The notes beneath the pieces were generated by a model. It was given only the letters and a program-made list of their open reading frames with translations, had not been told where the DNA came from and did no database searches. This document shows positions 1-54,528 of a DNA stretch of 54,528 nucleotides, piece after piece. The translations under genes were made by a program, and so were the position numbers. Position 1 is the first letter of the stretch. Every line of letters starts with the position of its first letter. The DNA is from Prochlorococcus sp. AG-409-P01 (lineage in GTDB: Bacteria; Cyanobacteriota; Cyanobacteriia; PCC-6307; Cyanobiaceae): contig QCKM01000010.1 in assembly GCA_003215335.1 (NCBI GenBank), positions 1-54,528 of the forward strand, in the 5' to 3' direction.

Positions 1-3
1 TAC

Positions 4-999
4 TTATTCGAGCTTCATTAGTTGATGATCAAGCAGTGCTATCGCATCTTGGGGGGTTTTTGCACGCATTAAGTCATACCGAAGTTGTGATGCCCCTTGG
101 AAACCTTTACAGGTCCAGTTCAGATGTTTTCTAGCAATGAGAAGACCTTGCTCACCTTTGGCATTAAGTAAAGATTTTAATTGTTCACGAGCAAGGCTGA
201 CGCGTTCTTTAGGCTCTGGAGTTTTGAGAATCGGGCCACCTTTAAGGGCTGAATCGATTTGGCCTACTAACCAAGGAGCACCTAAGCTCCCTCTCCCTAC
301 CATCACTCCGTCTGCAGAAGTAATAGCTAGGCATTTAAGGGCATCATCGGCATCATTGATGTCTCCATTTGCAATCAATGGAATGGTTAGTGATTTTTTT
401 ACTTTTGCGATGTCTTCCCAGCTTGCTTTTCCAGAAAAGGCTTGTTCTCTTGTTCTCCCATGTAAGGTCAATAATTTTGCTCCAGCACTCTCAATCATTT
501 GAGCAAATTTCACTGGTTGGGATGATTTTTCGCACCATCCAAGACGTGTTTTTACTGTGATTGGGATTTGAACAGCTCCTGCAACTGCGGCGACGATTTC
601 CGCCGCAAGGTTGGGATCTCTTAGTAAACCGCTACCCCCTCCTTTCCTGGCGATTTTGCGGACAGGGCATCCCATGTTGATGTCAATTAGAAAAGCACCT
701 GCGTCCTCTGCTTTTCGTGCTGCATCAGCCATGGCTTTCGGACGATGGTCAAAAAGTTGAACGCCAATCGGTCCTTTTTCTTGGGCAATTTCCTCCAGCT
801 TGCATAGCCCATGACCAAGCTCAAGACTGGTGGCGTTAACCATCTCTGTGAAGAGCAAGGCGTCTGGGGCCCACCGTCTGACTAAATCGCGAAAAATCCT
901 GTCACTTACACCTGCTAGTGGAGATTGAAGTACTCGGCATTGGAGTAGCCTTTTCACACCTTTGCCATGAAGGGTTAGGGCTGTTTGAGTTGGTGCCAT
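4..999 (-). CDS. dus: tRNA-dihydrouridine synthase (Dus family)
   Basis: This FMN enzyme reduces uridines in the tRNA D-loop to dihydrouridine in the cytoplasm. The 331-residue TIM-barrel protein shows LQSPLAGVSD near the N terminus, the family signature INMGCPVRKI with the catalytic Cys at about residue 111, TVKTRLGW, LTLHGRTREQ and IANGDI followed by VMVGRGSLGAPW for FMN phosphate binding. Length is normal for DusA/DusB-type proteins; which uridine it modifies cannot be told. The gene ends only three bases from the window edge. It is divergent from the DUF1823 gene, about 50 bp away. The first 15 residues are weakly conserved in style, so a start slightly downstream is possible. Confidence 0.93.
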   Translation of the reverse strand: MAPTQTALTLHGKGVKRLLQCRVLQSPLAGVSDRIFRDLVRRWAPDALLFTEMVNATSLELGHGLCKLEEIAQEKGPIGVQLFDHRPKAMADAARKAEDAGAFLIDINMGCPVRKIARKGGGSGLLRDPNLAAEIVAAVAGAVQIPITVKTRLGWCEKSSQPVKFAQMIESAGAKLLTLHGRTREQAFSGKASWEDIAKVKKSLTIPLIANGDINDADDALKCLAITSADGVMVGRGSLGAPWLVGQIDSALKGGPILKTPEPKERVSLAREQLKSLLNAKGEQGLLIARKHLNWTCKGFQGASQLRYDLMRAKTPQDAIALLDHQLMKLE

Positions 1000-1047
1000 T
1001 TCACTATTTTGATATGCCTTAATTTCAATTAGTTCTTATGAGATTTT

Positions 1048-1524
1048 TTGTCTAAAAGCCGTTTAAAGGGAGCTCAATCTTACTGGCCTCTAAGTAGGAG
1101 ACTATTTAGAGAGATTTTGAATGATCGAATAAGTGATTCTTTCCTTGCAGAGTTGGTTTGGGAAAGGCTTGGTTATTTAAATTTTGGACAGTCTTGGCAA
1201 GCGGGGCCAACTACACCAGAAGAATGGTTAGAGACTTTCCCTCGAGCTCCTGAAGTTATTGCTAACAGGCCAGCTTCTGTGCAGTTGACTCGATCAATCC
1301 CTAAGGAGTACAAGCAGCTTCTGAAGAAAAAAATGGATTTTGCTGGTTATTCAATTGATGAGCTTTATCCAAGGCGAACTAGGCGAGCTACTGCAATAAA
1401 TTGGCTTTTGGCTTGGTTAGAAGTGCAAGGTGCACGCCTTCCTGAAGAAGGTCCTCTTCCTCCTTTGATGGAACCACCTTTAGAACCTAACTCTGGTCAT
1501 CCAGGGGATCCTTTGGTGGAATGA
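1048..1524 (+). CDS. DUF1823 family protein
   Basis: This is a 158-residue protein of the cyanobacterial/plastid DUF1823 family, whose function is unknown. Recognition rests on the LAELVWERLGY stretch, a WxxGPxTPEEW-like segment and the basic YPRRTRRATAINWL region. The C terminus is proline-rich. The start is a TTG because no in-frame ATG or GTG lies nearby; the ATG at 1038 is out of frame. The stop codon overlaps an ATG (ATGA at 1521-1524), the usual arrangement for coupling to a downstream gene, but that next frame is broken. Family assignment is from remembered motifs, so moderately sure. Confidence 0.75.
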   Translation: MSKSRLKGAQSYWPLSRRLFREILNDRISDSFLAELVWERLGYLNFGQSWQAGPTTPEEWLETFPRAPEVIANRPASVQLTRSIPKEYKQLLKKKMDFAGYSIDELYPRRTRRATAINWLLAWLEVQGARLPEEGPLPPLMEPPLEPNSGHPGDPLVE

Positions 1525-1696
1525 AGATCTTTCAACGAAATCTTTTTTAGATGATGTTTTGGAAAGACTTTTTAGCAGAGTCCTTTCAGGACAACCTTTT
1601 TGGGATTGGCCTATTGCTTCAAAAGGAAGGTCTTTTTGGGATTCAGTTTGATGGCAGGTATCTCGAAAGATTGTTTGGCAATCCTTACTTCTGTAG
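1521..1696 (+). pseudogene. Broken small gene between DUF1823 and der
   Basis: An ATG overlaps the DUF1823 stop but its frame closes after nine codons. One base off, from 1526, a frame with good coding character (LERLFSRVLSGQPFWDW, then ASKGRSFWDSV) runs to a TGA at 1649. It resumes as WQVSRKIVWQ up to a TAG at 1694. No ATG, GTG or TTG opens this frame after its upstream stop at 1481. One inserted base near 1524 plus readthrough of the TGA would give one protein of about 57 residues starting at the coupled ATG. The simplest reading is a recently frameshifted small gene; sequencing error is the alternative. Function is unknown. Confidence 0.45.
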
Positions 1697-1723
1697 GGTC
1701 GAGAAAAATGGAGGGTTGATTAG

Positions 1724-3091
1724 GTGGCACGTCCGATAGTTGCAATCATCGGGCGCCCTAACGTAGGTAAGTCCACGCTTGTCAACCGGCTTTGTCTTAG
1801 TCGTGAAGCGATCGTTCATGACCAACCGGGAGTGACACGTGACCGCACCTATCAAGATGGTTTTTGGGGTGATCGTGAGTTCAAAGTTGTTGATACTGGA
1901 GGTTTGGTTTTTGATGATGACAGTGAGTTTTTGCCTGAGATTCGTGAACAGGCCATTTTGGCTTTGGCAGAAGCCTCTGTGGCATTAGTTGTTGTTGACG
2001 GACAACAGGGTATTACTGCTTCTGATGAGGCAATTGCTCAATGGTTGAGGGCTCATCCTTGTAAAACTTTGCTGGCAGTCAATAAGTGTGAGTCGCCTGA
2101 ACAGGGCCTTGCTATGGCTGCAGAATTTTGGCGTCTTGGTTTGGGTGAACCCCATCCCATATCAGCAATTCATGGAGCTGGTACTGGTGATTTGTTGGAC
2201 CAGGTCCTTTCATTGCTCCCTCCAAAGCATTTGGAATCGGAGGTGGATGATCCAATAGAGATGGCAATTGTTGGCAGGCCTAATGTCGGTAAGTCAAGCC
2301 TGTTAAATACAATTTGTGGAGAGCCTAGGGCAATAGTCAGTCCAATTAGAGGCACTACTCGAGACACTATTGATACGCTGATTGAGCGTGAGGGCCGATT
2401 CTGGAAGCTTATTGATACTGCTGGCATTCGAAGACGACGCAGTGTGAATTATGGGCCGGAGTTTTTTGGGATAAATCGAAGTTTTAAGGCAATTCAAAGA
2501 TGTGATGTATGTGTATTAGTAATTGATGCCCTTGACGGAGTAACAGAACAAGATCAACGCTTGGCCGGCAGGATTGAAGAGGATGGAAGAGCTTGTGTGG
2601 TAGTGATCAATAAATGGGATTTGATTGAGAAAGACAGCCATACCTTGTCAAGGATGGAAAAAGAACTACGTAAAAAGCTTTATTTCCTTGATTGGGCAAC
2701 AATGTTATTCACTTCAGCAATTACTGGTCAGAGAGTGGAAAGTATATTTGCATTGGCTTCTTTAGCTGTTGAACAGCATCGTCGACGAGTGACTACTTCA
2801 GTAGTTAATGAGGTATTAACTGAAGCTCTCAGTTGGCGTAGCCCCCCCACAACACGTGGTGGTCGTCAAGGCCGTTTGTATTACGGAACTCAAGTGGCAA
2901 GTAAGCCTCCAAGTTTCACCCTTTTTGTAAATGACCCAAAGTTATTTGGAGAAACTTATCGCCGATATTTGGAAAGACAGTTGAGGGAAGGTCTTGGTTT
3001 TGAAGGCACTCCTTTGAAGTTGTTTTGGCGAGGGAAGAAACAGCGTGATGCCGAACGAGATTTTGCAAGACAAGAGCCCGGTTCTGATTAG
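1724..3091 (+). CDS. der: Ribosome biogenesis GTPase Der (EngA)
   Basis: Der is a double-GTPase needed for maturation of the 50S ribosomal subunit. The 455-residue protein carries two G domains in tandem. The first has GRPNVGKST near residue 9, DTGG and NKCE (a Cys in place of the usual third position of NKxD). The second has GRPNVGKSS near residue 185, TTRDTID, DTAGI and NKWD. A KH-like C-terminal domain follows ([12 protein letters not shown], then FVNDP and [11 protein letters not shown]). The GTG start at 1724 sits behind a GGAGGG purine stretch and gives the canonical [16 protein letters not shown] opening. The EcfT-like gene follows three bases after the stop, so they are probably cotranscribed. 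Confidence 0.97.
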
Positions 3092-3094
3092 GTC

Positions 3095-4015
3095 ATGGAT
3101 TGGTTGCGTCAGATTCCGATAGGACAGTATGTTTCGAGTGGCTCAGGGTGGCTTCGTTTCCTTGACCCAAGAGTCAAGCTTCTTTGGGTGTTGATGTTTC
3201 TCCTCACACCTGTGTTGGCTAGCTCCTCTTGGAGGATTGCTCTCGTAGCGGCATTGATATCACTGACGCTAACAAGTGGTTTGCCAGTTCGGATGTGGTG
3301 GCGATCTTTTGTTTTGGTTGTGCTTTTGGCTGCTGTTTTGGGGATCTTGTCGATTCTTTTGCCTACAGGTGATGCATCTGCTGTTCTACCAGTTCGTTCC
3401 CCAGACGAAATATCTGGAGTGAATTTGAACACAAGTTCATGGGAGATGTTTCGGCTGGGCCCACTTCGACTGGGCTTCGTTTCTTTCGGCCCAATCGTTG
3501 TTGTCAGACGTTCTGCCCAGCTGGCTCTTAATACTTCCACGCTGATATTCACGGTTGTACATAGTGTGAACTTGATGTTGCTTACAACCCCGCCAGAAGA
3601 GCTGGTCTGGGCCATGAGCTGGTTCTTATCTCCTTTGTCTTGTTTGGGGTTTCCAGTTGATCGACTTTGTTTTCAGTTGTTGTTGTCTTTGCGTTTTTTA
3701 CCTTTAGTTCAGGAGGAGTTTCAGAACCTTTTGAGAGCAATGGCAAGCAGAGCCGTTGACTTTAGACGGCTTGGATTGAAAGCTTCTATTGGATTAATTC
3801 TTTCGGTTGGGGAACGTCTTTTGGCAAATATTCTTTTGAGGGCTGAGCAGGGAGCAGAAGCATTTTTGGCACGAGGAGGTTTTTTGCTTAACCCAGAACG
3901 GTTTAGGCCAAGGATGCGTATGTATAGCGAGTCACGCTGGCTAAATATTTGCTCGGGAATTCTGCTTGTAGTGGTTTTGACCTTGAGAGGGAAGTACGGT
4001 GCCTTAAGTAGATGA
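3095..4015 (+). CDS. EcfT/CbiQ-type energy-coupling transmembrane protein
   Basis: This 306-residue membrane protein resembles the T component (CbiQ/EcfT) of energy-coupling-factor vitamin and metal uptake transporters. The N terminus has the family-like LRFLDPRVKLLWVLMFLL segment. Several hydrophobic helices follow, and the coupling-region motif appears as ASRAVDFRR then LLANILLRAEQGAEAFLARGG, close to the Ala-Arg-Gly signature. No ATPase (EcfA) or substrate-binding S component lies beside it, so the substrate is unknown and its partners must be encoded elsewhere. It sits between der and pipX with almost no spacing, a likely operon. Confidence 0.82.
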   Translation: MDWLRQIPIGQYVSSGSGWLRFLDPRVKLLWVLMFLLTPVLASSSWRIALVAALISLTLTSGLPVRMWWRSFVLVVLLAAVLGILSILLPTGDASAVLPVRSPDEISGVNLNTSSWEMFRLGPLRLGFVSFGPIVVVRRSAQLALNTSTLIFTVVHSVNLMLLTTPPEELVWAMSWFLSPLSCLGFPVDRLCFQLLLSLRFLPLVQEEFQNLLRAMASRAVDFRRLGLKASIGLILSVGERLLANILLRAEQGAEAFLARGGFLLNPERFRPRMRMYSESRWLNICSGILLVVVLTLRGKYGALSR

Positions 4016-4028
4016 CTTTTCCTTTAAG

Positions 4029-4295
4029 GTGTTTTCCGAGCATTATTTAAATCACCCCACTTTTGGAATGCTCTATCTGGTTGCCCCTGCTGGAGAAGGT
4101 AGAGATGTTTATGCAACTTTATATGCTCAACGAATGTTCTTTCTAGTGACATTGCAGCCTAGAGGTGCTCAGTTTGAAGTTATCCCTTATCAGGATGCTA
4201 GACATCATGCTGAGGTAAATCTCTCCAGGTGTAGGCGAGATGGATCTGATGATCAAGATCGCTGGAAAGAGATTTTTCACCAAACCTTTATTTAG
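4029..4295 (+). CDS. pipX: PipX, NtcA coactivator / PII-interacting protein
   Basis: PipX is the cyanobacterial regulator that binds NtcA as a coactivator when 2-oxoglutarate is high and is sequestered by PII when nitrogen is plentiful. The 88-residue length matches the family. The Tudor-like N-terminal domain is visible as HPTFGMLY, then YATLYAQRMFFLVT and FEVIPYQDARHHAE. A charged C-terminal helix ends in RWKEIFHQTFI. The start is GTG at 4029, just after an AAGG stretch. It is followed ten bases later by the YggS/PipY gene, the conserved pipX-pipY pair of cyanobacteria. Confidence 0.9.
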   Translation: MFSEHYLNHPTFGMLYLVAPAGEGRDVYATLYAQRMFFLVTLQPRGAQFEVIPYQDARHHAEVNLSRCRRDGSDDQDRWKEIFHQTFI

Positions 4296-4304
4296 CTTTT
4301 TGAA

Positions 4305-4946
4305 ATGATGTCCGCTCGCTTGCGGAAATTAAGAGATCGCTTGCCTCAAAAGGTCAACTTGCTTGCAGTGAGCAAGGGACAAACGTCTTCATCGATTCGT
4401 GAGCTCGCAGGCATTGGTCAACTTGATTTTGGCGAGAGTCGTTTGCAAGAAGCTTTGCCAAAGTTGGAAGAGCTTAATGACCTTGAGTTTTTGTGTTGGC
4501 ATTTTATTGGTCACTTGCAGTCCAATAAGGCAAGGCGGATTGTCAAGACTTTTGATGTAATACATTCTGTAGATTCACTTCCTTTGGCGGAAAGGATTTC
4601 GAGAGTCGCCGGGGAGGAGCGTCGCTGCCCTCAGGTGATGATGCAAGTGAAATTTAGAGAGGACCCTTCGAAAGGTGGATTTGAACCCAGTGAGTTGAAG
4701 AAAGTGTGGCCAAATATTCTTGATTTATCAGATATCAAGCCTGTTGGCTTAATGACAATGGCCCCAGCAACCCTCCCTCTTCAAGAGAGGAAAATCGTTT
4801 TTCAGGAGTGTCGTGAATTGGCAGATGCACTAGGACTGTTTCATTGTTCAATGGGGATGAGTGGAGATTGGCAACAGGCCGTAGCGGCTGGTGCGACTTG
4901 GGTTCGAGTTGGTTCTGCCTTATTTGGTAATCGTCGTTATGACTAA
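4305..4946 (+). CDS. pipY: PipY/YggS PLP homeostasis protein
   Basis: A pyridoxal-phosphate-binding protein of the YggS/PROSC family, which buffers PLP and amino/keto acid pools and has no known catalytic activity. The 213 residues form a single alanine-racemase-like barrel. The PLP lysine is in LLAVSKGQ (about K24), followed by DFGESRLQEA, WHFIGHLQSNK, GLMTMAP and the phosphate-binding end CSMGMSGDWQQAV then WVRVGSALFG. It lies ten bases after pipX, and in cyanobacteria the two are functionally linked. Two adjacent ATGs (4305, 4308) could each start it. Confidence 0.93.
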   Translation: MMSARLRKLRDRLPQKVNLLAVSKGQTSSSIRELAGIGQLDFGESRLQEALPKLEELNDLEFLCWHFIGHLQSNKARRIVKTFDVIHSVDSLPLAERISRVAGEERRCPQVMMQVKFREDPSKGGFEPSELKKVWPNILDLSDIKPVGLMTMAPATLPLQERKIVFQECRELADALGLFHCSMGMSGDWQQAVAAGATWVRVGSALFGNRRYD

Positions 4947-5106
4947 AAGTTTCTCTAAACCAAATAAAAACCTGCTGGAACCCTTGCCCCAACCTGTTTA
5001 GAGCGCTATTTAAGGTTAGGTTTAGAAGTTTCCCAAAAAGGAGACAAGCCTAGGGTCCTTAATGACCTGATCCAATTTAACGCCATTCAACGAGAGGATT
5101 CCTACA

Positions 5107-5682
5107 TTGTCTCTTATTTCCCGTCTTCGTTCTGTTGTCGCAGGTGATGATTATCTCGACAGTGATTATGACGAACTCGATTATGAAACTGGAGATGAAT
5201 TTGAGGACGATCAACTTAGGCCACGTTCTATTGGTAGTGAACTAGCGCCTCTTTCTGAGGCGACATCTTTTGATTTTAGCGATGGCTTATCGGGGTCAAA
5301 AGTAATTGGAATGCCTGGGCTATCAAAAGGGGCTTCAGAGGTTAATTTGATGGAACCAAGGAGCTTTGATGAAATGCCTAATGCAATTCAAGCACTTAGA
5401 GAGCGTAAGACTGTTATCCTTAACCTCACAATGATGGAGCCTGATCAGGCTCAGAGAGCAGTTGACTTTGTGGCAGGCGGAACTTTCGCTATTGATGGCC
5501 ACCAGGAAAGGGTTGGAGAGAGTATTTTTCTGTTTGCTCCTAGTTGCGTCACGGTTACAAATTCGGCAAATGATGAGTCGACATCTCCAGCTGTTGTAAC
5601 TAAGGAACATGAGCCAACCCCACAAGCATCTAGTGCAGCGCCTCCGCCTGCTTGGGGAGAATCGACGGCCGTAGCGCTTTAA
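5107..5682 (+). CDS. sepF: Cell division protein SepF
   Basis: SepF helps tether and organise FtsZ at the division ring and is standard in cyanobacteria. The 191-residue protein has a short N-terminal amphipathic segment ([14 protein letters not shown]), an acidic linker, then the SepF fold from about residue 78: [32 protein letters not shown] and a terminal strand with [15 protein letters not shown] proline/alanine-rich tail follows. The start is TTG at 5107, which keeps the membrane-binding helix. proC begins six bases after the stop, reproducing the common sepF-proC neighbourhood. Confidence 0.92.
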
Positions 5683-5688
5683 CCTCTC

Positions 5689-6513
5689 GTGTCGTTTTCT
5701 TTGGGAGTTATAGGCCTAGGCCAAATGGCTCAGGCTCTTGTGCTCCCTTTGCTTGAGCGAGGAGACTTTTCTCCTGACAAGGTAATTGCAGTAGTAGGAA
5801 CTGAATTAAGCGCTCAAGGCTTGGTGAGTAGAGTTCCGAAAACCTTAAAAGTTTTTTCTTCTAATGACCCTGCTGCAGTTGAGGTTTGGAAGCCTTCTTT
5901 GCAGCTTTTGGCAGTCAAGCCAAATCACTTAGACGTAGTTTCGAACCAGGCGAAAAATCTAGATTTTACTCTTGTTAAAAGACCTGTTTTAGTCTCTCTT
6001 CTTGCGGGTGTATCTCTTAAACGCCTACAGAAATTATTCCCTAACCATACTTGTGTGAGAGCTGTACCAAACACACCTGCGCTGGTTGGGGCTGGTTTGA
6101 CAGGCTTGTCTTGGGCCGGAGATGTAGATAGTCAGCAGCGTGTTTCTATCAAGAAATTTTTTACTGCACTGAGTGAGGTGATTGAGTTACCAGAGTCTCA
6201 ATTGGATGCTTTCTTGGCGCTCGCTTCTTCCGGGCCGGCGTATATAGCTTTGATTGCTGAAGCACTAGCAGATGGAGCAGTCGCGGCAGGCTTGCCAAGA
6301 AAGTTGGCTAATCATATAGCTCATCGAACGATTGCTGGTACTGCCGCTTTGCTGAAAGAAAAGGAACTGCATCCTGGCGAATTAAAAGATATGGTTGCCT
6401 CACCTGGTGGAACAACCATATGTGCATTAAGGCATTTAGAAAGTGCTGGTGTTCGATCTGCTTTTATTGAGGCAGTTGTTGCTGCTGCTGAACGTAGTCG
6501 TGAATTTGCTTAA
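5689..6513 (+). CDS. proC: Pyrroline-5-carboxylate reductase
   Basis: ProC carries out the last step of proline synthesis, reducing pyrroline-5-carboxylate with NAD(P)H. The 274-residue protein has an N-terminal Rossmann motif (LGVIGLGQMAQAL), LLAVKP, LLAGVSL, the VRAVPNTPALVGAG strand and the C-terminal signature covering SGPAYIALIAEALADGAV and MVASPGGTTICAL. GTG at 5689 is the start, six bases behind sepF. Length and motifs are normal, and nothing suggests a variant function. Confidence 0.96.
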   Translation: MSFSLGVIGLGQMAQALVLPLLERGDFSPDKVIAVVGTELSAQGLVSRVPKTLKVFSSNDPAAVEVWKPSLQLLAVKPNHLDVVSNQAKNLDFTLVKRPVLVSLLAGVSLKRLQKLFPNHTCVRAVPNTPALVGAGLTGLSWAGDVDSQQRVSIKKFFTALSEVIELPESQLDAFLALASSGPAYIALIAEALADGAVAAGLPRKLANHIAHRTIAGTAALLKEKELHPGELKDMVASPGGTTICALRHLESAGVRSAFIEAVVAAAERSREFA

Positions 6514-6521
6514 GTTCTGTT

Positions 6522-7703
6522 TTATGCGGCGATCAAAGGCTCTGCACCAAGGAGATTTCCATAAAGGTTTTCAAGAGCATCAATGTTGCGAGTGAGGGTG
6601 TATCTCTCTAAAACTCTTACTCTTGCACGCCTACCAAGCTCATTTGTTAGTACAGGTTGATCTCTAAGGACAGGGAGCAGAGTCCGTAATTGAGTGGTTA
6701 CACCTTGGGTGCTTAGAACTATTCCGGCCCCTTCTTCAAGAACTTCTCCATCGGCTCCCGCATCAGTGGCTACGCATGCGGTACCTGTTGCCATTGCTTC
6801 TAATAAAGAGAGAGAGAGGCCTTCTACAAGGCTTGGGAGAAGAAAGACTTCTGCACATTGCAGCAAGGCAATCTTTGTATTTAAATCTTTCTCATACCCC
6901 CACCAGAGGACATCATTGTTTGGGGGCAAGCCCATTTTGTTTTGAAGTGTTGTGCGAAGTGGACCGTCGCCCACGATGACGAGTAGACATCCTTTTGGTT
7001 TGACTAGCTTCCATGCTTTTAGAAGTGCTTCAACATTTTTTTCAGTAGCAATTCGTCCCATATATAGAAAGATCCTTTTCTTACCTAGACGATCCCTGAC
7101 TTCTCTTCTTTTAGGGCTGTTGCATTGAGGGCTAGCTGGTGTCCAACATTCGGGATCTACACCATTTGGGATCACCGCAAGACGATGTTCTTGGACTCCC
7201 AGCCTTGCAAGCACTTCAGCTTGAACTTCAGAAAAGACAATTACCCTGTCAAAACGGGCCAAAGCAGGTGCATATAACTGATATGTGAGCTGTTGAGTTC
7301 CTGCTGTTAAGTTCCTAATCTCTGCGTCAAAAGGTGGGTGGAAGGTCGCGACGAGTGGAACACCAATTTGCTGGCAAAGTTCAGGTAGCCGAAAGTCAAG
7401 TGGCGAGAGTGTAAGGCTTGCGTGTACAAGATCTGGTTTAAGGCGTGTTAACGATTCACGAAGTTCACGCTGGGCCCCTGGGGATGGAATTGTGTAAACC
7501 TGAGATTTAATCAGATAGGGCAAACTCACTTCAGGGTCATTCGCTAGTAATGAAGTTTCACTGCCTCCAGGGTTTCCAGGGTTATCGAAGTGGATAAAGC
7601 TAGTTATATGTCCACGCTGTCTCAAGGCCTCAGTTGTGCTTAGGCCATAAGTGACATTGCCGCAGAACGGTGATTTTTTGCCTAGCCAGGCAATGTGTGC
7701 CAC
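6522..7703 (-). CDS. GT4-family glycosyltransferase
   Basis: A 393-residue retaining glycosyltransferase of the GT-B fold (family 4). The N-terminal acceptor domain begins HIAWLGKKSPFCGNVTYGL and contains LVATFHPPFDAEIRNL. The C-terminal nucleotide-sugar domain has IPNGVDPECW, FLYMGRIATEKNVEALLKAW, LVIVGDGPLR and the donor-binding EGLSLSLLEAMATG with the catalytic-site Glu pair. The acceptor is not predictable; a lipid or polysaccharide glycosylation role is likely. It lies 30 bases downstream of the MFS gene on the same strand and converges on proC. Confidence 0.88.
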   Translation of the reverse strand: MAHIAWLGKKSPFCGNVTYGLSTTEALRQRGHITSFIHFDNPGNPGGSETSLLANDPEVSLPYLIKSQVYTIPSPGAQRELRESLTRLKPDLVHASLTLSPLDFRLPELCQQIGVPLVATFHPPFDAEIRNLTAGTQQLTYQLYAPALARFDRVIVFSEVQAEVLARLGVQEHRLAVIPNGVDPECWTPASPQCNSPKRREVRDRLGKKRIFLYMGRIATEKNVEALLKAWKLVKPKGCLLVIVGDGPLRTTLQNKMGLPPNNDVLWWGYEKDLNTKIALLQCAEVFLLPSLVEGLSLSLLEAMATGTACVATDAGADGEVLEEGAGIVLSTQGVTTQLRTLLPVLRDQPVLTNELGRRARVRVLERYTLTRNIDALENLYGNLLGAEPLIAA

Positions 7704-7733
7704 CTGTTCTTGTCCTTCTGCATGAGATGAAAC

Positions 7734-9116
7734 CTAGCAGTTACTCCAAGGTTTCTCGCATATTGCTGCTATTAAGGCAACCGTTGCTATTAACCAGAGA
7801 ACTGGAATAAGCCCCCATTGGCTTACTAGTGCACCTGCAATTACTAATGGAAGGCTTAGGGAAAGATTGATCAGATTATTTTGCAATCCAAACACTTTCC
7901 CTCGTTGTTCTTCTGGTGTGTCTTCTTGAAGGGTTGTTTGTGCTGGTATTGCAACTAAGGATGCCCCAATTCCCAGGACTCCGCATAACAACAATGTAAG
8001 AATTAGCTCCCCAGTGACTTGGCCTAGTAGGACCAAGCTCCAAGTGATTAGTCCAAGACCAAAAGCGGCCAGTCTGTTGCGTCTTAACTTGTGTCCAGTC
8101 TGGGCGAGTACAACAGCCCCACACACCATGCCTAGGCCAGTCATGGCTAAGAGTGTTCCAAATCTTGTTGGGCCTAAAGTAGTTATTGAGGAGGCGAGGC
8201 TTATTGCTAATACATATAAAGCTGCAAGAAGGCTATAAAGCAGAACAAGATTGAGCATTGCATTTCTAACTGTTGGTCTTGCTTTTATGACCTTCAGCCC
8301 TTCTCCAATTTCCTTCCACACTGTGTTAGCTGAGCGAGTACGCGGCTGTTCTTTAAGACGAATCATGCCAATGCTAATTGCAGCCATTCCATAGCAAAAT
8401 GGAAGTAGAAAGAACTCTCCGCCTGTTATTCCAACTTGCAAGAAGGTTTGTTTAAGTAACCGAAGGATTGGATCCCCTAAGGCAAATCCCACAATTGTTG
8501 CTCCCATGCTGGTTGCCTGATAAAGAGAATTAGCTGCCAAAAGATGGTCTTTGGGAACTAGCAAAGGGATTGCGGCTTGTTCTGCTGGAGCAAAGAATTG
8601 AGTGAGTACTGATTCCAGAAGAGTCATTAGAAGGAGCGCCCAATAGCCCCAACTAAGACCCATGAAATTTGGTCCTGGAAAAAGACAGAGAGGTGTCAAA
8701 AGTACTAATAGTGCTCTGAGTGCGTTAGAGGCAACCATTACGCGGCGTTTAGGCCAGCGATCAGCCCATACTCCTGCCAATGTTCCCAACAACATTGCTG
8801 GAATGGTGTTGGCGACATAGATACCCGTTGCCAGAAGGGTGATCATCTGAGCCTGTGTTTTTAAATCAATTTGTATGGCAGCGGCTATTTCTGTTAAAGC
8901 GAAGTTGTCCTGAGGTGCACTAATTACCCAATATTGGGCAATCAGATAAACCATTAGAACGATGTAGAACTTGTCAGCTAATTGGGAGAAGATTTGGCCA
9001 ACCCAAAGTCTTCGAAATCCTTCCAGTTCAATAACTGCAAGTAATCCACGATTGCTTTTTGTTTCGGCACCTTTTTGCAAAGCAGTTTCAGGGTTGTTCA
9101 GAATTAGACCTGCCAA
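7734..9116 (-). CDS. Major facilitator superfamily transporter
   Basis: A 460-residue inner-membrane protein with about 12 hydrophobic segments, in the MFS_3/enterobactin-exporter-like group. The typical intracellular loop after TM2 is visible as TLAGVWADRWPKRRV, and the second half begins after the basic KEQPRTRSANTVWKEIGEG segment. The C-terminal half has GLITWSLVLLGQ and the PAQTTLQEDTPEEQRGKVFG signature. Such proteins are usually drug or metabolite effluxers; the substrate is unknown. The gene is upstream of the GT4 gene and downstream of recO on the same strand. Confidence 0.85.
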   Translation of the reverse strand: MAGLILNNPETALQKGAETKSNRGLLAVIELEGFRRLWVGQIFSQLADKFYIVLMVYLIAQYWVISAPQDNFALTEIAAAIQIDLKTQAQMITLLATGIYVANTIPAMLLGTLAGVWADRWPKRRVMVASNALRALLVLLTPLCLFPGPNFMGLSWGYWALLLMTLLESVLTQFFAPAEQAAIPLLVPKDHLLAANSLYQATSMGATIVGFALGDPILRLLKQTFLQVGITGGEFFLLPFCYGMAAISIGMIRLKEQPRTRSANTVWKEIGEGLKVIKARPTVRNAMLNLVLLYSLLAALYVLAISLASSITTLGPTRFGTLLAMTGLGMVCGAVVLAQTGHKLRRNRLAAFGLGLITWSLVLLGQVTGELILTLLLCGVLGIGASLVAIPAQTTLQEDTPEEQRGKVFGLQNNLINLSLSLPLVIAGALVSQWGLIPVLWLIATVALIAAICEKPWSNC

Positions 9117-9176
9117 GATGCTTTCCGTCTTGGCCTAAAGGTCTTAACTTTTTCATGATGCCCCATCGTTCATAAT

Positions 9177-9965
9177 TCATAAGGTGATAAGTACTTCGCG
9201 CAACATCGATAAGGCTCTGACGCTGTGAACAAGATGATAGTTAGCCCAGCTTTCTACAACTGTTAGCAGTCTTAGCCAAACATCTTTAGGGCCCAGCAGA
9301 TTGCCATCTTTTCTTAGTGGGAGTGTTGCACTTGGCAATCGTTGTAGGAGTGCAAGCTCGGAAGGGTTTAATTCAATTGATGCCTCTGGAAAGGATCCAA
9401 TTGCAAATCCTTCTTGAGGGATAAGGCTGCAGCGCCAATCCCACTGACCAAGAGGTGGATTAAGAGATAAGCCAGTGCGGCAACATTGCTGCATAGGAAG
9501 GCCATAACCTCCTAGGGCTAGAAGATGTATGCAAGCTTGCACGCTTGTTGCCAAGGTCTTTTCTATTTGTGATTCAGTGGAATCGCTGTAGGTTTCTAGC
9601 CTTTCAAGATGCATCAACAAAGTAGTAAGCAGTCCTGGGATTGAATCATTCGCAGGTACTAACATCATGCTGATTTCAGAAAGTGCCTGAGCAGCAGCCA
9701 GAGTCTCTAATTCTTTACCTAATCCATTAAAGCTTCTTAAGACTTTTAGTTGACGTACTCTTCCTAAGCCATTCCTTCCTCCAACCTGGAGCTCTAGGAA
9801 AGTCAAGGGGACTGCAGCAGCAAGACTGCTGCTTGGCTTTCTTGCTCCTGGGACAGCAAGTCTTGTTATCCCTTCTTGCTCGCTAAGAACAGTTAAAAGC
9901 CGATCTTTTTCTCCTAGCGGTCCAATTTTTAAAGATAGCCCTTCAATGCGTCGTTCTCCAGTCAT
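9177..9965 (-). CDS. recO: DNA repair protein RecO
   Basis: RecO loads RecA onto SSB-coated gaps together with RecR. The 262-residue protein starts with the OB-fold region (RIEGLSLKIGPLGEKDRLLTVLSEQEGITRLAVPG trimmed here to its key parts: GEKDRLLTVLSEQEG and LAVPGARKP). A helical domain follows with QALSEISMMLVP and LLALGGYGLPMQQCCRTG, where the paired Cys take the place of the zinc site seen in other RecO proteins. Its ATG overlaps the deoC stop by four bases (ATGA at 9962-9965), so the two are translationally coupled. Confidence 0.9.
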   Translation of the reverse strand: MTGERRIEGLSLKIGPLGEKDRLLTVLSEQEGITRLAVPGARKPSSSLAAAVPLTFLELQVGGRNGLGRVRQLKVLRSFNGLGKELETLAAAQALSEISMMLVPANDSIPGLLTTLLMHLERLETYSDSTESQIEKTLATSVQACIHLLALGGYGLPMQQCCRTGLSLNPPLGQWDWRCSLIPQEGFAIGSFPEASIELNPSELALLQRLPSATLPLRKDGNLLGPKDVWLRLLTVVESWANYHLVHSVRALSMLREVLITL

Positions 9966-10645
9966 CTATTCCCATGGTGAAAGGCCTTAATTAGTTCATG
10001 GCCATTGCTAGTGCCGAGTAAATTTGCCCCTTCGTTGATTAGTTCCAGTGCGTGTGGGAGCGTGTGGATCCCTCCTACAGCTTTTATGGAGCACCTCCCT
10101 TTGGTTATGCCTTTGACTTGTCGAACATGCTCAGTCGTAGCTGCTTTCCCAAAACCATTTCCAGTTTGCAGTCCATATGCACCAGCGTCGATAGCAGCTT
10201 CTATAGCCATCTTTAGTTTTTCAGAAGAAAGCTGATTTACGTCAAGGATTATGCGAGTTGGCAGTCCTAAATCACATAAGGATGCAATTTCTTCAGCAAA
10301 GATTTCATGTTTCCCTTGACTAAGTGCTGAGAAGTTTGGGACAACATCAAACTCTTCCGCGCCTTGAGCTGCTGCGTATTCTGATTCAGCTATTTTCAGT
10401 TCCTTAGGTATTGCGCCGAATGGGAAAGCGATTACGGCAATAAGCTTTGTGGATCCTTTGGCCCCTAAGTGTTCACGAGCTTTAGCCAGACAGTTCAGAG
10501 TTGTGCATAAACCTCCAAAGCAATAGTGGCGAGCTAGTTGGCAGGCTTCTTTTAGATCTTGTTCATTGATATGAGGGCTTAATAGAGCTTGATGAATAAG
10601 AGGCGCTAATTCCTGGAGCTCAACTTTGATTGAAGTGTCTGTCAT
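9962..10645 (-). CDS. deoC: Deoxyribose-phosphate aldolase
   Basis: DeoC splits 2-deoxyribose-5-phosphate into acetaldehyde and glyceraldehyde-3-phosphate, feeding deoxynucleoside carbon into glycolysis. The 227-residue barrel shows VIAFPFGAIPKELKIAE, EFDVVPNF, IILDVNQL, LQTGNGFGKAATTEHV and the Schiff-base lysine in SIKAVGGIHT. The length fits the family. It overlaps recO by four bases downstream and follows the hibernation factor gene by 15 bases, giving an hpf-deoC-recO leftward run. Confidence 0.95.
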   Translation of the reverse strand: MTDTSIKVELQELAPLIHQALLSPHINEQDLKEACQLARHYCFGGLCTTLNCLAKAREHLGAKGSTKLIAVIAFPFGAIPKELKIAESEYAAAQGAEEFDVVPNFSALSQGKHEIFAEEIASLCDLGLPTRIILDVNQLSSEKLKMAIEAAIDAGAYGLQTGNGFGKAATTEHVRQVKGITKGRCSIKAVGGIHTLPHALELINEGANLLGTSNGHELIKAFHHGNR

Positions 10646-10660
10646 GAAGACCTTTCGAAA

Positions 10661-11248
10661 TTATTGCTTGGCTTGAATTAATCCATAACCACCATGTTTT
10701 CGACGATATATAACTTGTAACTCGCCACTTTCTTTTTCTCTGAAGAGATAAAAATCGTGGTCAATTAGATCTAGTTGATGTCGTGCTTCTTGGATGCTGG
10801 TTGGCTCCATTGGAAAGTATTTGCGGCGCACTCCTGGATTTGGAAGATGTGCCTCTTTTCCATCTATGAGAGACCCATCAATGGAGGCTTCTTCAATAAC
10901 CTCATCTGTGGTTCGCGTATGAGATGCGCTATGTCCAGGACTGTGATGGTGATCGCTATGACGCTCTTTATAACGACGTAGTTGTCTGTGTAGCTTGCTT
11001 GCTACTAGATCAATGCTTGCATATAAGTTCTCGCTTCTTTCTTGAGCACGGATCACAGTTCCATTTGCAAAAATTGTCACTTCGGCTGTTTGTTGAGGAA
11101 CTCTCGGATTGCGTGCCACTGATAGATGCACATCAGCCTCCTTAACCATGTCTGCAAAGTGCTGTACAGCTCTCTCTAGTTTTGATTGCGTGTATTCACG
11201 TAGAGCAGGAGTCAGCTCAAGGTTGCGACCATGGATAAGTAGCTTCAT
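10661..11248 (-). CDS. lrtA: Long-form ribosome hibernation promoting factor (LrtA)
   Basis: This protein stabilises inactive 100S ribosome dimers; the cyanobacterial version was first described as a light-repressed gene. The 195-residue protein has the N-terminal S30AE fold ([57 protein letters not shown]). A His-rich linker ([14 protein letters not shown]) leads to the C-terminal dimerisation domain ([16 protein letters not shown], then [30 protein letters not shown], where the last 12 residues are typical). It is divergent from lipB with essentially no gap, so the lipB start must lie a little downstream. Confidence 0.93.
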
Positions 11249-11260
11249 TTGATTCCTCTG

Positions 11261-11974
11261 ATGTCGGTTGATATCGCAAAGCTAGTAACAACATCGCCCT
11301 TGGAAAACTCCTTGTCCGCTTTTCTTGTTGAGCCAAGAGAAGCTGTTCCTTTCGCAAAGGCGCTGCGATGGCAGCGTGAATGGCAGCACAACATGCTTGA
11401 TGATTCAAGCGTTTTGCAAGCCGTTTGGCTTTTGCAGCATCCCAAGTGTTACACCCTTGGCAAGGGTTCATCTGAGTCTAATTTGCTTTTTGACCCACTT
11501 AACCCTCCTGCTCCTTTGTATCGAATCGGTCGAGGTGGCGAAGTGACTCATCATCTTCCTGGACAGCTTGTTGCATATCCGGTATTAGATCTACGTAATT
11601 ACCAGGCTGATTTGCATTGGTATTTAAGAGAGCTTGAGGAGGTCCTTCTAGATGTTTTGCTTGAATTGGGCTTAATAGGCGAGCGGATAGCTGGTTTGAC
11701 TGGTATATGGATTCAACGAAGAAAAGTTGGTGCGATTGGAGTGGGCTGTCGACGTTGGATTACTCAGCATGGTTTGGCTTTAAATATTGATTGTGATTTG
11801 GATGGGTTTAATTCAGTCATCCCATGTGGCCTTCATGGGCATCAAGTAGGAGCTTTGAATCACTGGATTCCTGGTCTTAAGGTCTCTGAGGTGCAACCAT
11901 TGATTCGTATGGCTCTCAGTAAACACTTTCGTCTTTCTTGGGAGTTTCAAGACCCTATAGAAAATCCTGAATAA
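11261..11974 (+). CDS. lipB: Octanoyltransferase LipB
   Basis: LipB moves octanoyl groups from acyl carrier protein to apo-lipoyl domains, the first step of lipoate attachment needed by the E2 protein encoded 3 kb downstream. Motifs are [39 protein letters not shown] with the catalytic Lys, HGLALNI and the catalytic Cys in [13 protein letters not shown]. The frame opens with a TTG at 11249, but that abuts the divergent lrtA start. The ATG at 11261, giving 237 residues, is the more reasonable start. Confidence 0.93.
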
Positions 11975-12028
11975 TTTGATGTTCCTCCTTAAGGCTGATA
12001 TGCCTATAAAAATAGATGCAGGACACTT

Positions 12029-14008
12029 GTGGACTTAGACAACGAAAATAACTTGGGGCGGAAGGTCTCTTCCCTTGCAACTTCTTTTTGGCGACCTCAT
12101 CTCAAGGAAAAGAAGGCACTTAGCCAACGCAATTATTTAAATCAATTTGGACGCGTTGATCAGATTTGGCCTTGGCTAGAAAAGCACCATGGGCAAGTTT
12201 TAGCAGTGGATGCTCCTCATGTGGCCCACCCTGAGCAATATTCTTTTGCTCAATTGTCTGAGTTGATTGCAACTACTGCTTCTTCTTTTTTTGATTTAGG
12301 AGTAAGTCAAGGTGATGTGGTGGCTTTGTTTGCCGAAAATAGTCCTCGCTGGTTAATTGCAGATCAGGCTCTTATGCGAATAGGAGCATCAGATGCTGTT
12401 CGCGGTGCTTCTGCTCCAGTCGAGGAGCTCCGTTACATACTTGAAGATTCGGGTGCTGTTGCTCTGGTTGTTCAAAATGCTGATTTATGGACTCAGCTTG
12501 ATTTAAGTGAAGCTCAAATCAAATCTCTTAAATTAGTTGTTCAACTTGAGGGGACTCCTTTAGATGGAGTCTTGAGTTGGAAAGAGTTGGTTCAGAAAGG
12601 TATTGGCAAGAAAAAAGTTGATTCAATGAAAGATCGTGGGGTTGATACAGCCGCTTCTACAACTGCCACGATTCTCTATACATCAGGAACAACTGGAAGG
12701 CCTAAAGGCGTTCCTCTTAGTCACGCAAATCTTTTGCATCAGATGAGGTCTTTGGCCTGTATTGCCCATCCTCCTGTAGGAGCCCCTGTGCTAAGTGTTT
12801 TGCCCATTTGGCATGCGTATGAGCGGAGTGCTGAGTATTACTTTTTCTCTTGTGCTTGTACTCAAACTTATACCAATATCAAACAGCTGAAGAAGGATCT
12901 CCCAAGAGTTCGCCCAGTTGTGATGGTTACAGTCCCAAGGCTTTGGGAGGCGGTTAAGGCAGGTTTTGATGATGCTCTTAAGGGAATGCCGAAATGGCGC
13001 CAAGGATTGTTGAAGGTGGCTTTGGCTAATAGCGGTGCTCAAAGATTCGCTTGGCGCAAATGTAGAAATATTTTGTTAGAGCCTGTCTCGCCAATTGGGA
13101 GGCTTTCGGGATTTGTTCTTGCTTGCATTCGTTGGCCATTTCATGGTGTATCAGCAGTTTTGCTCTGGCCAAAAGTTTTGATGCCACTTTGTGGTGGAAG
13201 GTTGCGATTTCCTATTAATGGAGGAGGTGCGATTGCCCCTCATGTTGATGCCTTTTTCGAGGCTTTGGGGGTAGAAATGCTTGTTGGGTATGGACTTACT
13301 GAAACCAGTCCAGTTGTTTGTTGTCGACGACCTTGGCGAAATATTCGTGGTAGCTCAGGCCCCCCTTTGCCTGAAACTCAGTTTCGAATTGTTGATGTTG
13401 AGACTGGGCTGCTAAAAAATTTTTATCAGCAGGGTCGTGTATTGGTTAAAGGCCCCCAAGTTATGTCTGGTTATCTTGGAAAGCCTGATGCTTCAAAGAA
13501 GGTTCTAAATGATCATGGATGGTTTGATACTGGTGATCTGGGCCTCTTGTTAGAGGATGGGTCACTTGTTCTTACTGGCCGTGCTAAGGACACCATTGTT
13601 CTAAGTAGTGGAGAAAATATTGAACCTGGACCTCTTGAGGAGACTTTGGTGTCGAGCCCACTTGTCGAACAGGTGATGCTAGTAGGCCAAGATGAGAAGC
13701 AGCTAGGAGCCTTGGTTGTACCAAAAGTTGAAGCTATTAAGTCTTTTGCTGCTGAAAAGGGTCTTCGTTTGCCAGAGACGTTTGCTAGTCCACCTGGAGA
13801 AAATGCTTTAAGGAAGACCCTTCGTACTGAATTAAATAGTTTGTTGGCACAAAGGAAGGGATCCAGGCCAGATGAGCGGGTTTTAGGTGTTGCTCTTGTT
13901 GAGCCATTTACGATTGAGAATGGACTCCTTACTCAGACTCTTAAGCAGAGGCGAGAAAGAATTTCAGCCAGAGACCAAGATTGCATTGAGGAAATTTATG
14001 GGCGTTAA
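12029..14008 (+). CDS. Long-chain acyl-ACP/acyl-CoA synthetase (AMP-binding)
   Basis: An adenylate-forming enzyme that activates free fatty acids. In cyanobacteria the single enzyme of this type (Aas) recycles fatty acids released from membrane lipids by loading them on acyl carrier protein. The 659-residue protein has the AMP-binding signature TILYTSGTTGRPKGVPLSH near residue 212, GYGLTETSPVVCCRRPW, GWFDTGDLGLLLEDGSL and the hinge GRAKDTIVLSSGENIEPGPLE (lysine and Glu typical of the long-chain group). GTG at 12029 is the start. ACP versus CoA preference is inferred from the phylum, not from sequence. Confidence 0.9.
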   Translation: MDLDNENNLGRKVSSLATSFWRPHLKEKKALSQRNYLNQFGRVDQIWPWLEKHHGQVLAVDAPHVAHPEQYSFAQLSELIATTASSFFDLGVSQGDVVALFAENSPRWLIADQALMRIGASDAVRGASAPVEELRYILEDSGAVALVVQNADLWTQLDLSEAQIKSLKLVVQLEGTPLDGVLSWKELVQKGIGKKKVDSMKDRGVDTAASTTATILYTSGTTGRPKGVPLSHANLLHQMRSLACIAHPPVGAPVLSVLPIWHAYERSAEYYFFSCACTQTYTNIKQLKKDLPRVRPVVMVTVPRLWEAVKAGFDDALKGMPKWRQGLLKVALANSGAQRFAWRKCRNILLEPVSPIGRLSGFVLACIRWPFHGVSAVLLWPKVLMPLCGGRLRFPINGGGAIAPHVDAFFEALGVEMLVGYGLTETSPVVCCRRPWRNIRGSSGPPLPETQFRIVDVETGLLKNFYQQGRVLVKGPQVMSGYLGKPDASKKVLNDHGWFDTGDLGLLLEDGSLVLTGRAKDTIVLSSGENIEPGPLEETLVSSPLVEQVMLVGQDEKQLGALVVPKVEAIKSFAAEKGLRLPETFASPPGENALRKTLRTELNSLLAQRKGSRPDERVLGVALVEPFTIENGLLTQTLKQRRERISARDQDCIEEIYGR

Positions 14009-14080
14009 ATTTTGAGAGCGAATTAATTGGTTGACCTTAGGGGCCCTCCCTGAGAGCCTTGTTGTAATTAGCTGGGCCCC

Positions 14081-14524
14081 ATGTTAGACGGCAATCATTT
14101 GTCAGTTAAGCGTTCAATCACTGTTAGAGCTGTAGTTACTCCTGCTTGGAAGGAGGAAGCCGAAAGGGAGATTAGTAATGCAATCTCCACAACTGATCAG
14201 CAGCTTGCTCAGTTGGAGAAGGAGGGGCAGCAAGTTGTTGATGAGGTTCGCAATCAGAGTGCGAATCCGCTCGATCCTCGAGTACAGGAACAAGTTGCAC
14301 AAGTTCAGCAGCAAGTGGCTTCAAAGCGAGCTGAGTTGGAAGAACAAAAAAGAAACTTGCTTCAACAACAATCTCAGGTTCGTGAATTAGAAATGGAGCA
14401 AATAGTTGAACAGGGACAAATAGAAAGCTATTGCGATTTAAAAGTAGGTGATAATTTAATGAGCAAGATGCAAGTTGCGATAGTTGTTCGGGATGGTCTG
14501 GTTGAGGCAATTGAACAGGGATAG
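14081..14524 (+). CDS. YlqD-family coiled-coil protein
   Basis: A 147-residue protein that looks like the YlqD family of unknown function found in cyanobacteria and firmicutes. It opens with a beta-rich segment (KRSITVRAVVTPAWKEEAE), has a long glutamine/glutamate-rich coiled coil from about residue 35 to 110 (QLEKEGQQVVDEV, VQQQVASKRAELEEQ), and closes with a second beta segment (YCDLKVGDNLMSKM, then AIVVRDGLVEAI). No signal peptide or membrane helix is visible. It lies between the acyl synthetase and the structured intergenic region before the E2 gene. Confidence 0.75.
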   Translation: MLDGNHLSVKRSITVRAVVTPAWKEEAEREISNAISTTDQQLAQLEKEGQQVVDEVRNQSANPLDPRVQEQVAQVQQQVASKRAELEEQKRNLLQQQSQVRELEMEQIVEQGQIESYCDLKVGDNLMSKMQVAIVVRDGLVEAIEQG

Positions 14525-14570
14525 TTTGTTTTTACAATTTAGATTTTGAAAAGAAAATGCTTGATTATTA

Positions 14571-14712
14571 GATTCCCCAAAAAAATAGGGCGCCTGACAG
14601 GGACGCCCTTGAGCCGAGGACTGATTTTCGGGAATTCTGCGTCCTTGGTCTGATAATCCCTTTCTAGGTGCTAGAAGGGATTGCGTCAGTAGGCAAAAGC
14701 CCCTGTTTTTGT
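14571..14712 (+). ncRNA. Candidate structured RNA upstream of the E2 gene
   Basis: The 310-bp gap between the YlqD-like gene and the E2 gene contains closely packed helices. GGGCG at 14588-14592 pairs with CGCCC at 14604-14608. CCGAGGAC at 14614-14621 pairs with GTCCTTGG at 14641-14648. AATCCCTTTCTAG at 14655-14667 pairs with CTAGAAGGGATT at 14671-14682 across a three-base loop. Finally GGC AAAA GCC at about 14692-14701 is followed by CCTGTTTTT, a terminator-like end. An alternative long-range pairing of GCCTGAC (14592-14598) with GTC..AGGC (14685-14694) could close the whole element. It does not match tmRNA, RNase P, SRP RNA or Yfr1 motifs that I know. It may instead be an E2 leader. Confidence 0.45.
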
Positions 14713-14834
14713 TGTGGTTAATCGGAGACTGCGACTTAAAATTAGATATCCCAATGCCCGACCATTTCCCATTATTGGAGAAAAGTTGGAATCTCGTTGG
14801 GGCTCAACCCAAAATGATTTGAAGGAAAAGCACC

Positions 14835-16211
14835 TTGGCGACGCACGACATTTTTATGCCAGCTCTTAGTTCCACAATGACTGAGGGCAAGATAGTTGAC
14901 TGGCTGAAGCAACCTGGCGACAAAGTTGTTAGAGGGGAATCTGTGCTTGTCGTGGAATCGGACAAGGCTGATATGGATGTTGAATCTTTTCAAGATGGTT
15001 ACTTGGCTGCTGTCTTAATGCCAGCTGGAAGTACTGCACCGGTTGGTGAAACTATTGGATTAATTGTTGAAACTGAGGCAGAGATTGCTTCGGTCCAGTC
15101 AAAAGCTCCACCTGCGCCACCTCAGGAGTCAAAAGTTCCACCTGCGCCACCTCAGGAGTCAAAAGTTCCTGTTGAGCCACCACTGGAATCAAAAAAAACA
15201 GCTGAATCTTTGCAATCTTTAGAGACTTCTTTTGCTGCAAATCCCCTGCCTACAAGTGCGAAGCCTATTTCAGGAGGACGAATTGTTGCTTCACCTCGAG
15301 CAAGGAAACTTGCTTCTCAGATGGGGGTTGATCTCGCCACGGTCGCAGGGAGTGGCCCTCATGGCCGTATTCAGGCAGAAGATGTCAAGCTTGCTACTGG
15401 CCAGCCAGTAAGTGTTCCTTGGGTAGCAGAAAGTGATTCGCCAGCCTCTCTAGGCAACCTGCCTCTTGTGACAACCAAGTTTAATGTTGAGGCCTCTAAG
15501 GCTCCTGAGTCATTGGTTGGTAAGAGCTTTGGATCACCTGGGGAGACCATTGGGTTCAATACTCTTCAACAGGCAGTCAATCGCAATATGGAGGCAAGTT
15601 TGAATGTCCCTTGCTTCAGAGTTGGGTACACAATTACTACTGACAATTTGGATGAACTTTATAAACATGTAAAACCTAACGGTGTAACCATGACAGCTCT
15701 ACTGGCTAAAGCTGTGGGTTTAACTCTTGCAAGGCATCCGCAGGTAAATGCTGCGTGCAGCTTGAAAGGTATGGACTACCCATCTCAAGTGAATGTTGCT
15801 GTTGCAGTAGCAATGGAAGATGGTGGTTTGATAACACCTGTATTGCAAAATGCAGATCGAACCGATCTTTATGAGCTTTCTCGCCTTTGGCGAGATCTTG
15901 TGAAACGTTCTCGAAGTAAGCAGCTTCAGCCAGATGAATACAGTTCAGGTACTTTTACGCTTTCTAATCTTGGGATGTTCGGAGTGGATCGCTTCGATGC
16001 AATATTGCCTCCAGGGACAGGGGCAATTCTTGCAGTTGCGGCATCTCGCAAAGTTGTTGTTGCCGATAAGAATGGAGCTATATCTGTTAAACGACAGATG
16101 CAGGTCAACTTGACTGCGGATCATCGAGTCGTTTATGGGGCTGATGGGGCGGCTTTTCTTAAGGACTTCGCAGATTTGATTGAGAATCGAACAGATTCTC
16201 TTGCTTCTTAA
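14835..16211 (+). CDS. pdhC: Dihydrolipoamide acetyltransferase (pyruvate dehydrogenase E2)
   Basis: E2 is the core of the pyruvate dehydrogenase complex, passing acetyl groups from lipoyl-lysine to CoA. The 458-residue protein has one lipoyl domain with the lipoylated lysine in VESDKADMDVES (about residue 45), a Pro-rich linker with a 10-residue tandem repeat, and a peripheral-subunit-binding domain (IVASPRARKLASQ, then VAGSGPHGRIQAEDV). A C-terminal catalytic domain follows, with TFTLSNLGMFGVDRFDAI and the active-site LTADHRVVYGADGA. TTG at 14835 is the start. LipB, 3 kb upstream, supplies its cofactor pathway. Confidence 0.95.
   Translation: MATHDIFMPALSSTMTEGKIVDWLKQPGDKVVRGESVLVVESDKADMDVESFQDGYLAAVLMPAGSTAPVGETIGLIVETEAEIASVQSKAPPAPPQESKVPPAPPQESKVPVEPPLESKKTAESLQSLETSFAANPLPTSAKPISGGRIVASPRARKLASQMGVDLATVAGSGPHGRIQAEDVKLATGQPVSVPWVAESDSPASLGNLPLVTTKFNVEASKAPESLVGKSFGSPGETIGFNTLQQAVNRNMEASLNVPCFRVGYTITTDNLDELYKHVKPNGVTMTALLAKAVGLTLARHPQVNAACSLKGMDYPSQVNVAVAVAMEDGGLITPVLQNADRTDLYELSRLWRDLVKRSRSKQLQPDEYSSGTFTLSNLGMFGVDRFDAILPPGTGAILAVAASRKVVVADKNGAISVKRQMQVNLTADHRVVYGADGAAFLKDFADLIENRTDSLAS
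15111..15200 (+). repeat. 30-bp tandem repeat in E2 linker
   Basis: Two nearly identical 30-bp units (15111-15140 and 15141-15170) encode PPAPPQESKV-type decapeptides. They are followed by a degenerate third unit to about 15200 and preceded by a partial one from 15094. They form the flexible Pro/Ala linker after the lipoyl domain, where repeat number commonly varies between strains because length is not tightly constrained. Confidence 0.85.
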
Positions 16212-16265
16212 AGCAAGGAGTTCAATCGATATGCTGCCTTTCTAAGTCAATTGATTGTCTTTTAA

Positions 16266-17387
16266 TTGCAAATAGGAGTGTTTGATCAACGAGACTTTCT
16301 ACTTAGTTCCTATGACTATGCGCTGGATTCGCAACGCATAGCTCAGATCCCCGCGGAACCTCGTCATGCTGCTCGAATGATGATTGTTGAACCAGATGAA
16401 GCAGAACTGGCTTCGTCTAGGCATGCTCAGATATGGGATTGGCAGAAGGAATTGCGAGCAGGTGATTTGATTGTCCTAAATGACACTCGTGTTTTGAAGG
16501 CGAGATTGAGAGTAAGACGTTCAGGAGGAGGGTTGGCTGAGTTGTTAGTTTTAGAGCCACGTGGACAAGGGCGTTGGCTGTGCTTGGCTAAACCTGCCAA
16601 GCGTATACGCCCAGGTGATTTGGTTTGGTTAGAGGCTCTAGAGCAAGAACCTATAGCCTTGCAAGTATTGGCCAATGATTCTGTTGAAGGGGCTCGATTA
16701 GTTCAGTTTCCAGCTTCTTATGACGACGCCGAGAAAATCGAGAGGTTGTTGGAACGCTATGGCGAAGTTCCCTTGCCTCCTTATATCGAACGCATGACTC
16801 CTTGTGATGATGAGCGTTATCAAACACGTTATGCATCTTCTCCAGGGGCCGTTGCAGCACCTACGGCAGGCCTTCATTTGAGTGATGAGCTTTTAGAGGC
16901 GATACTTTCTAGAGGGGTCAGTCAAGCCCGTGTGACTCTTCATGTGGGGCTAGGGACCTTTAAGCCTCTTCAGCATGAAGACCTTACGAAGTTAAAGCTC
17001 CATAGTGAATGGATTGAAGTGAAAGAAGAGTTGGTTGAGGAGGTGAAAAAATGTCGATTGAGAGGAGGAAGGATTATTGCTGTAGGGACAACAAGTATCA
17101 GGGCTCTCGAAGCGGCAGCCTTGGCTGGGAATGGACAGATTCAGCCTTTTCGTGGGTATGTGGACTTGGTTATCAAGCCTGGTTACCGCTTTGCAGTAGT
17201 TGATGGATTGTTGACAAACTTTCACTTGCCCAAAAGTTCCTTGCTCCTGTTAGTTAGTGCCTTGATTGGAAGAGAAAGGTTGCTTGCGCTCTATGCAGAA
17301 GCTCAAGAGCGCAAGTACCGATTTTTCTCTTATGGGGATGCCATGTGGATCCCTCCAGAATCAGTTCGTCAAGAGGCAAGAGTTTAG
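16266..17387 (+). CDS. queA: S-adenosylmethionine:tRNA ribosyltransferase-isomerase QueA
   Basis: QueA transfers and rearranges the ribosyl group of SAM onto preQ1 at the wobble position of tRNA, making epoxyqueuosine. The 373-residue protein shows the family opening [35 protein letters not shown], the central [20 protein letters not shown] signature and [10 protein letters not shown], then [10 protein letters not shown] and [18 protein letters not shown]. The frame opens with TTG at 16266; a GTG at 16278 is an equally good start. It converges with cysK and the two coding regions overlap by four bases at their ends. Confidence 0.95.
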
Positions 17388-18370
17388 GCGGTTTTAGGTT
17401 CTTCGATAATGCCTGTTGGAACAGTCTCAAACATCACGGAGGAGAGATATCTCTCTGCCATGTCTGGCAGGATAACAACGATTGTTTTCCCGGCAAATTC
17501 CTCCTGTTCAGCGAGACGAATGGCCGCTGCAGTTGCAGCACCGCATGAGATCCCAACAAGCAGACCCTCTTCTTGAGACAATCGCAGCGCCATGGCTACG
17601 GATTCTTCGTTGGTGACTTGCTCTACCCTGTCGACGACTGAAAGGTCAAGATTCTTAGGAATGAAGCCTGCTCCAATTCCTTGGATTTTGTGTGGGCCTG
17701 GCTTGATCTCTTCACTGTTGAGGGTTTGTGTTATCACAGGACTATGTGATGGCTCTACCGCAACTGAAAGGATGGACTTCCCTTTCTCTTGCTTGATGAA
17801 ACGAGACACTCCAGTAATTGTTCCACCGGTACCTACCCCTGCCACCAGCACATCAATGGATCCATCACAATCATTCCATATTTCTGGACCAGTTGTTTTG
17901 AAGTGAATATCTGGATTGGCAGGATTTTCGAATTGTCCTGGCATGAAATATTTCTGAGGATTGCTTTCGGCAATTTCTTTGGCTTTTGCGATGGCTCCGG
18001 GCATTCCCTTGGCGGCCTCTGTAAGGATTAACTCTGCGCCTAGTACTGCCATCACTCTGCGGCGCTCTAGAGACATTGATTCAGGCATCGTGAGGATCAG
18101 TTTGTATCCTCTAGCAGCTGCTGTAAAAGCGAGAGCAATACCTGTGTTGCCAGAAGTGGGCTCAATAATTGTTTGTCCCTTGCTGAGTGCGCCACGTTTT
18201 TCAGCATCCCAAATCATATTTGCGCCGATTCTGCATTTGACGCTGTAAGCGGGATTTCTGCCTTCTATCTTTGCGAGGACAGTGGCCTTGGAGTTTTTAG
18301 TGACAGAGTTTAGTCTCACCAAAGGGGTGTTGCCTATAGCAAGGCTGTTGTCTTCGTAGATGCGTGACAT
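17384..18370 (-). CDS. cysK: Cysteine synthase A (O-acetylserine sulfhydrylase)
   Basis: CysK joins sulfide and O-acetylserine to make cysteine using PLP. The 328-residue protein has the PLP-lysine region [15 protein letters not shown], the asparagine loop [11 protein letters not shown], the phosphate-binding [11 protein letters not shown] and the C-terminal [15 protein letters not shown]. Length is ordinary. It begins a leftward sulfur-amino-acid cluster with the two cystathionine synthase/lyase paralogues upstream on the same strand, about 90 bases away. Confidence 0.95.
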
Positions 18371-18462
18371 GCGAGTGATTGATGTGATCTTTTCAATAGC
18401 TGGAATTTAAGCCGCTTGCACGTAGGTGATTGGATTTAAAGACCAGCTGTGAGCATTTTGGC

Positions 18463-19932
18463 TCAAGTTTCCAATGCAAACTTAAATCTCTTCCAAAGTT
18501 TTTGAGAGTCTTCAAGTCCCACTGAAATTCTTATCAAGTGAGATGGGACGCCACAACTTTCGGCCCATTTGAGTTCGTTGTAGTGGGCTAGAAGTACATA
18601 TGGACAAACCAGAGTGAAATTTGTCCCAAGACTTGGACCTTTGCAAACTTCTAAGGCGTTATAAAATTTTTTCGCTTGAGGTAAGCCACCTTTGAGCTCT
18701 AAGGAAACCAGACAGCCATACCCTGCATTAGGCCTCATTAAAGAATGGAAGTTTGCACATTGATTTGGATGCATCACTCTTGAAACCGAAGGATGTTTGG
18801 CTAGACGTTTGACAAGTTCCAGGCAAGCATTATTTAGTTGTGAGACTCTTTCTTTTACATCCCTACTAGCTTCTTCTAGGGCAATTGAATCTGCATCAGA
18901 TAATGGAGCGATAGTTGAATTAAATGTGTTTTGTAGAACTTGTCGCCAGGTTGAGAAAGGACTTATCACAAGGCATCCTGCAAGGATGTCGCCTCTACCG
19001 GCAAAGCTTTTAGTTAAAGAACTAAATACAAGGTCTGCATAGGGGAGTACATCAATATTTAGCGCTGTTCCGATTGTGTCGTCTGCTATTACTGGGATCC
19101 CCCGAGCATGGGCCAATTTGGCCACAGTTGGAAGGTCGACGCATTCAAGCATTGGATTGCTTGGTAACTCGACGATTACGGCAGATGGTTGAATCCTGTC
19201 TAGAGCATCAGCCAGTTCATTTGGTGTTGCTTTGAGAAGAAGCCTGCTGCCTTCAAAAATAACTTCAGGAAGTTTGAGTACATCTACGTAGGGGAAGCCA
19301 AGTTGGAGAGTGGCTCTTCCTGGATGGATTTCTCTGATTAGCTGGAGTGCCCTATTCAGAGCTGCCATTCCAGACGGATGAAGTTGAATTGCCTTTTGGT
19401 CGCATTGATATATGTCGGCTAATCTGCCTTTGAGAGTGGCTTTTGCTTGTTGGCCAGCTCGTTTAGATGGCTTCGGTTCTTTGTTAAGAGCAATGGCTGC
19501 TTGCCTTGAGGATGCTCCAATTCCAGTGTGTTGCCAGAATGCCTTTGCAGGATCTGTGGCTTTTACATCTGCGTAAAGGCAGTCAAGCCCTAAGACTTTA
19601 CTGACTTTTGTTTTAGAAAGAGGCTCTAATCGCTTGCAGTGTTGTTGAGCTGCTTCTGCGGCAGCAGTTGTTGGGTAGGGCCAAGCTGTTGAGTAGATAT
19701 TGCTTTCGTTGGATAGTGCAAGGCTTGCCACTTCGGCAATTAATGGATTCATTCCGAAACGTGGATATATTGCTTGTAGCGAGTTGAGGCATTTCGGATC
19801 TTTTTCTTCATACGCAATGACATCCTCCCAGAGGGGTAAAGCTACAGATACAGCATGTGGGCTGTCAGGTAGAGCTTGACCTAGGTCAGTGGAACTCCAG
19901 CATGGATCTATTAATAGGTCGCGCGGACTCAC
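18463..19932 (-). CDS. Long cystathionine gamma-synthase (Str2-like N-terminal extension)
   Basis: A PLP enzyme of the Cys/Met metabolism family, 489 residues, roughly 100 longer than bacterial MetB. The PLP domain starts near residue 160. VIADDTIGTALNI and the Schiff-base lysine in SSLTKSFAGRGDILAG are clear. The N-terminal 150 residues are unusual. LGQALPDSPHAVSVALPLW followed by EDVIAYEE and YPRFGMNP resembles the extension of fungal Str2-type cystathionine gamma-synthase. A role in making cystathionine for methionine synthesis is likely. Its ATG overlaps the stop of the paralogue upstream (19929-19932), so they are coupled. Confidence 0.85.
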   Translation of the reverse strand: MSPRDLLIDPCWSSTDLGQALPDSPHAVSVALPLWEDVIAYEEKDPKCLNSLQAIYPRFGMNPLIAEVASLALSNESNIYSTAWPYPTTAAAEAAQQHCKRLEPLSKTKVSKVLGLDCLYADVKATDPAKAFWQHTGIGASSRQAAIALNKEPKPSKRAGQQAKATLKGRLADIYQCDQKAIQLHPSGMAALNRALQLIREIHPGRATLQLGFPYVDVLKLPEVIFEGSRLLLKATPNELADALDRIQPSAVIVELPSNPMLECVDLPTVAKLAHARGIPVIADDTIGTALNIDVLPYADLVFSSLTKSFAGRGDILAGCLVISPFSTWRQVLQNTFNSTIAPLSDADSIALEEASRDVKERVSQLNNACLELVKRLAKHPSVSRVMHPNQCANFHSLMRPNAGYGCLVSLELKGGLPQAKKFYNALEVCKGPSLGTNFTLVCPYVLLAHYNELKWAESCGVPSHLIRISVGLEDSQKLWKRFKFALET

Positions 19933-21095
19933 TGCAGTTGATCGAGAGAGTTGTTGATATCAGCCGTTAGATCCACTACGTCTTCACATCCTATCGAGAA
20001 TCTAACTAGGCCATCATCTATTCCTAGTCGAGATCTCATTGATGGATCTAGGGAAGCATGGGTCATCGTTGCCGGATGACAGACGAGACTTTCGATTCCC
20101 CCAAGACTTTCTGCCATTGTGAAATAACGGAGGCTTTTGCAAAAAGAGTAAATTTGGTCTTTATCTCCTTGAATACTGGCTGTTACGATCGCACCACCTC
20201 CTTTCATTTGTTTGCGGGCGATTGCTTGTTGAGGATGATCAGATCGAAATGGGTAGCGAACCCATTTCACCGCTTTGTGTTTTGCTAATTGATCAGCGAA
20301 GTCCTTAGCATTGTTTACTTGCTTTTCTAAGCGAAGGGGCAAGGTTTTGATTCCGCGTGTGATTAGCCAACAATCAAAAGGAGATGGTTGTAGGCCCAGA
20401 GATTTCTGAGCAAATATCATTCGACTATTCCACTCCGAACTGTTTGTACATACAGAACCTCCAAGTGCATCTGAATGTCCATTTATGTATTTGGTTGTAC
20501 TAGTTAGAGAGATTGTTGCTCCAAGCTCTAAGGGGGATTGCAAAAGTGGAGTAGCAAAAGTGTTGTCTACTACAACAGGGATGTTGTGAAGTGAGGCTGA
20601 GCCACAGACGGCTTTGAGGTCAATAACTTTCAGCATCGGATTGGTAGGACTTTCCAACCACACCATTGCTGGGTTGTGGCTTTTGATTCGAGCGAGTGCG
20701 GAAGGATCAGTGAAATCAACCCAAGCTGTTTTTATTCCAAATCGATTGAAAACTTGTTCAAATAAGCGCACTGTGCATCCATAGAGATTTTCTTCGCACA
20801 AAACAAGCTCACCAGCCTTTAGGCATGAAGTGACTGCGGTGATAGCACTGACCCCAGAAGCAAAGACTGTTGCGTAATTACAGTCTTCTATTGAAGAGAG
20901 GACAGATTCTAATATTCGAAAGTTTGGGTTTCCTGAACGGGTGTAGTCAAACCCCTCTGGGTTCCCGTGCTGATAAGTGACGCTTGGGAATATAGGTGGC
21001 ATCACTGTGCCTGTATTAGCTGCAAAGCTTTCCCCATGGTGGATAGCACGGGTGCTAAGCCCAGGATTTTGCTTGTTTGGTTTAGCTGAAGCCAA
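19929..21095 (-). CDS. Cystathionine gamma-synthase/lyase-type PLP enzyme (MetB/MetC family)
   Basis: A standard-length (388 residues) member of the trans-sulfuration PLP family. Visible are FDYTRSGNPNFRILES, YATVFASGVSAI, VVVDNTFATPLLQSPLELGA and the PLP lysine in SLTSTTKYINGHSDALGGSV, with LGGIESLVCHPATMTHASL near the end. Sequence alone does not separate gamma-synthase from beta-lyase or gamma-lyase. With the longer paralogue immediately downstream and coupled, the pair probably provides successive steps between homoserine esters, cystathionine and homocysteine. Confidence 0.88.
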   Translation of the reverse strand: MASAKPNKQNPGLSTRAIHHGESFAANTGTVMPPIFPSVTYQHGNPEGFDYTRSGNPNFRILESVLSSIEDCNYATVFASGVSAITAVTSCLKAGELVLCEENLYGCTVRLFEQVFNRFGIKTAWVDFTDPSALARIKSHNPAMVWLESPTNPMLKVIDLKAVCGSASLHNIPVVVDNTFATPLLQSPLELGATISLTSTTKYINGHSDALGGSVCTNSSEWNSRMIFAQKSLGLQPSPFDCWLITRGIKTLPLRLEKQVNNAKDFADQLAKHKAVKWVRYPFRSDHPQQAIARKQMKGGGAIVTASIQGDKDQIYSFCKSLRYFTMAESLGGIESLVCHPATMTHASLDPSMRSRLGIDDGLVRFSIGCEDVVDLTADINNSLDQLQ

Positions 21096-21419
21096 GATTT
21101 ATAAAAGGCTTTTAGTAAGGCTAGGTAATTGGGATTGAAACCCCTGGCTTGGCCCGATTTCTGTTGAAGGATGGGTGAATGACCTTCTTGGCCTTTCTTG
21201 CGTAGTTGTCACCTTGAGATCTGGATTGGAGTTTGAGCCTTTTTAGGACCTGCGCAAGGCTTGAACAGAATGTCGCTTGTGATGCTGTCGTTTGGTGACT
21301 TTAAGTCGTTTTTAGATAGGTGACCTACATCTTTCTACATGTATTTAGCAGCTTTTTCAGTAACTGATCAAGTATTTGCTGTTAGCCAAAGCAGGCTACT
21401 TGCTTGTGTTGTCCATTCT

Positions 21420-21449
21420 AAAAGCCAGGCAAAAACATGCCTCTCTGGC
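21420..21449 (-). terminator. Rho-independent terminator after the H1-tail gene
   Basis: On the minus strand GCCAG pairs with CTGGC and the inner GGCA pairs with TGCC around a T-rich loop, followed directly by TTTT. It lies about 85 bases past the stop of the lysine/alanine-rich gene, in the right orientation to end its transcript. Confidence 0.6.
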
Positions 21450-21482
21450 TCTGAAGCGGCCTTTTGAGTTGATTTAAATAGT

Positions 21483-21507
21483 CAGAGAGAGGCATTGCAC
21501 CTCTCTG
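21483..21507. repeat. Inverted repeat CAGAGAG/CTCTCTG
   Basis: CAGAGAG at 21483-21489 pairs with CTCTCTG at 21501-21507 across 11 bases. It has no T-run on either side. It sits 27 bases past the stop of the H1-tail gene, so it may stabilise that mRNA 3-prime end ahead of the terminator. Confidence 0.5.
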
Positions 21508-21533
21508 CCGCTTTTACGGGTCTGACTGAAGCC

Positions 21534-22064
21534 CTACTTGGCCGCTGTCGCAGTCGCTCTCCTTGCACGTCTAGCTCGCCTTGGAGTAGCTGCTTTTGTT
21601 ACAGCATTTTGAGCCACAGCCTTTTTGGCCGGTGCCTTTTTGGCTGGTGCCTTTTTGGCAACTGCTTTTTTGACAACTTTCTTAGCTGTTGAGGCTTTTT
21701 TTGTGGTGCTAACTTTTGTTGACTTAGCAGCCTTTTTTGCAGGGGCTTTTTTGGCGGTAGTTCCTTTACGGTTGCGGTGAGAAAGGATTAAAGCCCATTC
21801 TTCAGCACTAATGTTCGCTGGTTTGTTGCCGTGGACTTCAGATTGCTTTGCTGCTTTTTCGATGTCCTTAATAAGGTTTTTCCAAGAAGTCGCAAAGCGC
21901 TTGTCTGATTGGGACTTGGCGCCACTCTCCACAAGAGTTTCGACAACGCCTTGAGCTGTCACTTTCTTGCGGCGACGATTGAAGATTTCTTTTTGTAGTT
22001 GAGCGATCATGGCATCTGCCTTAGCACTCACTTTTATGCTTAGTTGAGACATTGGCTCATTCAT
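21534..22064 (-). CDS. Basic protein with histone H1-like Lys/Ala tail
   Basis: A 176-residue protein with two parts. Residues 1-110 form a predicted helical domain (LSIKVSAKADAMIAQLQKEI, FNRRRKKVTAQGVVETLVES) ending in NISAEEWALILSHRNRK. From about residue 113 the sequence is almost only Lys and Ala with AKKAPAKKA repeats and ends in an Arg-rich RRARRARRA cluster. This resembles bacterial H1-like nucleoid proteins, so DNA or RNA binding is likely; the specific role is unknown. ATG at 22064 or, five codons later, at 22052 could start it. Tail length probably varies between strains. Confidence 0.7.
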   Translation of the reverse strand: MNEPMSQLSIKVSAKADAMIAQLQKEIFNRRRKKVTAQGVVETLVESGAKSQSDKRFATSWKNLIKDIEKAAKQSEVHGNKPANISAEEWALILSHRNRKGTTAKKAPAKKAAKSTKVSTTKKASTAKKVVKKAVAKKAPAKKAPAKKAVAQNAVTKAATPRRARRARRATATAAK

Positions 22065-22260
22065 TGCTAGCTATATACATCTAGCATATTGGTAGTACTT
22101 TGCCTACTGATCGACTACTTCGGAAGAGATATTTTCTTGGGATGTCGAATGTTTTTTTTGCATCAGGACGATGTTCATTGATACCCAATTACCTTGCAAC
22201 ACCTATTGACTCCTAGCAATTGGCTTTCTTTATAGGGGCTTCTCAGCATGTGTTTTCACG

Positions 22261-22449
22261 TCAATCAGGAGACAAGTGTAGTGGCAAGCCGAGATTCTTA
22301 AGCTGTCTGATTATCTGCCCATAGGACAAGCCAATTAAATCTAAAAATGCTTTTCTCTGATGCTTTTCAATATAGATTTGTCCCAGCTCAGGTGATGTTT
22401 TAGACGCTTTTATGTAAGGGCTAAAAATGAGCCATCGATTATTTACCAT
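22261..22449 (-). CDS. Possible 62-residue hypothetical protein
   Basis: An ATG-initiated frame with fairly normal amino-acid composition and a plausible helical C-terminal half (KAFLDLIGLSYGQIIRQLKN). It is not recognised and is isolated inside a 747-bp gap. It could equally be chance. Confidence 0.28.
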   Translation of the reverse strand: MVNNRWLIFSPYIKASKTSPELGQIYIEKHQRKAFLDLIGLSYGQIIRQLKNLGLPLHLSPD

Positions 22450-22788
22450 GTAGAAGGAGCATCATGCATGAAATACCAACCAATCCAAGCGACAAGGTTT
22501 AAGCCAGCGACAAATGCTCAAACTCTCCAGGGTTGATCTTTGTCAGGCTTGGTAGGCGTAAGTTTGGCCATTCATGCAGATTATGACCTTTTGGCTGTTT
22601 GGATTGATGAGGAGAGCAAGTTGAGTTTCTGCTTGGCAGATGCCTAAGTGATGAAATTTTTATCTTTCGAGAAGAGCACATACTGCAATTAGTGCAACCT
22701 TAGACTTTCTCGCCCAGATTGGTTTCTTTGATTGCTATGGCTCGATTGAGCCAATAAGACCAGATTGACATAAGCAAGAAGGGTTGCT

Positions 22789-22802
22789 AGTACATATGTA
22801 CT
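22789..22802. promoter_or_regulatory. LexA-type box (AGTACATATGTACT)
   Basis: A perfect 14-bp palindrome that fits the published cyanobacterial LexA consensus RGTAC-NNN-D-GTWC-B at every position. It ends 9 bases before the GTG and 12 bases before the ATG of the DUF1651 gene, a position where bound repressor would block the promoter or leader. LexA control of the small downstream operon is inference. Confidence 0.6.
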
Positions 22803-22814
22803 CGCAATTACGTG

Positions 22815-23108
22815 ATGCAGCGACGTTCAGCCCAAGAAGTCAGCGGATGGTTGATTAGTCCCGAAGGGGACTGGTGCTATCGCTTTCATCGAGATCCAAA
22901 ATCCTGGAAGCGCTATCCGTTTGTCTTTGTTGACAAGTGGAGTGCGCAGTCTGATGGCACTCCTTTCCAGATGCTTGGTAGAAGAAAGTTACCTTTGGAG
23001 GACGCACTTGAATTGTGTGGTCAGATGCTGCTTGACGGGTGGCAAAAGCTATCGAATCAATTTGGTGAACCTCCTATACCTGATTGCCTCGAGGAGGCTG
23101 CAGCATGA
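22815..23108 (+). CDS. DUF1651 family small protein
   Basis: A 97-residue protein of the picocyanobacterial DUF1651 family, of unknown function. Typical features are GWLISPEGDWCYRFHRDPKSW near the N terminus, FVFVDKWSAQSDG, and the RRKLPLEDALELCGQMLLDGW segment. GTG at 22812 precedes the ATG at 22815 directly; either could be used. A LexA-type palindrome lies immediately upstream, and the next small gene overlaps its stop (ATGA at 23105-23108), suggesting a two-gene, possibly DNA-damage-inducible unit. Confidence 0.72.
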   Translation: MQRRSAQEVSGWLISPEGDWCYRFHRDPKSWKRYPFVFVDKWSAQSDGTPFQMLGRRKLPLEDALELCGQMLLDGWQKLSNQFGEPPIPDCLEEAAA

Positions 23109-23284
23109 ATAGGCAAGAACTTGCCAAGAGATTGGCTAAAGCTTTGCTCCTCAAAGAGGGTGGGGGAAGACTTGATAGCTGTAGCTCTTTGATGTGTCTT
23201 CGGAGTTACTTTTCAGAGATGAGTTTTGAGGAGCTCTTAGGAGTAGCCACTCAAAACGGCATTACGGAGCCTCTGCTTCGCTAA
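23105..23284 (+). CDS. Small hypothetical protein coupled to DUF1651
   Basis: A 59-residue protein starting at the ATG that overlaps the upstream stop. It is predicted mainly helical (RQELAKRLAKALLLKEGGG at the start, then FSEMSFEELLGVATQNGIT). No known domain was recognised. The overlap and position suggest shared expression and perhaps function with the DUF1651 protein. Confidence 0.6.
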   Translation: MNRQELAKRLAKALLLKEGGGRLDSCSSLMCLRSYFSEMSFEELLGVATQNGITEPLLR

Positions 23285-23488
23285 CTTTTCTTTTGAGGAA
23301 CAGGACTGATCCTTTTGCGCTAATGCCAAGAGTATGTCGAGTCTTAAGTGCCACCCTTCCTTTGGGGTAATTGATGATTTAAGGGCACTGCTTTTACTTG
23401 TCAGGGCATAAGAACTTTGTGTTTCCATCAAGTCGCAGCCTCTTTAGAAAGGTAAAAGCGATTTGTCCCCAAGACATCGTTAGAAAAG

Positions 23489-23520
23489 AGAGTGATGCCA
23501 GTAGGGTCACTCTTTTTTTG
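23489..23520 (+). terminator. Rho-independent terminator
   Basis: AGAGTGA at 23489-23495 pairs with TCACTCT at 23507-23513 across 11 bases and is followed by an uninterrupted T-run to 23519. An A-rich flank on the other side could let it also work leftward for the dnaB remnant, whose last codon is 32 bases away. Confidence 0.75.
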
Positions 23521-23551
23521 TTTTTAGGCTGATGTTTGTTTTGTCTTGCTT

Positions 23552-24460
23552 CTAAGCGGCCAAGTGCCTAAACCGTGCGTACTCAGGTTCAAATAGAAGT
23601 TTCACAGTTCCTAGTGGGTCATTTCTGTGCTTGCAAGAGATCAATTCAGTGATCTCTTGATCTTCCGAATTAGGTTTGTAGTACTCATCACCACCATGTC
23701 TGTGTGACTTTCTAGAGAATCTGTTTCTCGCAACTCACTAAGTATTGGACTTTTGTTCCTGCGAAATTCAGGATGTCGATTGAGTTGCGACATCAAAAGG
23801 ATTGGTGCTTCTAAGTTGGTGGCCATACTCTTGAGACCAATACTGATCCTGGAAAGCTTGTCTTGTCGTGATTCCTTACATTCGAAAGGTTTGCCTATCA
23901 TTAGTTGTACATAGTCGACAACAAATAGTCCTACAGACTTTGTCTCTTCATTCTGGAGCTGCTGGCATTTGGCCAGCAGCTCTTTGACTGTGATTGTGGG
24001 CCTACTGTTGATGAAAATCGGTAGGCGACTAAGTCTGTTGATTCCTTGCCCAAGGATTTGGCATTCTTCTTGTTGTAGTCGTCCTGTTTCAATTCCAACT
24101 TCCATAGAAAGAAGACGATAGGTGTAGCCCTCTTGGCTCATCTCCAAACCAGATCCAAACAGGGAGGTCATGCAATTGGTCAATATTCTTCGCCATGTTG
24201 AGGGAGATGGATGTTTTCCCCATTGTTGGTTTGCCACCGATAACAATCTGCGGCCCTCTTTGTAGGCCTTGCGTCATCGCATCAAAGTCGTAGAAATTGA
24301 CGGGGATTCCAGCTACAGAAGTTCCAAGGGAACGACTTTCAATCTCGCTAAAAACCGAGGTAAGGATTTTCGCTGTCGAGGTTAGTTCTTTTGAATGATT
24401 TGCTTCTTTGGCCCCTTGGAGGTCGAGCCCCTTCTTTTTGCTCTTTGCCTTTTGCGCCAT
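23552..24460 (-). pseudogene. DnaB-like replicative helicase pseudogene (two frameshifts)
   Basis: Three leftward frames together spell a RecA-like DnaB helicase domain. The first (from ATG 24460) carries SRSLGTSVAGIPVNFYDFDA, GLQRGPQIVIGGKPTMGKTS (Walker A). It loses frame near 24160 inside LPVW. The second carries LEMSQEGYTYRLLSMEV, LFVVDYVQLM (Walker B) and PILLMSQLNR, and loses frame near 23695. The third, back in the original frame, gives DEYYKPNSEDQEI, SCKHRNDPLGTVKLLFEP and stops at 23552. The N-terminal DnaB domain is absent. It is a decayed extra copy; the functional dnaB must be elsewhere. Confidence 0.85.
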
Positions 24461-24654
24461 TGAATATTCTTGGTCAGGCCGTCATCTAATCCAGAATATT
24501 TCGAGCTTGCCAGAGGTGGAAATTTTGAAGCTCCGATCCCTTGCCAACTTCCTAAAGTTTCTTTGGAAGATTCTTCTAGAAGCCTTGTGAGGATTGATCT
24601 ATTGGAATCCCAAAGCTCATTTTCTCAAAAGTGTTTTTTGTGGTGAGGTCTCTA

Positions 24655-24816
24655 TTAATACTTATTTCTGCCTTCGACTCGGTCGAGATAAGCCAATGAT
24701 TTTTTGACATATTCCATTCTTTTTTCAGTGACACGAAGAGTGCGTGTCAATTCAAATTTGCGCACACGCCTCCATAGGCGCATAACAGCATCAGGGATTG
24801 GTCTTTTGAAAGGCAT
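24655..24816 (-). CDS. Small basic hypothetical protein
   Basis: A 53-residue ATG frame ending in TAA. It is rich in Arg/Lys (MRLWRRVRKFELTRTLRVT) with a helical, charged C-terminal half (EKRMEYVKKSLAYLDRVEGR). Codon use looks like its neighbours. It lies between the dnaB remnant and a two-TM protein gene, on the same strand as both. Not recognised; it has the look of the short conserved proteins frequent in Prochlorococcus. Confidence 0.5.
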   Translation of the reverse strand: MPFKRPIPDAVMRLWRRVRKFELTRTLRVTEKRMEYVKKSLAYLDRVEGRNKY

Positions 24817-24839
24817 ACATCGAATCTAGTATTAGGTGG

Positions 24840-25091
24840 CTATGGTTTTCTATTGAAGATAAAAAAAGCCAAGGCGATTGAGACTACGGAATCAGCAATT
24901 ACAAAAAGGTTTGCTGTTGGGCTGTCTGGTTCAAATCCTCCTGCCCAAAATGTGAACCCTGCATGACCCAAAAGCCACAAAACACACAAAACAATCCCGA
25001 TAATTGCGGTCACTTTTTCTGCCTTAAATAAATCATCCAGACCCAGCTGACAAAGGGAGTTAAAATAACGACATCTAATCCTAAGTCTCAA
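24840..25091 (-). CDS. Small two-helix membrane protein
   Basis: An 83-residue protein with two hydrophobic segments: TAIIGIVLCVLWLLGHAGF around residues 28-46 and ANLFVIADSVVSIALAFFIF near the C terminus. They are separated by a short loop with FEPDSPT. The first 20 residues (Arg/Cys-rich) look less constrained, so the true start may be downstream. No family is recognised. Confidence 0.5.
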   Translation of the reverse strand: MRLRIRCRYFNSLCQLGLDDLFKAEKVTAIIGIVLCVLWLLGHAGFTFWAGGFEPDSPTANLFVIADSVVSIALAFFIFNRKP

Positions 25092-25150
25092 GGACTGAGT
25101 ATGGTATTCATAATGTAGTACAGGCTTTCACTTGCTTTATTTTCTCCTAA

Positions 25151-25363
25151 TCAAGCTTGAAGGAGAAGAGATTTATAAAGGCTTGATGCGGTAAAGGCTG
25201 GCCTGGCAGGAGACAATTCACAGAATAGATCTCGTCCAAAATCTTCCATTGATCTATCTAGGCATAAGATTTCGTATAAATGAAATGCCTTCTTGCTCAA
25301 GGTGGTAAAACAAACTGGTGGAGAAGAGACTGCTTGCATGAAAACCCATGTCAATATTTTCAT
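25151..25363 (-). CDS. Possible 70-residue hypothetical protein
   Basis: An ATG frame inside a 370-bp gap. The second half (HLYEILCLDRSMEDFGRDLF, then ARPAFTASSLYKSL) has plausible protein composition. The first 25 residues do not look constrained, so a shorter protein is possible. No family was recognised and the evidence is weak. Nothing else was seen between 25092 and 25461. Confidence 0.33.
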   Translation of the reverse strand: MKILTWVFMQAVSSPPVCFTTLSKKAFHLYEILCLDRSMEDFGRDLFCELSPARPAFTASSLYKSLLLQA

Positions 25364-25461
25364 TTAGATAACTTCTTTTTTGTCTCCAGGGATAAAGGGA
25401 TAGTCGACGCAATAATTATTAGTTCTCTTAGGAGAATCCTTTTTAACATAGAGGCATCCTT

Positions 25462-25890
25462 ATGCTCATTAAAACGATTTTAATTGAGACCAGATCATCA
25501 TTCTCTTGCCACGCAATCACTAATCAGATTGAGGGAATTATCGAGAATTGCAAACAGTCAGATGGCATTGCATGCGTCTCTACCATGCACACTACCACTG
25601 CCTTGATTGTCAATGAAATGGAAGAGAGGTTGATCCTTGACCTGGAAAAATGGTTAAAGGAATTAGCGCCTCCATTGCAGGGATATAAGCATGATGATTT
25701 ACATCTTAGAGATAACATTCCACAAGACGAGCCAAAGAATGCTCATTCCCACATGCAAGCTTTATTGCTTGGTAATGATGTGAACCTGCCTTTTGTAGAT
25801 GGTAGGCTTCGGTTAGGTGAATATCAAGATGTAATCCTAGTTGAGCTTGATGGCCCTAGAAAAAGAAGCGTTTCAATCAGTATTCACTAA
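25462..25890 (+). CDS. YjbQ/UPF0047 family protein
   Basis: A 142-residue single-domain protein of the UPF0047 (YjbQ) family, often annotated as a secondary thiamine-phosphate synthase. Signatures are VSTMHTTTALIVNEMEE, the metal-site region GYKHDDLHLRDNIPQDEPKNAHSH with its conserved histidines, and VDGRLRLGEYQDVILVELDGP. The true cellular role of the family is unsettled. It stands alone between accessory genes. Confidence 0.88.
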   Translation: MLIKTILIETRSSFSCHAITNQIEGIIENCKQSDGIACVSTMHTTTALIVNEMEERLILDLEKWLKELAPPLQGYKHDDLHLRDNIPQDEPKNAHSHMQALLLGNDVNLPFVDGRLRLGEYQDVILVELDGPRKRSVSISIH

Positions 25891-25994
25891 TGGATGATAT
25901 TCTAAATATCTAATAGCTTTATGCCTATATGTATTTATGAAGTTATTTCTATGATTTTTATGGCTTTGAAGACGACAATTACCTTTGATTTAAG

Positions 25995-26016
25995 AAGACT
26001 TCTCATCCAAGTCTTT
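25995..26016 (+). terminator. Possible terminator after yjbQ
   Basis: AAGACTT at 25995-26001 pairs with AAGTCTT at 26009-26015 over a seven-base loop, with only a short T-run after it. It is about 105 bases past the yjbQ-type gene. Weak candidate. Confidence 0.35.
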
Positions 26017-26065
26017 TAACGAAATTTGCTTTATAATTATTTGGCCTTATTGATTGAACTAGACT

Positions 26066-26485
26066 TTAAGGATTTATTTGTTTCTTGCTCCAGCGATACC
26101 AAGTTGGCTTTTGATCAATTTTTTCTTTAATTCTTTCTCTTATAAGTTTAAAGTCTTTCTCTTGAGGCTCCCAGTCTTGATATAGGTCATTAGGCCATTG
26201 TTCTTTTTTAAACTGTCTCCCTGGATTTGGATCCATACCACGATTTTTCATTTCCTTTACTAGCTTTAAATATCTTTTATGAAGGTATTTACCCTTGTTA
26301 TAAAAAAATCTAACGTGCCCAGTATTTAAGGTGAACTCTTTAGGCAGATTTTCTTTTGTTTCGTGCCAACGTTTTGAATTGATTGAGCGTTGTAGAGCTG
26401 AGCCAATCATGAAAATTTCTCTATATTCTGCAATTAGGTGCTGATCAGATAATTCACACGGATTTACTAAGTTGATTCTTGTCAT
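26066..26485 (-). CDS. Pyrimidine dimer DNA glycosylase (T4 endonuclease V / DenV type)
   Basis: This enzyme cuts the glycosyl bond at UV-induced cyclobutane pyrimidine dimers and nicks the abasic site, starting base-excision repair. The 139 residues line up along their whole length with phage T4 DenV. MTRINLV gives the catalytic Thr2, DQHLIAEYRE places Glu23 exactly, then TGHVRFFYNKGKYLHKRYLKL and a C terminus KIDQKPTWYRW with the dimer-contacting WY. The length matches T4 (138). Such genes are known from phages and chlorella viruses, so lateral origin is plausible. It stands alone and leftward. Confidence 0.93.
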   Translation of the reverse strand: MTRINLVNPCELSDQHLIAEYREIFMIGSALQRSINSKRWHETKENLPKEFTLNTGHVRFFYNKGKYLHKRYLKLVKEMKNRGMDPNPGRQFKKEQWPNDLYQDWEPQEKDFKLIRERIKEKIDQKPTWYRWSKKQINP

Positions 26486-26768
26486 TCAAAGAGCGCGAGA
26501 ATGGCTGATCAGATTGTGTTCTACAAGTTTGAAGACAAATTCCCAACTCTCAGCGATCGCTGACGAACACCGTTTAATCTCTGCTCATTAGGAAGCTTGA
26601 GATGTCAGTCATGCCAACTTATTTGCGTTAATAGTACCGTGTGACCAAAGTCTGAATAGAATAGGTGCATATAGGTAAACATCTTTCCTATATAGGATAA
26701 AAAGGATGGTCCGCAGGCTTGTTATGAGCCGATCAATCTAAAATCACTATCAATAAGACAACTGCTAG

Positions 26769-27107
26769 ATGGCTTGTAACTTCGCTATTTCCCAACCTGC
26801 TGCAGCTGAATTAATAAGACAATCTGCATTTGGAGGGACTCCTGGTGAAATGTATATTGATTTGGTGCCAGATGGGTTTGATGAAGGTTGGTTGTTTATT
26901 CGGTTGAGATGTGGAAAAGAAGAGGGCAGTCCTATTGCAAGAACAGATGGGATCACCTTATTTGCGCCTTCTGATCAACTTAGTTTATTAGAAGGGTTAA
27001 GTCTTGATTATTACGGAGATTTGAGTGGCGGAGGTTTTATGATTAGCACCCCAGAAGGTGCCCAAAGGAGTACATGCGGCTCTGGTTTTAAGATGATTGC
27101 AAAGTAA
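26769..27107 (+). CDS. IscA/HesB-like protein with reduced cysteine set
   Basis: A 112-residue protein with the layout of A-type Fe-S carriers: an N-terminal helix (SQPAAAELIRQSAFGG), a beta core (YIDLVPDGFDEGWLFIRLRCG), DGITLFAPSDQLSLLEGLSLDY trimmed to DQLSLLEGLSLDY, and a C-terminal GGFMISTPEGAQ then CGSGFKM. Canonical IscA has three Cys, one plus a CGC. Here only C48 and C103 lie near those places, and the C-terminal CGCG is reduced to CGSG. Cluster binding may be altered or lost. It resembles a picocyanobacterial variant rather than core IscA/SufA. Confidence 0.65.
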   Translation: MACNFAISQPAAAELIRQSAFGGTPGEMYIDLVPDGFDEGWLFIRLRCGKEEGSPIARTDGITLFAPSDQLSLLEGLSLDYYGDLSGGGFMISTPEGAQRSTCGSGFKMIAK

Positions 27108-27244
27108 TTGTTAATAGCAATCAATCTTCTATTCTTAGTATTTGTATAGTTATTTATCCTGGGGTTTAGACCGAGTACAAATTAGCTATTTTTCTCTATT
27201 GAAAGACTCTTGAATAACTAAGTAGTTAGGCTTAAAATGATTGT

Positions 27245-27421
27245 CTACTGTGTAACTTGCATAGCTGGAATCATTTTCCCACCATCCTGATCATCGTCGT
27301 CATCAAAAGCCCTAGCAAGAAGCTCAAGTACAACTACTATGCCTATTGGATAATAACACCAAAGGATTGCTTTCCAGATTGAAAAACTATCCGTTGATAC
27401 TTGTAGTTCATTTAGTGACAT
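27245..27421 (-). CDS. Small single-TM acidic protein of the hli-associated array
   Basis: A 58-residue protein starting at ATG 27421. One hydrophobic helix (AILWCYYPIGIVVVLELLA, residues 18-36) is followed by an unusual run of Asp residues (FDDDDDQDGGKMIP). The same architecture occurs in other Prochlorococcus genomes as far as I recall, but no function is known. It is the last member of a leftward series of tiny genes that starts with two hli genes. Confidence 0.62.
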   Translation of the reverse strand: MSLNELQVSTDSFSIWKAILWCYYPIGIVVVLELLARAFDDDDDQDGGKMIPAMQVTQ

Positions 27422-27470
27422 GGAAGGAAAAAGAGAAGGTAAATGTCTTTGAATTGTTAAATAAGTATCT

Positions 27471-27572
27471 TCAGTTAGTTGATCTATTTCTTGACAACTC
27501 TCTGAAGAGTGAAGCTCCTATGTAAAACAAAGCAGCAAGTGATGTTAATAGAAGTATTGAGGAGAAATTCAC
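27471..27572 (-). CDS. Tiny membrane protein overlapping its upstream neighbour
   Basis: A 33-residue frame starting with GTG, whose start overlaps the stop of the upstream 35-residue frame by three bases. It contains one hydrophobic helix (FSSILLLTSLAALFYIGASL) followed by a basic end (RELSRNRSTN). Either a coupled tiny gene or the second half of a single small membrane protein split by a frameshift. Confidence 0.45.
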   Translation of the reverse strand: MNFSSILLLTSLAALFYIGASLFRELSRNRSTN

Positions 27573-27676
27573 AAGACACCTGCCGAGCCAGCCGCTAAAC
27601 CTGTGATACAGAAAAAAGCAAACTCAAGCAACTCTCTAAATGGTGAATTTAGAGCATTAGCAATCTTTTTAGACAT
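27569..27676 (-). CDS. Tiny membrane protein, 35 residues
   Basis: A frame from ATG 27676 preceded by a TGTATCACA-type spacer and a purine-rich AGGAGG-like stretch further up (on the minus strand CCTCC lies ahead in the wrong sense, so no firm ribosome site). It encodes a basic/amphipathic start (SKKIANALNSPFRELLEF) and a hydrophobic end (AFFCITGLAAGSAGVL). With the overlapping frame it could form one 68-residue two-helix protein after a single frame change. Confidence 0.45.
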   Translation of the reverse strand: MSKKIANALNSPFRELLEFAFFCITGLAAGSAGVL

Positions 27677-27778
27677 TGTGATACATCAATAGACAACTGA
27701 AAAAAGGAGGATTAACTAATTGGAAAGTGTGCTTTTATTTAAACTTCATAAGAACTGATTCTATTGGGTTTGGTAAAT

Positions 27779-27961
27779 TCAAAAAAGGTAAATACCTTTT
27801 GATTGAAAGAATATATGAACAGCTGGATTGTGAAGATACTGATTGTGAAATTCCACGATCAGAAACGAGAAGAGCAATGAACTGCTAATCAAGAATCCAG
27901 CTAGAAATAATTGACTTTCTCTATTGTGATTTTGATGAGAAATAATAGTTGATGTTGCCAT
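27779..27961 (-). CDS. Possible 60-residue single-TM protein
   Basis: ATG frame with a polar N terminus (STIISHQNHNRESQ), one hydrophobic segment (LFLAGFLISSSLLFSFLIV) and a short aromatic tail. It lies between other tiny leftward genes and in the same orientation. No family recognised. Confidence 0.42.
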   Translation of the reverse strand: MATSTIISHQNHNRESQLFLAGFLISSSLLFSFLIVEFHNQYLHNPAVHIFFQSKGIYLF

Positions 27962-28005
27962 GATCCATTAGAAGCAAAATGAGTTAGAGATAGACGCCAA
28001 TCATG

Positions 28006-28179
28006 TTAGATTCTGCATCCAAGCCGAATCTGACCGGAATCAATAAGTTCCCCCAGTCTTAATGCAGCCTCTTGCTCACATTTTGAGAAACTTAGTTGAT
28101 TGACAGCTACCCATCTCAATTCTTCCAAGGTGACGATTCCACTTGATATTGAAGATAGAAAGAGTTTGCCAATAGCCAT
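28006..28179 (-). CDS. Small conserved-type protein (57 residues)
   Basis: ATG frame 28179 to TAA. The protein is soluble and helical, with IVTLEELRWVAVNQ, FSKCEQEAALRLGELIDSG and an ending QIRLGCRI. The layout resembles short proteins that recur in Prochlorococcus genomes, but no function is known to me. It is downstream of the two hli genes on the same strand. Confidence 0.62.
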   Translation of the reverse strand: MAIGKLFLSSISSGIVTLEELRWVAVNQLSFSKCEQEAALRLGELIDSGQIRLGCRI

Positions 28180-28274
28180 TAGTAAGGACCTCTCAATTTG
28201 AAAACTCAGAGGAGCTTTTATAGATCCCTTGAATAAATTGACTTATAGGTTTGAAAGGATTTAATTCCATGACT

Positions 28275-28382
28275 CTAGAAAACTCCGGGAACGATTTGTC
28301 CAGTGAATGCGTAGGTTCCTAGAGCAGCAAATATGCCGATCATTGCCCACCTACCGTTTTGAAGCTCAGCTTTTTCGTTCAT
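28275..28382 (-). CDS. hli: High-light-inducible protein, 35 residues
   Basis: A very short HLIP (Scp) of the chlorophyll-a/b-binding superfamily. After NEKAE it shows the diagnostic chlorophyll-binding helix LQNGRWAMIGIFAALGTYAF with the N-x-R/W-A-M pattern, and ends TGQIVPGVF, the usual C terminus of these proteins. HLIPs sit in the thylakoid membrane, bind chlorophyll and carotenoid and protect photosystem assembly under excess light. It is 28 bases downstream of a second hli gene, so probably cotranscribed. Confidence 0.9.
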   Translation of the reverse strand: MNEKAELQNGRWAMIGIFAALGTYAFTGQIVPGVF

Positions 28383-28410
28383 TGTTTTGTTGATTATTTA
28401 GTGAGGGGTG

Positions 28411-28551
28411 TTAAATAATTCCAGGTACAACTTGTCCTGTTGATACATAGGCACCTATCAAGGCCCAAAAACCTATCATTGCTGCCCATCCATTCATACG
28501 TTCAGCCAGACGCGGTGAAGCAATTGCTTCAAGTTGTGGAGATTTTTCCAT
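28411..28551 (-). CDS. hli: High-light-inducible protein, 46 residues
   Basis: HLIP with a short N-terminal stretch (EKSPQLEAIASPRLAER), then the core MNGWAAMIGFWALIGAYV and the typical end STGQVVPGII. In the core the usual Arg after N-G is replaced by Trp (MNGWAAM), while the upstream Glu/Arg of the family is present in AERMN. It is the first gene of the leftward array and has an inverted repeat and an AT-rich promoter region in front. Confidence 0.9.
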   Translation of the reverse strand: MEKSPQLEAIASPRLAERMNGWAAMIGFWALIGAYVSTGQVVPGII

Positions 28552-29200
28552 TGAATTAAAAGAAAGAAGTAAGCCGCACAGAAGCAAGCTGTTAAGAACT
28601 ATAACAAATATGTTACGTAGTGTGACGGTTCGGCTTGCCGTATTGGCTTAGTTAATTAAGAAAACTCCTCTAGAAGGATTGTTCAGAAATGGATCTAACC
28701 ATTTACTAATCTTAAGAATTGATATTACTTTCTTCTTATAAATATTAATAAATTTTTGATATTTTAGCTTAAATATAAGCATCTGCTTGTAACTTAGATC
28801 AAAATAATAGACTTTTATGTCTACCAGTATGTTGGCTTGCCTATGTGAAATTCCGCAATATTTAATGAGTGATGAATCGAATCTTATGATATTTTAACCG
28901 TTTATCGCTTATAGATTATCTGGATATTTCTATTTGTTAATTATTGTCGAGAACTGGTATAGACGCATTGTCCGATAGTTGGAGGTGGCCAAGAGTCTCT
29001 ATTCTGTTTGGCAACCATAGATGTTTCACAAAGTATTTATTTAGATTTTTATTGGCAATAACAGAGTTTCTCAATGGCTTGGTACAGATTGAGAGGAGAG
29101 TTTTTTATTTAAAAGGATAATTGTGATCTTAAGGAAGCAAAAGTAAATAATTTTGGACTATTTCTCAGAACAGCTAGCAGGAATTTGTTTTTGAGCGTTG
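28552..29200. other. 649-bp AT-rich region upstream of the hli array, no gene seen
   Basis: No frame in it is convincing on either strand. The left end carries the hli promoter candidate. The middle is very AT-rich with runs of ATTAATAAATTT type. A rightward 26-codon frame from about 28818 is too short to support. The region probably contains regulatory DNA or unrecognised small RNAs. Confidence 0.5.
28602..28615 (-). promoter_or_regulatory. Inverted repeat in the hli promoter region
   Basis: TAACAAATATGTTA is a near-perfect palindrome (TAACA and TGTTA arms) 51 bases upstream of the first hli start. On the minus strand it is followed closely by TATAGT, a good -10 element. An operator overlapping this promoter is plausible; the regulator is unknown. 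It is not a canonical NtcA site (GTA-N8-TAC). Confidence 0.4.
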
Positions 29201-29404
29201 CTATTTTGATTCCTCTCTTATCCATTCTCTATACCACTGGCGATCGTCAAGCCAGCGAATTATTGGCCAATTAATCAGGATGGAGGCAATTAAAATTGTG
29301 ATTGCTGGAAATTCTTTAGAGCAAGTAGCAAAGAGAAGATTTGGCACAACTGCCATTAGACCTGCAGTAAGAAGAGCTCTTCTTGGGGACATTTTTCTGC
29401 GCAT
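29201..29404 (-). CDS. Small two-helix membrane protein
   Basis: A 67-residue protein with a basic start (RRKMSPRRALL), two hydrophobic stretches (LTAGLMAVVPNLLFATC and AITILIASILINWPIIRWL) and a charged tail (DDRQWYREWIREESK). The positive-inside start supports a membrane topology. The overlapping rightward frame lacks comparable structure. Function unknown. Confidence 0.5.
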   Translation of the reverse strand: MRRKMSPRRALLTAGLMAVVPNLLFATCSKEFPAITILIASILINWPIIRWLDDRQWYREWIREESK

Positions 29405-29540
29405 TTCTTTTTATAGTGAAAAGTTGGAAAAGTTTTTTGGATTCCTTTTAATCGAGTGGTGTCAATAGCTTTTTTGCTTTCAGTGGTAAGTTGTTAATGG
29501 AAGTCATTTAATTGGATTGAATTTACTTAAGTTAGGTGAT

Positions 29541-29876
29541 ATGGACCTTAAGAATTTATCAGTCCAGGAAAGGCTCAAATTACTTGTGGAGTCACTTGAT
29601 GGTGACGAAAAAACTAATGAGAGCTTATCTAGGTGTAAGGATTCAGAAGCAATGCTCGATGTTCTTCTTGATATCTCCTCTAAGTTGGGACTTGGACTTA
29701 CTACAGATGATTTGACGCAGAATCCACCAATTCGTGATTGGATTTGGTGGAAAAATAAAGAAGCTCTTGTGAATTTGGGTGATGAAAACCTGCGTTATCA
29801 AGGAGATAGTTCAGGTAAGACAAGATGGGACGCGTGGACTATTAGTTTCTTTAAGTTTTTAGGGATTTGGCGTTGA
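29541..29876 (+). CDS. Conserved-type hypothetical protein with Trp-rich end
   Basis: From ATG 29541 this is a 111-residue soluble protein; an upstream TTG at 29517 could add eight residues. The first part is helical (LSVQERLKLLVESLDGDE), followed by AMLDVLLDISSKLGLGLTTD, reminiscent of Nif11-like N-terminal regions, and then PPIRDWIWWKNKEALVNLGD. That likeness is weak and I assign no function. A strong hairpin terminator follows. Confidence 0.6.
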   Translation: MDLKNLSVQERLKLLVESLDGDEKTNESLSRCKDSEAMLDVLLDISSKLGLGLTTDDLTQNPPIRDWIWWKNKEALVNLGDENLRYQGDSSGKTRWDAWTISFFKFLGIWR

Positions 29877-29891
29877 GCTGCAAATCACTTG

Positions 29892-29922
29892 CATAAAAAA
29901 CCCCTGCTTGAGCAGGGGTTGT
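29892..29922. terminator. Bidirectional terminator between the small gene and rpsD
   Basis: AACCCCTGCT pairs with AGCAGGGGTT with a minimal loop. An A-run precedes it on the plus strand, so read leftward the hairpin is followed by TTTTTT. It is therefore a strong terminator for rpsD and may also stop the rightward gene, whose stop is about 20 bases away. Confidence 0.85.
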
Positions 29923-29980
29923 AATGCGGTTGGAGTAGTAGTATTGAAATTCTCCGAGATTCGTTGCAATAACTGAGCCG

Positions 29981-30589
29981 TCAGACCTTACGTGAGTAGT
30001 ACTCAACAACTAGCAGCTCATTGATCTCGAGCGCAACCCATTCGCGTTCGCACTTTCCTCCCACCTTTGCTGACATTTTTGATTTGTCTAGATCAAGATG
30101 GGGTGGGACGTTTGCTAGGCCTGGGAATTCCAAATTTGCCTCTGCAAGTTTTTTGCTCGCTTTGCGTTCACGAACTGCCACTACATCACCTGCTTTGCAT
30201 TGGTAGCTGGCAATGTCCAAAACTTTGCCATTGACAGTTACATGTCCATGGTTGACGAGTTGACGAGCTCCTGGGACTGTTGGACCGAAACCTAGTCGGA
30301 AACAAACATTGTCTAGCCGATTTTCAAGAAGCTTTAGGAGATTGGTTCCAGTGGAACCTTCTTGGGACCTAGCTTTTTTTACGTAGCGAACTAGTTGTCG
30401 CTCCGAAATTCCATAATTGAATCGTAGCTTCTGCTTTTCTTCTAGACGGATCGCATATTCGGAACGCTTGCGACGGGCTTGGCCGTGCTGACCTGGCGGA
30501 TGGGACCGCTTTGCGGCCTTCCGGGTGAGACCTGGCAGGTCTCCCAAGCGCCGCGTGATCCTCAAACGAGGGCCGCGGTATCGAGACAT
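29981..30589 (-). CDS. rpsD: 30S ribosomal protein S4
   Basis: S4 is a primary 16S rRNA-binding protein that nucleates 30S assembly. The 202-residue protein starts [20 protein letters not shown], contains the [20 protein letters not shown] segment and the S4 RNA-binding domain ([25 protein letters not shown] trimmed: [19 protein letters not shown], then [10 protein letters not shown]). It ends VVEYYSRKV. Length and motifs are typical for cyanobacteria. It stands alone leftward, divergent from yidD. Confidence 0.98.
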
Positions 30590-30652
30590 AAGGGAACCTA
30601 AAGAAAGGACAAACGTGACGGTGACCAGTCATGCTGTAACAGAAGGTTCAGA

Positions 30653-30931
30653 ATGACGGCAACAATGCACGAACTAATTACTCTATCTCGCGGCATACAA
30701 AAAAAAGTCAATCAAGCCTTGAGTTCTTTTCTTTTAACCCTTATAGGTCTTTATAGAAGATGGGTGTCTCCTTTGATAGGACCTCGCTGTCGCTTTATTC
30801 CTACTTGTAGTGAATATGGTTTGGAGGCTATTAGTCGACATGGGCCTTGGCGAGGCGGTTGGCTAACTGTTCGACGCCTTTCTCGTTGTCATCCTTTTAC
30901 GCCATGTGGTTGTGACCCAGTCCCTGAATAA
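30653..30931 (+). CDS. yidD: Membrane protein insertion efficiency factor YidD
   Basis: YidD helps YidC insert proteins into the membrane. The 92-residue protein has an amphipathic N-terminal helix and the unmistakable core [18 protein letters not shown] followed by [20 protein letters not shown] and the CGCDPVP end. The first 20 residues are variable; the ATG at codon 5 is an alternative start. Its TAA overlaps the ATG of the glutaredoxin-like gene (30929-30933). Confidence 0.93.
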
Positions 30932-31242
30932 TGTCTGATTTTCAATTGATTTTATACACTCGACGAGGGTGCTGTTTATGTGAGGGACTGGAAAAGCGGT
31001 TAAAGAGTCTTTCTCTTGACCAGTTATCACCCCCTTTGCAGCTTCAAGTTATTGATATTGACGATCATGCTGTACCTGGTCATTTAAGAGCAAGCTTTGA
31101 TAATGAAGTGCCAGTGTTGGTGCTTTTGACAATTGATCAGAACCATTCGAGTGTGCTGCCAAGGGTTTCACCGAGATTAAAAGAGGAAGGCCTCTCCCGA
31201 TGGTTGCAAAGAAATTGCACTAAGGTTCTTGGCTTGAACTGA
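30931..31242 (+). CDS. Glutaredoxin-like (DUF836) thioredoxin-fold protein
   Basis: A 103-residue thioredoxin-fold protein of the DUF836/glutaredoxin-like group. The N-terminal strand [19 protein letters not shown] holds a CCLC motif in the position of the redox CxxC, and EVPVLVLL is the cis-proline strand. Electron partners are unknown. The gene overlaps yidD by one base and lies 28 bases before murE, a probable operon. Confidence 0.8.
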
Positions 31243-31270
31243 AAATGTTCCATTTTTTAGCTTAGTTTTG

Positions 31271-32800
31271 ATGCCAAAAAGGTTTCACTCACTCCTAAGC
31301 GCAGTTGGTTTGGATGTGCCTTCTGGAATGTCTAATCCCTTGATTGGGAGGCTCACTTGTGACTCTCGCAAGGCAGCTGCTGAAAGTTTGTTTTTGGGTT
31401 TGCCTGGTGAGACTGTAGATGGGGGAAGATATTGGAAAGAGGCTTTTTCTGCTGGCTCTGTTGCGGGTGTTATTAGTGCTTCAGCAGCATTCGAAAATCC
31501 ACCTGGACCATTAGATCCAATAGTGGTTTTGCCAGAGCCAGTTCGTCAATATATGGGAGAGATTGCAGCGGCTTTTTGGGACTTCCCTTCTTCCGGGATT
31601 GATCTCATTGGAGTGACAGGCACTAATGGCAAAACGACCACTGCTTATTTGATCGAACATCTAAGCAGTTCATTGGGACGGCCAACAGGTCTTTGGGGAA
31701 CGTTATTTAATCGCTGGCCAAGCCAAAGCATGGCAGCAACTCACACAACTGATTTTGCAGATACTCTGCAGGCTCAAATTTTTAAAGCACTTCAAGCAGG
31801 TGCTCAGATCGGTGTAATGGAGGTGAGTTCACATGCTCTTATCCAGCATCGAGTTGCTGGATGTCGATTTTCAGGAGCAGTGTTTACCAATTTGACTCAA
31901 GACCATCTTGACTATCACTCAACCATGGAGGCATATTTCGAAGCCAAAACTAAATTGTTTAAACCACCTCTTTTTTCCAATTCGCTAAAAAGCAGAGCAG
32001 TTGTAAATGTCGATGATCCTTGGGGAGCAAAGTTGGCTAGTGATTTGGGCCAAGCTTGTTGGCGAAGTTCCTTGTCGGAGAAGAAATTTAAAGGAGCTAG
32101 AGCTGATCTGATTATTACGGACGTTGAAATGACTTCTTTAGGGGTCAAAGGAAGATTGATTAGTCCAATGGGAGAGGGACATTTTGTATCGCCACTTATT
32201 GGTCAATTTAATTTAATGAATTTTCTTCAGGCTGTTGGAGCTCTTTTGCAACAAGGATTGGCATTGCCATTACTTTTGAAAGCCGTTAAGAATTTTCAGG
32301 GAGTGCCAGGCAGGATGGAGTTGATTCAACTCTCGGAGGGATCCGATTCTTGCAAGTTGCCTACTGTTTTGGTTGATTATGCTCACACCCCTGATGGCTT
32401 AGAGAATGCGCTTGCTGCTTCAAGACCTTTTACACGTAGGGAATTGATATGTGTTTTTGGATGTGGTGGAGATCGCGATCGTGGTAAAAGGCCACAGATG
32501 GGGGCAATTGCGTCTGCCTTGGCAGATCGAGTGGTTGTGACTTCAGATAACCCTCGTACAGAAGACCCTCAGCAGATTTTGAATGATATTGTTAGTGGTA
32601 TACCTTCAAATATTTTGAAGAATGTTGAAGTGGATAGGGCAATAGCCATTGCAATGGCTATTGCAATGGCTGACCCAGAAGATCTTGTGCTTATTGCAGG
32701 CAAGGGACATGAGAATTATCAGATTATTGGCACTCAAAAAAATGATTTTGATGATCGTGTAGAGGCTAGAAATGCTTTGCGATTGCGTTTGAGTAGTTAA
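31271..32800 (+). CDS. murE: UDP-MurNAc-tripeptide synthetase MurE
   Basis: MurE adds the third amino acid, here predicted meso-diaminopimelate, to UDP-MurNAc-L-Ala-D-Glu during peptidoglycan synthesis. The 509-residue ligase has [18 protein letters not shown] for ATP, the [11 protein letters not shown] segment, [15 protein letters not shown] (VDYAHTP) and the DNPRTEDP motif that marks meso-DAP specificity. The ATG at 31271 is preferred over the adjacent TTG. Near the end the coding DNA contains a short tandem repeat giving AIAMAIAMA (about 32640-32670). It converges with the aminotransferase gene 15 bases on. Confidence 0.95.
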
Positions 32801-32814
32801 TGTTTGGAATAATT

Positions 32815-34020
32815 CTACTTTGAAATTGATATGAGGGCTTCTTTTAAAGCTTTCATATCTTTGTTGTTGGTAGTTATATGAAAGCAAGCTCTTAGACAAA
32901 CAGGATCTTCTAGATCTCTTATACATACTCCTAATCTGCTAAGGCATTTAACTGTTTCCTTAGACTGATCTTTATTAGTGAGGCTAAAGCTAACTAGTCC
33001 TGCAGGAGGATAGCCATTCAGTATTGGGTCTAGTCCTTTCAGGTTTTTTAGCTCTTCCCATACTTCAGAACTGAAATGCCGAATTTTTTTTATTCTTTCT
33101 TTATTCGTACCTTCTTGTTCTAAAAGCTCTAGAGAACAACGTAGCCCTGCTAAGAGTGGAACACATGACGTTGCGACTTCAAAACGGCGACTATCGTTAT
33201 AACAATTTAAGTTCGCATTTTGCTTAAAGGATCCTTCGTGTTGCAGGCTCTTCCATCCAATAATTGTTGGACTTGCCTTGCTTAAAACTCTTTCAGAGAG
33301 GACGACGGCTCCAAGTCCCTCTGGTCCACAAGCCCATTTGTGTCCAGTAAAAGCAAAAATATCTGCACTAGAAGCTTCTGAACCAATCGGAAGTTGCCCA
33401 AAGCTTTGGGCTGCATCAACAAGTAAAAAGGGTTTTTGTGGATGCTCTTCGAGAAGATCTGCAATTGCCTTGATTGGGATTAGTTGTCCAGTATTCCAAA
33501 GGATGTGAGAGACAACTACTAGGCGAGTTTTTGGACTGAGATATTGCTCAAAGCTTGTAAGCACGGAAGCCTTAGTTTCACTTCGATTACTAAACCCTTC
33601 CCTCAGTTGTTTAACAGGAAGGATATCTATGCCTAGCTGGTGGCGTCGAGCTAACTCTCGGCAGGCTGCCACAATTCCTGGATGCTCACAGTCGCTGATG
33701 AGTATCCTTTCACCTGGTTTAAATGGGAGGCCCCAAAGAGGTAATACACATCCAGTAGTTACGTTTTCAGTAAGAGCAATACGATTTGGAGTTACACCGC
33801 AAATATTTGCAAGCATTAGCCGAGTGGATTGGATCTCGCTTGCGACGTATGGCCAAACTTTGCTAGCGAATGGTCCTAGTTCTTGGATTTTGAGCCAACT
33901 GGTTGTGATTGCTTTAAGAGACGGTTCAGGCAGGGGACCTTGTCCTCCATAGTTGAAGTAGCTCTTGTTTTGAAGGGCAGGCATTAATGCCCTTAGATTT
34001 TGAGGCCTTTTTTGTTCCAA
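32815..34020 (-). CDS. Class V aminotransferase, cysteine desulfurase/C-S lyase-like
   Basis: A 401-residue PLP enzyme of the aminotransferase V fold. YFNYGGQGPLPEPSLKAI is the N-terminal segment, NRIALTENVTTGCVLPLW the PLP phosphate site, FLLVDAAQSFGQLPIG carries the Asp that binds the cofactor, and the Schiff-base lysine is in FTGHKWACGPEGLG. Cyanobacterial relatives include an L-cysteine/cystine C-S lyase (C-DES) and SufS-like proteins. A mobile catalytic Cys loop typical of SufS is not obvious, which favours the lyase type. Substrate is inferred only. Confidence 0.82.
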   Translation of the reverse strand: MEQKRPQNLRALMPALQNKSYFNYGGQGPLPEPSLKAITTSWLKIQELGPFASKVWPYVASEIQSTRLMLANICGVTPNRIALTENVTTGCVLPLWGLPFKPGERILISDCEHPGIVAACRELARRHQLGIDILPVKQLREGFSNRSETKASVLTSFEQYLSPKTRLVVVSHILWNTGQLIPIKAIADLLEEHPQKPFLLVDAAQSFGQLPIGSEASSADIFAFTGHKWACGPEGLGAVVLSERVLSKASPTIIGWKSLQHEGSFKQNANLNCYNDSRRFEVATSCVPLLAGLRCSLELLEQEGTNKERIKKIRHFSSEVWEELKNLKGLDPILNGYPPAGLVSFSLTNKDQSKETVKCLSRLGVCIRDLEDPVCLRACFHITTNNKDMKALKEALISISK

Positions 34021-34167
34021 GTGTCCTGGTTGCGTGGTAAAAGTTTTCTGAAATTCGTATTTAAAGTTAGCTAGTATTTTTCATTGATTTCATGAACTAC
34101 CTCTATTTTAAGTTTATTTCAAATGTTCATTTGCCATGGCAAGAGTATATTTGTCTGTTTGATAGAT

Positions 34168-34938
34168 TCACCATATCTTATAAACTATACGACCTAGGAA
34201 CTCTCTTATTGCTGAAGAGCTATCGGAAAGGCACTTTGCATTTGGGAGCCATGCACTAGGGTCTTTCACAGTGTTCATTGCCCATCTTCCTTGGGCTTTG
34301 AAATCTACAGGAAATGGAAAAACAATGTGTCCTTGGCGTTCAAATAGCTTTTTTGCTCTTTTCATATGAAATGCACTTGTTACAAGCAGAATCTTTGGCC
34401 TTGATTTTTTCTCTGAAAGTTTAAGCATCTCTCGAACAGCATAAGCTTCTTCAGCAGTATTTTGTACTGCCCCTGTGCTGCTCATTGCTTCAATTGGTAT
34501 TCCAAATTTAATTGCTTCTTTAATATAGAATTGACCTTCTTTTGGCATTCTTGGCGTAAAGGGACTTGTTCCTCCTGTGAATAAAATTTTTGATGCTTTT
34601 CTTTTTTTAAATAGATTTACCCCTGCCAAAAAACGATCTGGATCTCGCCATTCAATTATTTCTGCTGCTCCTGGTGCTGGATTAATACCTCCTCCGCTAA
34701 GTACAACGATTGCATCTGCTTCAGGTGCTAATTCCACAGGGATTCTTATCCATGGAGACTCGACTAACCGCCAAAGGGTTTGAGATACGACTTTTAAACT
34801 TAGACTTGTAAGGAGAATAAAGATTCCTGATATAAGAAATCTTTTCTTCCAGTACATATGCGCAATCAACAGTAGAAGGCTTAGGCCTAAAGGCAAAATC
34901 AAAGCAGGTGCTAATTTGCTAAGTAAGTAAATAAACAA
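34168..34938 (-). CDS. DUF218 (YdcF/ElyC-type) membrane-anchored protein
   Basis: A 256-residue protein with two N-terminal hydrophobic segments (KLAPALILPLGLSLLLLIAH and FLISGIFILLTSLSLKVV) followed by a DUF218 domain. ADAIVVLSGGG, FTGGTSPF, NTAEEAYAVREML and LLVTSAFHMKRAKKLFE are the expected motifs. Members are linked to cell-envelope processes (ElyC, SanA) but the reaction is not defined. The domain faces the periplasm if topology follows E. coli relatives. Confidence 0.85.
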   Translation of the reverse strand: MFIYLLSKLAPALILPLGLSLLLLIAHMYWKKRFLISGIFILLTSLSLKVVSQTLWRLVESPWIRIPVELAPEADAIVVLSGGGINPAPGAAEIIEWRDPDRFLAGVNLFKKRKASKILFTGGTSPFTPRMPKEGQFYIKEAIKFGIPIEAMSSTGAVQNTAEEAYAVREMLKLSEKKSRPKILLVTSAFHMKRAKKLFERQGHIVFPFPVDFKAQGRWAMNTVKDPSAWLPNAKCLSDSSSAIREFLGRIVYKIW

Positions 34939-35137
34939 TTTGATTGTGGGATTACATTTAAATGCTTACTGTTAATACTGACTTATTTCTGAGAGGCTTT
35001 CAAAAGTATTACTTTAAACTTATTGGACTAGTGCTCAGCCCATAAGATAAAAACTATAGATTAAAAATATAGCTTATAAATTAGGAATAACCATGTCGAG
35101 ATAATTTTCTTAACATAACACCTTGGCTCGAATTCAA

Positions 35138-35602
35138 TTAAAAACAATATTCTTTGAGTGCCTTTTTTATAAGTCCTGGCTTTTCTTCCATTAAGTAGGC
35201 CTCAAGCTCTTTCTCCGCATTTCCTGATATCAATGTTGAGCCTTCAAAGGCCTTTAGCTTGAAAGAACTTAGTTTTTTTGTTTTTAAATTAAATAAATTA
35301 AGTGGCCTATTTTTGTTGCATGCCTGTGCTACATGTACGGCTTCATGTCTTAGGGTTCGTCTGATGTGAAATTGAGTATGATATGGCTCTTCATCATAGG
35401 CCCTAGGTATGGAGAACCCAGTTACTTTCTTTGCATTTTGAGTACATATGATCACAGCTCTTCGCCTTTTATTTAGAAATCCGAAAAATTTATCTCCTAT
35501 TAAGCAAATAGCAGAGTTTTCTTCGAATGTGAAGTTTGCTTTTTTTATTAGAGCTAGAATCTCCTTTTCATCAGCAGATAAGAATAGTATAAATTCAAGC
35601 AT
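35138..35602 (-). CDS. Hypothetical protein with an HExxH motif
   Basis: A 154-residue protein without a recognised family. At residues 86-90 it has HEAVH in the context RRTLRHEAVHVAQACN, the zinc-binding helix of gluzincin metallopeptidases. A downstream acidic helix (NAEKELEAYLMEE, E130-E140) could supply the third ligand. No signal peptide is evident. A small cytoplasmic metallopeptidase-like protein is possible; activity is inference. It follows the 35.6-35.9 kb gene on the same strand after five bases. Confidence 0.6.
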   Translation of the reverse strand: MLEFILFLSADEKEILALIKKANFTFEENSAICLIGDKFFGFLNKRRRAVIICTQNAKKVTGFSIPRAYDEEPYHTQFHIRRTLRHEAVHVAQACNKNRPLNLFNLKTKKLSSFKLKAFEGSTLISGNAEKELEAYLMEEKPGLIKKALKEYCF

Positions 35603-35607
35603 TCAAT

Positions 35608-35916
35608 TCAATCAATTCCACTGGCTTTTTTTGCATTCATGGCCATTGTCAGATGAGCCTCTAAAGCTCCAAGAACCATAATTTGCTTTGATTCGAGAGT
35701 CTTAAGCAGCTCTGGCTGCTTCTGGTTGAGTGTTATTAGAAGTTGGTCAGTTAATTTGCCCCATTCTTTAATCAATGATTTGAATTCTTTGAGAGAGTTG
35801 TTGCTAATAGAAGCTTCAAAATGATCCTTGCTAGTAGATGTTTTATGTGCCTGACTTAGAAAATTATTAAGTTGTTTGTGACTTATTGCATTGGGTGCAT
35901 TAGAAGCATCTTTCAT
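35608..35916 (-). CDS. Small helical hypothetical protein
   Basis: From ATG 35916 this is a 102-residue predominantly helical protein (KQLNNFLSQAHKTST, LKEFKSLIKEWGKLTDQL, LESKQIMVLGALEAHLTMAM). The frame is open further upstream to 36003. The ATG at 35916 is chosen because GGAGA lies eight bases ahead, and the upstream residues look unconstrained. It is immediately upstream of the HExxH protein gene. No family recognised. Confidence 0.55.
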   Translation of the reverse strand: MKDASNAPNAISHKQLNNFLSQAHKTSTSKDHFEASISNNSLKEFKSLIKEWGKLTDQLLITLNQKQPELLKTLESKQIMVLGALEAHLTMAMNAKKASGID

Positions 35917-36107
35917 AGTATGTCTCCATTTTAGGCATGCATTCAATTTATACATTTTTTCGCAATTTGAACTAGTCATTTTGATGGTGTGATAACCGAT
36001 CAATATTCATTGAACTTGAGTGAGGTTGTAGATCATATAGCCGTTGAATATTCAAGACGAGTTAATATCTCCTAAGGAGTGAGAAAATCTTGCATGTTGA
36101 TTTGAAA

Positions 36108-36133
36108 GATTCTTCTTTCTGAAGGAGTCTCTT
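36108..36133 (-). terminator. Possible terminator after nfu
   Basis: On the minus strand GACTCCTTC and GAAGAATC can pair with one bulge across a short AGAAA loop and are followed by TTTC. It is 25-50 bases past the Nfu gene stop. Weak stem, tentative. Confidence 0.3.
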
Positions 36134-36157
36134 TCTGAGTAATTCTAGTCAGTTTGG

Positions 36158-36403
36158 TTAGAGGACTTGGATTACTTCGCTGACTTCAGGGATAGCTTCC
36201 CTCAGTTTGCGTTCAATACCCATTTTGAGAGTCATGGTGCTGCTGGGACAACTGCCGCAGGCACCTTGCAGCCTAACCTTCACTACAGGACCATCAATTT
36301 CAGCTATTTCAACATTGCCTCCATCTGCCAGGAGAAAAGGCCGAAGTTCGTCCAGGACACTTTCTACGTTTGCCTCTGTAAGTGGAAGATTGTCGTTGCT
36401 CAT
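36158..36403 (-). CDS. nfu: NifU-like iron-sulfur scaffold (Nfu domain)
   Basis: An 81-residue stand-alone Nfu domain that holds and delivers Fe-S clusters, in cyanobacteria important for photosystem [21 protein letters not shown] opens the fold and ACGSCPSS provides the two cluster cysteines (C49, C52), followed by [17 protein letters not shown]. Length matches the cyanobacterial NfuA/NifU type without N-terminal domains. It is divergent from mqo, about 75 bases away. Confidence 0.95.
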
Positions 36404-36478
36404 GGAAGTTAGTTAGTTTTTGGAACAATAAAACTACTTAATTGCCTCATAACCTGTGAGAGGGTTGGCTAATGACCT

Positions 36479-37969
36479 TTGACTATCTCAGCACAAATTA
36501 GATCAGGCAAACAGTATGACGCCGTCTTGGTTGGAGCCGGCATTATGAGCTCCACTTTGGCTGCTTTGCTTTACGAGTTAGATCCGAAGTTGAAATTTTT
36601 AATTGTTGAACGCTTAAGTGGGCCTGCTCTTGAGAGTAGTTCAGCTGACAATAATGCTGGAACTGGTCATGCGGCTAATTGCGAGCTCAATTACACCCCT
36701 CTTGATTCCAAGGGAAAGGTTCAGATTTCCAAGGCTTTGGAAATCAATGCTGCTTTCGAGAAGAGTCTGGAGTTTTTTGCTGAATTGACTTCTCAAGGGA
36801 AGCTTCAACCCAAGAGGTTTTTGCATTTAGTGCCTCATATGAGCGTTGTTTGGGGCGAGGCTGATGTGGAATTTTTACGAAAAAGGTTTGAAAAACTTAG
36901 TTATCAAGAGGCTTTTAGTTCTATGAAGTTCAGTACTGATCTCGAAGAACTTAAGGAATGGATGCCTCTGGTGATGGAGGGACGTTCAAGATTTACAAAA
37001 ATGGCCGCAACTCGTTTTGAGCGTGGCACTGATATTGATTTTGGGGAGCTGACACGCTCTTATTTGGATTACTTAAAAGTAAGAGGTGCGGTGGATTTAT
37101 GTTTTGAGACTGATGTTGTTGATCTTCGTCGTTGTGGGAAGTCTTTATGGCAGGTAGATCTTCAAGGACCTGACGTGCAAAGTTCTGTAGAGACACCATT
37201 TGTCTTTCTTGGAGCAGGAGGTGGATCTCTTCCTCTTTTGCAAAAATCAGGGATACCTCAGTCTCGTCTTTATGCGGGGTTTCCAGTTAGTGGTCAATGG
37301 TTGGTTTGCTCCAATTCAGAACTGACACAAAGGCACAACGCGAAGATATATGGAAAGGCAAAAGTAGGGGCACCGCCCATGTCAGTACCTCATCTAGATA
37401 GTCGATGGATCCAAGGGAAGCGTTCACTTTTGTTTGGACCTTTTGCAGGATTTACTTCGAAGTTCCTTAAGAGGGGTTCATTGATGGATTTGCCCCGCTC
37501 AGTCAATTTTTTTAATCTTTTGCCAATGCTCGAAGTTGGAGCGAAGAATGTTGATTTGATTAATTACCTCGTTAGCCAACTTCTCCAGAGCCAGTCAGAC
37601 CGTTTTGAAGAGTTAAAACAATTTTTCCCGAAGGCCAGAGGTGGAGACTGGAAATTATCTATAGCAGGTCAGCGTGTACAGATCATCAAATGCACTCCTG
37701 AAGGCGGTCGGTTACAAATGGGTACTGAGGTGGTTTCAGCCTCAGATGGATCTTTGGCTGCCTTGATGGGTGCTTCTCCAGGGGCGAGCACAGCGGTATC
37801 GATCATGTTGGAAATCCTTGATAAATGCTGGAGAGAACAGATGGCTAGTGACTCTTGGCAAAAGCGATTGAGGGAGATTTTCCCTAGCTATGAGATGGAC
37901 CTATTAACAAAACCTCAGCCAGTGGTAGATGTGCGTGAAAGAATCGATCAATTGCTTGAACTGAATTGA
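36479..37969 (+). CDS. mqo: Malate:quinone oxidoreductase
   Basis: Mqo is a membrane-associated FAD enzyme that oxidises malate to oxaloacetate and passes electrons to quinone. The 496-residue protein has the FAD motif YDAVLVGAGIMSSTLAALL, SSADNNAGTGHAANCELNY, VFLGAGGGSLPLLQKSGIP and the C-terminal LSIAGQRVQIIKC with LMGASPGASTAVSIM. The start is a TTG at 36479, which fixes the beginning about 13 residues before the FAD motif. It stands between nfu (divergent) and lepA. Confidence 0.95.
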   Translation: MTISAQIRSGKQYDAVLVGAGIMSSTLAALLYELDPKLKFLIVERLSGPALESSSADNNAGTGHAANCELNYTPLDSKGKVQISKALEINAAFEKSLEFFAELTSQGKLQPKRFLHLVPHMSVVWGEADVEFLRKRFEKLSYQEAFSSMKFSTDLEELKEWMPLVMEGRSRFTKMAATRFERGTDIDFGELTRSYLDYLKVRGAVDLCFETDVVDLRRCGKSLWQVDLQGPDVQSSVETPFVFLGAGGGSLPLLQKSGIPQSRLYAGFPVSGQWLVCSNSELTQRHNAKIYGKAKVGAPPMSVPHLDSRWIQGKRSLLFGPFAGFTSKFLKRGSLMDLPRSVNFFNLLPMLEVGAKNVDLINYLVSQLLQSQSDRFEELKQFFPKARGGDWKLSIAGQRVQIIKCTPEGGRLQMGTEVVSASDGSLAALMGASPGASTAVSIMLEILDKCWREQMASDSWQKRLREIFPSYEMDLLTKPQPVVDVRERIDQLLELN

Positions 37970-38064
37970 TATTTGACTTTTCTGGTTTTGATGGTCCTTA
38001 AGCAGCCAACTACTTAGGATCCAATCACGCAATCCACAGAGTCCCCCAGGGCAATAGCTTTCGC

Positions 38065-39873
38065 ATGACCAATGTCCCTGTTAATCGCCTGAGGAACTTT
38101 TGCATAATTGCTCATATTGACCATGGGAAGTCCACCCTTGCTGACAGGCTGCTTCAGGAGACTGGAACAGTTTCATCTAGGGATATGCAGGAACAGTTCC
38201 TAGACAATATGGATTTAGAACGTGAGAGAGGTATAACAATCAAACTTCAGGCGGCAAGAATGAATTATGTGGCTTCTGATAAGGAGAAATATGTTCTTAA
38301 TCTGATTGACACCCCAGGCCACGTGGACTTTTCATATGAAGTGAGCAGGTCACTTCAGGCTTGTGAGGGTGCTCTACTAGTTGTTGATGCCAGCCAAGGC
38401 GTAGAAGCTCAGACTTTGGCTAATGTATATCTTGCTTTGGAGAATGATTTAGAAATTATTCCAGTTTTAAATAAGATCGATTTACCAGGATCTGACCCAG
38501 AGAGAATTAAGGATGAGATAGAGGCAATAATTGGTCTTGATACATCAAATGCAATTTCTTGCTCTGCGAAAACTGGGTTAGGTGTAAATGAAATCTTACA
38601 GGCTGTAGTTGAACGCATCCCGCCTCCTAAGGATGATATTAATGAACAGACAAAAGCACTAATCTTTGATTCTTATTATGATCCTTATAGAGGTGTAATT
38701 GTTTACTTTAGAGTAATTAGTGGAAAGATAAGTGTTAAGGACAAAGTCTTACTTATGGCGAGCAAAAAGAGTTATGAGTTGGATGAGATAGGGATAATGG
38801 CTCCAGATCAATCTAAAGTTGATCAACTACATGCTGGAGAAGTTGGTTATTTAGCGGCATCTATCAAGGCTGTTGCTGATGCAAGAGTTGGCGACACAAT
38901 TACATTGTTTAATTCACCAGCTTCTGAACCCCTTCCTGGATATACCGAAGCTAAGCCAATGGTATTTTGTGGATTGTTTCCAACTGATGCAGATCGCTAT
39001 CCGGATTTACGTGAGGCCCTTGAGAAACTTCAGCTTTCAGATGCTGCATTGAGATACGAGCCAGAAAATAGTAGTGCTATGGGCTTTGGTTTTCGTTGTG
39101 GTTTTTTAGGTCTTCTTCATATGGAAATTGTTCAAGAGAGATTGGAACGTGAATATGATTTGGATTTGATTGTCACGGCACCTTCCGTTGTTTACAAAGT
39201 TAATTTGATTGATGGAGACATCTTGATGGTGGATAACCCTGCAACATTGCCTGATCCGCAGAAGAGAGATTCTATTGAAGAGCCATATGTGCGTATGGAG
39301 ATTTATGCGCCTCATGAATATAACGGAACTTTGATGGGACTTTGCCAGGATCGCCGTGGAGAATTTGTTGACATGAAATACATCACTACAGAGAGAGTTA
39401 CGCTTATTTATGAATTGCCATTGGCAGAAGTGGTTACTGATTTCTTTGATCAAATGAAGAGTAGAACTAAGGGCTATGCATCAATGGAATATCATCTTGT
39501 TGGTTACCGTTCTAATGAATTAGTAAGATTAGATATTCTAATTAATAGCGAGAAGGCTGACCCACTTACTACTATTGTCCATAGGGAAAAAGCTTATGAT
39601 GTAGGCAAGGGTTTGGTTGAGAAATTAAAAGAATTAATTCCTAGACAACAATTTAAAATTCCTTTGCAAGCTTCAATTGGTAGTCGAATAATAGCAAGTG
39701 AAAGCATAAGCGCCATGAGAAAAGATGTTTTGGCTAAATGTTATGGTGGAGATATATCTAGAAAGAAGAAGTTGCTACAAAAACAAGCAAAGGGTAAGAA
39801 GCGCATGAAGGCAATGGGTAAGGTTGATGTCCCCCAGGAGGCATTTATGGCGGTTCTAAAACTTAATCAGTAG
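38065..39873 (+). CDS. lepA: Elongation factor 4 (LepA)
   Basis: LepA is a translational GTPase that acts on stalled or mis-translocated ribosomes. The 602-residue protein has [44 protein letters not shown] and [14 protein letters not shown], followed by domains II-V including [20 protein letters not shown] and the LepA-specific C terminus with [19 protein letters not shown]. Length is typical. Codon use in this gene is more AT-rich than in the flanking mqo gene. Confidence 0.98.
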
Positions 39874-39974
39874 AGAGTCTTTGCAATTTATCTTTAAAAA
39901 TTGACAATGATTTTGGTGAAATTTTAAATTTCTTATTTTTAAACCCTTGTTATAATGAGTATGTTAATTGTCTC

Positions 39975-40133
39975 TCACGAATGATGGGTTAATTCAAGAA
40001 CCTCTCTTGATAGGTTGCTTTGTTCTGAGTTTTTTTCCTTATTGAAAGTAGTCCATATCAGACCTGCAATTATTAAGACAGCAATTCCAATAGTCAGTTC
40101 TCCGACTGTTAGTCCATTTTCCTTTGAGTTCAT
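39975..40133 (-). CDS. Small single-TM protein
   Basis: A 52-residue ATG frame in the gap between lepA and the ABC permease. After a short polar start (NSKENG) it has a hydrophobic helix LTVGELTIGIAVLIIAGLIW and a polar tail (TTFNKEKNSEQSN). The pattern is that of the short membrane proteins common in Prochlorococcus thylakoid or stress contexts; no function is known. Composition and coding length support it modestly. Confidence 0.55.
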   Translation of the reverse strand: MNSKENGLTVGELTIGIAVLIIAGLIWTTFNKEKNSEQSNLSREVLELTHHS

Positions 40134-40207
40134 GTTGAAATTGCTTTATCTTTCCATCTAAGCGCTATTCATGCATTTTTTCTACTCTGCATTTACCTTT
40201 AATAGCT

Positions 40208-41077
40208 TTGAGTGGCCTGTTGTCAATCTTCTCTAAAGAACGCTTTTCGGTGCCTATGAGCCTTTCTAATCGAATGGCATGTTGGGGGTTGGTCATATTT
40301 GGAATTTATCTTTTCTTGGCTTTAATTACTCCTGTTTTGGTGTCCACTGGGATCTTCCCTCAACCGAACGCGGGAATAGACAACCCGATTTATGCACCGC
40401 CTTCTTTGGAGCACCTTTGTGGTACAGATCGCTTAGGTAGAGATGTTTGTGTGCGCACTTTGCAAGGGAGTGGTGTGGCTTTGCAGGTTGTTTTTCTAGC
40501 CCTGAGCCTGGCTTTGCTTTTTGGGGTGCCTTTGGGGATGATCAGTGGATACTTGGGAGGGATCGTTGATCGGATATTGGTCTTAATAATGGATACTCTT
40601 TACACCTTGCCAGTGCTTTTGCTTTCTGTTGTCCTTGCCTTTCTTCTTGGTAGAGGGATACCTAATGCGGCAGTTGCTCTTTGTGTTGTTTATGTACCTC
40701 AGTACTTCAGAGTTGTTCGTAATCAGACTGCGCAAGTTAAAGCAGAAACATTTGTCGAGGCGGCTCAGTCGCTAGGGGCTAGCTCTTCTTGGATCCTTAG
40801 TAAGTACTTGTTTCGCAATGTGGTTTCTTCAGTTCCAGTTCTGATTACTTTGAATGCAGCTGATGCAGTTTTGGTCTTAGGTGGCCTTGGCTTTTTAGGA
40901 CTTGGCTTGCCAGAAAATGTACCGGAATGGGGTAGTGATTTACATCTTGCATTGGCTGCTGTTCCTACAGGTATATGGTGGACTGCTCTTTATCCAGGCT
41001 TGGCAATGTTTACAATGGTTCTAGCCCTTTCTTTTTTAGGTGAAGGCTTAGAGGCTTGGATTAGTAAGGTTGATTAA
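40208..41077 (+). CDS. ABC transporter permease, DppC/OppC type
   Basis: A 289-residue inner-membrane permease of the peptide/nickel importer class. It has an N-terminal TM (GLVIFGIYLFLALITPVLV), the class-typical HLCGTDRLGRDVCVRTLQG after the first loop, and the ATPase-contact EAA loop VEAAQSLGASSSWILSKYL. It ends LALSFLGEGLEAWISKV. TTG at 40208 starts it. No other subunit (DppB-type permease, ATPase or binding protein) is adjacent, so partners must be unlinked. Substrate unknown. Confidence 0.88.
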   Translation: MSGLLSIFSKERFSVPMSLSNRMACWGLVIFGIYLFLALITPVLVSTGIFPQPNAGIDNPIYAPPSLEHLCGTDRLGRDVCVRTLQGSGVALQVVFLALSLALLFGVPLGMISGYLGGIVDRILVLIMDTLYTLPVLLLSVVLAFLLGRGIPNAAVALCVVYVPQYFRVVRNQTAQVKAETFVEAAQSLGASSSWILSKYLFRNVVSSVPVLITLNAADAVLVLGGLGFLGLGLPENVPEWGSDLHLALAAVPTGIWWTALYPGLAMFTMVLALSFLGEGLEAWISKVD

Positions 41078-41170
41078 AAACAACAGAAGTTTTTCTTGTT
41101 TCATATGTGTGTTATAGATATTTAATTTGACTAAGAGATCAGTGTATAGCAGCTATTTGTTCATTATTGT

Positions 41171-41860
41171 TTAATATTTCATCTTTAGGTTGCGTGGAAG
41201 AGTCTCTATTATTTCTCCCAATTCGTTGATTTGAGGATAAGGCCTTCCTTCTGATTGGCACCATTTAGCTACTTCTGGGTAGGCCCACTCGAAAAGTCTT
41301 TGGTCATATATTTCTGGATCTAAACCTTCTCCGGATTTAGGAGTGATGCCTGCTTGTTCTCTTTGCCTAAGGGCTTCAAATAAAAGCGTTGCTGCTGCAA
41401 CAGAAACGTTTAATGATTGAACCATTCCTCTCATGGGAATAAAAATTGAATGATCCATCAAATTTTTAGCGTGTTCACTTAGCCCCCATTTTTCAGTACC
41501 TAATACAAAGGCAGTGGGGCCACAGAAATTGTATTCTCGATAGTCTCTTGCATTTTCTGAAAGCTTTGTTCCATAGATTGAAAACCCTTTTTTCTTAAGG
41601 GATGTGATAGCTGTATCTATTTTTGAATGGTGGTGTAAATCAACCCATTTTTGACTTCCTTGAGCTGTGCTATTGAAGGTTATAGGCTGTTTTAAGTCGC
41701 TAACAGCGTGAGCTTCTAGGACTCCTGCTGCATCGCAGCTACGCAAAATCGCAGAAAGGTTATGAGGCTTTTCTACTTTTTCAAGTACAACTGTTAGGTC
41801 AGACATTCGGTAATCAAGAACAGCTTTCAAACGTTCAAATCTTCGAGGTAAAACAGGCAT
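41171..41860 (-). CDS. trmH: tRNA (guanosine-18-2'-O)-methyltransferase TrmH
   Basis: TrmH is a SPOUT methyltransferase that methylates the ribose of G18 in tRNA. The 229-residue protein starts PVLPRRFERLKAVLDYRMSD, with NLSAILRSCDAAGVLEAHAV. It has the SAM-binding knot FVLGTEKWGLSEHAKNLMD and IPMRGMVQSLNVSVAAATLL, the defining motif 3. Its ATG shares two bases with the oppositely oriented ATL gene start (CATG at 41858-41861). Confidence 0.93.
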   Translation of the reverse strand: MPVLPRRFERLKAVLDYRMSDLTVVLEKVEKPHNLSAILRSCDAAGVLEAHAVSDLKQPITFNSTAQGSQKWVDLHHHSKIDTAITSLKKKGFSIYGTKLSENARDYREYNFCGPTAFVLGTEKWGLSEHAKNLMDHSIFIPMRGMVQSLNVSVAAATLLFEALRQREQAGITPKSGEGLDPEIYDQRLFEWAYPEVAKWCQSEGRPYPQINELGEIIETLPRNLKMKY

Positions 41861-42215
41861 GTTTCAAAAGAGTTCGTTTGATTGGAAGGTAAGAGAGTTG
41901 GTATCACGAATCCCATCTGGCAAGTTGGCTACTTATGGGCAAATTGCTGAACTGATAGGTTCGTATGGTTATGCCAGGCAAGTGGGGTGGTCTTTGTCAC
42001 GATTGCCTCTTCCGTCCAGTATTCCTTGGCATCGTGTAGTTAATGCAAGAGGCCAGATTTCAATGAGCCTTCGTAGAGAAGGCTCAGATTGGATTCAAAG
42101 AGATTTGCTTTTGTCCGAAGGAATTCAATTTGATATTAATAGTCGCGTATCTCTTAAGCAGTATCTTTGGCGGCCAGAAATTAGAGATCTTCTTTTGGGG
42201 CAGTTAGAAGATTAA
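41859..42215 (+). CDS. Alkyltransferase-like protein (ATL)
   Basis: A 118-residue protein with the C-terminal DNA-binding fold of O6-alkylguanine-DNA alkyltransferase: RIPSGKLATYGQIAELIG, ARQVGWSLSRLP and then IPWHRVVNARGQIS. In the repair enzyme the motif is PCHRV; here the alkyl-accepting Cys is Trp (W57). That makes it an ATL protein, a group that binds alkylated guanine and directs it to nucleotide excision repair without repairing it directly. The start overlaps trmH head-to-head. Confidence 0.92.
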   Translation: MFQKSSFDWKVRELVSRIPSGKLATYGQIAELIGSYGYARQVGWSLSRLPLPSSIPWHRVVNARGQISMSLRREGSDWIQRDLLLSEGIQFDINSRVSLKQYLWRPEIRDLLLGQLED

Positions 42216-42246
42216 TTCTTTGTTTTCTTAAATACACACTTTTTTG

Positions 42247-43599
42247 GTGACTAATTCAGTCTTTTACTCATCATCTTCTGAGGGCCAAGCACCTGGTTTA
42301 GATGCACGAAGAATTGCTTGGGAGGTGCTTCAAGCTGTTGCGGCGGGTGCTTATGCGGACTCTGCCTTGGATCGCTCCCTTCGTAAGCAAAACTTGAATC
42401 CCCAAGATAGGGCTTTGGTCCAAGAATTGGCTTATGGATCTATTCGGCAGCGATATTTACTTGATTGTTGGCTTGATTCTTTGGGCAAAATTCCGGCAAA
42501 AAAGCAACCTCCATTACTTCGTTGGCTTCTACATCTTGGTCTCTATCAAATTTTTTTCATGAAGAGAATTCCATGTTCTGCAGCAGTAAATACATCGGTT
42601 CAATTAGCAAAAAGCGGAAAATTGGCAAAACTAGCTCCTGTAGTAAATGGTCTTTTGAGGGCTGCTATTCGAGCTCAAGACTCTGGAGAAGGATTAGTTG
42701 CTCCTAATGATGTAGAAGCACGATTGGCACAAACTTACTCTCTCCCTCTTTGGTTGACTGACAAGCTACTTCGATGGAGAGGAGAGGCTGGTGCAGAGGA
42801 TTTTGCTAGGGCTTCTAATAAGCCACCAAAGTTGGATTTAAGAGTTAACCGCCTCCGTACAAATGTTGAAGATTTACGGGAAGCATTCTCTTCTAAAGGT
42901 TTTGAGACTTTTTTGATTGATGGCTGTCCAGATGGTCTTCAAATCGCTTCGGGATCAGGAGATGTCCGTAGTTGGCCTGGCTATTCAGAAGGATTTTGGT
43001 GCCTGCAGGATAGATCTGCACAGTGGGTGGCACCACTTTTAGATCTACAACCTGGCGATCGTGTACTTGATGCATGCGCAGCACCTGGGGGGAAGACAAC
43101 TCATATTGCTGAGCTATTAGGAAATAGAGGAGAAGTTTGGGGTGTTGATCGTTCGCAAAGTCGGTTGAACCGTATGAAGATTAACGCTGAACGCTTAAGA
43201 GCAAATTGTATTAATGCATTAGTTGCGGATGCAACCAAAATTTTGAATTTAAAACCGTCTTGGTATAAATACTTTCAAAGGATTTTATTAGATGCACCTT
43301 GTTCGGGCTTAGGTACTTTGGCAAGGCATCCTGATGCGAGATGGCGCATGGAACCTTCACAAATCAAAGATCTTGTAGCTTTGCAAGGGATCTTGCTTGA
43401 AAGTGTTTTGCCCCTTTTAAGTCCAGGAGGTCGATTGGTTTATTCGACCTGCACAATTCATCCGGATGAGAATTTCTCACAGATAAAGAAGTTTTTAGAA
43501 GGTCACCCAGAATTGAAATTGGGCAAAGAAGAGCAACGCTGGCCCGACCCTGAAAAATCTGGAGATGGGTTTTATGTGGCGATATTAGATCTAATATAA
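42247..43599 (+). CDS. rsmB: 16S rRNA (cytosine-967-C5)-methyltransferase RsmB
   Basis: RsmB (Sun/Fmu) methylates C967 of 16S rRNA using SAM. The roughly 450-residue protein has an N-terminal NusB-like RNA-binding domain (ARRIAWEVLQAVAAGAYADS, LVQELAYGSIRQRYLLDCWL) and a Rossmann methyltransferase domain. The latter carries LDACAAPGGKTTHIAELL, motif IV LLDAPCSGLGTLARHPDARW and the catalytic Cys in YSTCTIHPDEN. TTG at 42244 and GTG at 42247 are adjacent starts. It follows the ATL gene by about 30 bases. Confidence 0.95.
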   Translation: MTNSVFYSSSSEGQAPGLDARRIAWEVLQAVAAGAYADSALDRSLRKQNLNPQDRALVQELAYGSIRQRYLLDCWLDSLGKIPAKKQPPLLRWLLHLGLYQIFFMKRIPCSAAVNTSVQLAKSGKLAKLAPVVNGLLRAAIRAQDSGEGLVAPNDVEARLAQTYSLPLWLTDKLLRWRGEAGAEDFARASNKPPKLDLRVNRLRTNVEDLREAFSSKGFETFLIDGCPDGLQIASGSGDVRSWPGYSEGFWCLQDRSAQWVAPLLDLQPGDRVLDACAAPGGKTTHIAELLGNRGEVWGVDRSQSRLNRMKINAERLRANCINALVADATKILNLKPSWYKYFQRILLDAPCSGLGTLARHPDARWRMEPSQIKDLVALQGILLESVLPLLSPGGRLVYSTCTIHPDENFSQIKKFLEGHPELKLGKEEQRWPDPEKSGDGFYVAILDLI

Positions 43600-43673
43600 A
43601 AGCTTTTGGCTTGATTAATTATTAGATAGATTTTTGACTTCTGATATTAATTAGCATTACAATTACTGGTCTT

Positions 43674-45575
43674 TTATTGTTTGTCGACTGCCCAATTGGG
43701 AGGAAGAGGACTATCTTTTTTCAATGCTTTCCTCTTTTTCTGCCTTTTTAAATTAGCTTTTAAATTTGGAGGCTTAGGAAATTCAATTACTTGGAAGCTA
43801 TCTTCGATTTTGAGCATGTAATTTTTCCATGCCAATGCAGCCTGACTGCTTCCACTTTTTGTTTGATTGTTGTTGTCGTGTCCGAACCAGATGCCAGTAG
43901 TTAGTTGTGGAATCGACCCTATAAACCAAAGATCGCGACTTCCTTCAGAAGTTCCTGTCTTCCCTGCTACTGGCCTAGATTTAAGGTCTGCTTCAACACC
44001 AGTACCACTACTGACAACTCTTTGAAGCATCCAATTGACAGTATCTGCAACATCTTGATTTAGAGCTTTTACCTTTTTGCTCCCATTTAATGACTTGCTC
44101 CATATTAGTTTATTTTCAGGGCCTCTTATCTCTTCAAAAGGGGAAGGTTTTTGATACCAACCCCGATTAGTTATTGCAGCATATGCAGCCGTCATATCTA
44201 ATACAGTCTGTTCATATGCTCCAATCGCAAGAGGGTAATAGGTACCTAGTTTTCGTGTAGTGCCTATTCCAAGAGAATTGGCGGTAGAGATGACCTCATT
44301 AAAACCAACTTTATCTAATAGCTTTACAGCAACAGTGTTTAGAGACTCTTTTAAAGCATCAGCCAAAGTAATTTCACCCATATACCTACTTCCAAAATTT
44401 TTGGGACAATATCCTCGCCAGCATGTGGGTACATCTGTAAACTTATCATTTGGTTCATATCCAGCATTGATAGCAGCTAAATAAGGAAAAATTTTGAATG
44501 TTGATCCTGGAGAACGAAGGGCTTGTGTGGCTCTATTAAACTGACTTTCCTTAAAATCTTTTCCTCCTACCATTACTCTGACTAAGCCCGAATTAGGACT
44601 TATAGAGACTAAAGCACCTTCAGTTCCTTCTGGGCTGAAATTTTTAATAGTTTCTTGAGCTTGTTTTTGCCATGCAAGATTCAAACTCGTTCTAATACTT
44701 AGTCCTCCAACTTCAAGTTGTTCTTTGGTAAGTATTAGTGGTAGCTTTGTGGCAACCCAACTAGTAAAGAAAGGTGCTTCACTATTAAAGTATTTAGGAA
44801 TTGTGGGCGTGAGATGAATAGCACTTTTATGAGCTGATGAGAATTGCTTGTTTGATATGAATCCTGCTTGAAGCATCTTTTTAAGAACTATTGAACGACG
44901 TTTCAGGGATAAATCAGGCCGAACAAGAGGAGAGTAGAGTGAAGGTGCTGGAGGAAGACCAGCAATTAATGCTATTTCTTGAAGAGTTAAAAGGTCAGGA
45001 CTTTTTGCAAAGTAAACCCATGCAGCATCGGAGACTCCATAGGCACCTGAGCCAAGATATACGTTGTTTAAATATTGCTCAAGAATTTGATTTTTATTCA
45101 ATTGTCGCTCAAGTTTGTAAGCAAGAGCAGCTTCTTTGATCTTGCGAGTGAATGTTCGGTCTTGACTTAAAAAAGTTGTTCTAGCTAATTGTTGGGTAAT
45201 AGTGCTGCCTCCTTCAGTTACATAGCCTTCTTGAATATTTCTAAAAAGTGCCCTGCCAATTCCCCAAAGGTCAACACCCTTGTGAGAGTAGAAACGTCTA
45301 TCTTCTGCAGCAATAAAAGCCTGTTTGACAAGTTTAGGCATCTGCCCGGATTCTAATTTTTCTCGGGTTGCAGGCCCAAGCTTCTGAAGAACTTCTCCGT
45401 TTGTAGAGAGAAGTGTTATGGTCCCAGGCCTATTGAAGTTTGTAATACCTCGTGCATCAGGCAGAAAGGAATCAATTGCATTGCTGATAAATCTTTCTGC
45501 TATTGAAGCTCCAGATCCAATTGCTAAGGCCGAAGAAATTAGTAAAAGCCAATTTCTTGTGCTTTTGCGATTCAC
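43674..45575 (-). CDS. Class A penicillin-binding protein (glycosyltransferase/transpeptidase)
   Basis: A 633-residue bifunctional peptidoglycan synthase of the PBP1A/1B type. The N terminus has a TM anchor (WLLLISSALAIGSGASIAE). The GT51 domain contains AFIAAEDRRFYSHKGVDLWG with the catalytic Glu and GGSTITQQLART. The transpeptidase domain has the serine motif LRSPGSTFKIFPYLAA (STFK), an SxN-type ESLNTVAV and KTGTSEGSRDLWF. The basic C-terminal tail (LKRQKKRKALKKD) is notable. Its start overlaps the chlG stop by four bases (45572-45575). Confidence 0.94.
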   Translation of the reverse strand: MNRKSTRNWLLLISSALAIGSGASIAERFISNAIDSFLPDARGITNFNRPGTITLLSTNGEVLQKLGPATREKLESGQMPKLVKQAFIAAEDRRFYSHKGVDLWGIGRALFRNIQEGYVTEGGSTITQQLARTTFLSQDRTFTRKIKEAALAYKLERQLNKNQILEQYLNNVYLGSGAYGVSDAAWVYFAKSPDLLTLQEIALIAGLPPAPSLYSPLVRPDLSLKRRSIVLKKMLQAGFISNKQFSSAHKSAIHLTPTIPKYFNSEAPFFTSWVATKLPLILTKEQLEVGGLSIRTSLNLAWQKQAQETIKNFSPEGTEGALVSISPNSGLVRVMVGGKDFKESQFNRATQALRSPGSTFKIFPYLAAINAGYEPNDKFTDVPTCWRGYCPKNFGSRYMGEITLADALKESLNTVAVKLLDKVGFNEVISTANSLGIGTTRKLGTYYPLAIGAYEQTVLDMTAAYAAITNRGWYQKPSPFEEIRGPENKLIWSKSLNGSKKVKALNQDVADTVNWMLQRVVSSGTGVEADLKSRPVAGKTGTSEGSRDLWFIGSIPQLTTGIWFGHDNNNQTKSGSSQAALAWKNYMLKIEDSFQVIEFPKPPNLKANLKRQKKRKALKKDSPLPPNWAVDKQ

Positions 45576-46525
45576 AACCCCTGAGTAAGGGGACTATGAC
45601 CAATTGCTAAAGCTGTTACGAGCATGCCAAGAATTAGGAAAGGTTGAGCGCTAGCTTGATACTTCACGTCAAATGCCAGTGGGTCTCTAAGCAGCCAGAT
45701 ATCTTGAAAAGTGATTTGAGGAATAATTAACAGCACCAAAATGACCGATGCGAGATGTTGGCCAATGGCAATTAGAACTACAACCATTGCAAGTTGGAAA
45801 ATATCTATCATTGCTGCACTAATAAGACTGGCTTTCTTGATACCAAAAGCGACTGGTAAAGAGTTCAATCCAAGAGCCTTATCTCCTTCTACGCTTTTGA
45901 AATCGTTGATAACTGCAATGCCAAGACCAGACAAGCTATAAGCAAGAGTTAAAAAAGATGTTTGCCATGTGAGTTGGCCGAATAAGGCTTGGCCTGCCCA
46001 CCATGGAAGTGCGATGTAACTTGCGCCTAGGGCATAGTTGCCAATCCAACCATTCTGCTTGAGTTTTAATGGAGGAGCTGAATAGATAAAACTTACAAAC
46101 GAACCTCCTAATGCCAGTAATAGCAAGACGGGTGTTTTATGACCTGCCCAAATATCAAGCCCATAGGCAACTGCTAATCCTCCGATAAGAAGAACCCATA
46201 TTTGCAAAACAACCTGAATTAATGAAATAGCGCCTGATGGGATGGGCCTATATGGTTCATTGATTGCGTCTATCTCACGGTCGTAGTAATCGTTGATGGT
46301 TTGCGTGTAACCAGTTAAAAGTGGTCCACTCATGGCCATGCAGGCTAATGCCGCTAATACGTCTTGGAGGCGCCATACGTAATGTCCGCTTGCGGCAGCA
46401 CCACATATGACCCCCCATAAGAGTGGTATCCAGGTAACTGGTTTCATTAGCTGCAAGCGCAGCTTCCAAATATTGGTTGTTCCTGAGGCATCTTTTATGC
46501 CAAGGAGTTGGCGTGCATCGCTCAC
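45572..46525 (-). CDS. chlG: Chlorophyll synthase ChlG
   Basis: ChlG is a thylakoid UbiA-type prenyltransferase that esterifies chlorophyllide with geranylgeranyl or phytyl diphosphate, the last step of chlorophyll synthesis. The 317-residue protein has the two Asp-rich motifs NDYYDREIDAINEPYRPIPS and NDFKSVEGDKALGLNSLPV and about eight hydrophobic helices (for example GGLAVAYGLDIW and LLLALGGSFVSFIYSAPP). The order DUF2862-chlG is conserved in many cyanobacteria. It is translationally coupled to the PBP gene downstream. Confidence 0.96.
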   Translation of the reverse strand: MSDARQLLGIKDASGTTNIWKLRLQLMKPVTWIPLLWGVICGAAASGHYVWRLQDVLAALACMAMSGPLLTGYTQTINDYYDREIDAINEPYRPIPSGAISLIQVVLQIWVLLIGGLAVAYGLDIWAGHKTPVLLLLALGGSFVSFIYSAPPLKLKQNGWIGNYALGASYIALPWWAGQALFGQLTWQTSFLTLAYSLSGLGIAVINDFKSVEGDKALGLNSLPVAFGIKKASLISAAMIDIFQLAMVVVLIAIGQHLASVILVLLIIPQITFQDIWLLRDPLAFDVKYQASAQPFLILGMLVTALAIGHSPLTQGL

Positions 46526-46535
46526 TTGAATATTC

Positions 46536-46760
46536 TCAGTTGCGTGCTATTTCGTCTTCAAAGAACCAGCTGGTCGAGCCATCACTTAGTTCCATGACCA
46601 CCCCAATACCTTTGCCATCTGTCATTTTGTAGTTCACGAGAGTTCCTCTGGGATCTTGTAAGAGCTTTTTCTTGAGAGCTCCTGGGATGCGATCACGTAA
46701 CTTGTCAAAATCAACTCTGATTTTGGAACCGATTCTTAAATTGGTGACAGCCTGTGACAT
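46536..46760 (-). CDS. DUF2862 family protein
   Basis: A 74-residue protein (77 if the upstream ATG at 46769 is used) of the DUF2862 family, widespread in cyanobacteria and plastids and often next to chlG. LRIGSKIRVDFDKLRDRIP opens the fold, and GTLVNYKMTDGKGIGVVMEL and STSWFFEDEI are typical. Function is unknown; its size and beta-rich pattern suggest a small binding domain. It ends ten bases before chlG, the same transcript. Confidence 0.85.
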   Translation of the reverse strand: MSQAVTNLRIGSKIRVDFDKLRDRIPGALKKKLLQDPRGTLVNYKMTDGKGIGVVMELSDGSTSWFFEDEIARN

Positions 46761-46816
46761 GGCCTGCAAGGCTTAGTAATTGCGCAACCTTAACAGTCGC
46801 CACTTAATTCTTCCTA

Positions 46817-47602
46817 ATGGTCGCACTTCGATTGGTCCCTTGTCTTGATGTGGCTAGAGGTCGCGTGGTCAAAGGCGTTAATTTTGTTGACCTTCGTGAT
46901 GCTGGCGACCCTGTTGAATTGGCTTGTCGATACAGCAAGGCTGGAGCTGACGAGCTTGTGTTTCTTGATATTGCAGCTACCCATGAGGGCCGAGCAACTC
47001 TTGTTGAACTTGTAAGACGTACTGCAAGTGAGGTGACTATTCCTTTTACTGTTGGTGGTGGAATTAGTTCTATAGATGGAATAACTGAGTTGTTGCGAGC
47101 TGGGGCAGATAAGGTCAGTCTTAATTCTTCAGCTGTTAGAGACCCACAATTGGTTCGTCGAGGAGCAGATCGTTTTGGCAGGCAATGCATCGTGGTTGCA
47201 ATTGATGCACGCAAAAGATCAGATGGAACTCAAGGTTGGGATGTATATGTTCAAGGTGGTCGAAAAAATACAGGCTTAGATGTTGTTGCCTGGGCTAAGC
47301 ATGTGGCTGAAATGGGTGCTGGAGAAATCCTTTTGACTTCTATGGATGGTGATGGAACACAGTCTGGATATGACTTGGCTCTTACTAGTGCAGTCGCAGA
47401 TGTTGTTCCTATTCCTGTAATAGCTTCAGGAGGAGCAGGTTGTATAGACCACATAGCTGAGGCTTTAACTAAGGGGAAAGCCTCAGCGGCATTATTGGCT
47501 TCTTTACTTCATGATGGAATGCTTACTGTTGAGCAGATAAAAGTTGACTTGATTAGGCGAAACCTTCCTGTTAGACCTCTTGAACAAGAAATTGGATTAT
47601 AA
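46817..47602 (+). CDS. hisF: Imidazole glycerol phosphate synthase subunit HisF
   Basis: HisF is the cyclase half of the HisF-HisH enzyme, turning PRFAR plus ammonia into imidazole glycerol phosphate and AICAR. The 261-residue barrel has [19 protein letters not shown] with the catalytic Asp11, [26 protein letters not shown] and the second catalytic Asp in [30 protein letters not shown] and IASGGAG complete the phosphate-binding loops. It is divergent from the DUF2862-chlG-PBP run. No other his genes are nearby. Confidence 0.97.
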
Positions 47603-47817
47603 GTATACTTATCTTGAGCTTTTTGAGTTGATTATGTATAGCTAGACCTGTAGATCTAATGAACTTAGATTAATTATTTTTGAGATTAAATCTTTATGAA
47701 TCTAACCATTCTGAACTTCTCTAAGTTAATCTAAATATAGGATTTATAGATTCTTTACGGATCGATTGAGGCCTTTTTTTGTGGAGGACCTTAAAATGTA
47801 TAGAAAATTATTGCTCA

Positions 47818-48519
47818 GTGAAGCCTGGAGATCCGATAGCCATCAAGCAGCTTTTTGATGAGGCTGCACCTACTTACGACCTTTTAAACGATTTGCTAAG
47901 CCTAGGTTTGCATCGAGTCTGGAAGAGGCAGTTGTTGAAATCTTTGAAGCCTAAAAGTGGTCAATATTGGTTGGATTTATGTTGTGGAACAGGAGACCTG
48001 GCTTTTGTTTTGGCTAGACGGGTAAGTCCTGGTGGAGCTGTTTTAGGTATTGACTCTGCAAGAGCACCCCTCCAGATTGCGAACCAAAGAGCAAAGAAAG
48101 GACCTTGGACACAAATATCATGGGTTCAAGGCAATGCCTTAGAAACAGGATTGGCTCCATCTCTCTTTGATGGAGCAGTTATGGCTTATGGATTACGAAA
48201 TTTGGAAGACCATTCCAAAGCTCTGCAAGAGCTTCACCGTGTTTTGAAACCTGGTGCACTTGCGGGGGTATTGGATTTCAATCGATTAGAAGAGAGCTCA
48301 AAAGGCGCAGCTTTTCAAAGTTTTTATTTGCGAAAGTTAGTTGTCCCTATTGCGGCAAAGCTCGGACTTCGCGAGCACTATTCTTATCTAGAAAATAGCT
48401 TGAGGTGTTTCCCAGATGGCGCGTCTCAAGTAAAGCTTGCTTTGGAAGTAGGCTTTACTAAGGCTAGTCACTTTCCTTTGGCTGCTGGGCAGATGGGGAA
48501 ATTGATTTTAAAGGCATGA
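47818..48519 (+). CDS. menG: Demethylphylloquinone methyltransferase MenG (UbiE family)
   Basis: MenG methylates the naphthoquinone ring in the last step of phylloquinone synthesis for photosystem I. The SAM motif is YWLDLCCGTGDLAFVLA, then VLGIDSARAPLQIA, GAVMAYGLRNLEDHSKALQE (trimmed: VMAYGLRNLEDH) and the closing HFPLAAGQMGKL. The frame is open from a TTG at 47779, but GTG at 47818 gives the usual UbiE opening KPGDPIAIKQLFDEAAPTYD, so it is preferred, making 233 residues. The gap to hisF (about 215 bp) is AT-rich with no gene seen. Confidence 0.92.
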   Translation: MKPGDPIAIKQLFDEAAPTYDLLNDLLSLGLHRVWKRQLLKSLKPKSGQYWLDLCCGTGDLAFVLARRVSPGGAVLGIDSARAPLQIANQRAKKGPWTQISWVQGNALETGLAPSLFDGAVMAYGLRNLEDHSKALQELHRVLKPGALAGVLDFNRLEESSKGAAFQSFYLRKLVVPIAAKLGLREHYSYLENSLRCFPDGASQVKLALEVGFTKASHFPLAAGQMGKLILKA

Positions 48520-48620
48520 TGTAATTCAAAATATTCACCATAGAAGTAAATTCTTTTTGACTTCGACAAAGACAAGTGATTCCTTCATGACCTTTTGAAA
48601 AGTAGTTGAAAAATCTATGA

Positions 48621-49199
48621 TTATTTATTTGTTAGTACATGTATTAGCGAGTTGATTTTTATGCCATTTATGATGACATGATTATTTAAAATAGTTTTCT
48701 TTTTTAGGCCATATTTTTCAAGTGTTTCAATATGCTTGATTCTATTCTCATATGTCTCTGACCACAAATGTCTAAACTTAAGCTCTTTAAATGCTATTGT
48801 TTCTATAATATGTAAGAAATCCAAAAGGATATTTGTCCGCAGTTCAATATCTTTTTCATGTTCAGGTGACAGGAGAAAAGAGATTTCCGCATTTCTATCA
48901 ACCCAGGATATATTGACTAATCCACCGTAGCCTATGAGTTCTTTGCAGGAAACAATGCTTAGAAGAATTTGTGATGGTCTTTTCTTATTTTTTTCAGGCC
49001 AAATATTATTCTTATAGTATTCAATTTGCTCATCGAAACTTATTATTGAGTCTTGCCTAAGAATCACCATCTGTTCATTGCGCCATTTTCGTATACTTTC
49101 AATGTCGCCCGGTTGAATTGACCTAAGAGTCAAATTAGAATGCTTATAGAGACTTTTCCCTAAGACAGTATATTTTCCTTCGCCAAAAATATTATTCAT
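48621..49199 (-). CDS. GNAT-family acetyltransferase next to nonulosonate synthase
   Basis: A GNAT protein of 192 residues from ATG 49199 (the frame extends to 49217). LRSIQPGDIESIRKWRNEQ is the typical N-terminal strand-helix of the PseH/RimJ-like group, with IGYGGLVNISWVDRNAEISF and LKFRHLWSETYENRIKHIE. The neighbouring upstream gene is a NeuB/PseI synthase, so acetylation of a nonulosonic-acid precursor sugar is a reasonable guess. The gene is distinctly more AT-rich in codon use than menG beside it. Confidence 0.75.
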   Translation of the reverse strand: MNNIFGEGKYTVLGKSLYKHSNLTLRSIQPGDIESIRKWRNEQMVILRQDSIISFDEQIEYYKNNIWPEKNKKRPSQILLSIVSCKELIGYGGLVNISWVDRNAEISFLLSPEHEKDIELRTNILLDFLHIIETIAFKELKFRHLWSETYENRIKHIETLEKYGLKKKTILNNHVIINGIKINSLIHVLTNK

Positions 49200-49258
49200 T
49201 TTAAGTATAGCAATCAATGTACTTAGAGGTGTTTGGATCTATTGATATCTCATTCATT

Positions 49259-50323
49259 TTATTTTCTCTCAATCATTGAATCATCTAAAGGCTCTCCAAA
49301 TTTTAAATCTCTACTTGCTTTCATGCCTATAATACTATCTATAAATTTAGGATGCATTCCATTCCCTGGTCTGATTGATCTAATATTTTTCCGAGTGATA
49401 TCTTCACCTGATTTGATATTCTTAACTACATACAACGATCTCCTATTTTTCAATACAGAACTCTCAGATTTAGTCGGCGTATAGCATGGATTCCCAATGG
49501 CAACCCATGCCATATTTGTGTCAATTACAAGTTGCTTAAGTTCCTTGGGCTCTAGTGAAAAATTACTATCTACACCACCTTCGTTTCTGTCTAATGTGAA
49601 ATGTTTTTCTATTACCGAAGCACCCATGGCAATCGAGATTGTGGAAACCGCGGTTCCCATTGTGTGATCAGAAAGTCCAGTGACGAGATCAAATTTTTTT
49701 TCAATATCTTTGATTGTTGAAAGGTTTGACTCTTCAATCGGTGTTGGATATGCAGAAGTACAATGTAGAACAACAATATCTTTACATCCGGTTGACCTTG
49801 CGGCTTCTATTGCTTCTTCAATTTCAATTAACGTAGCCATCCCGGTTGAAAGTATTACGGGCTTTCCAGTGGCCGATACTTTTTTAATTAGCTCATGATC
49901 AATTAATTCTGGAGAGGCGATTTTATAGGCAGGTACATTTAAATCTTCCAGCATATCAATAGCTGTTGAATCAAAAGGTGATGAGAAGATTGTAATGCCT
50001 ACTTTTTTGCCATGGTTAATAATCTTTTCATGCCAATCCCAAGGTGTATGAGCTTCATCGTATAGCTCATACAGTCTTCTGCCTTTCCACAATCCTTCTT
50101 CTATAAAGAATTCGGGACCATCATGATCAATCGTTATTGTATCAGGAGTATATGTTTGAATTTTAACTGCATCAGCTCCAGCTTCTTTTGCGGCATCGAT
50201 AATCTTATAGGCTCTTTCAATATCACCATTATGGTTGCCCGACATCTCTGCGATGATATATGGCTTGTGACTCTTTCCAATTTTCCTCCCTGCTATCAGA
50301 ACACTTGGATGCTCGTTACTCAT
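49259..50323 (-). CDS. Nonulosonic acid synthase (PseI/NeuB family)
   Basis: This enzyme condenses phosphoenolpyruvate with a hexosamine derivative to give a sialic-acid-like nine-carbon sugar. The 354-residue protein has the NeuB barrel (YIIAEMSGNHNGDIERAYKI trimmed: AEMSGNHNGD, ADAVKIQTYTPDTITI, IFSSPFDSTAIDML, YKIASPELID, LSTGMATLIEIEEA, TGLSDHTMG, IEKHFTLDRNEGGVDSNFS) and a C-terminal SAF antifreeze-like domain (LYVVKNIKSGEDITRKNIRSIRPGNG split here as LYVVKNIKSGEDI, RPGNGMHP). The SGNHNGD loop is of the PseI type, so pseudaminate is the likelier product. ATG 50323 is preferred over a TTG nine bases ahead. Other pathway genes are not in the window. Confidence 0.9.
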   Translation of the reverse strand: MSNEHPSVLIAGRKIGKSHKPYIIAEMSGNHNGDIERAYKIIDAAKEAGADAVKIQTYTPDTITIDHDGPEFFIEEGLWKGRRLYELYDEAHTPWDWHEKIINHGKKVGITIFSSPFDSTAIDMLEDLNVPAYKIASPELIDHELIKKVSATGKPVILSTGMATLIEIEEAIEAARSTGCKDIVVLHCTSAYPTPIEESNLSTIKDIEKKFDLVTGLSDHTMGTAVSTISIAMGASVIEKHFTLDRNEGGVDSNFSLEPKELKQLVIDTNMAWVAIGNPCYTPTKSESSVLKNRRSLYVVKNIKSGEDITRKNIRSIRPGNGMHPKFIDSIIGMKASRDLKFGEPLDDSMIERK

Positions 50324-50453
50324 TAAAATCAAAGCAACATTTCTATATAATACATGATTACTCTATTGGAATTATTTAATGAGACGAAAGGTACTACCTT
50401 TAGATATTTCAAGAATTTTGATAAAATTGGTCTGATTGATTTTGAGTCTTTAC

Positions 50454-51455
50454 CTATGCTTTGTCAATCCACATTAGCTCTCTAGAACTATTTATTTCTG
50501 CTATAATATCTGCATTTATAGACATCAGGCTGCTTTGAGGAATTGAGGCGTTGATCATTCGAATAAAGGATTCAAGCGCTTTACCCTTAAGAGATGCTCC
50601 TCTCATTTTTTCCATGTTTTCCTCTTGCTGCATTTTCCATGACTCTGTAGATTTAAAATCAGTTGCTTTTAGGTGCCAAATGTGATCCAGTTGTTCCCAT
50701 ATGGGTTCATACTTTTTAAGTAAAACTTGAACATGACCTCGATAAAAGATTTCTTCCTCAGTTAGAGGAGGCTTCAATTTGTCTTCTGATAAGTTACTTG
50801 AATTTGGGGTATCTTTTGACTTGCAAGCTAAAAACCAACCTTCCACTATAAGAACATTTGGCTTGCAATCTCTCCAACCGCTTCGATCGCCAAGCCCATT
50901 TCTAAGAGATTTATCAAATTGAGGAACTTTTAATTCTCCAGTTTCTTTCCAGGAGTCAATTGAGCTTTTGAAGAGATTTAAATCATGACTCCCTGGCAAC
51001 CCTCTAGGGACTTTCCAAGGGTTGTCACTCATTACGAGATCAAGCTCATTTGCAGGAAGATAGAAGTCATCCATTGATACAACACTGACTGCCCATTTCA
51101 ATTCTTCAGCAGCAGCTTCTATCCATTTCCCCAAGCTGCTCTTTCCACAACCAGGTAATCCTGATATCCCTATTACGCACCTTTTATTTTTTTTCTCTAT
51201 AAATCTTTCAATATCAGTTAAAAATGGTAGGCCTATACCCCAAATCCAATCAGAGCTGGTACTAGTTGGCCAGCTTGAATGAGCTATGTTCGAACCACCA
51301 CGCTTGAACCAATGATCGAGCCAATCTTTGGTGCTTGGCCATCCTAGAAAAAATAAAAGATTTTTAATTCTGGAAAGAGAAAAATTGATATCAAGACCTT
51401 CAGGCTGCGATCCTGAATCAAGAGGTCCTTCGGATTCTAAGTTTCTTGTATTCAT
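50454..51455 (-). CDS. glyK: D-glycerate 3-kinase
   Basis: A plant/cyanobacterial-type glycerate kinase that returns photorespiratory glycerate to 3-phosphoglycerate. The P-loop VIGISGLPGCGKSSLGKWIE sits near residue 95. It is followed by VVSMDDFYLP, PRGLPGSHDLNLF, LKVPQFDKSLRNGLGDRSGW and NVLIVEGWFLACK, all signatures of this kinase. From ATG 51455 it has 333 residues; the open frame extends to 51497. It lies back-to-back with the gpgS remnant, with which it is functionally linked through 3-phosphoglycerate/glycerate. Confidence 0.9.
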   Translation of the reverse strand: MNTRNLESEGPLDSGSQPEGLDINFSLSRIKNLLFFLGWPSTKDWLDHWFKRGGSNIAHSSWPTSTSSDWIWGIGLPFLTDIERFIEKKNKRCVIGISGLPGCGKSSLGKWIEAAAEELKWAVSVVSMDDFYLPANELDLVMSDNPWKVPRGLPGSHDLNLFKSSIDSWKETGELKVPQFDKSLRNGLGDRSGWRDCKPNVLIVEGWFLACKSKDTPNSSNLSEDKLKPPLTEEEIFYRGHVQVLLKKYEPIWEQLDHIWHLKATDFKSTESWKMQQEENMEKMRGASLKGKALESFIRMINASIPQSSLMSINADIIAEINSSRELMWIDKA

Positions 51456-51557
51456 GTTATTCATACCTTTTATAAGGTTTCCATTTGATCGATACAATTT
51501 TGAATCGCTGCTGTCCAGCCAGCACTATGTGGGGCTGGTGCAAGTTCAAATTTGTTT

Positions 51558-51596
51558 TATTCATCAAAAAGAGCTATTAGCTCTTTTTGATGAATA
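51558..51596. terminator. Perfect 19-bp inverted repeat (hairpin) at the broken end of gpgS
   Basis: TATTCATCAAAAAGAGCTA at 51558-51576 and TAGCTCTTTTTGATGAATA at 51578-51596 are exact inverse copies with a single T between. Each side has an A5/T5 run, so it could act as a bidirectional terminator. The right arm is gpgS coding sequence (LALFDE) and the left arm looks like an inverted copy of it. Confidence 0.75.
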
Positions 51597-52350
51597 TGTA
51601 AGAAACTTTAGTCCTTCATATCCAGTTCGGATGTTAAGCCCAATCCTTTACCCTGCAAATGGAATTTCGTATGTAAAGGCTTTTTTTAGTCGACTCTCCT
51701 TGGAAAATAATTCATTACAGGGGAGAGTCGCAAGATTGGTTGTTGGACCTCTATTGGCAAGTTTTGACCAGCTCTTTGGAACTGACCCGTTTCTCCGATA
51801 CTTACAAGCCTTTTGATATCCTCTGGCGGGTGAATTTGCATTTACTAAAGACCTTTCGACTAATCTGAGGATTCCTTGTGATTGGGGACTTGAGATTGGT
51901 TTTTTGTCGGAGGTTTTCCGTCATGTTTCAATGACTCGTATGGTTCAAGTTGATTTAGGGATTTTTGACCATAAGCATAAAGAAATTGGCATATCTCCAA
52001 ATGAAGGACTTCAACGCATGTTTTCCGAAGTCTTTTCAACTGTTTTGCGAGGGCTTATTGAGCATCAAGCTCACACTGTGTCTAATGCTCAGCTTTCAAC
52101 ATTAGAGGTTATATATAGGAGGATTGGCGAGGAAAGTGTAAAACAATTTGGAGTAGATTCATTAGTAAATAAACTCCCATATGATCGACATGTAGAGGAG
52201 CTTGCAGCTCAACAATTTCCCTCTTTGCTTAGACCTGAGATTGAAAAATTCTTAAAATGTCCAGTCACTCAACATCTACCTTCTTGGCCAAGAGTTCTTG
52301 CCTGTGAAGTCAGATTGCAGGAGGATCTTGCAAGGGCAGGCCTAAGTTAA
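51577..52350 (+). pseudogene. gpgS: Glucosyl-3-phosphoglycerate synthase remnant (5'-truncated, nonsense codon)
   Basis: One reading frame carries the C-terminal two thirds of a GpgS-type glycosyltransferase, which makes the precursor of the compatible solute glucosylglycerate. VRNFSPSYPVRMLSPILYP and SYVKAFFSRLSLEN, GRVARLVVGPLL and FLRYLQAF are followed by TGA at 51814-51816. The same frame continues YPLAGEFAFTKDL, LRIPCDWGLEIGFLSEVFRH, VQVDLGIFDHKHK and PYDRHVEELAAQQFPSLL to the TAA at 52350. Relatives read F-R-Y-P-L-A-G-E here, so a CGA to TGA change explains the stop. The N-terminal nucleotide-sugar domain is missing upstream. Confidence 0.85.
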
Positions 52351-52466
52351 TAAAAAGGACATTAAATTAATAAAAGTATTTGTAGAATATTTGTTATAAG
52401 CTATAGATGATTTAATCCTCAATTTAATATAAATGATGCATTTGATTCTATTAGATCTGAAAATAA

Positions 52467-52504
52467 AATATCCTGCCTAAATTATATAATTTAGGCAGGA
52501 TATT
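52467..52504. terminator. Perfect 38-bp palindrome, probable terminator
   Basis: AATATCCTGCCTAAATTAT at 52467-52485 is followed directly by its exact reverse complement to 52504, with no spacer. It lies between the gpgS remnant and the leftward two-TM protein gene, in convergent position, so it can end transcripts from both sides. The flanking sequence has A-rich rather than long T-runs, so strength is uncertain. Confidence 0.6.
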
Positions 52505-52538
52505 GAGATTGATTCGTCTGAAAAAAATTTGTTTTTCT

Positions 52539-52859
52539 TTAACCAACTCCAAAAGGCCAGAATATTTTTTCTGGACCAGCGAGGAATACACATGAACCAA
52601 TTAATACGGCTAACAATTGGACTCCTATGAATTGTTTCCATCTATAGGAAAGCAATGTCGAATCAGAACTAAGTCCCCAGCCTTCTTTGGGCTCATTTTG
52701 CTCTGTTCCAAACCAAAAGAAATTGGCAACTTGAAAAATGGCTATTAGACCAAAAATGGCTGGAACGATCGCTAGCCCACCTAGAGGTTTTACCAAACCG
52801 ATATCTGATGGGTGTGGAAGCTGAGTCGCGAAATCAATGATGGAGGTTAAATCAATCAT
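52539..52859 (-). CDS. Two-helix membrane protein of unknown function
   Basis: From ATG 52859, behind a GAGG stretch, this is a 106-residue protein; the frame extends to 52883. Two hydrophobic segments are clear (GLAIVPAIFGLIAIFQVANFF and FIGVQLLAVLIGSCVFLAG) around a polar loop with FGTEQNEPKEGWGLSSD. An N-terminal weakly hydrophobic SIIDFATQLPHPSD precedes them. I do not recognise the family. It may be a thylakoid or plasma-membrane component. It is followed by the palindromic terminator. Confidence 0.6.
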   Translation of the reverse strand: MIDLTSIIDFATQLPHPSDIGLVKPLGGLAIVPAIFGLIAIFQVANFFWFGTEQNEPKEGWGLSSDSTLLSYRWKQFIGVQLLAVLIGSCVFLAGPEKIFWPFGVG

Positions 52860-53088
52860 TAATAGGGTAAACCTCATTATCAATAGCAGCGAAGCTTAAT
52901 GCGGCACTAATCAATGAAGTTGGCTTTAGCTGGAGATCGTTACAAAATCTTTGGTGAGGGAAAGATGCTAGTGAGGAAGATCTCTTTGGGAAATCAATCC
53001 AGTACTGCTGGTCTACCCAACTAATACTGCGGGACTCGCGATTGCAAAACAACAGCTATGAGTTGCTGCGATTTGCAATAGCTCTTTC

Positions 53089-54147
53089 TCAACCGTTCAC
53101 CTTCTCTACATTCAATAATGTCTCTCCAAGCAGCCCCCTTAGTCGTCCAAGCTCAGTTTTGCTGCCTAGAGCAATAAGCATTTGTCCAGGGGCGATTTCT
53201 ACATCTCCTCCAGGGTTGGTGATTAATTTTGTCCCGTCTCGGATGGCTAATACCATTGCTCCGCTTTTATGGCCCAATTGCAATTCCTCCAGGCTCCGAT
53301 GTCTAATTGGTTGAAATTTTTTGAGATCTTTTGTGAGGACAAACTCTTCGATTTCACATTGAGATCCTGCCAATAGATCCATGAAATCCACTGCGATTGG
53401 GCGTAAGGCGGTTGCCGCCATAGTCCTTCCTGCTGCAACATATGGGCTCACGACAACAGTCGCACCGGCTAGTTTTAGCTTGTTAGATGCTTCTTCGCTT
53501 TCTGCTCTAGCGATTAAACGGCATTCAGAACAAAGACCTTTTGCACTTAGCACTACATAAAGGTTTGACGCATCACTAGGCAACGTCACAACAAGGCTCC
53601 TGCATTGAGTTATTCCTGCAAGCAGTAATGTCTCATCCAAAGTTGCATCAGCTGCTAATACTTGTAAATTCCTTTCTTCAGCTGCACTTTTTCGCTTTAG
53701 ATCCAATTCGACAACAAGAATAGGTACTTGTTCGAATTGCAGCTGCTCAGCAATCTCTTCCCCGATTCTTCCGTATCCACAAATGATTACGTGATCTTTC
53801 ATGTTGCGAAGTAAGCGGCGAAATCTTAGCTCTCGCATTTTGCGGAAGTAGCCAGATTCCGATAGGCGAAGGACACGTTGCAGTGTTAGCTGTACAACGA
53901 TTAGCCCGCCACTAATTATCAATACTGTTACTACTCTCCCTGCTGCGCTAAGGGGTTCTACTTCTCCGAAACCAATGGTGCTTATTGTTATGAGCACCAT
54001 CCAAATACAATCGCCCCAGTCCCAGTTTTCGGTAAGGCGATAGCCAAAGGCTCCTAGCAGGATTAAGCCTGTTAGGGAAAAGGCTGGACTCAACCATGGT
54101 TTGGCTAGGTCTTTAAGCATTAGGCCTTTAAAGCTTGTAGGGCTCAT
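53089..54147 (-). CDS. Potassium channel with RCK (TrkA-N/TrkA-C) domains
   Basis: A 352-residue MthK-like channel subunit. TM1 (LSPAFSLTGLILLGAFGY), the pore loop with selectivity filter TISTIGFGEVEP, and TM2 (VVTVLIISGGLIVVQLTL) are followed by an RCK domain. That domain has the nucleotide-binding Rossmann motif VIICGYGRIGEEIAEQL and LAADATLDETLLLAGI, then a TrkA-C domain (MVLAIRDGTKLITNPGGD, PGQMLIALGSKTELGRL). It probably forms a ligand-gated tetrameric K+ (or related cation) channel. It is divergent from acsF. In the filter, TIGFGE replaces the more usual TVGYGD. Confidence 0.9.
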   Translation of the reverse strand: MSPTSFKGLMLKDLAKPWLSPAFSLTGLILLGAFGYRLTENWDWGDCIWMVLITISTIGFGEVEPLSAAGRVVTVLIISGGLIVVQLTLQRVLRLSESGYFRKMRELRFRRLLRNMKDHVIICGYGRIGEEIAEQLQFEQVPILVVELDLKRKSAAEERNLQVLAADATLDETLLLAGITQCRSLVVTLPSDASNLYVVLSAKGLCSECRLIARAESEEASNKLKLAGATVVVSPYVAAGRTMAATALRPIAVDFMDLLAGSQCEIEEFVLTKDLKKFQPIRHRSLEELQLGHKSGAMVLAIRDGTKLITNPGGDVEIAPGQMLIALGSKTELGRLRGLLGETLLNVEKVNG

Positions 54148-54380
54148 GCATTGCAGTATCTCTCAGCCTTTTCTTATTCGCCAAGAGAATTCTTTTTGAA
54201 ATTCCTGATCTTGCTTTATTAAAAAAGTTTTAGTCGTTTAAAGCTTCGAGGTTTACCTAAGGAGTACTAGCTCTTATGGGATTTACCGTAAAAAAACAGT
54301 TCAGTTCTATTAATTGCTGAAGCAAAAGCTCTGAATTGCTAATCAAAGGCCTAGAATCACTCATCGGTTAGAGAAAGGCA

Positions 54381-54528
54381 ATGACAGCAACTGCTTCTAA
54401 AGCCCCTTCTTTTGGGAGGAATGAGCTCCCCCCACATCTTGACGAGAACCTTCTGACTCCTCGTTTTTATACGACTGAATTTGATAAGGCGGCAAAAACT
54501 GATCTCGAAATAGCCAGGCAAGATTTTG
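54381..54528 (+). CDS. acsF: Mg-protoporphyrin IX monomethyl ester oxidative cyclase AcsF (partial)
   Basis: The gene begins at ATG 54381 and runs off the window after 49 codons. The visible N terminus (SFGRNELPPHLDENLLTPRF, then YTTEFDKAAKTDLEIARQDF in part) is typical of AcsF/CRD1, the diiron enzyme that forms ring E of chlorophyll. Catalytic residues lie beyond the edge, so the call rests on the N-terminal pattern. The 233-bp gap to the divergent potassium channel gene holds the promoter and no other gene seen. Confidence 0.85.
   Translation, partial: MTATASKAPSFGRNELPPHLDENLLTPRFYTTEFDKAAKTDLEIARQDF

Follow-up and report, generated by a model that had tools for sequence, protein, structure and literature searches.

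The locus described here raises the question of whether a gene for glucosyl-3-phosphoglycerate synthase (GpgS) has genuinely decayed in Prochlorococcus sp. AG-409-P01 while a neighbouring glycerate kinase gene has been kept, and what such a loss would mean for the compatible solutes of the cell. In the window, that is, the whole 54,528-nucleotide stretch of DNA analysed, the frame at 51577-52350 on the forward strand covers two thirds of a GpgS-type gene, from about codon 139 to its C-terminal end, and its translation gives 257 residues, interrupted by one internal TGA at codon 80 and closed by a natural TAA at 52348-52350. In a search of 60 relatives the closest intact orthologues were 67-68% identical to this relic (E-values down to 8e-121), and the orthologues matched were full-length and uninterrupted. 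Both halves of the relic gave glucosyl-3-phosphoglycerate synthase (NF040724) as their top NCBIfam match, spanning 141-219 and 221-394 of the 402 positions in the profile; the two GpgS models NF040724 and PRK13915 matched them best, with scores that fall below the curated cut-offs, as do those of an intact orthologue. The family assignment, made originally from motifs, is borne out by these matches and by intact relatives up to 68% identical. Similarity to intact GpgS begins at 51568-51577, near codon 139, and the first ~138 codons of ~400 are missing; this is the N-terminal nucleotide-sugar-donor-binding half of the enzyme, the part that the original prediction had taken to be lost. The phage records searched gave no match, and a scan of genome contigs with the relic as query returned no relative, after which glycerate kinase was used as the query.

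What remains of gpgS carries further lesions. The former DXD metal/donor-binding motif (51589-51597, forward strand) now reads D-E-Y, with the first D kept, and alignment with intact relatives places a TGA at 51814-51816 (forward strand) in the position of the invariant Arg codon of the FRYPLAGE motif, as had been predicted, the remainder staying in frame to the natural TAA. Judged by the features expected of a GpgS, the relic thus lacks the DXD motif, an unbroken frame through FRYPLAGE and the N-terminal nucleotide-sugar-binding half. Thirteen intact picocyanobacterial genes share 109 invariant columns, of which 17 are broken in the relic, against 0-6 when each intact gpgS is compared in the same way with the others. 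The 177-residue part downstream of the TGA stays an open frame, and it might be supposed that translation of this part alone (51817-52350), or read-through of the entire frame, yields a protein with a new role, given that a single stop is all that interrupts a sequence still matching the GpgS profile. We consider this highly improbable, since the donor-binding half and the DXD motif are gone and conserved sites are eroded; moreover, among the relatives examined gpgS is either complete, broken, or missing from beside glycerate kinase, and is never found as a split gene or a short intact frame.

It had been proposed that a single C-to-T change accounts for the nonsense codon. Such an origin is not demonstrated, because no intact relative uses CGA: in twenty intact relatives the FRYPLAGE Arg codon is most often AGA (11), and otherwise AGG (4), CGC (3) or CGT (2), so that a C-to-T change would need an unseen CGA as its starting point. 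On this codon usage, an A-to-T change from AGA appears at least as likely.

The arrangement in relatives puts the relic in context. There, gpgS is transcribed divergently from a GH13 phosphorylase-like gene that is followed by gpgP and then by glycerate kinase. The product of the GH13 gene is similar to phosphorylases of sucrose and of glucosylglycerol, and by analogy with the operon described in PMC11631117 it is likely to be a glucosylglycerate phosphorylase. That glucosylglycerate cluster, comprising gpgS, gpgP, the GH13 gene gmgG for glucosylglycerate phosphorylase and glycerate kinase, was described in Prochlorococcus NATL2A (PMC11631117), and the same cluster has been described for Synechococcus (PMC9361551). 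The window keeps the gene order and orientation of the known picocyanobacterial cluster, as well as a gpgS portion up to 68% identical to it, but whereas the known cluster is intact, here glycerate kinase alone is intact, each of gpgS, gpgP and the GH13 gene having been disrupted or removed. All that is left of gpgP is its last 26 codons plus the stop (FELAPAPHSAGWTAAIQNCIDQMETL), at 51470-51550 on the reverse strand, so that the HAD catalytic motifs of the N-terminal part expected of a GpgP (MPGP-type HAD phosphatase) are missing; this remnant ends up a few bases ahead of the glycerate kinase start. In ten relatives the markers in gpgP and gpgS lie 2935-3043 bp apart, against ~30 bp here, from which it follows that ~2.9 kb has been lost between the two genes. 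The locus is therefore the remnant of a picocyanobacterial glucosylglycerate cluster, and the loss is larger than originally described.

This is the original locus. Its flanking genes acsF and ubiE are also those of the intact cluster of one relative (L035), and because these flanks match, the two loci are orthologous. The genome is 99.5% complete, and a search of it found no second gpgS besides the relic and no other gpgP, the sole match to the latter being a 22-aa gpgP tail; matches to either gene were at the level of relics. The GH13 gene is absent from the locus and has no close homologue elsewhere in the genome, where only a 28%-identical GH13 amylase was found. That gpgS has decayed, as first proposed, is thus upheld. 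An old duplication might be invoked instead, with the stump as a redundant copy and a functional gpgS in an unassembled part of the genome; G015 offers a precedent of sorts, having one cluster that is intact (on C2) and another that is broken (on C8). The chance of this is slighter even than that of a protein with a new role: the stump occupies the position that the intact cluster has in L035, and at 99.5% completeness no other copy was found. With orthologous position, disabling lesions, relaxed constraint and no functional copy elsewhere, the gpgS remnant at 51577-52350 is a real pseudogene inside a deleted cluster. Between ubiE and glycerate kinase, at 48621-50332, the window also contains a NeuB-like N-acetylneuraminate synthase-type gene and an acetyltransferase-like gene, neither of which has a match in the relatives' loci examined.

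The deletion junction itself coincides with a perfect inverted repeat having 19-nt arms and a 1-nt loop (51558-51596). A perfect 19-bp palindrome without a loop lies at 52467-52504, between the gpgS relic and the convergent gene at 52539-52883, and looks like a terminator on the reverse strand. In a scan of the whole window with a minimum arm of 14 nt and a maximum loop of 8 nt, these two were the sole perfect inverted repeats, and both flank the gpgS relic. The junction hairpin may be a scar of template switching, and the sequence fits an event of this kind that both made the hairpin and changed the DXD codons. A perfect hairpin exactly at a junction can also arise in amplified DNA, which would make junction and hairpin a chimera of assembly or amplification and leave the real genome with an intact cluster. 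The usual amplification chimera inverts one side, yet the flanks here retain the ancestral divergent order; in addition, the nonsense codon is located away from the junction, and so are most of the 17 violated sites, and the 99.5% complete assembly yielded no further copy of the missing genes. Such an artefact is very unlikely, although it is the least improbable of the three rival readings.

The explanation that we hold with high confidence is that of a remnant cluster, in which loss by a single deletion and decay of gpgS were accompanied by a shift in solutes and by retention of the kinase for photorespiration. One deletion would account for the loss of the entire GH13 gene, the bulk of gpgP, the N-terminal portion of gpgS and the divergent promoter region, after which the gpgS stump would have decayed without selection. 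No glucosylglycerate would be made by the gpgS route, and the cell would rely on glucosylglycerol and sucrose, while glycerate kinase would have been kept for photorespiratory glycerate.

The last gene of the former operon (50454-51464, reverse strand) is intact, as originally predicted, with a full-length 335-aa frame that aligns to the plant/cyanobacterial type of glycerate 3-kinase, a P-loop (GLPGCGKSS), and only 1 of 63 invariant columns changed in the test applied to the gpgS relic. Its identification as glycerate 3-kinase comes from what is established about the cluster; none of the library models named it. Glycerate kinase also feeds the glycerate of photorespiration back into the Calvin cycle, and because photorespiration needs this enzyme its retention is to be expected and presents no paradox. 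The deletion should also have taken the divergent promoter region of the operon, and the kinase gene is therefore probably now transcribed differently; a promoter scan of its new upstream region gave no same-strand match and no excess over shuffled sequences.

The consequences for compatible solutes are more restricted than had been supposed. The gpgS route is lost, as predicted, but the effect should be limited, the genome having kept ggpS and a sucrose-phosphate synthase/phosphatase gene. The ggpS gene for glucosylglycerol scores 776 bits against a TIGR02398 cut-off of 569, and the sucrose-phosphatase domain lies within a 709-aa frame; no OpuAC-type betaine-binding protein was found in the genome. 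Beside ggpS are genes for a MalE-like solute-binding protein and an ABC ATPase, and two permease-like ORFs (L140 4504-9982, G000:C13). This locus would combine glucosylglycerol synthesis with probable transport in a 1.78-Mb genome, which is unusual if the organism is a Prochlorococcus. In the glycerate kinase tree the window is grouped (bootstrap 86, SH-aLRT 81) with G014, the nearest relative found, and in the ~1.57 Mb of this genome examined there is a 74% identical ggpS with the same neighbours and gene order, plus an intact gpgS cluster. From these comparisons ggpS was most likely inherited, and since G014 has both, one of two parallel glucosyl-solute pathways has been dropped here. Both pathways are carried by marine Synechococcus (PMC9361551), and according to Klahn 2010, as cited in PMC6753628, glucosylglycerate commonly serves nitrogen-poor marine cyanobacteria as a secondary solute.

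Absent or broken clusters are also seen in other lineages of the family. Nine genomes, several of them incomplete, have no gpgS, gpgP or GH13 gene beside glycerate kinase, the place at which absence was judged. In G006 (L073), as here, a C-terminal part of gpgP is kept directly upstream of glycerate kinase; unlike here, ~120 codons of it are left, and neither gpgS nor the GH13 gene was found there. The broken cluster on C8 of G015 (L046 6272-7947) likewise places pieces of gpgS, interrupted by stops and frame changes, next to glycerate kinase, but other parts survive and the kinase gene itself has a TAG. This second G015 locus may represent a decayed duplicate or a mixed assembly. The differing remnants suggest that the gpgS cluster has been lost repeatedly, although single-gene trees do not prove repeated loss: those of LepA and glycerate kinase need 6-7 label changes, of which only 1 is forced by well-supported branches, and both are weakly resolved. 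According to a published analysis (PMC11505929), the ratio of losses to gains for glucosylglycerate is high among cyanobacteria.

The loss of the gpgS cluster, whose genes serve both synthesis and recycling of the salt protectant glucosylglycerate, is ordinary gene loss caught part-way, observed in one genome of the genus and typical of genome reduction. The long gpgS stump could be counted as a working gene by profile searches. The loss gains interest from the retained ggpS pathway, since ggpS is absent from most Prochlorococcus (PMC6753628): ggpS kept beside a visible, partly decayed glucosylglycerate locus makes this an example in which one solute pathway of a redundant pair has been lost. 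Whether it is the reverse of the usual Prochlorococcus pattern, with lineages from a two-pathway ancestor each dropping the other pathway and solute choice tracking niche, we regard as evenly balanced. This genome offers a clean way of testing what purpose glucosylglycerate serves.
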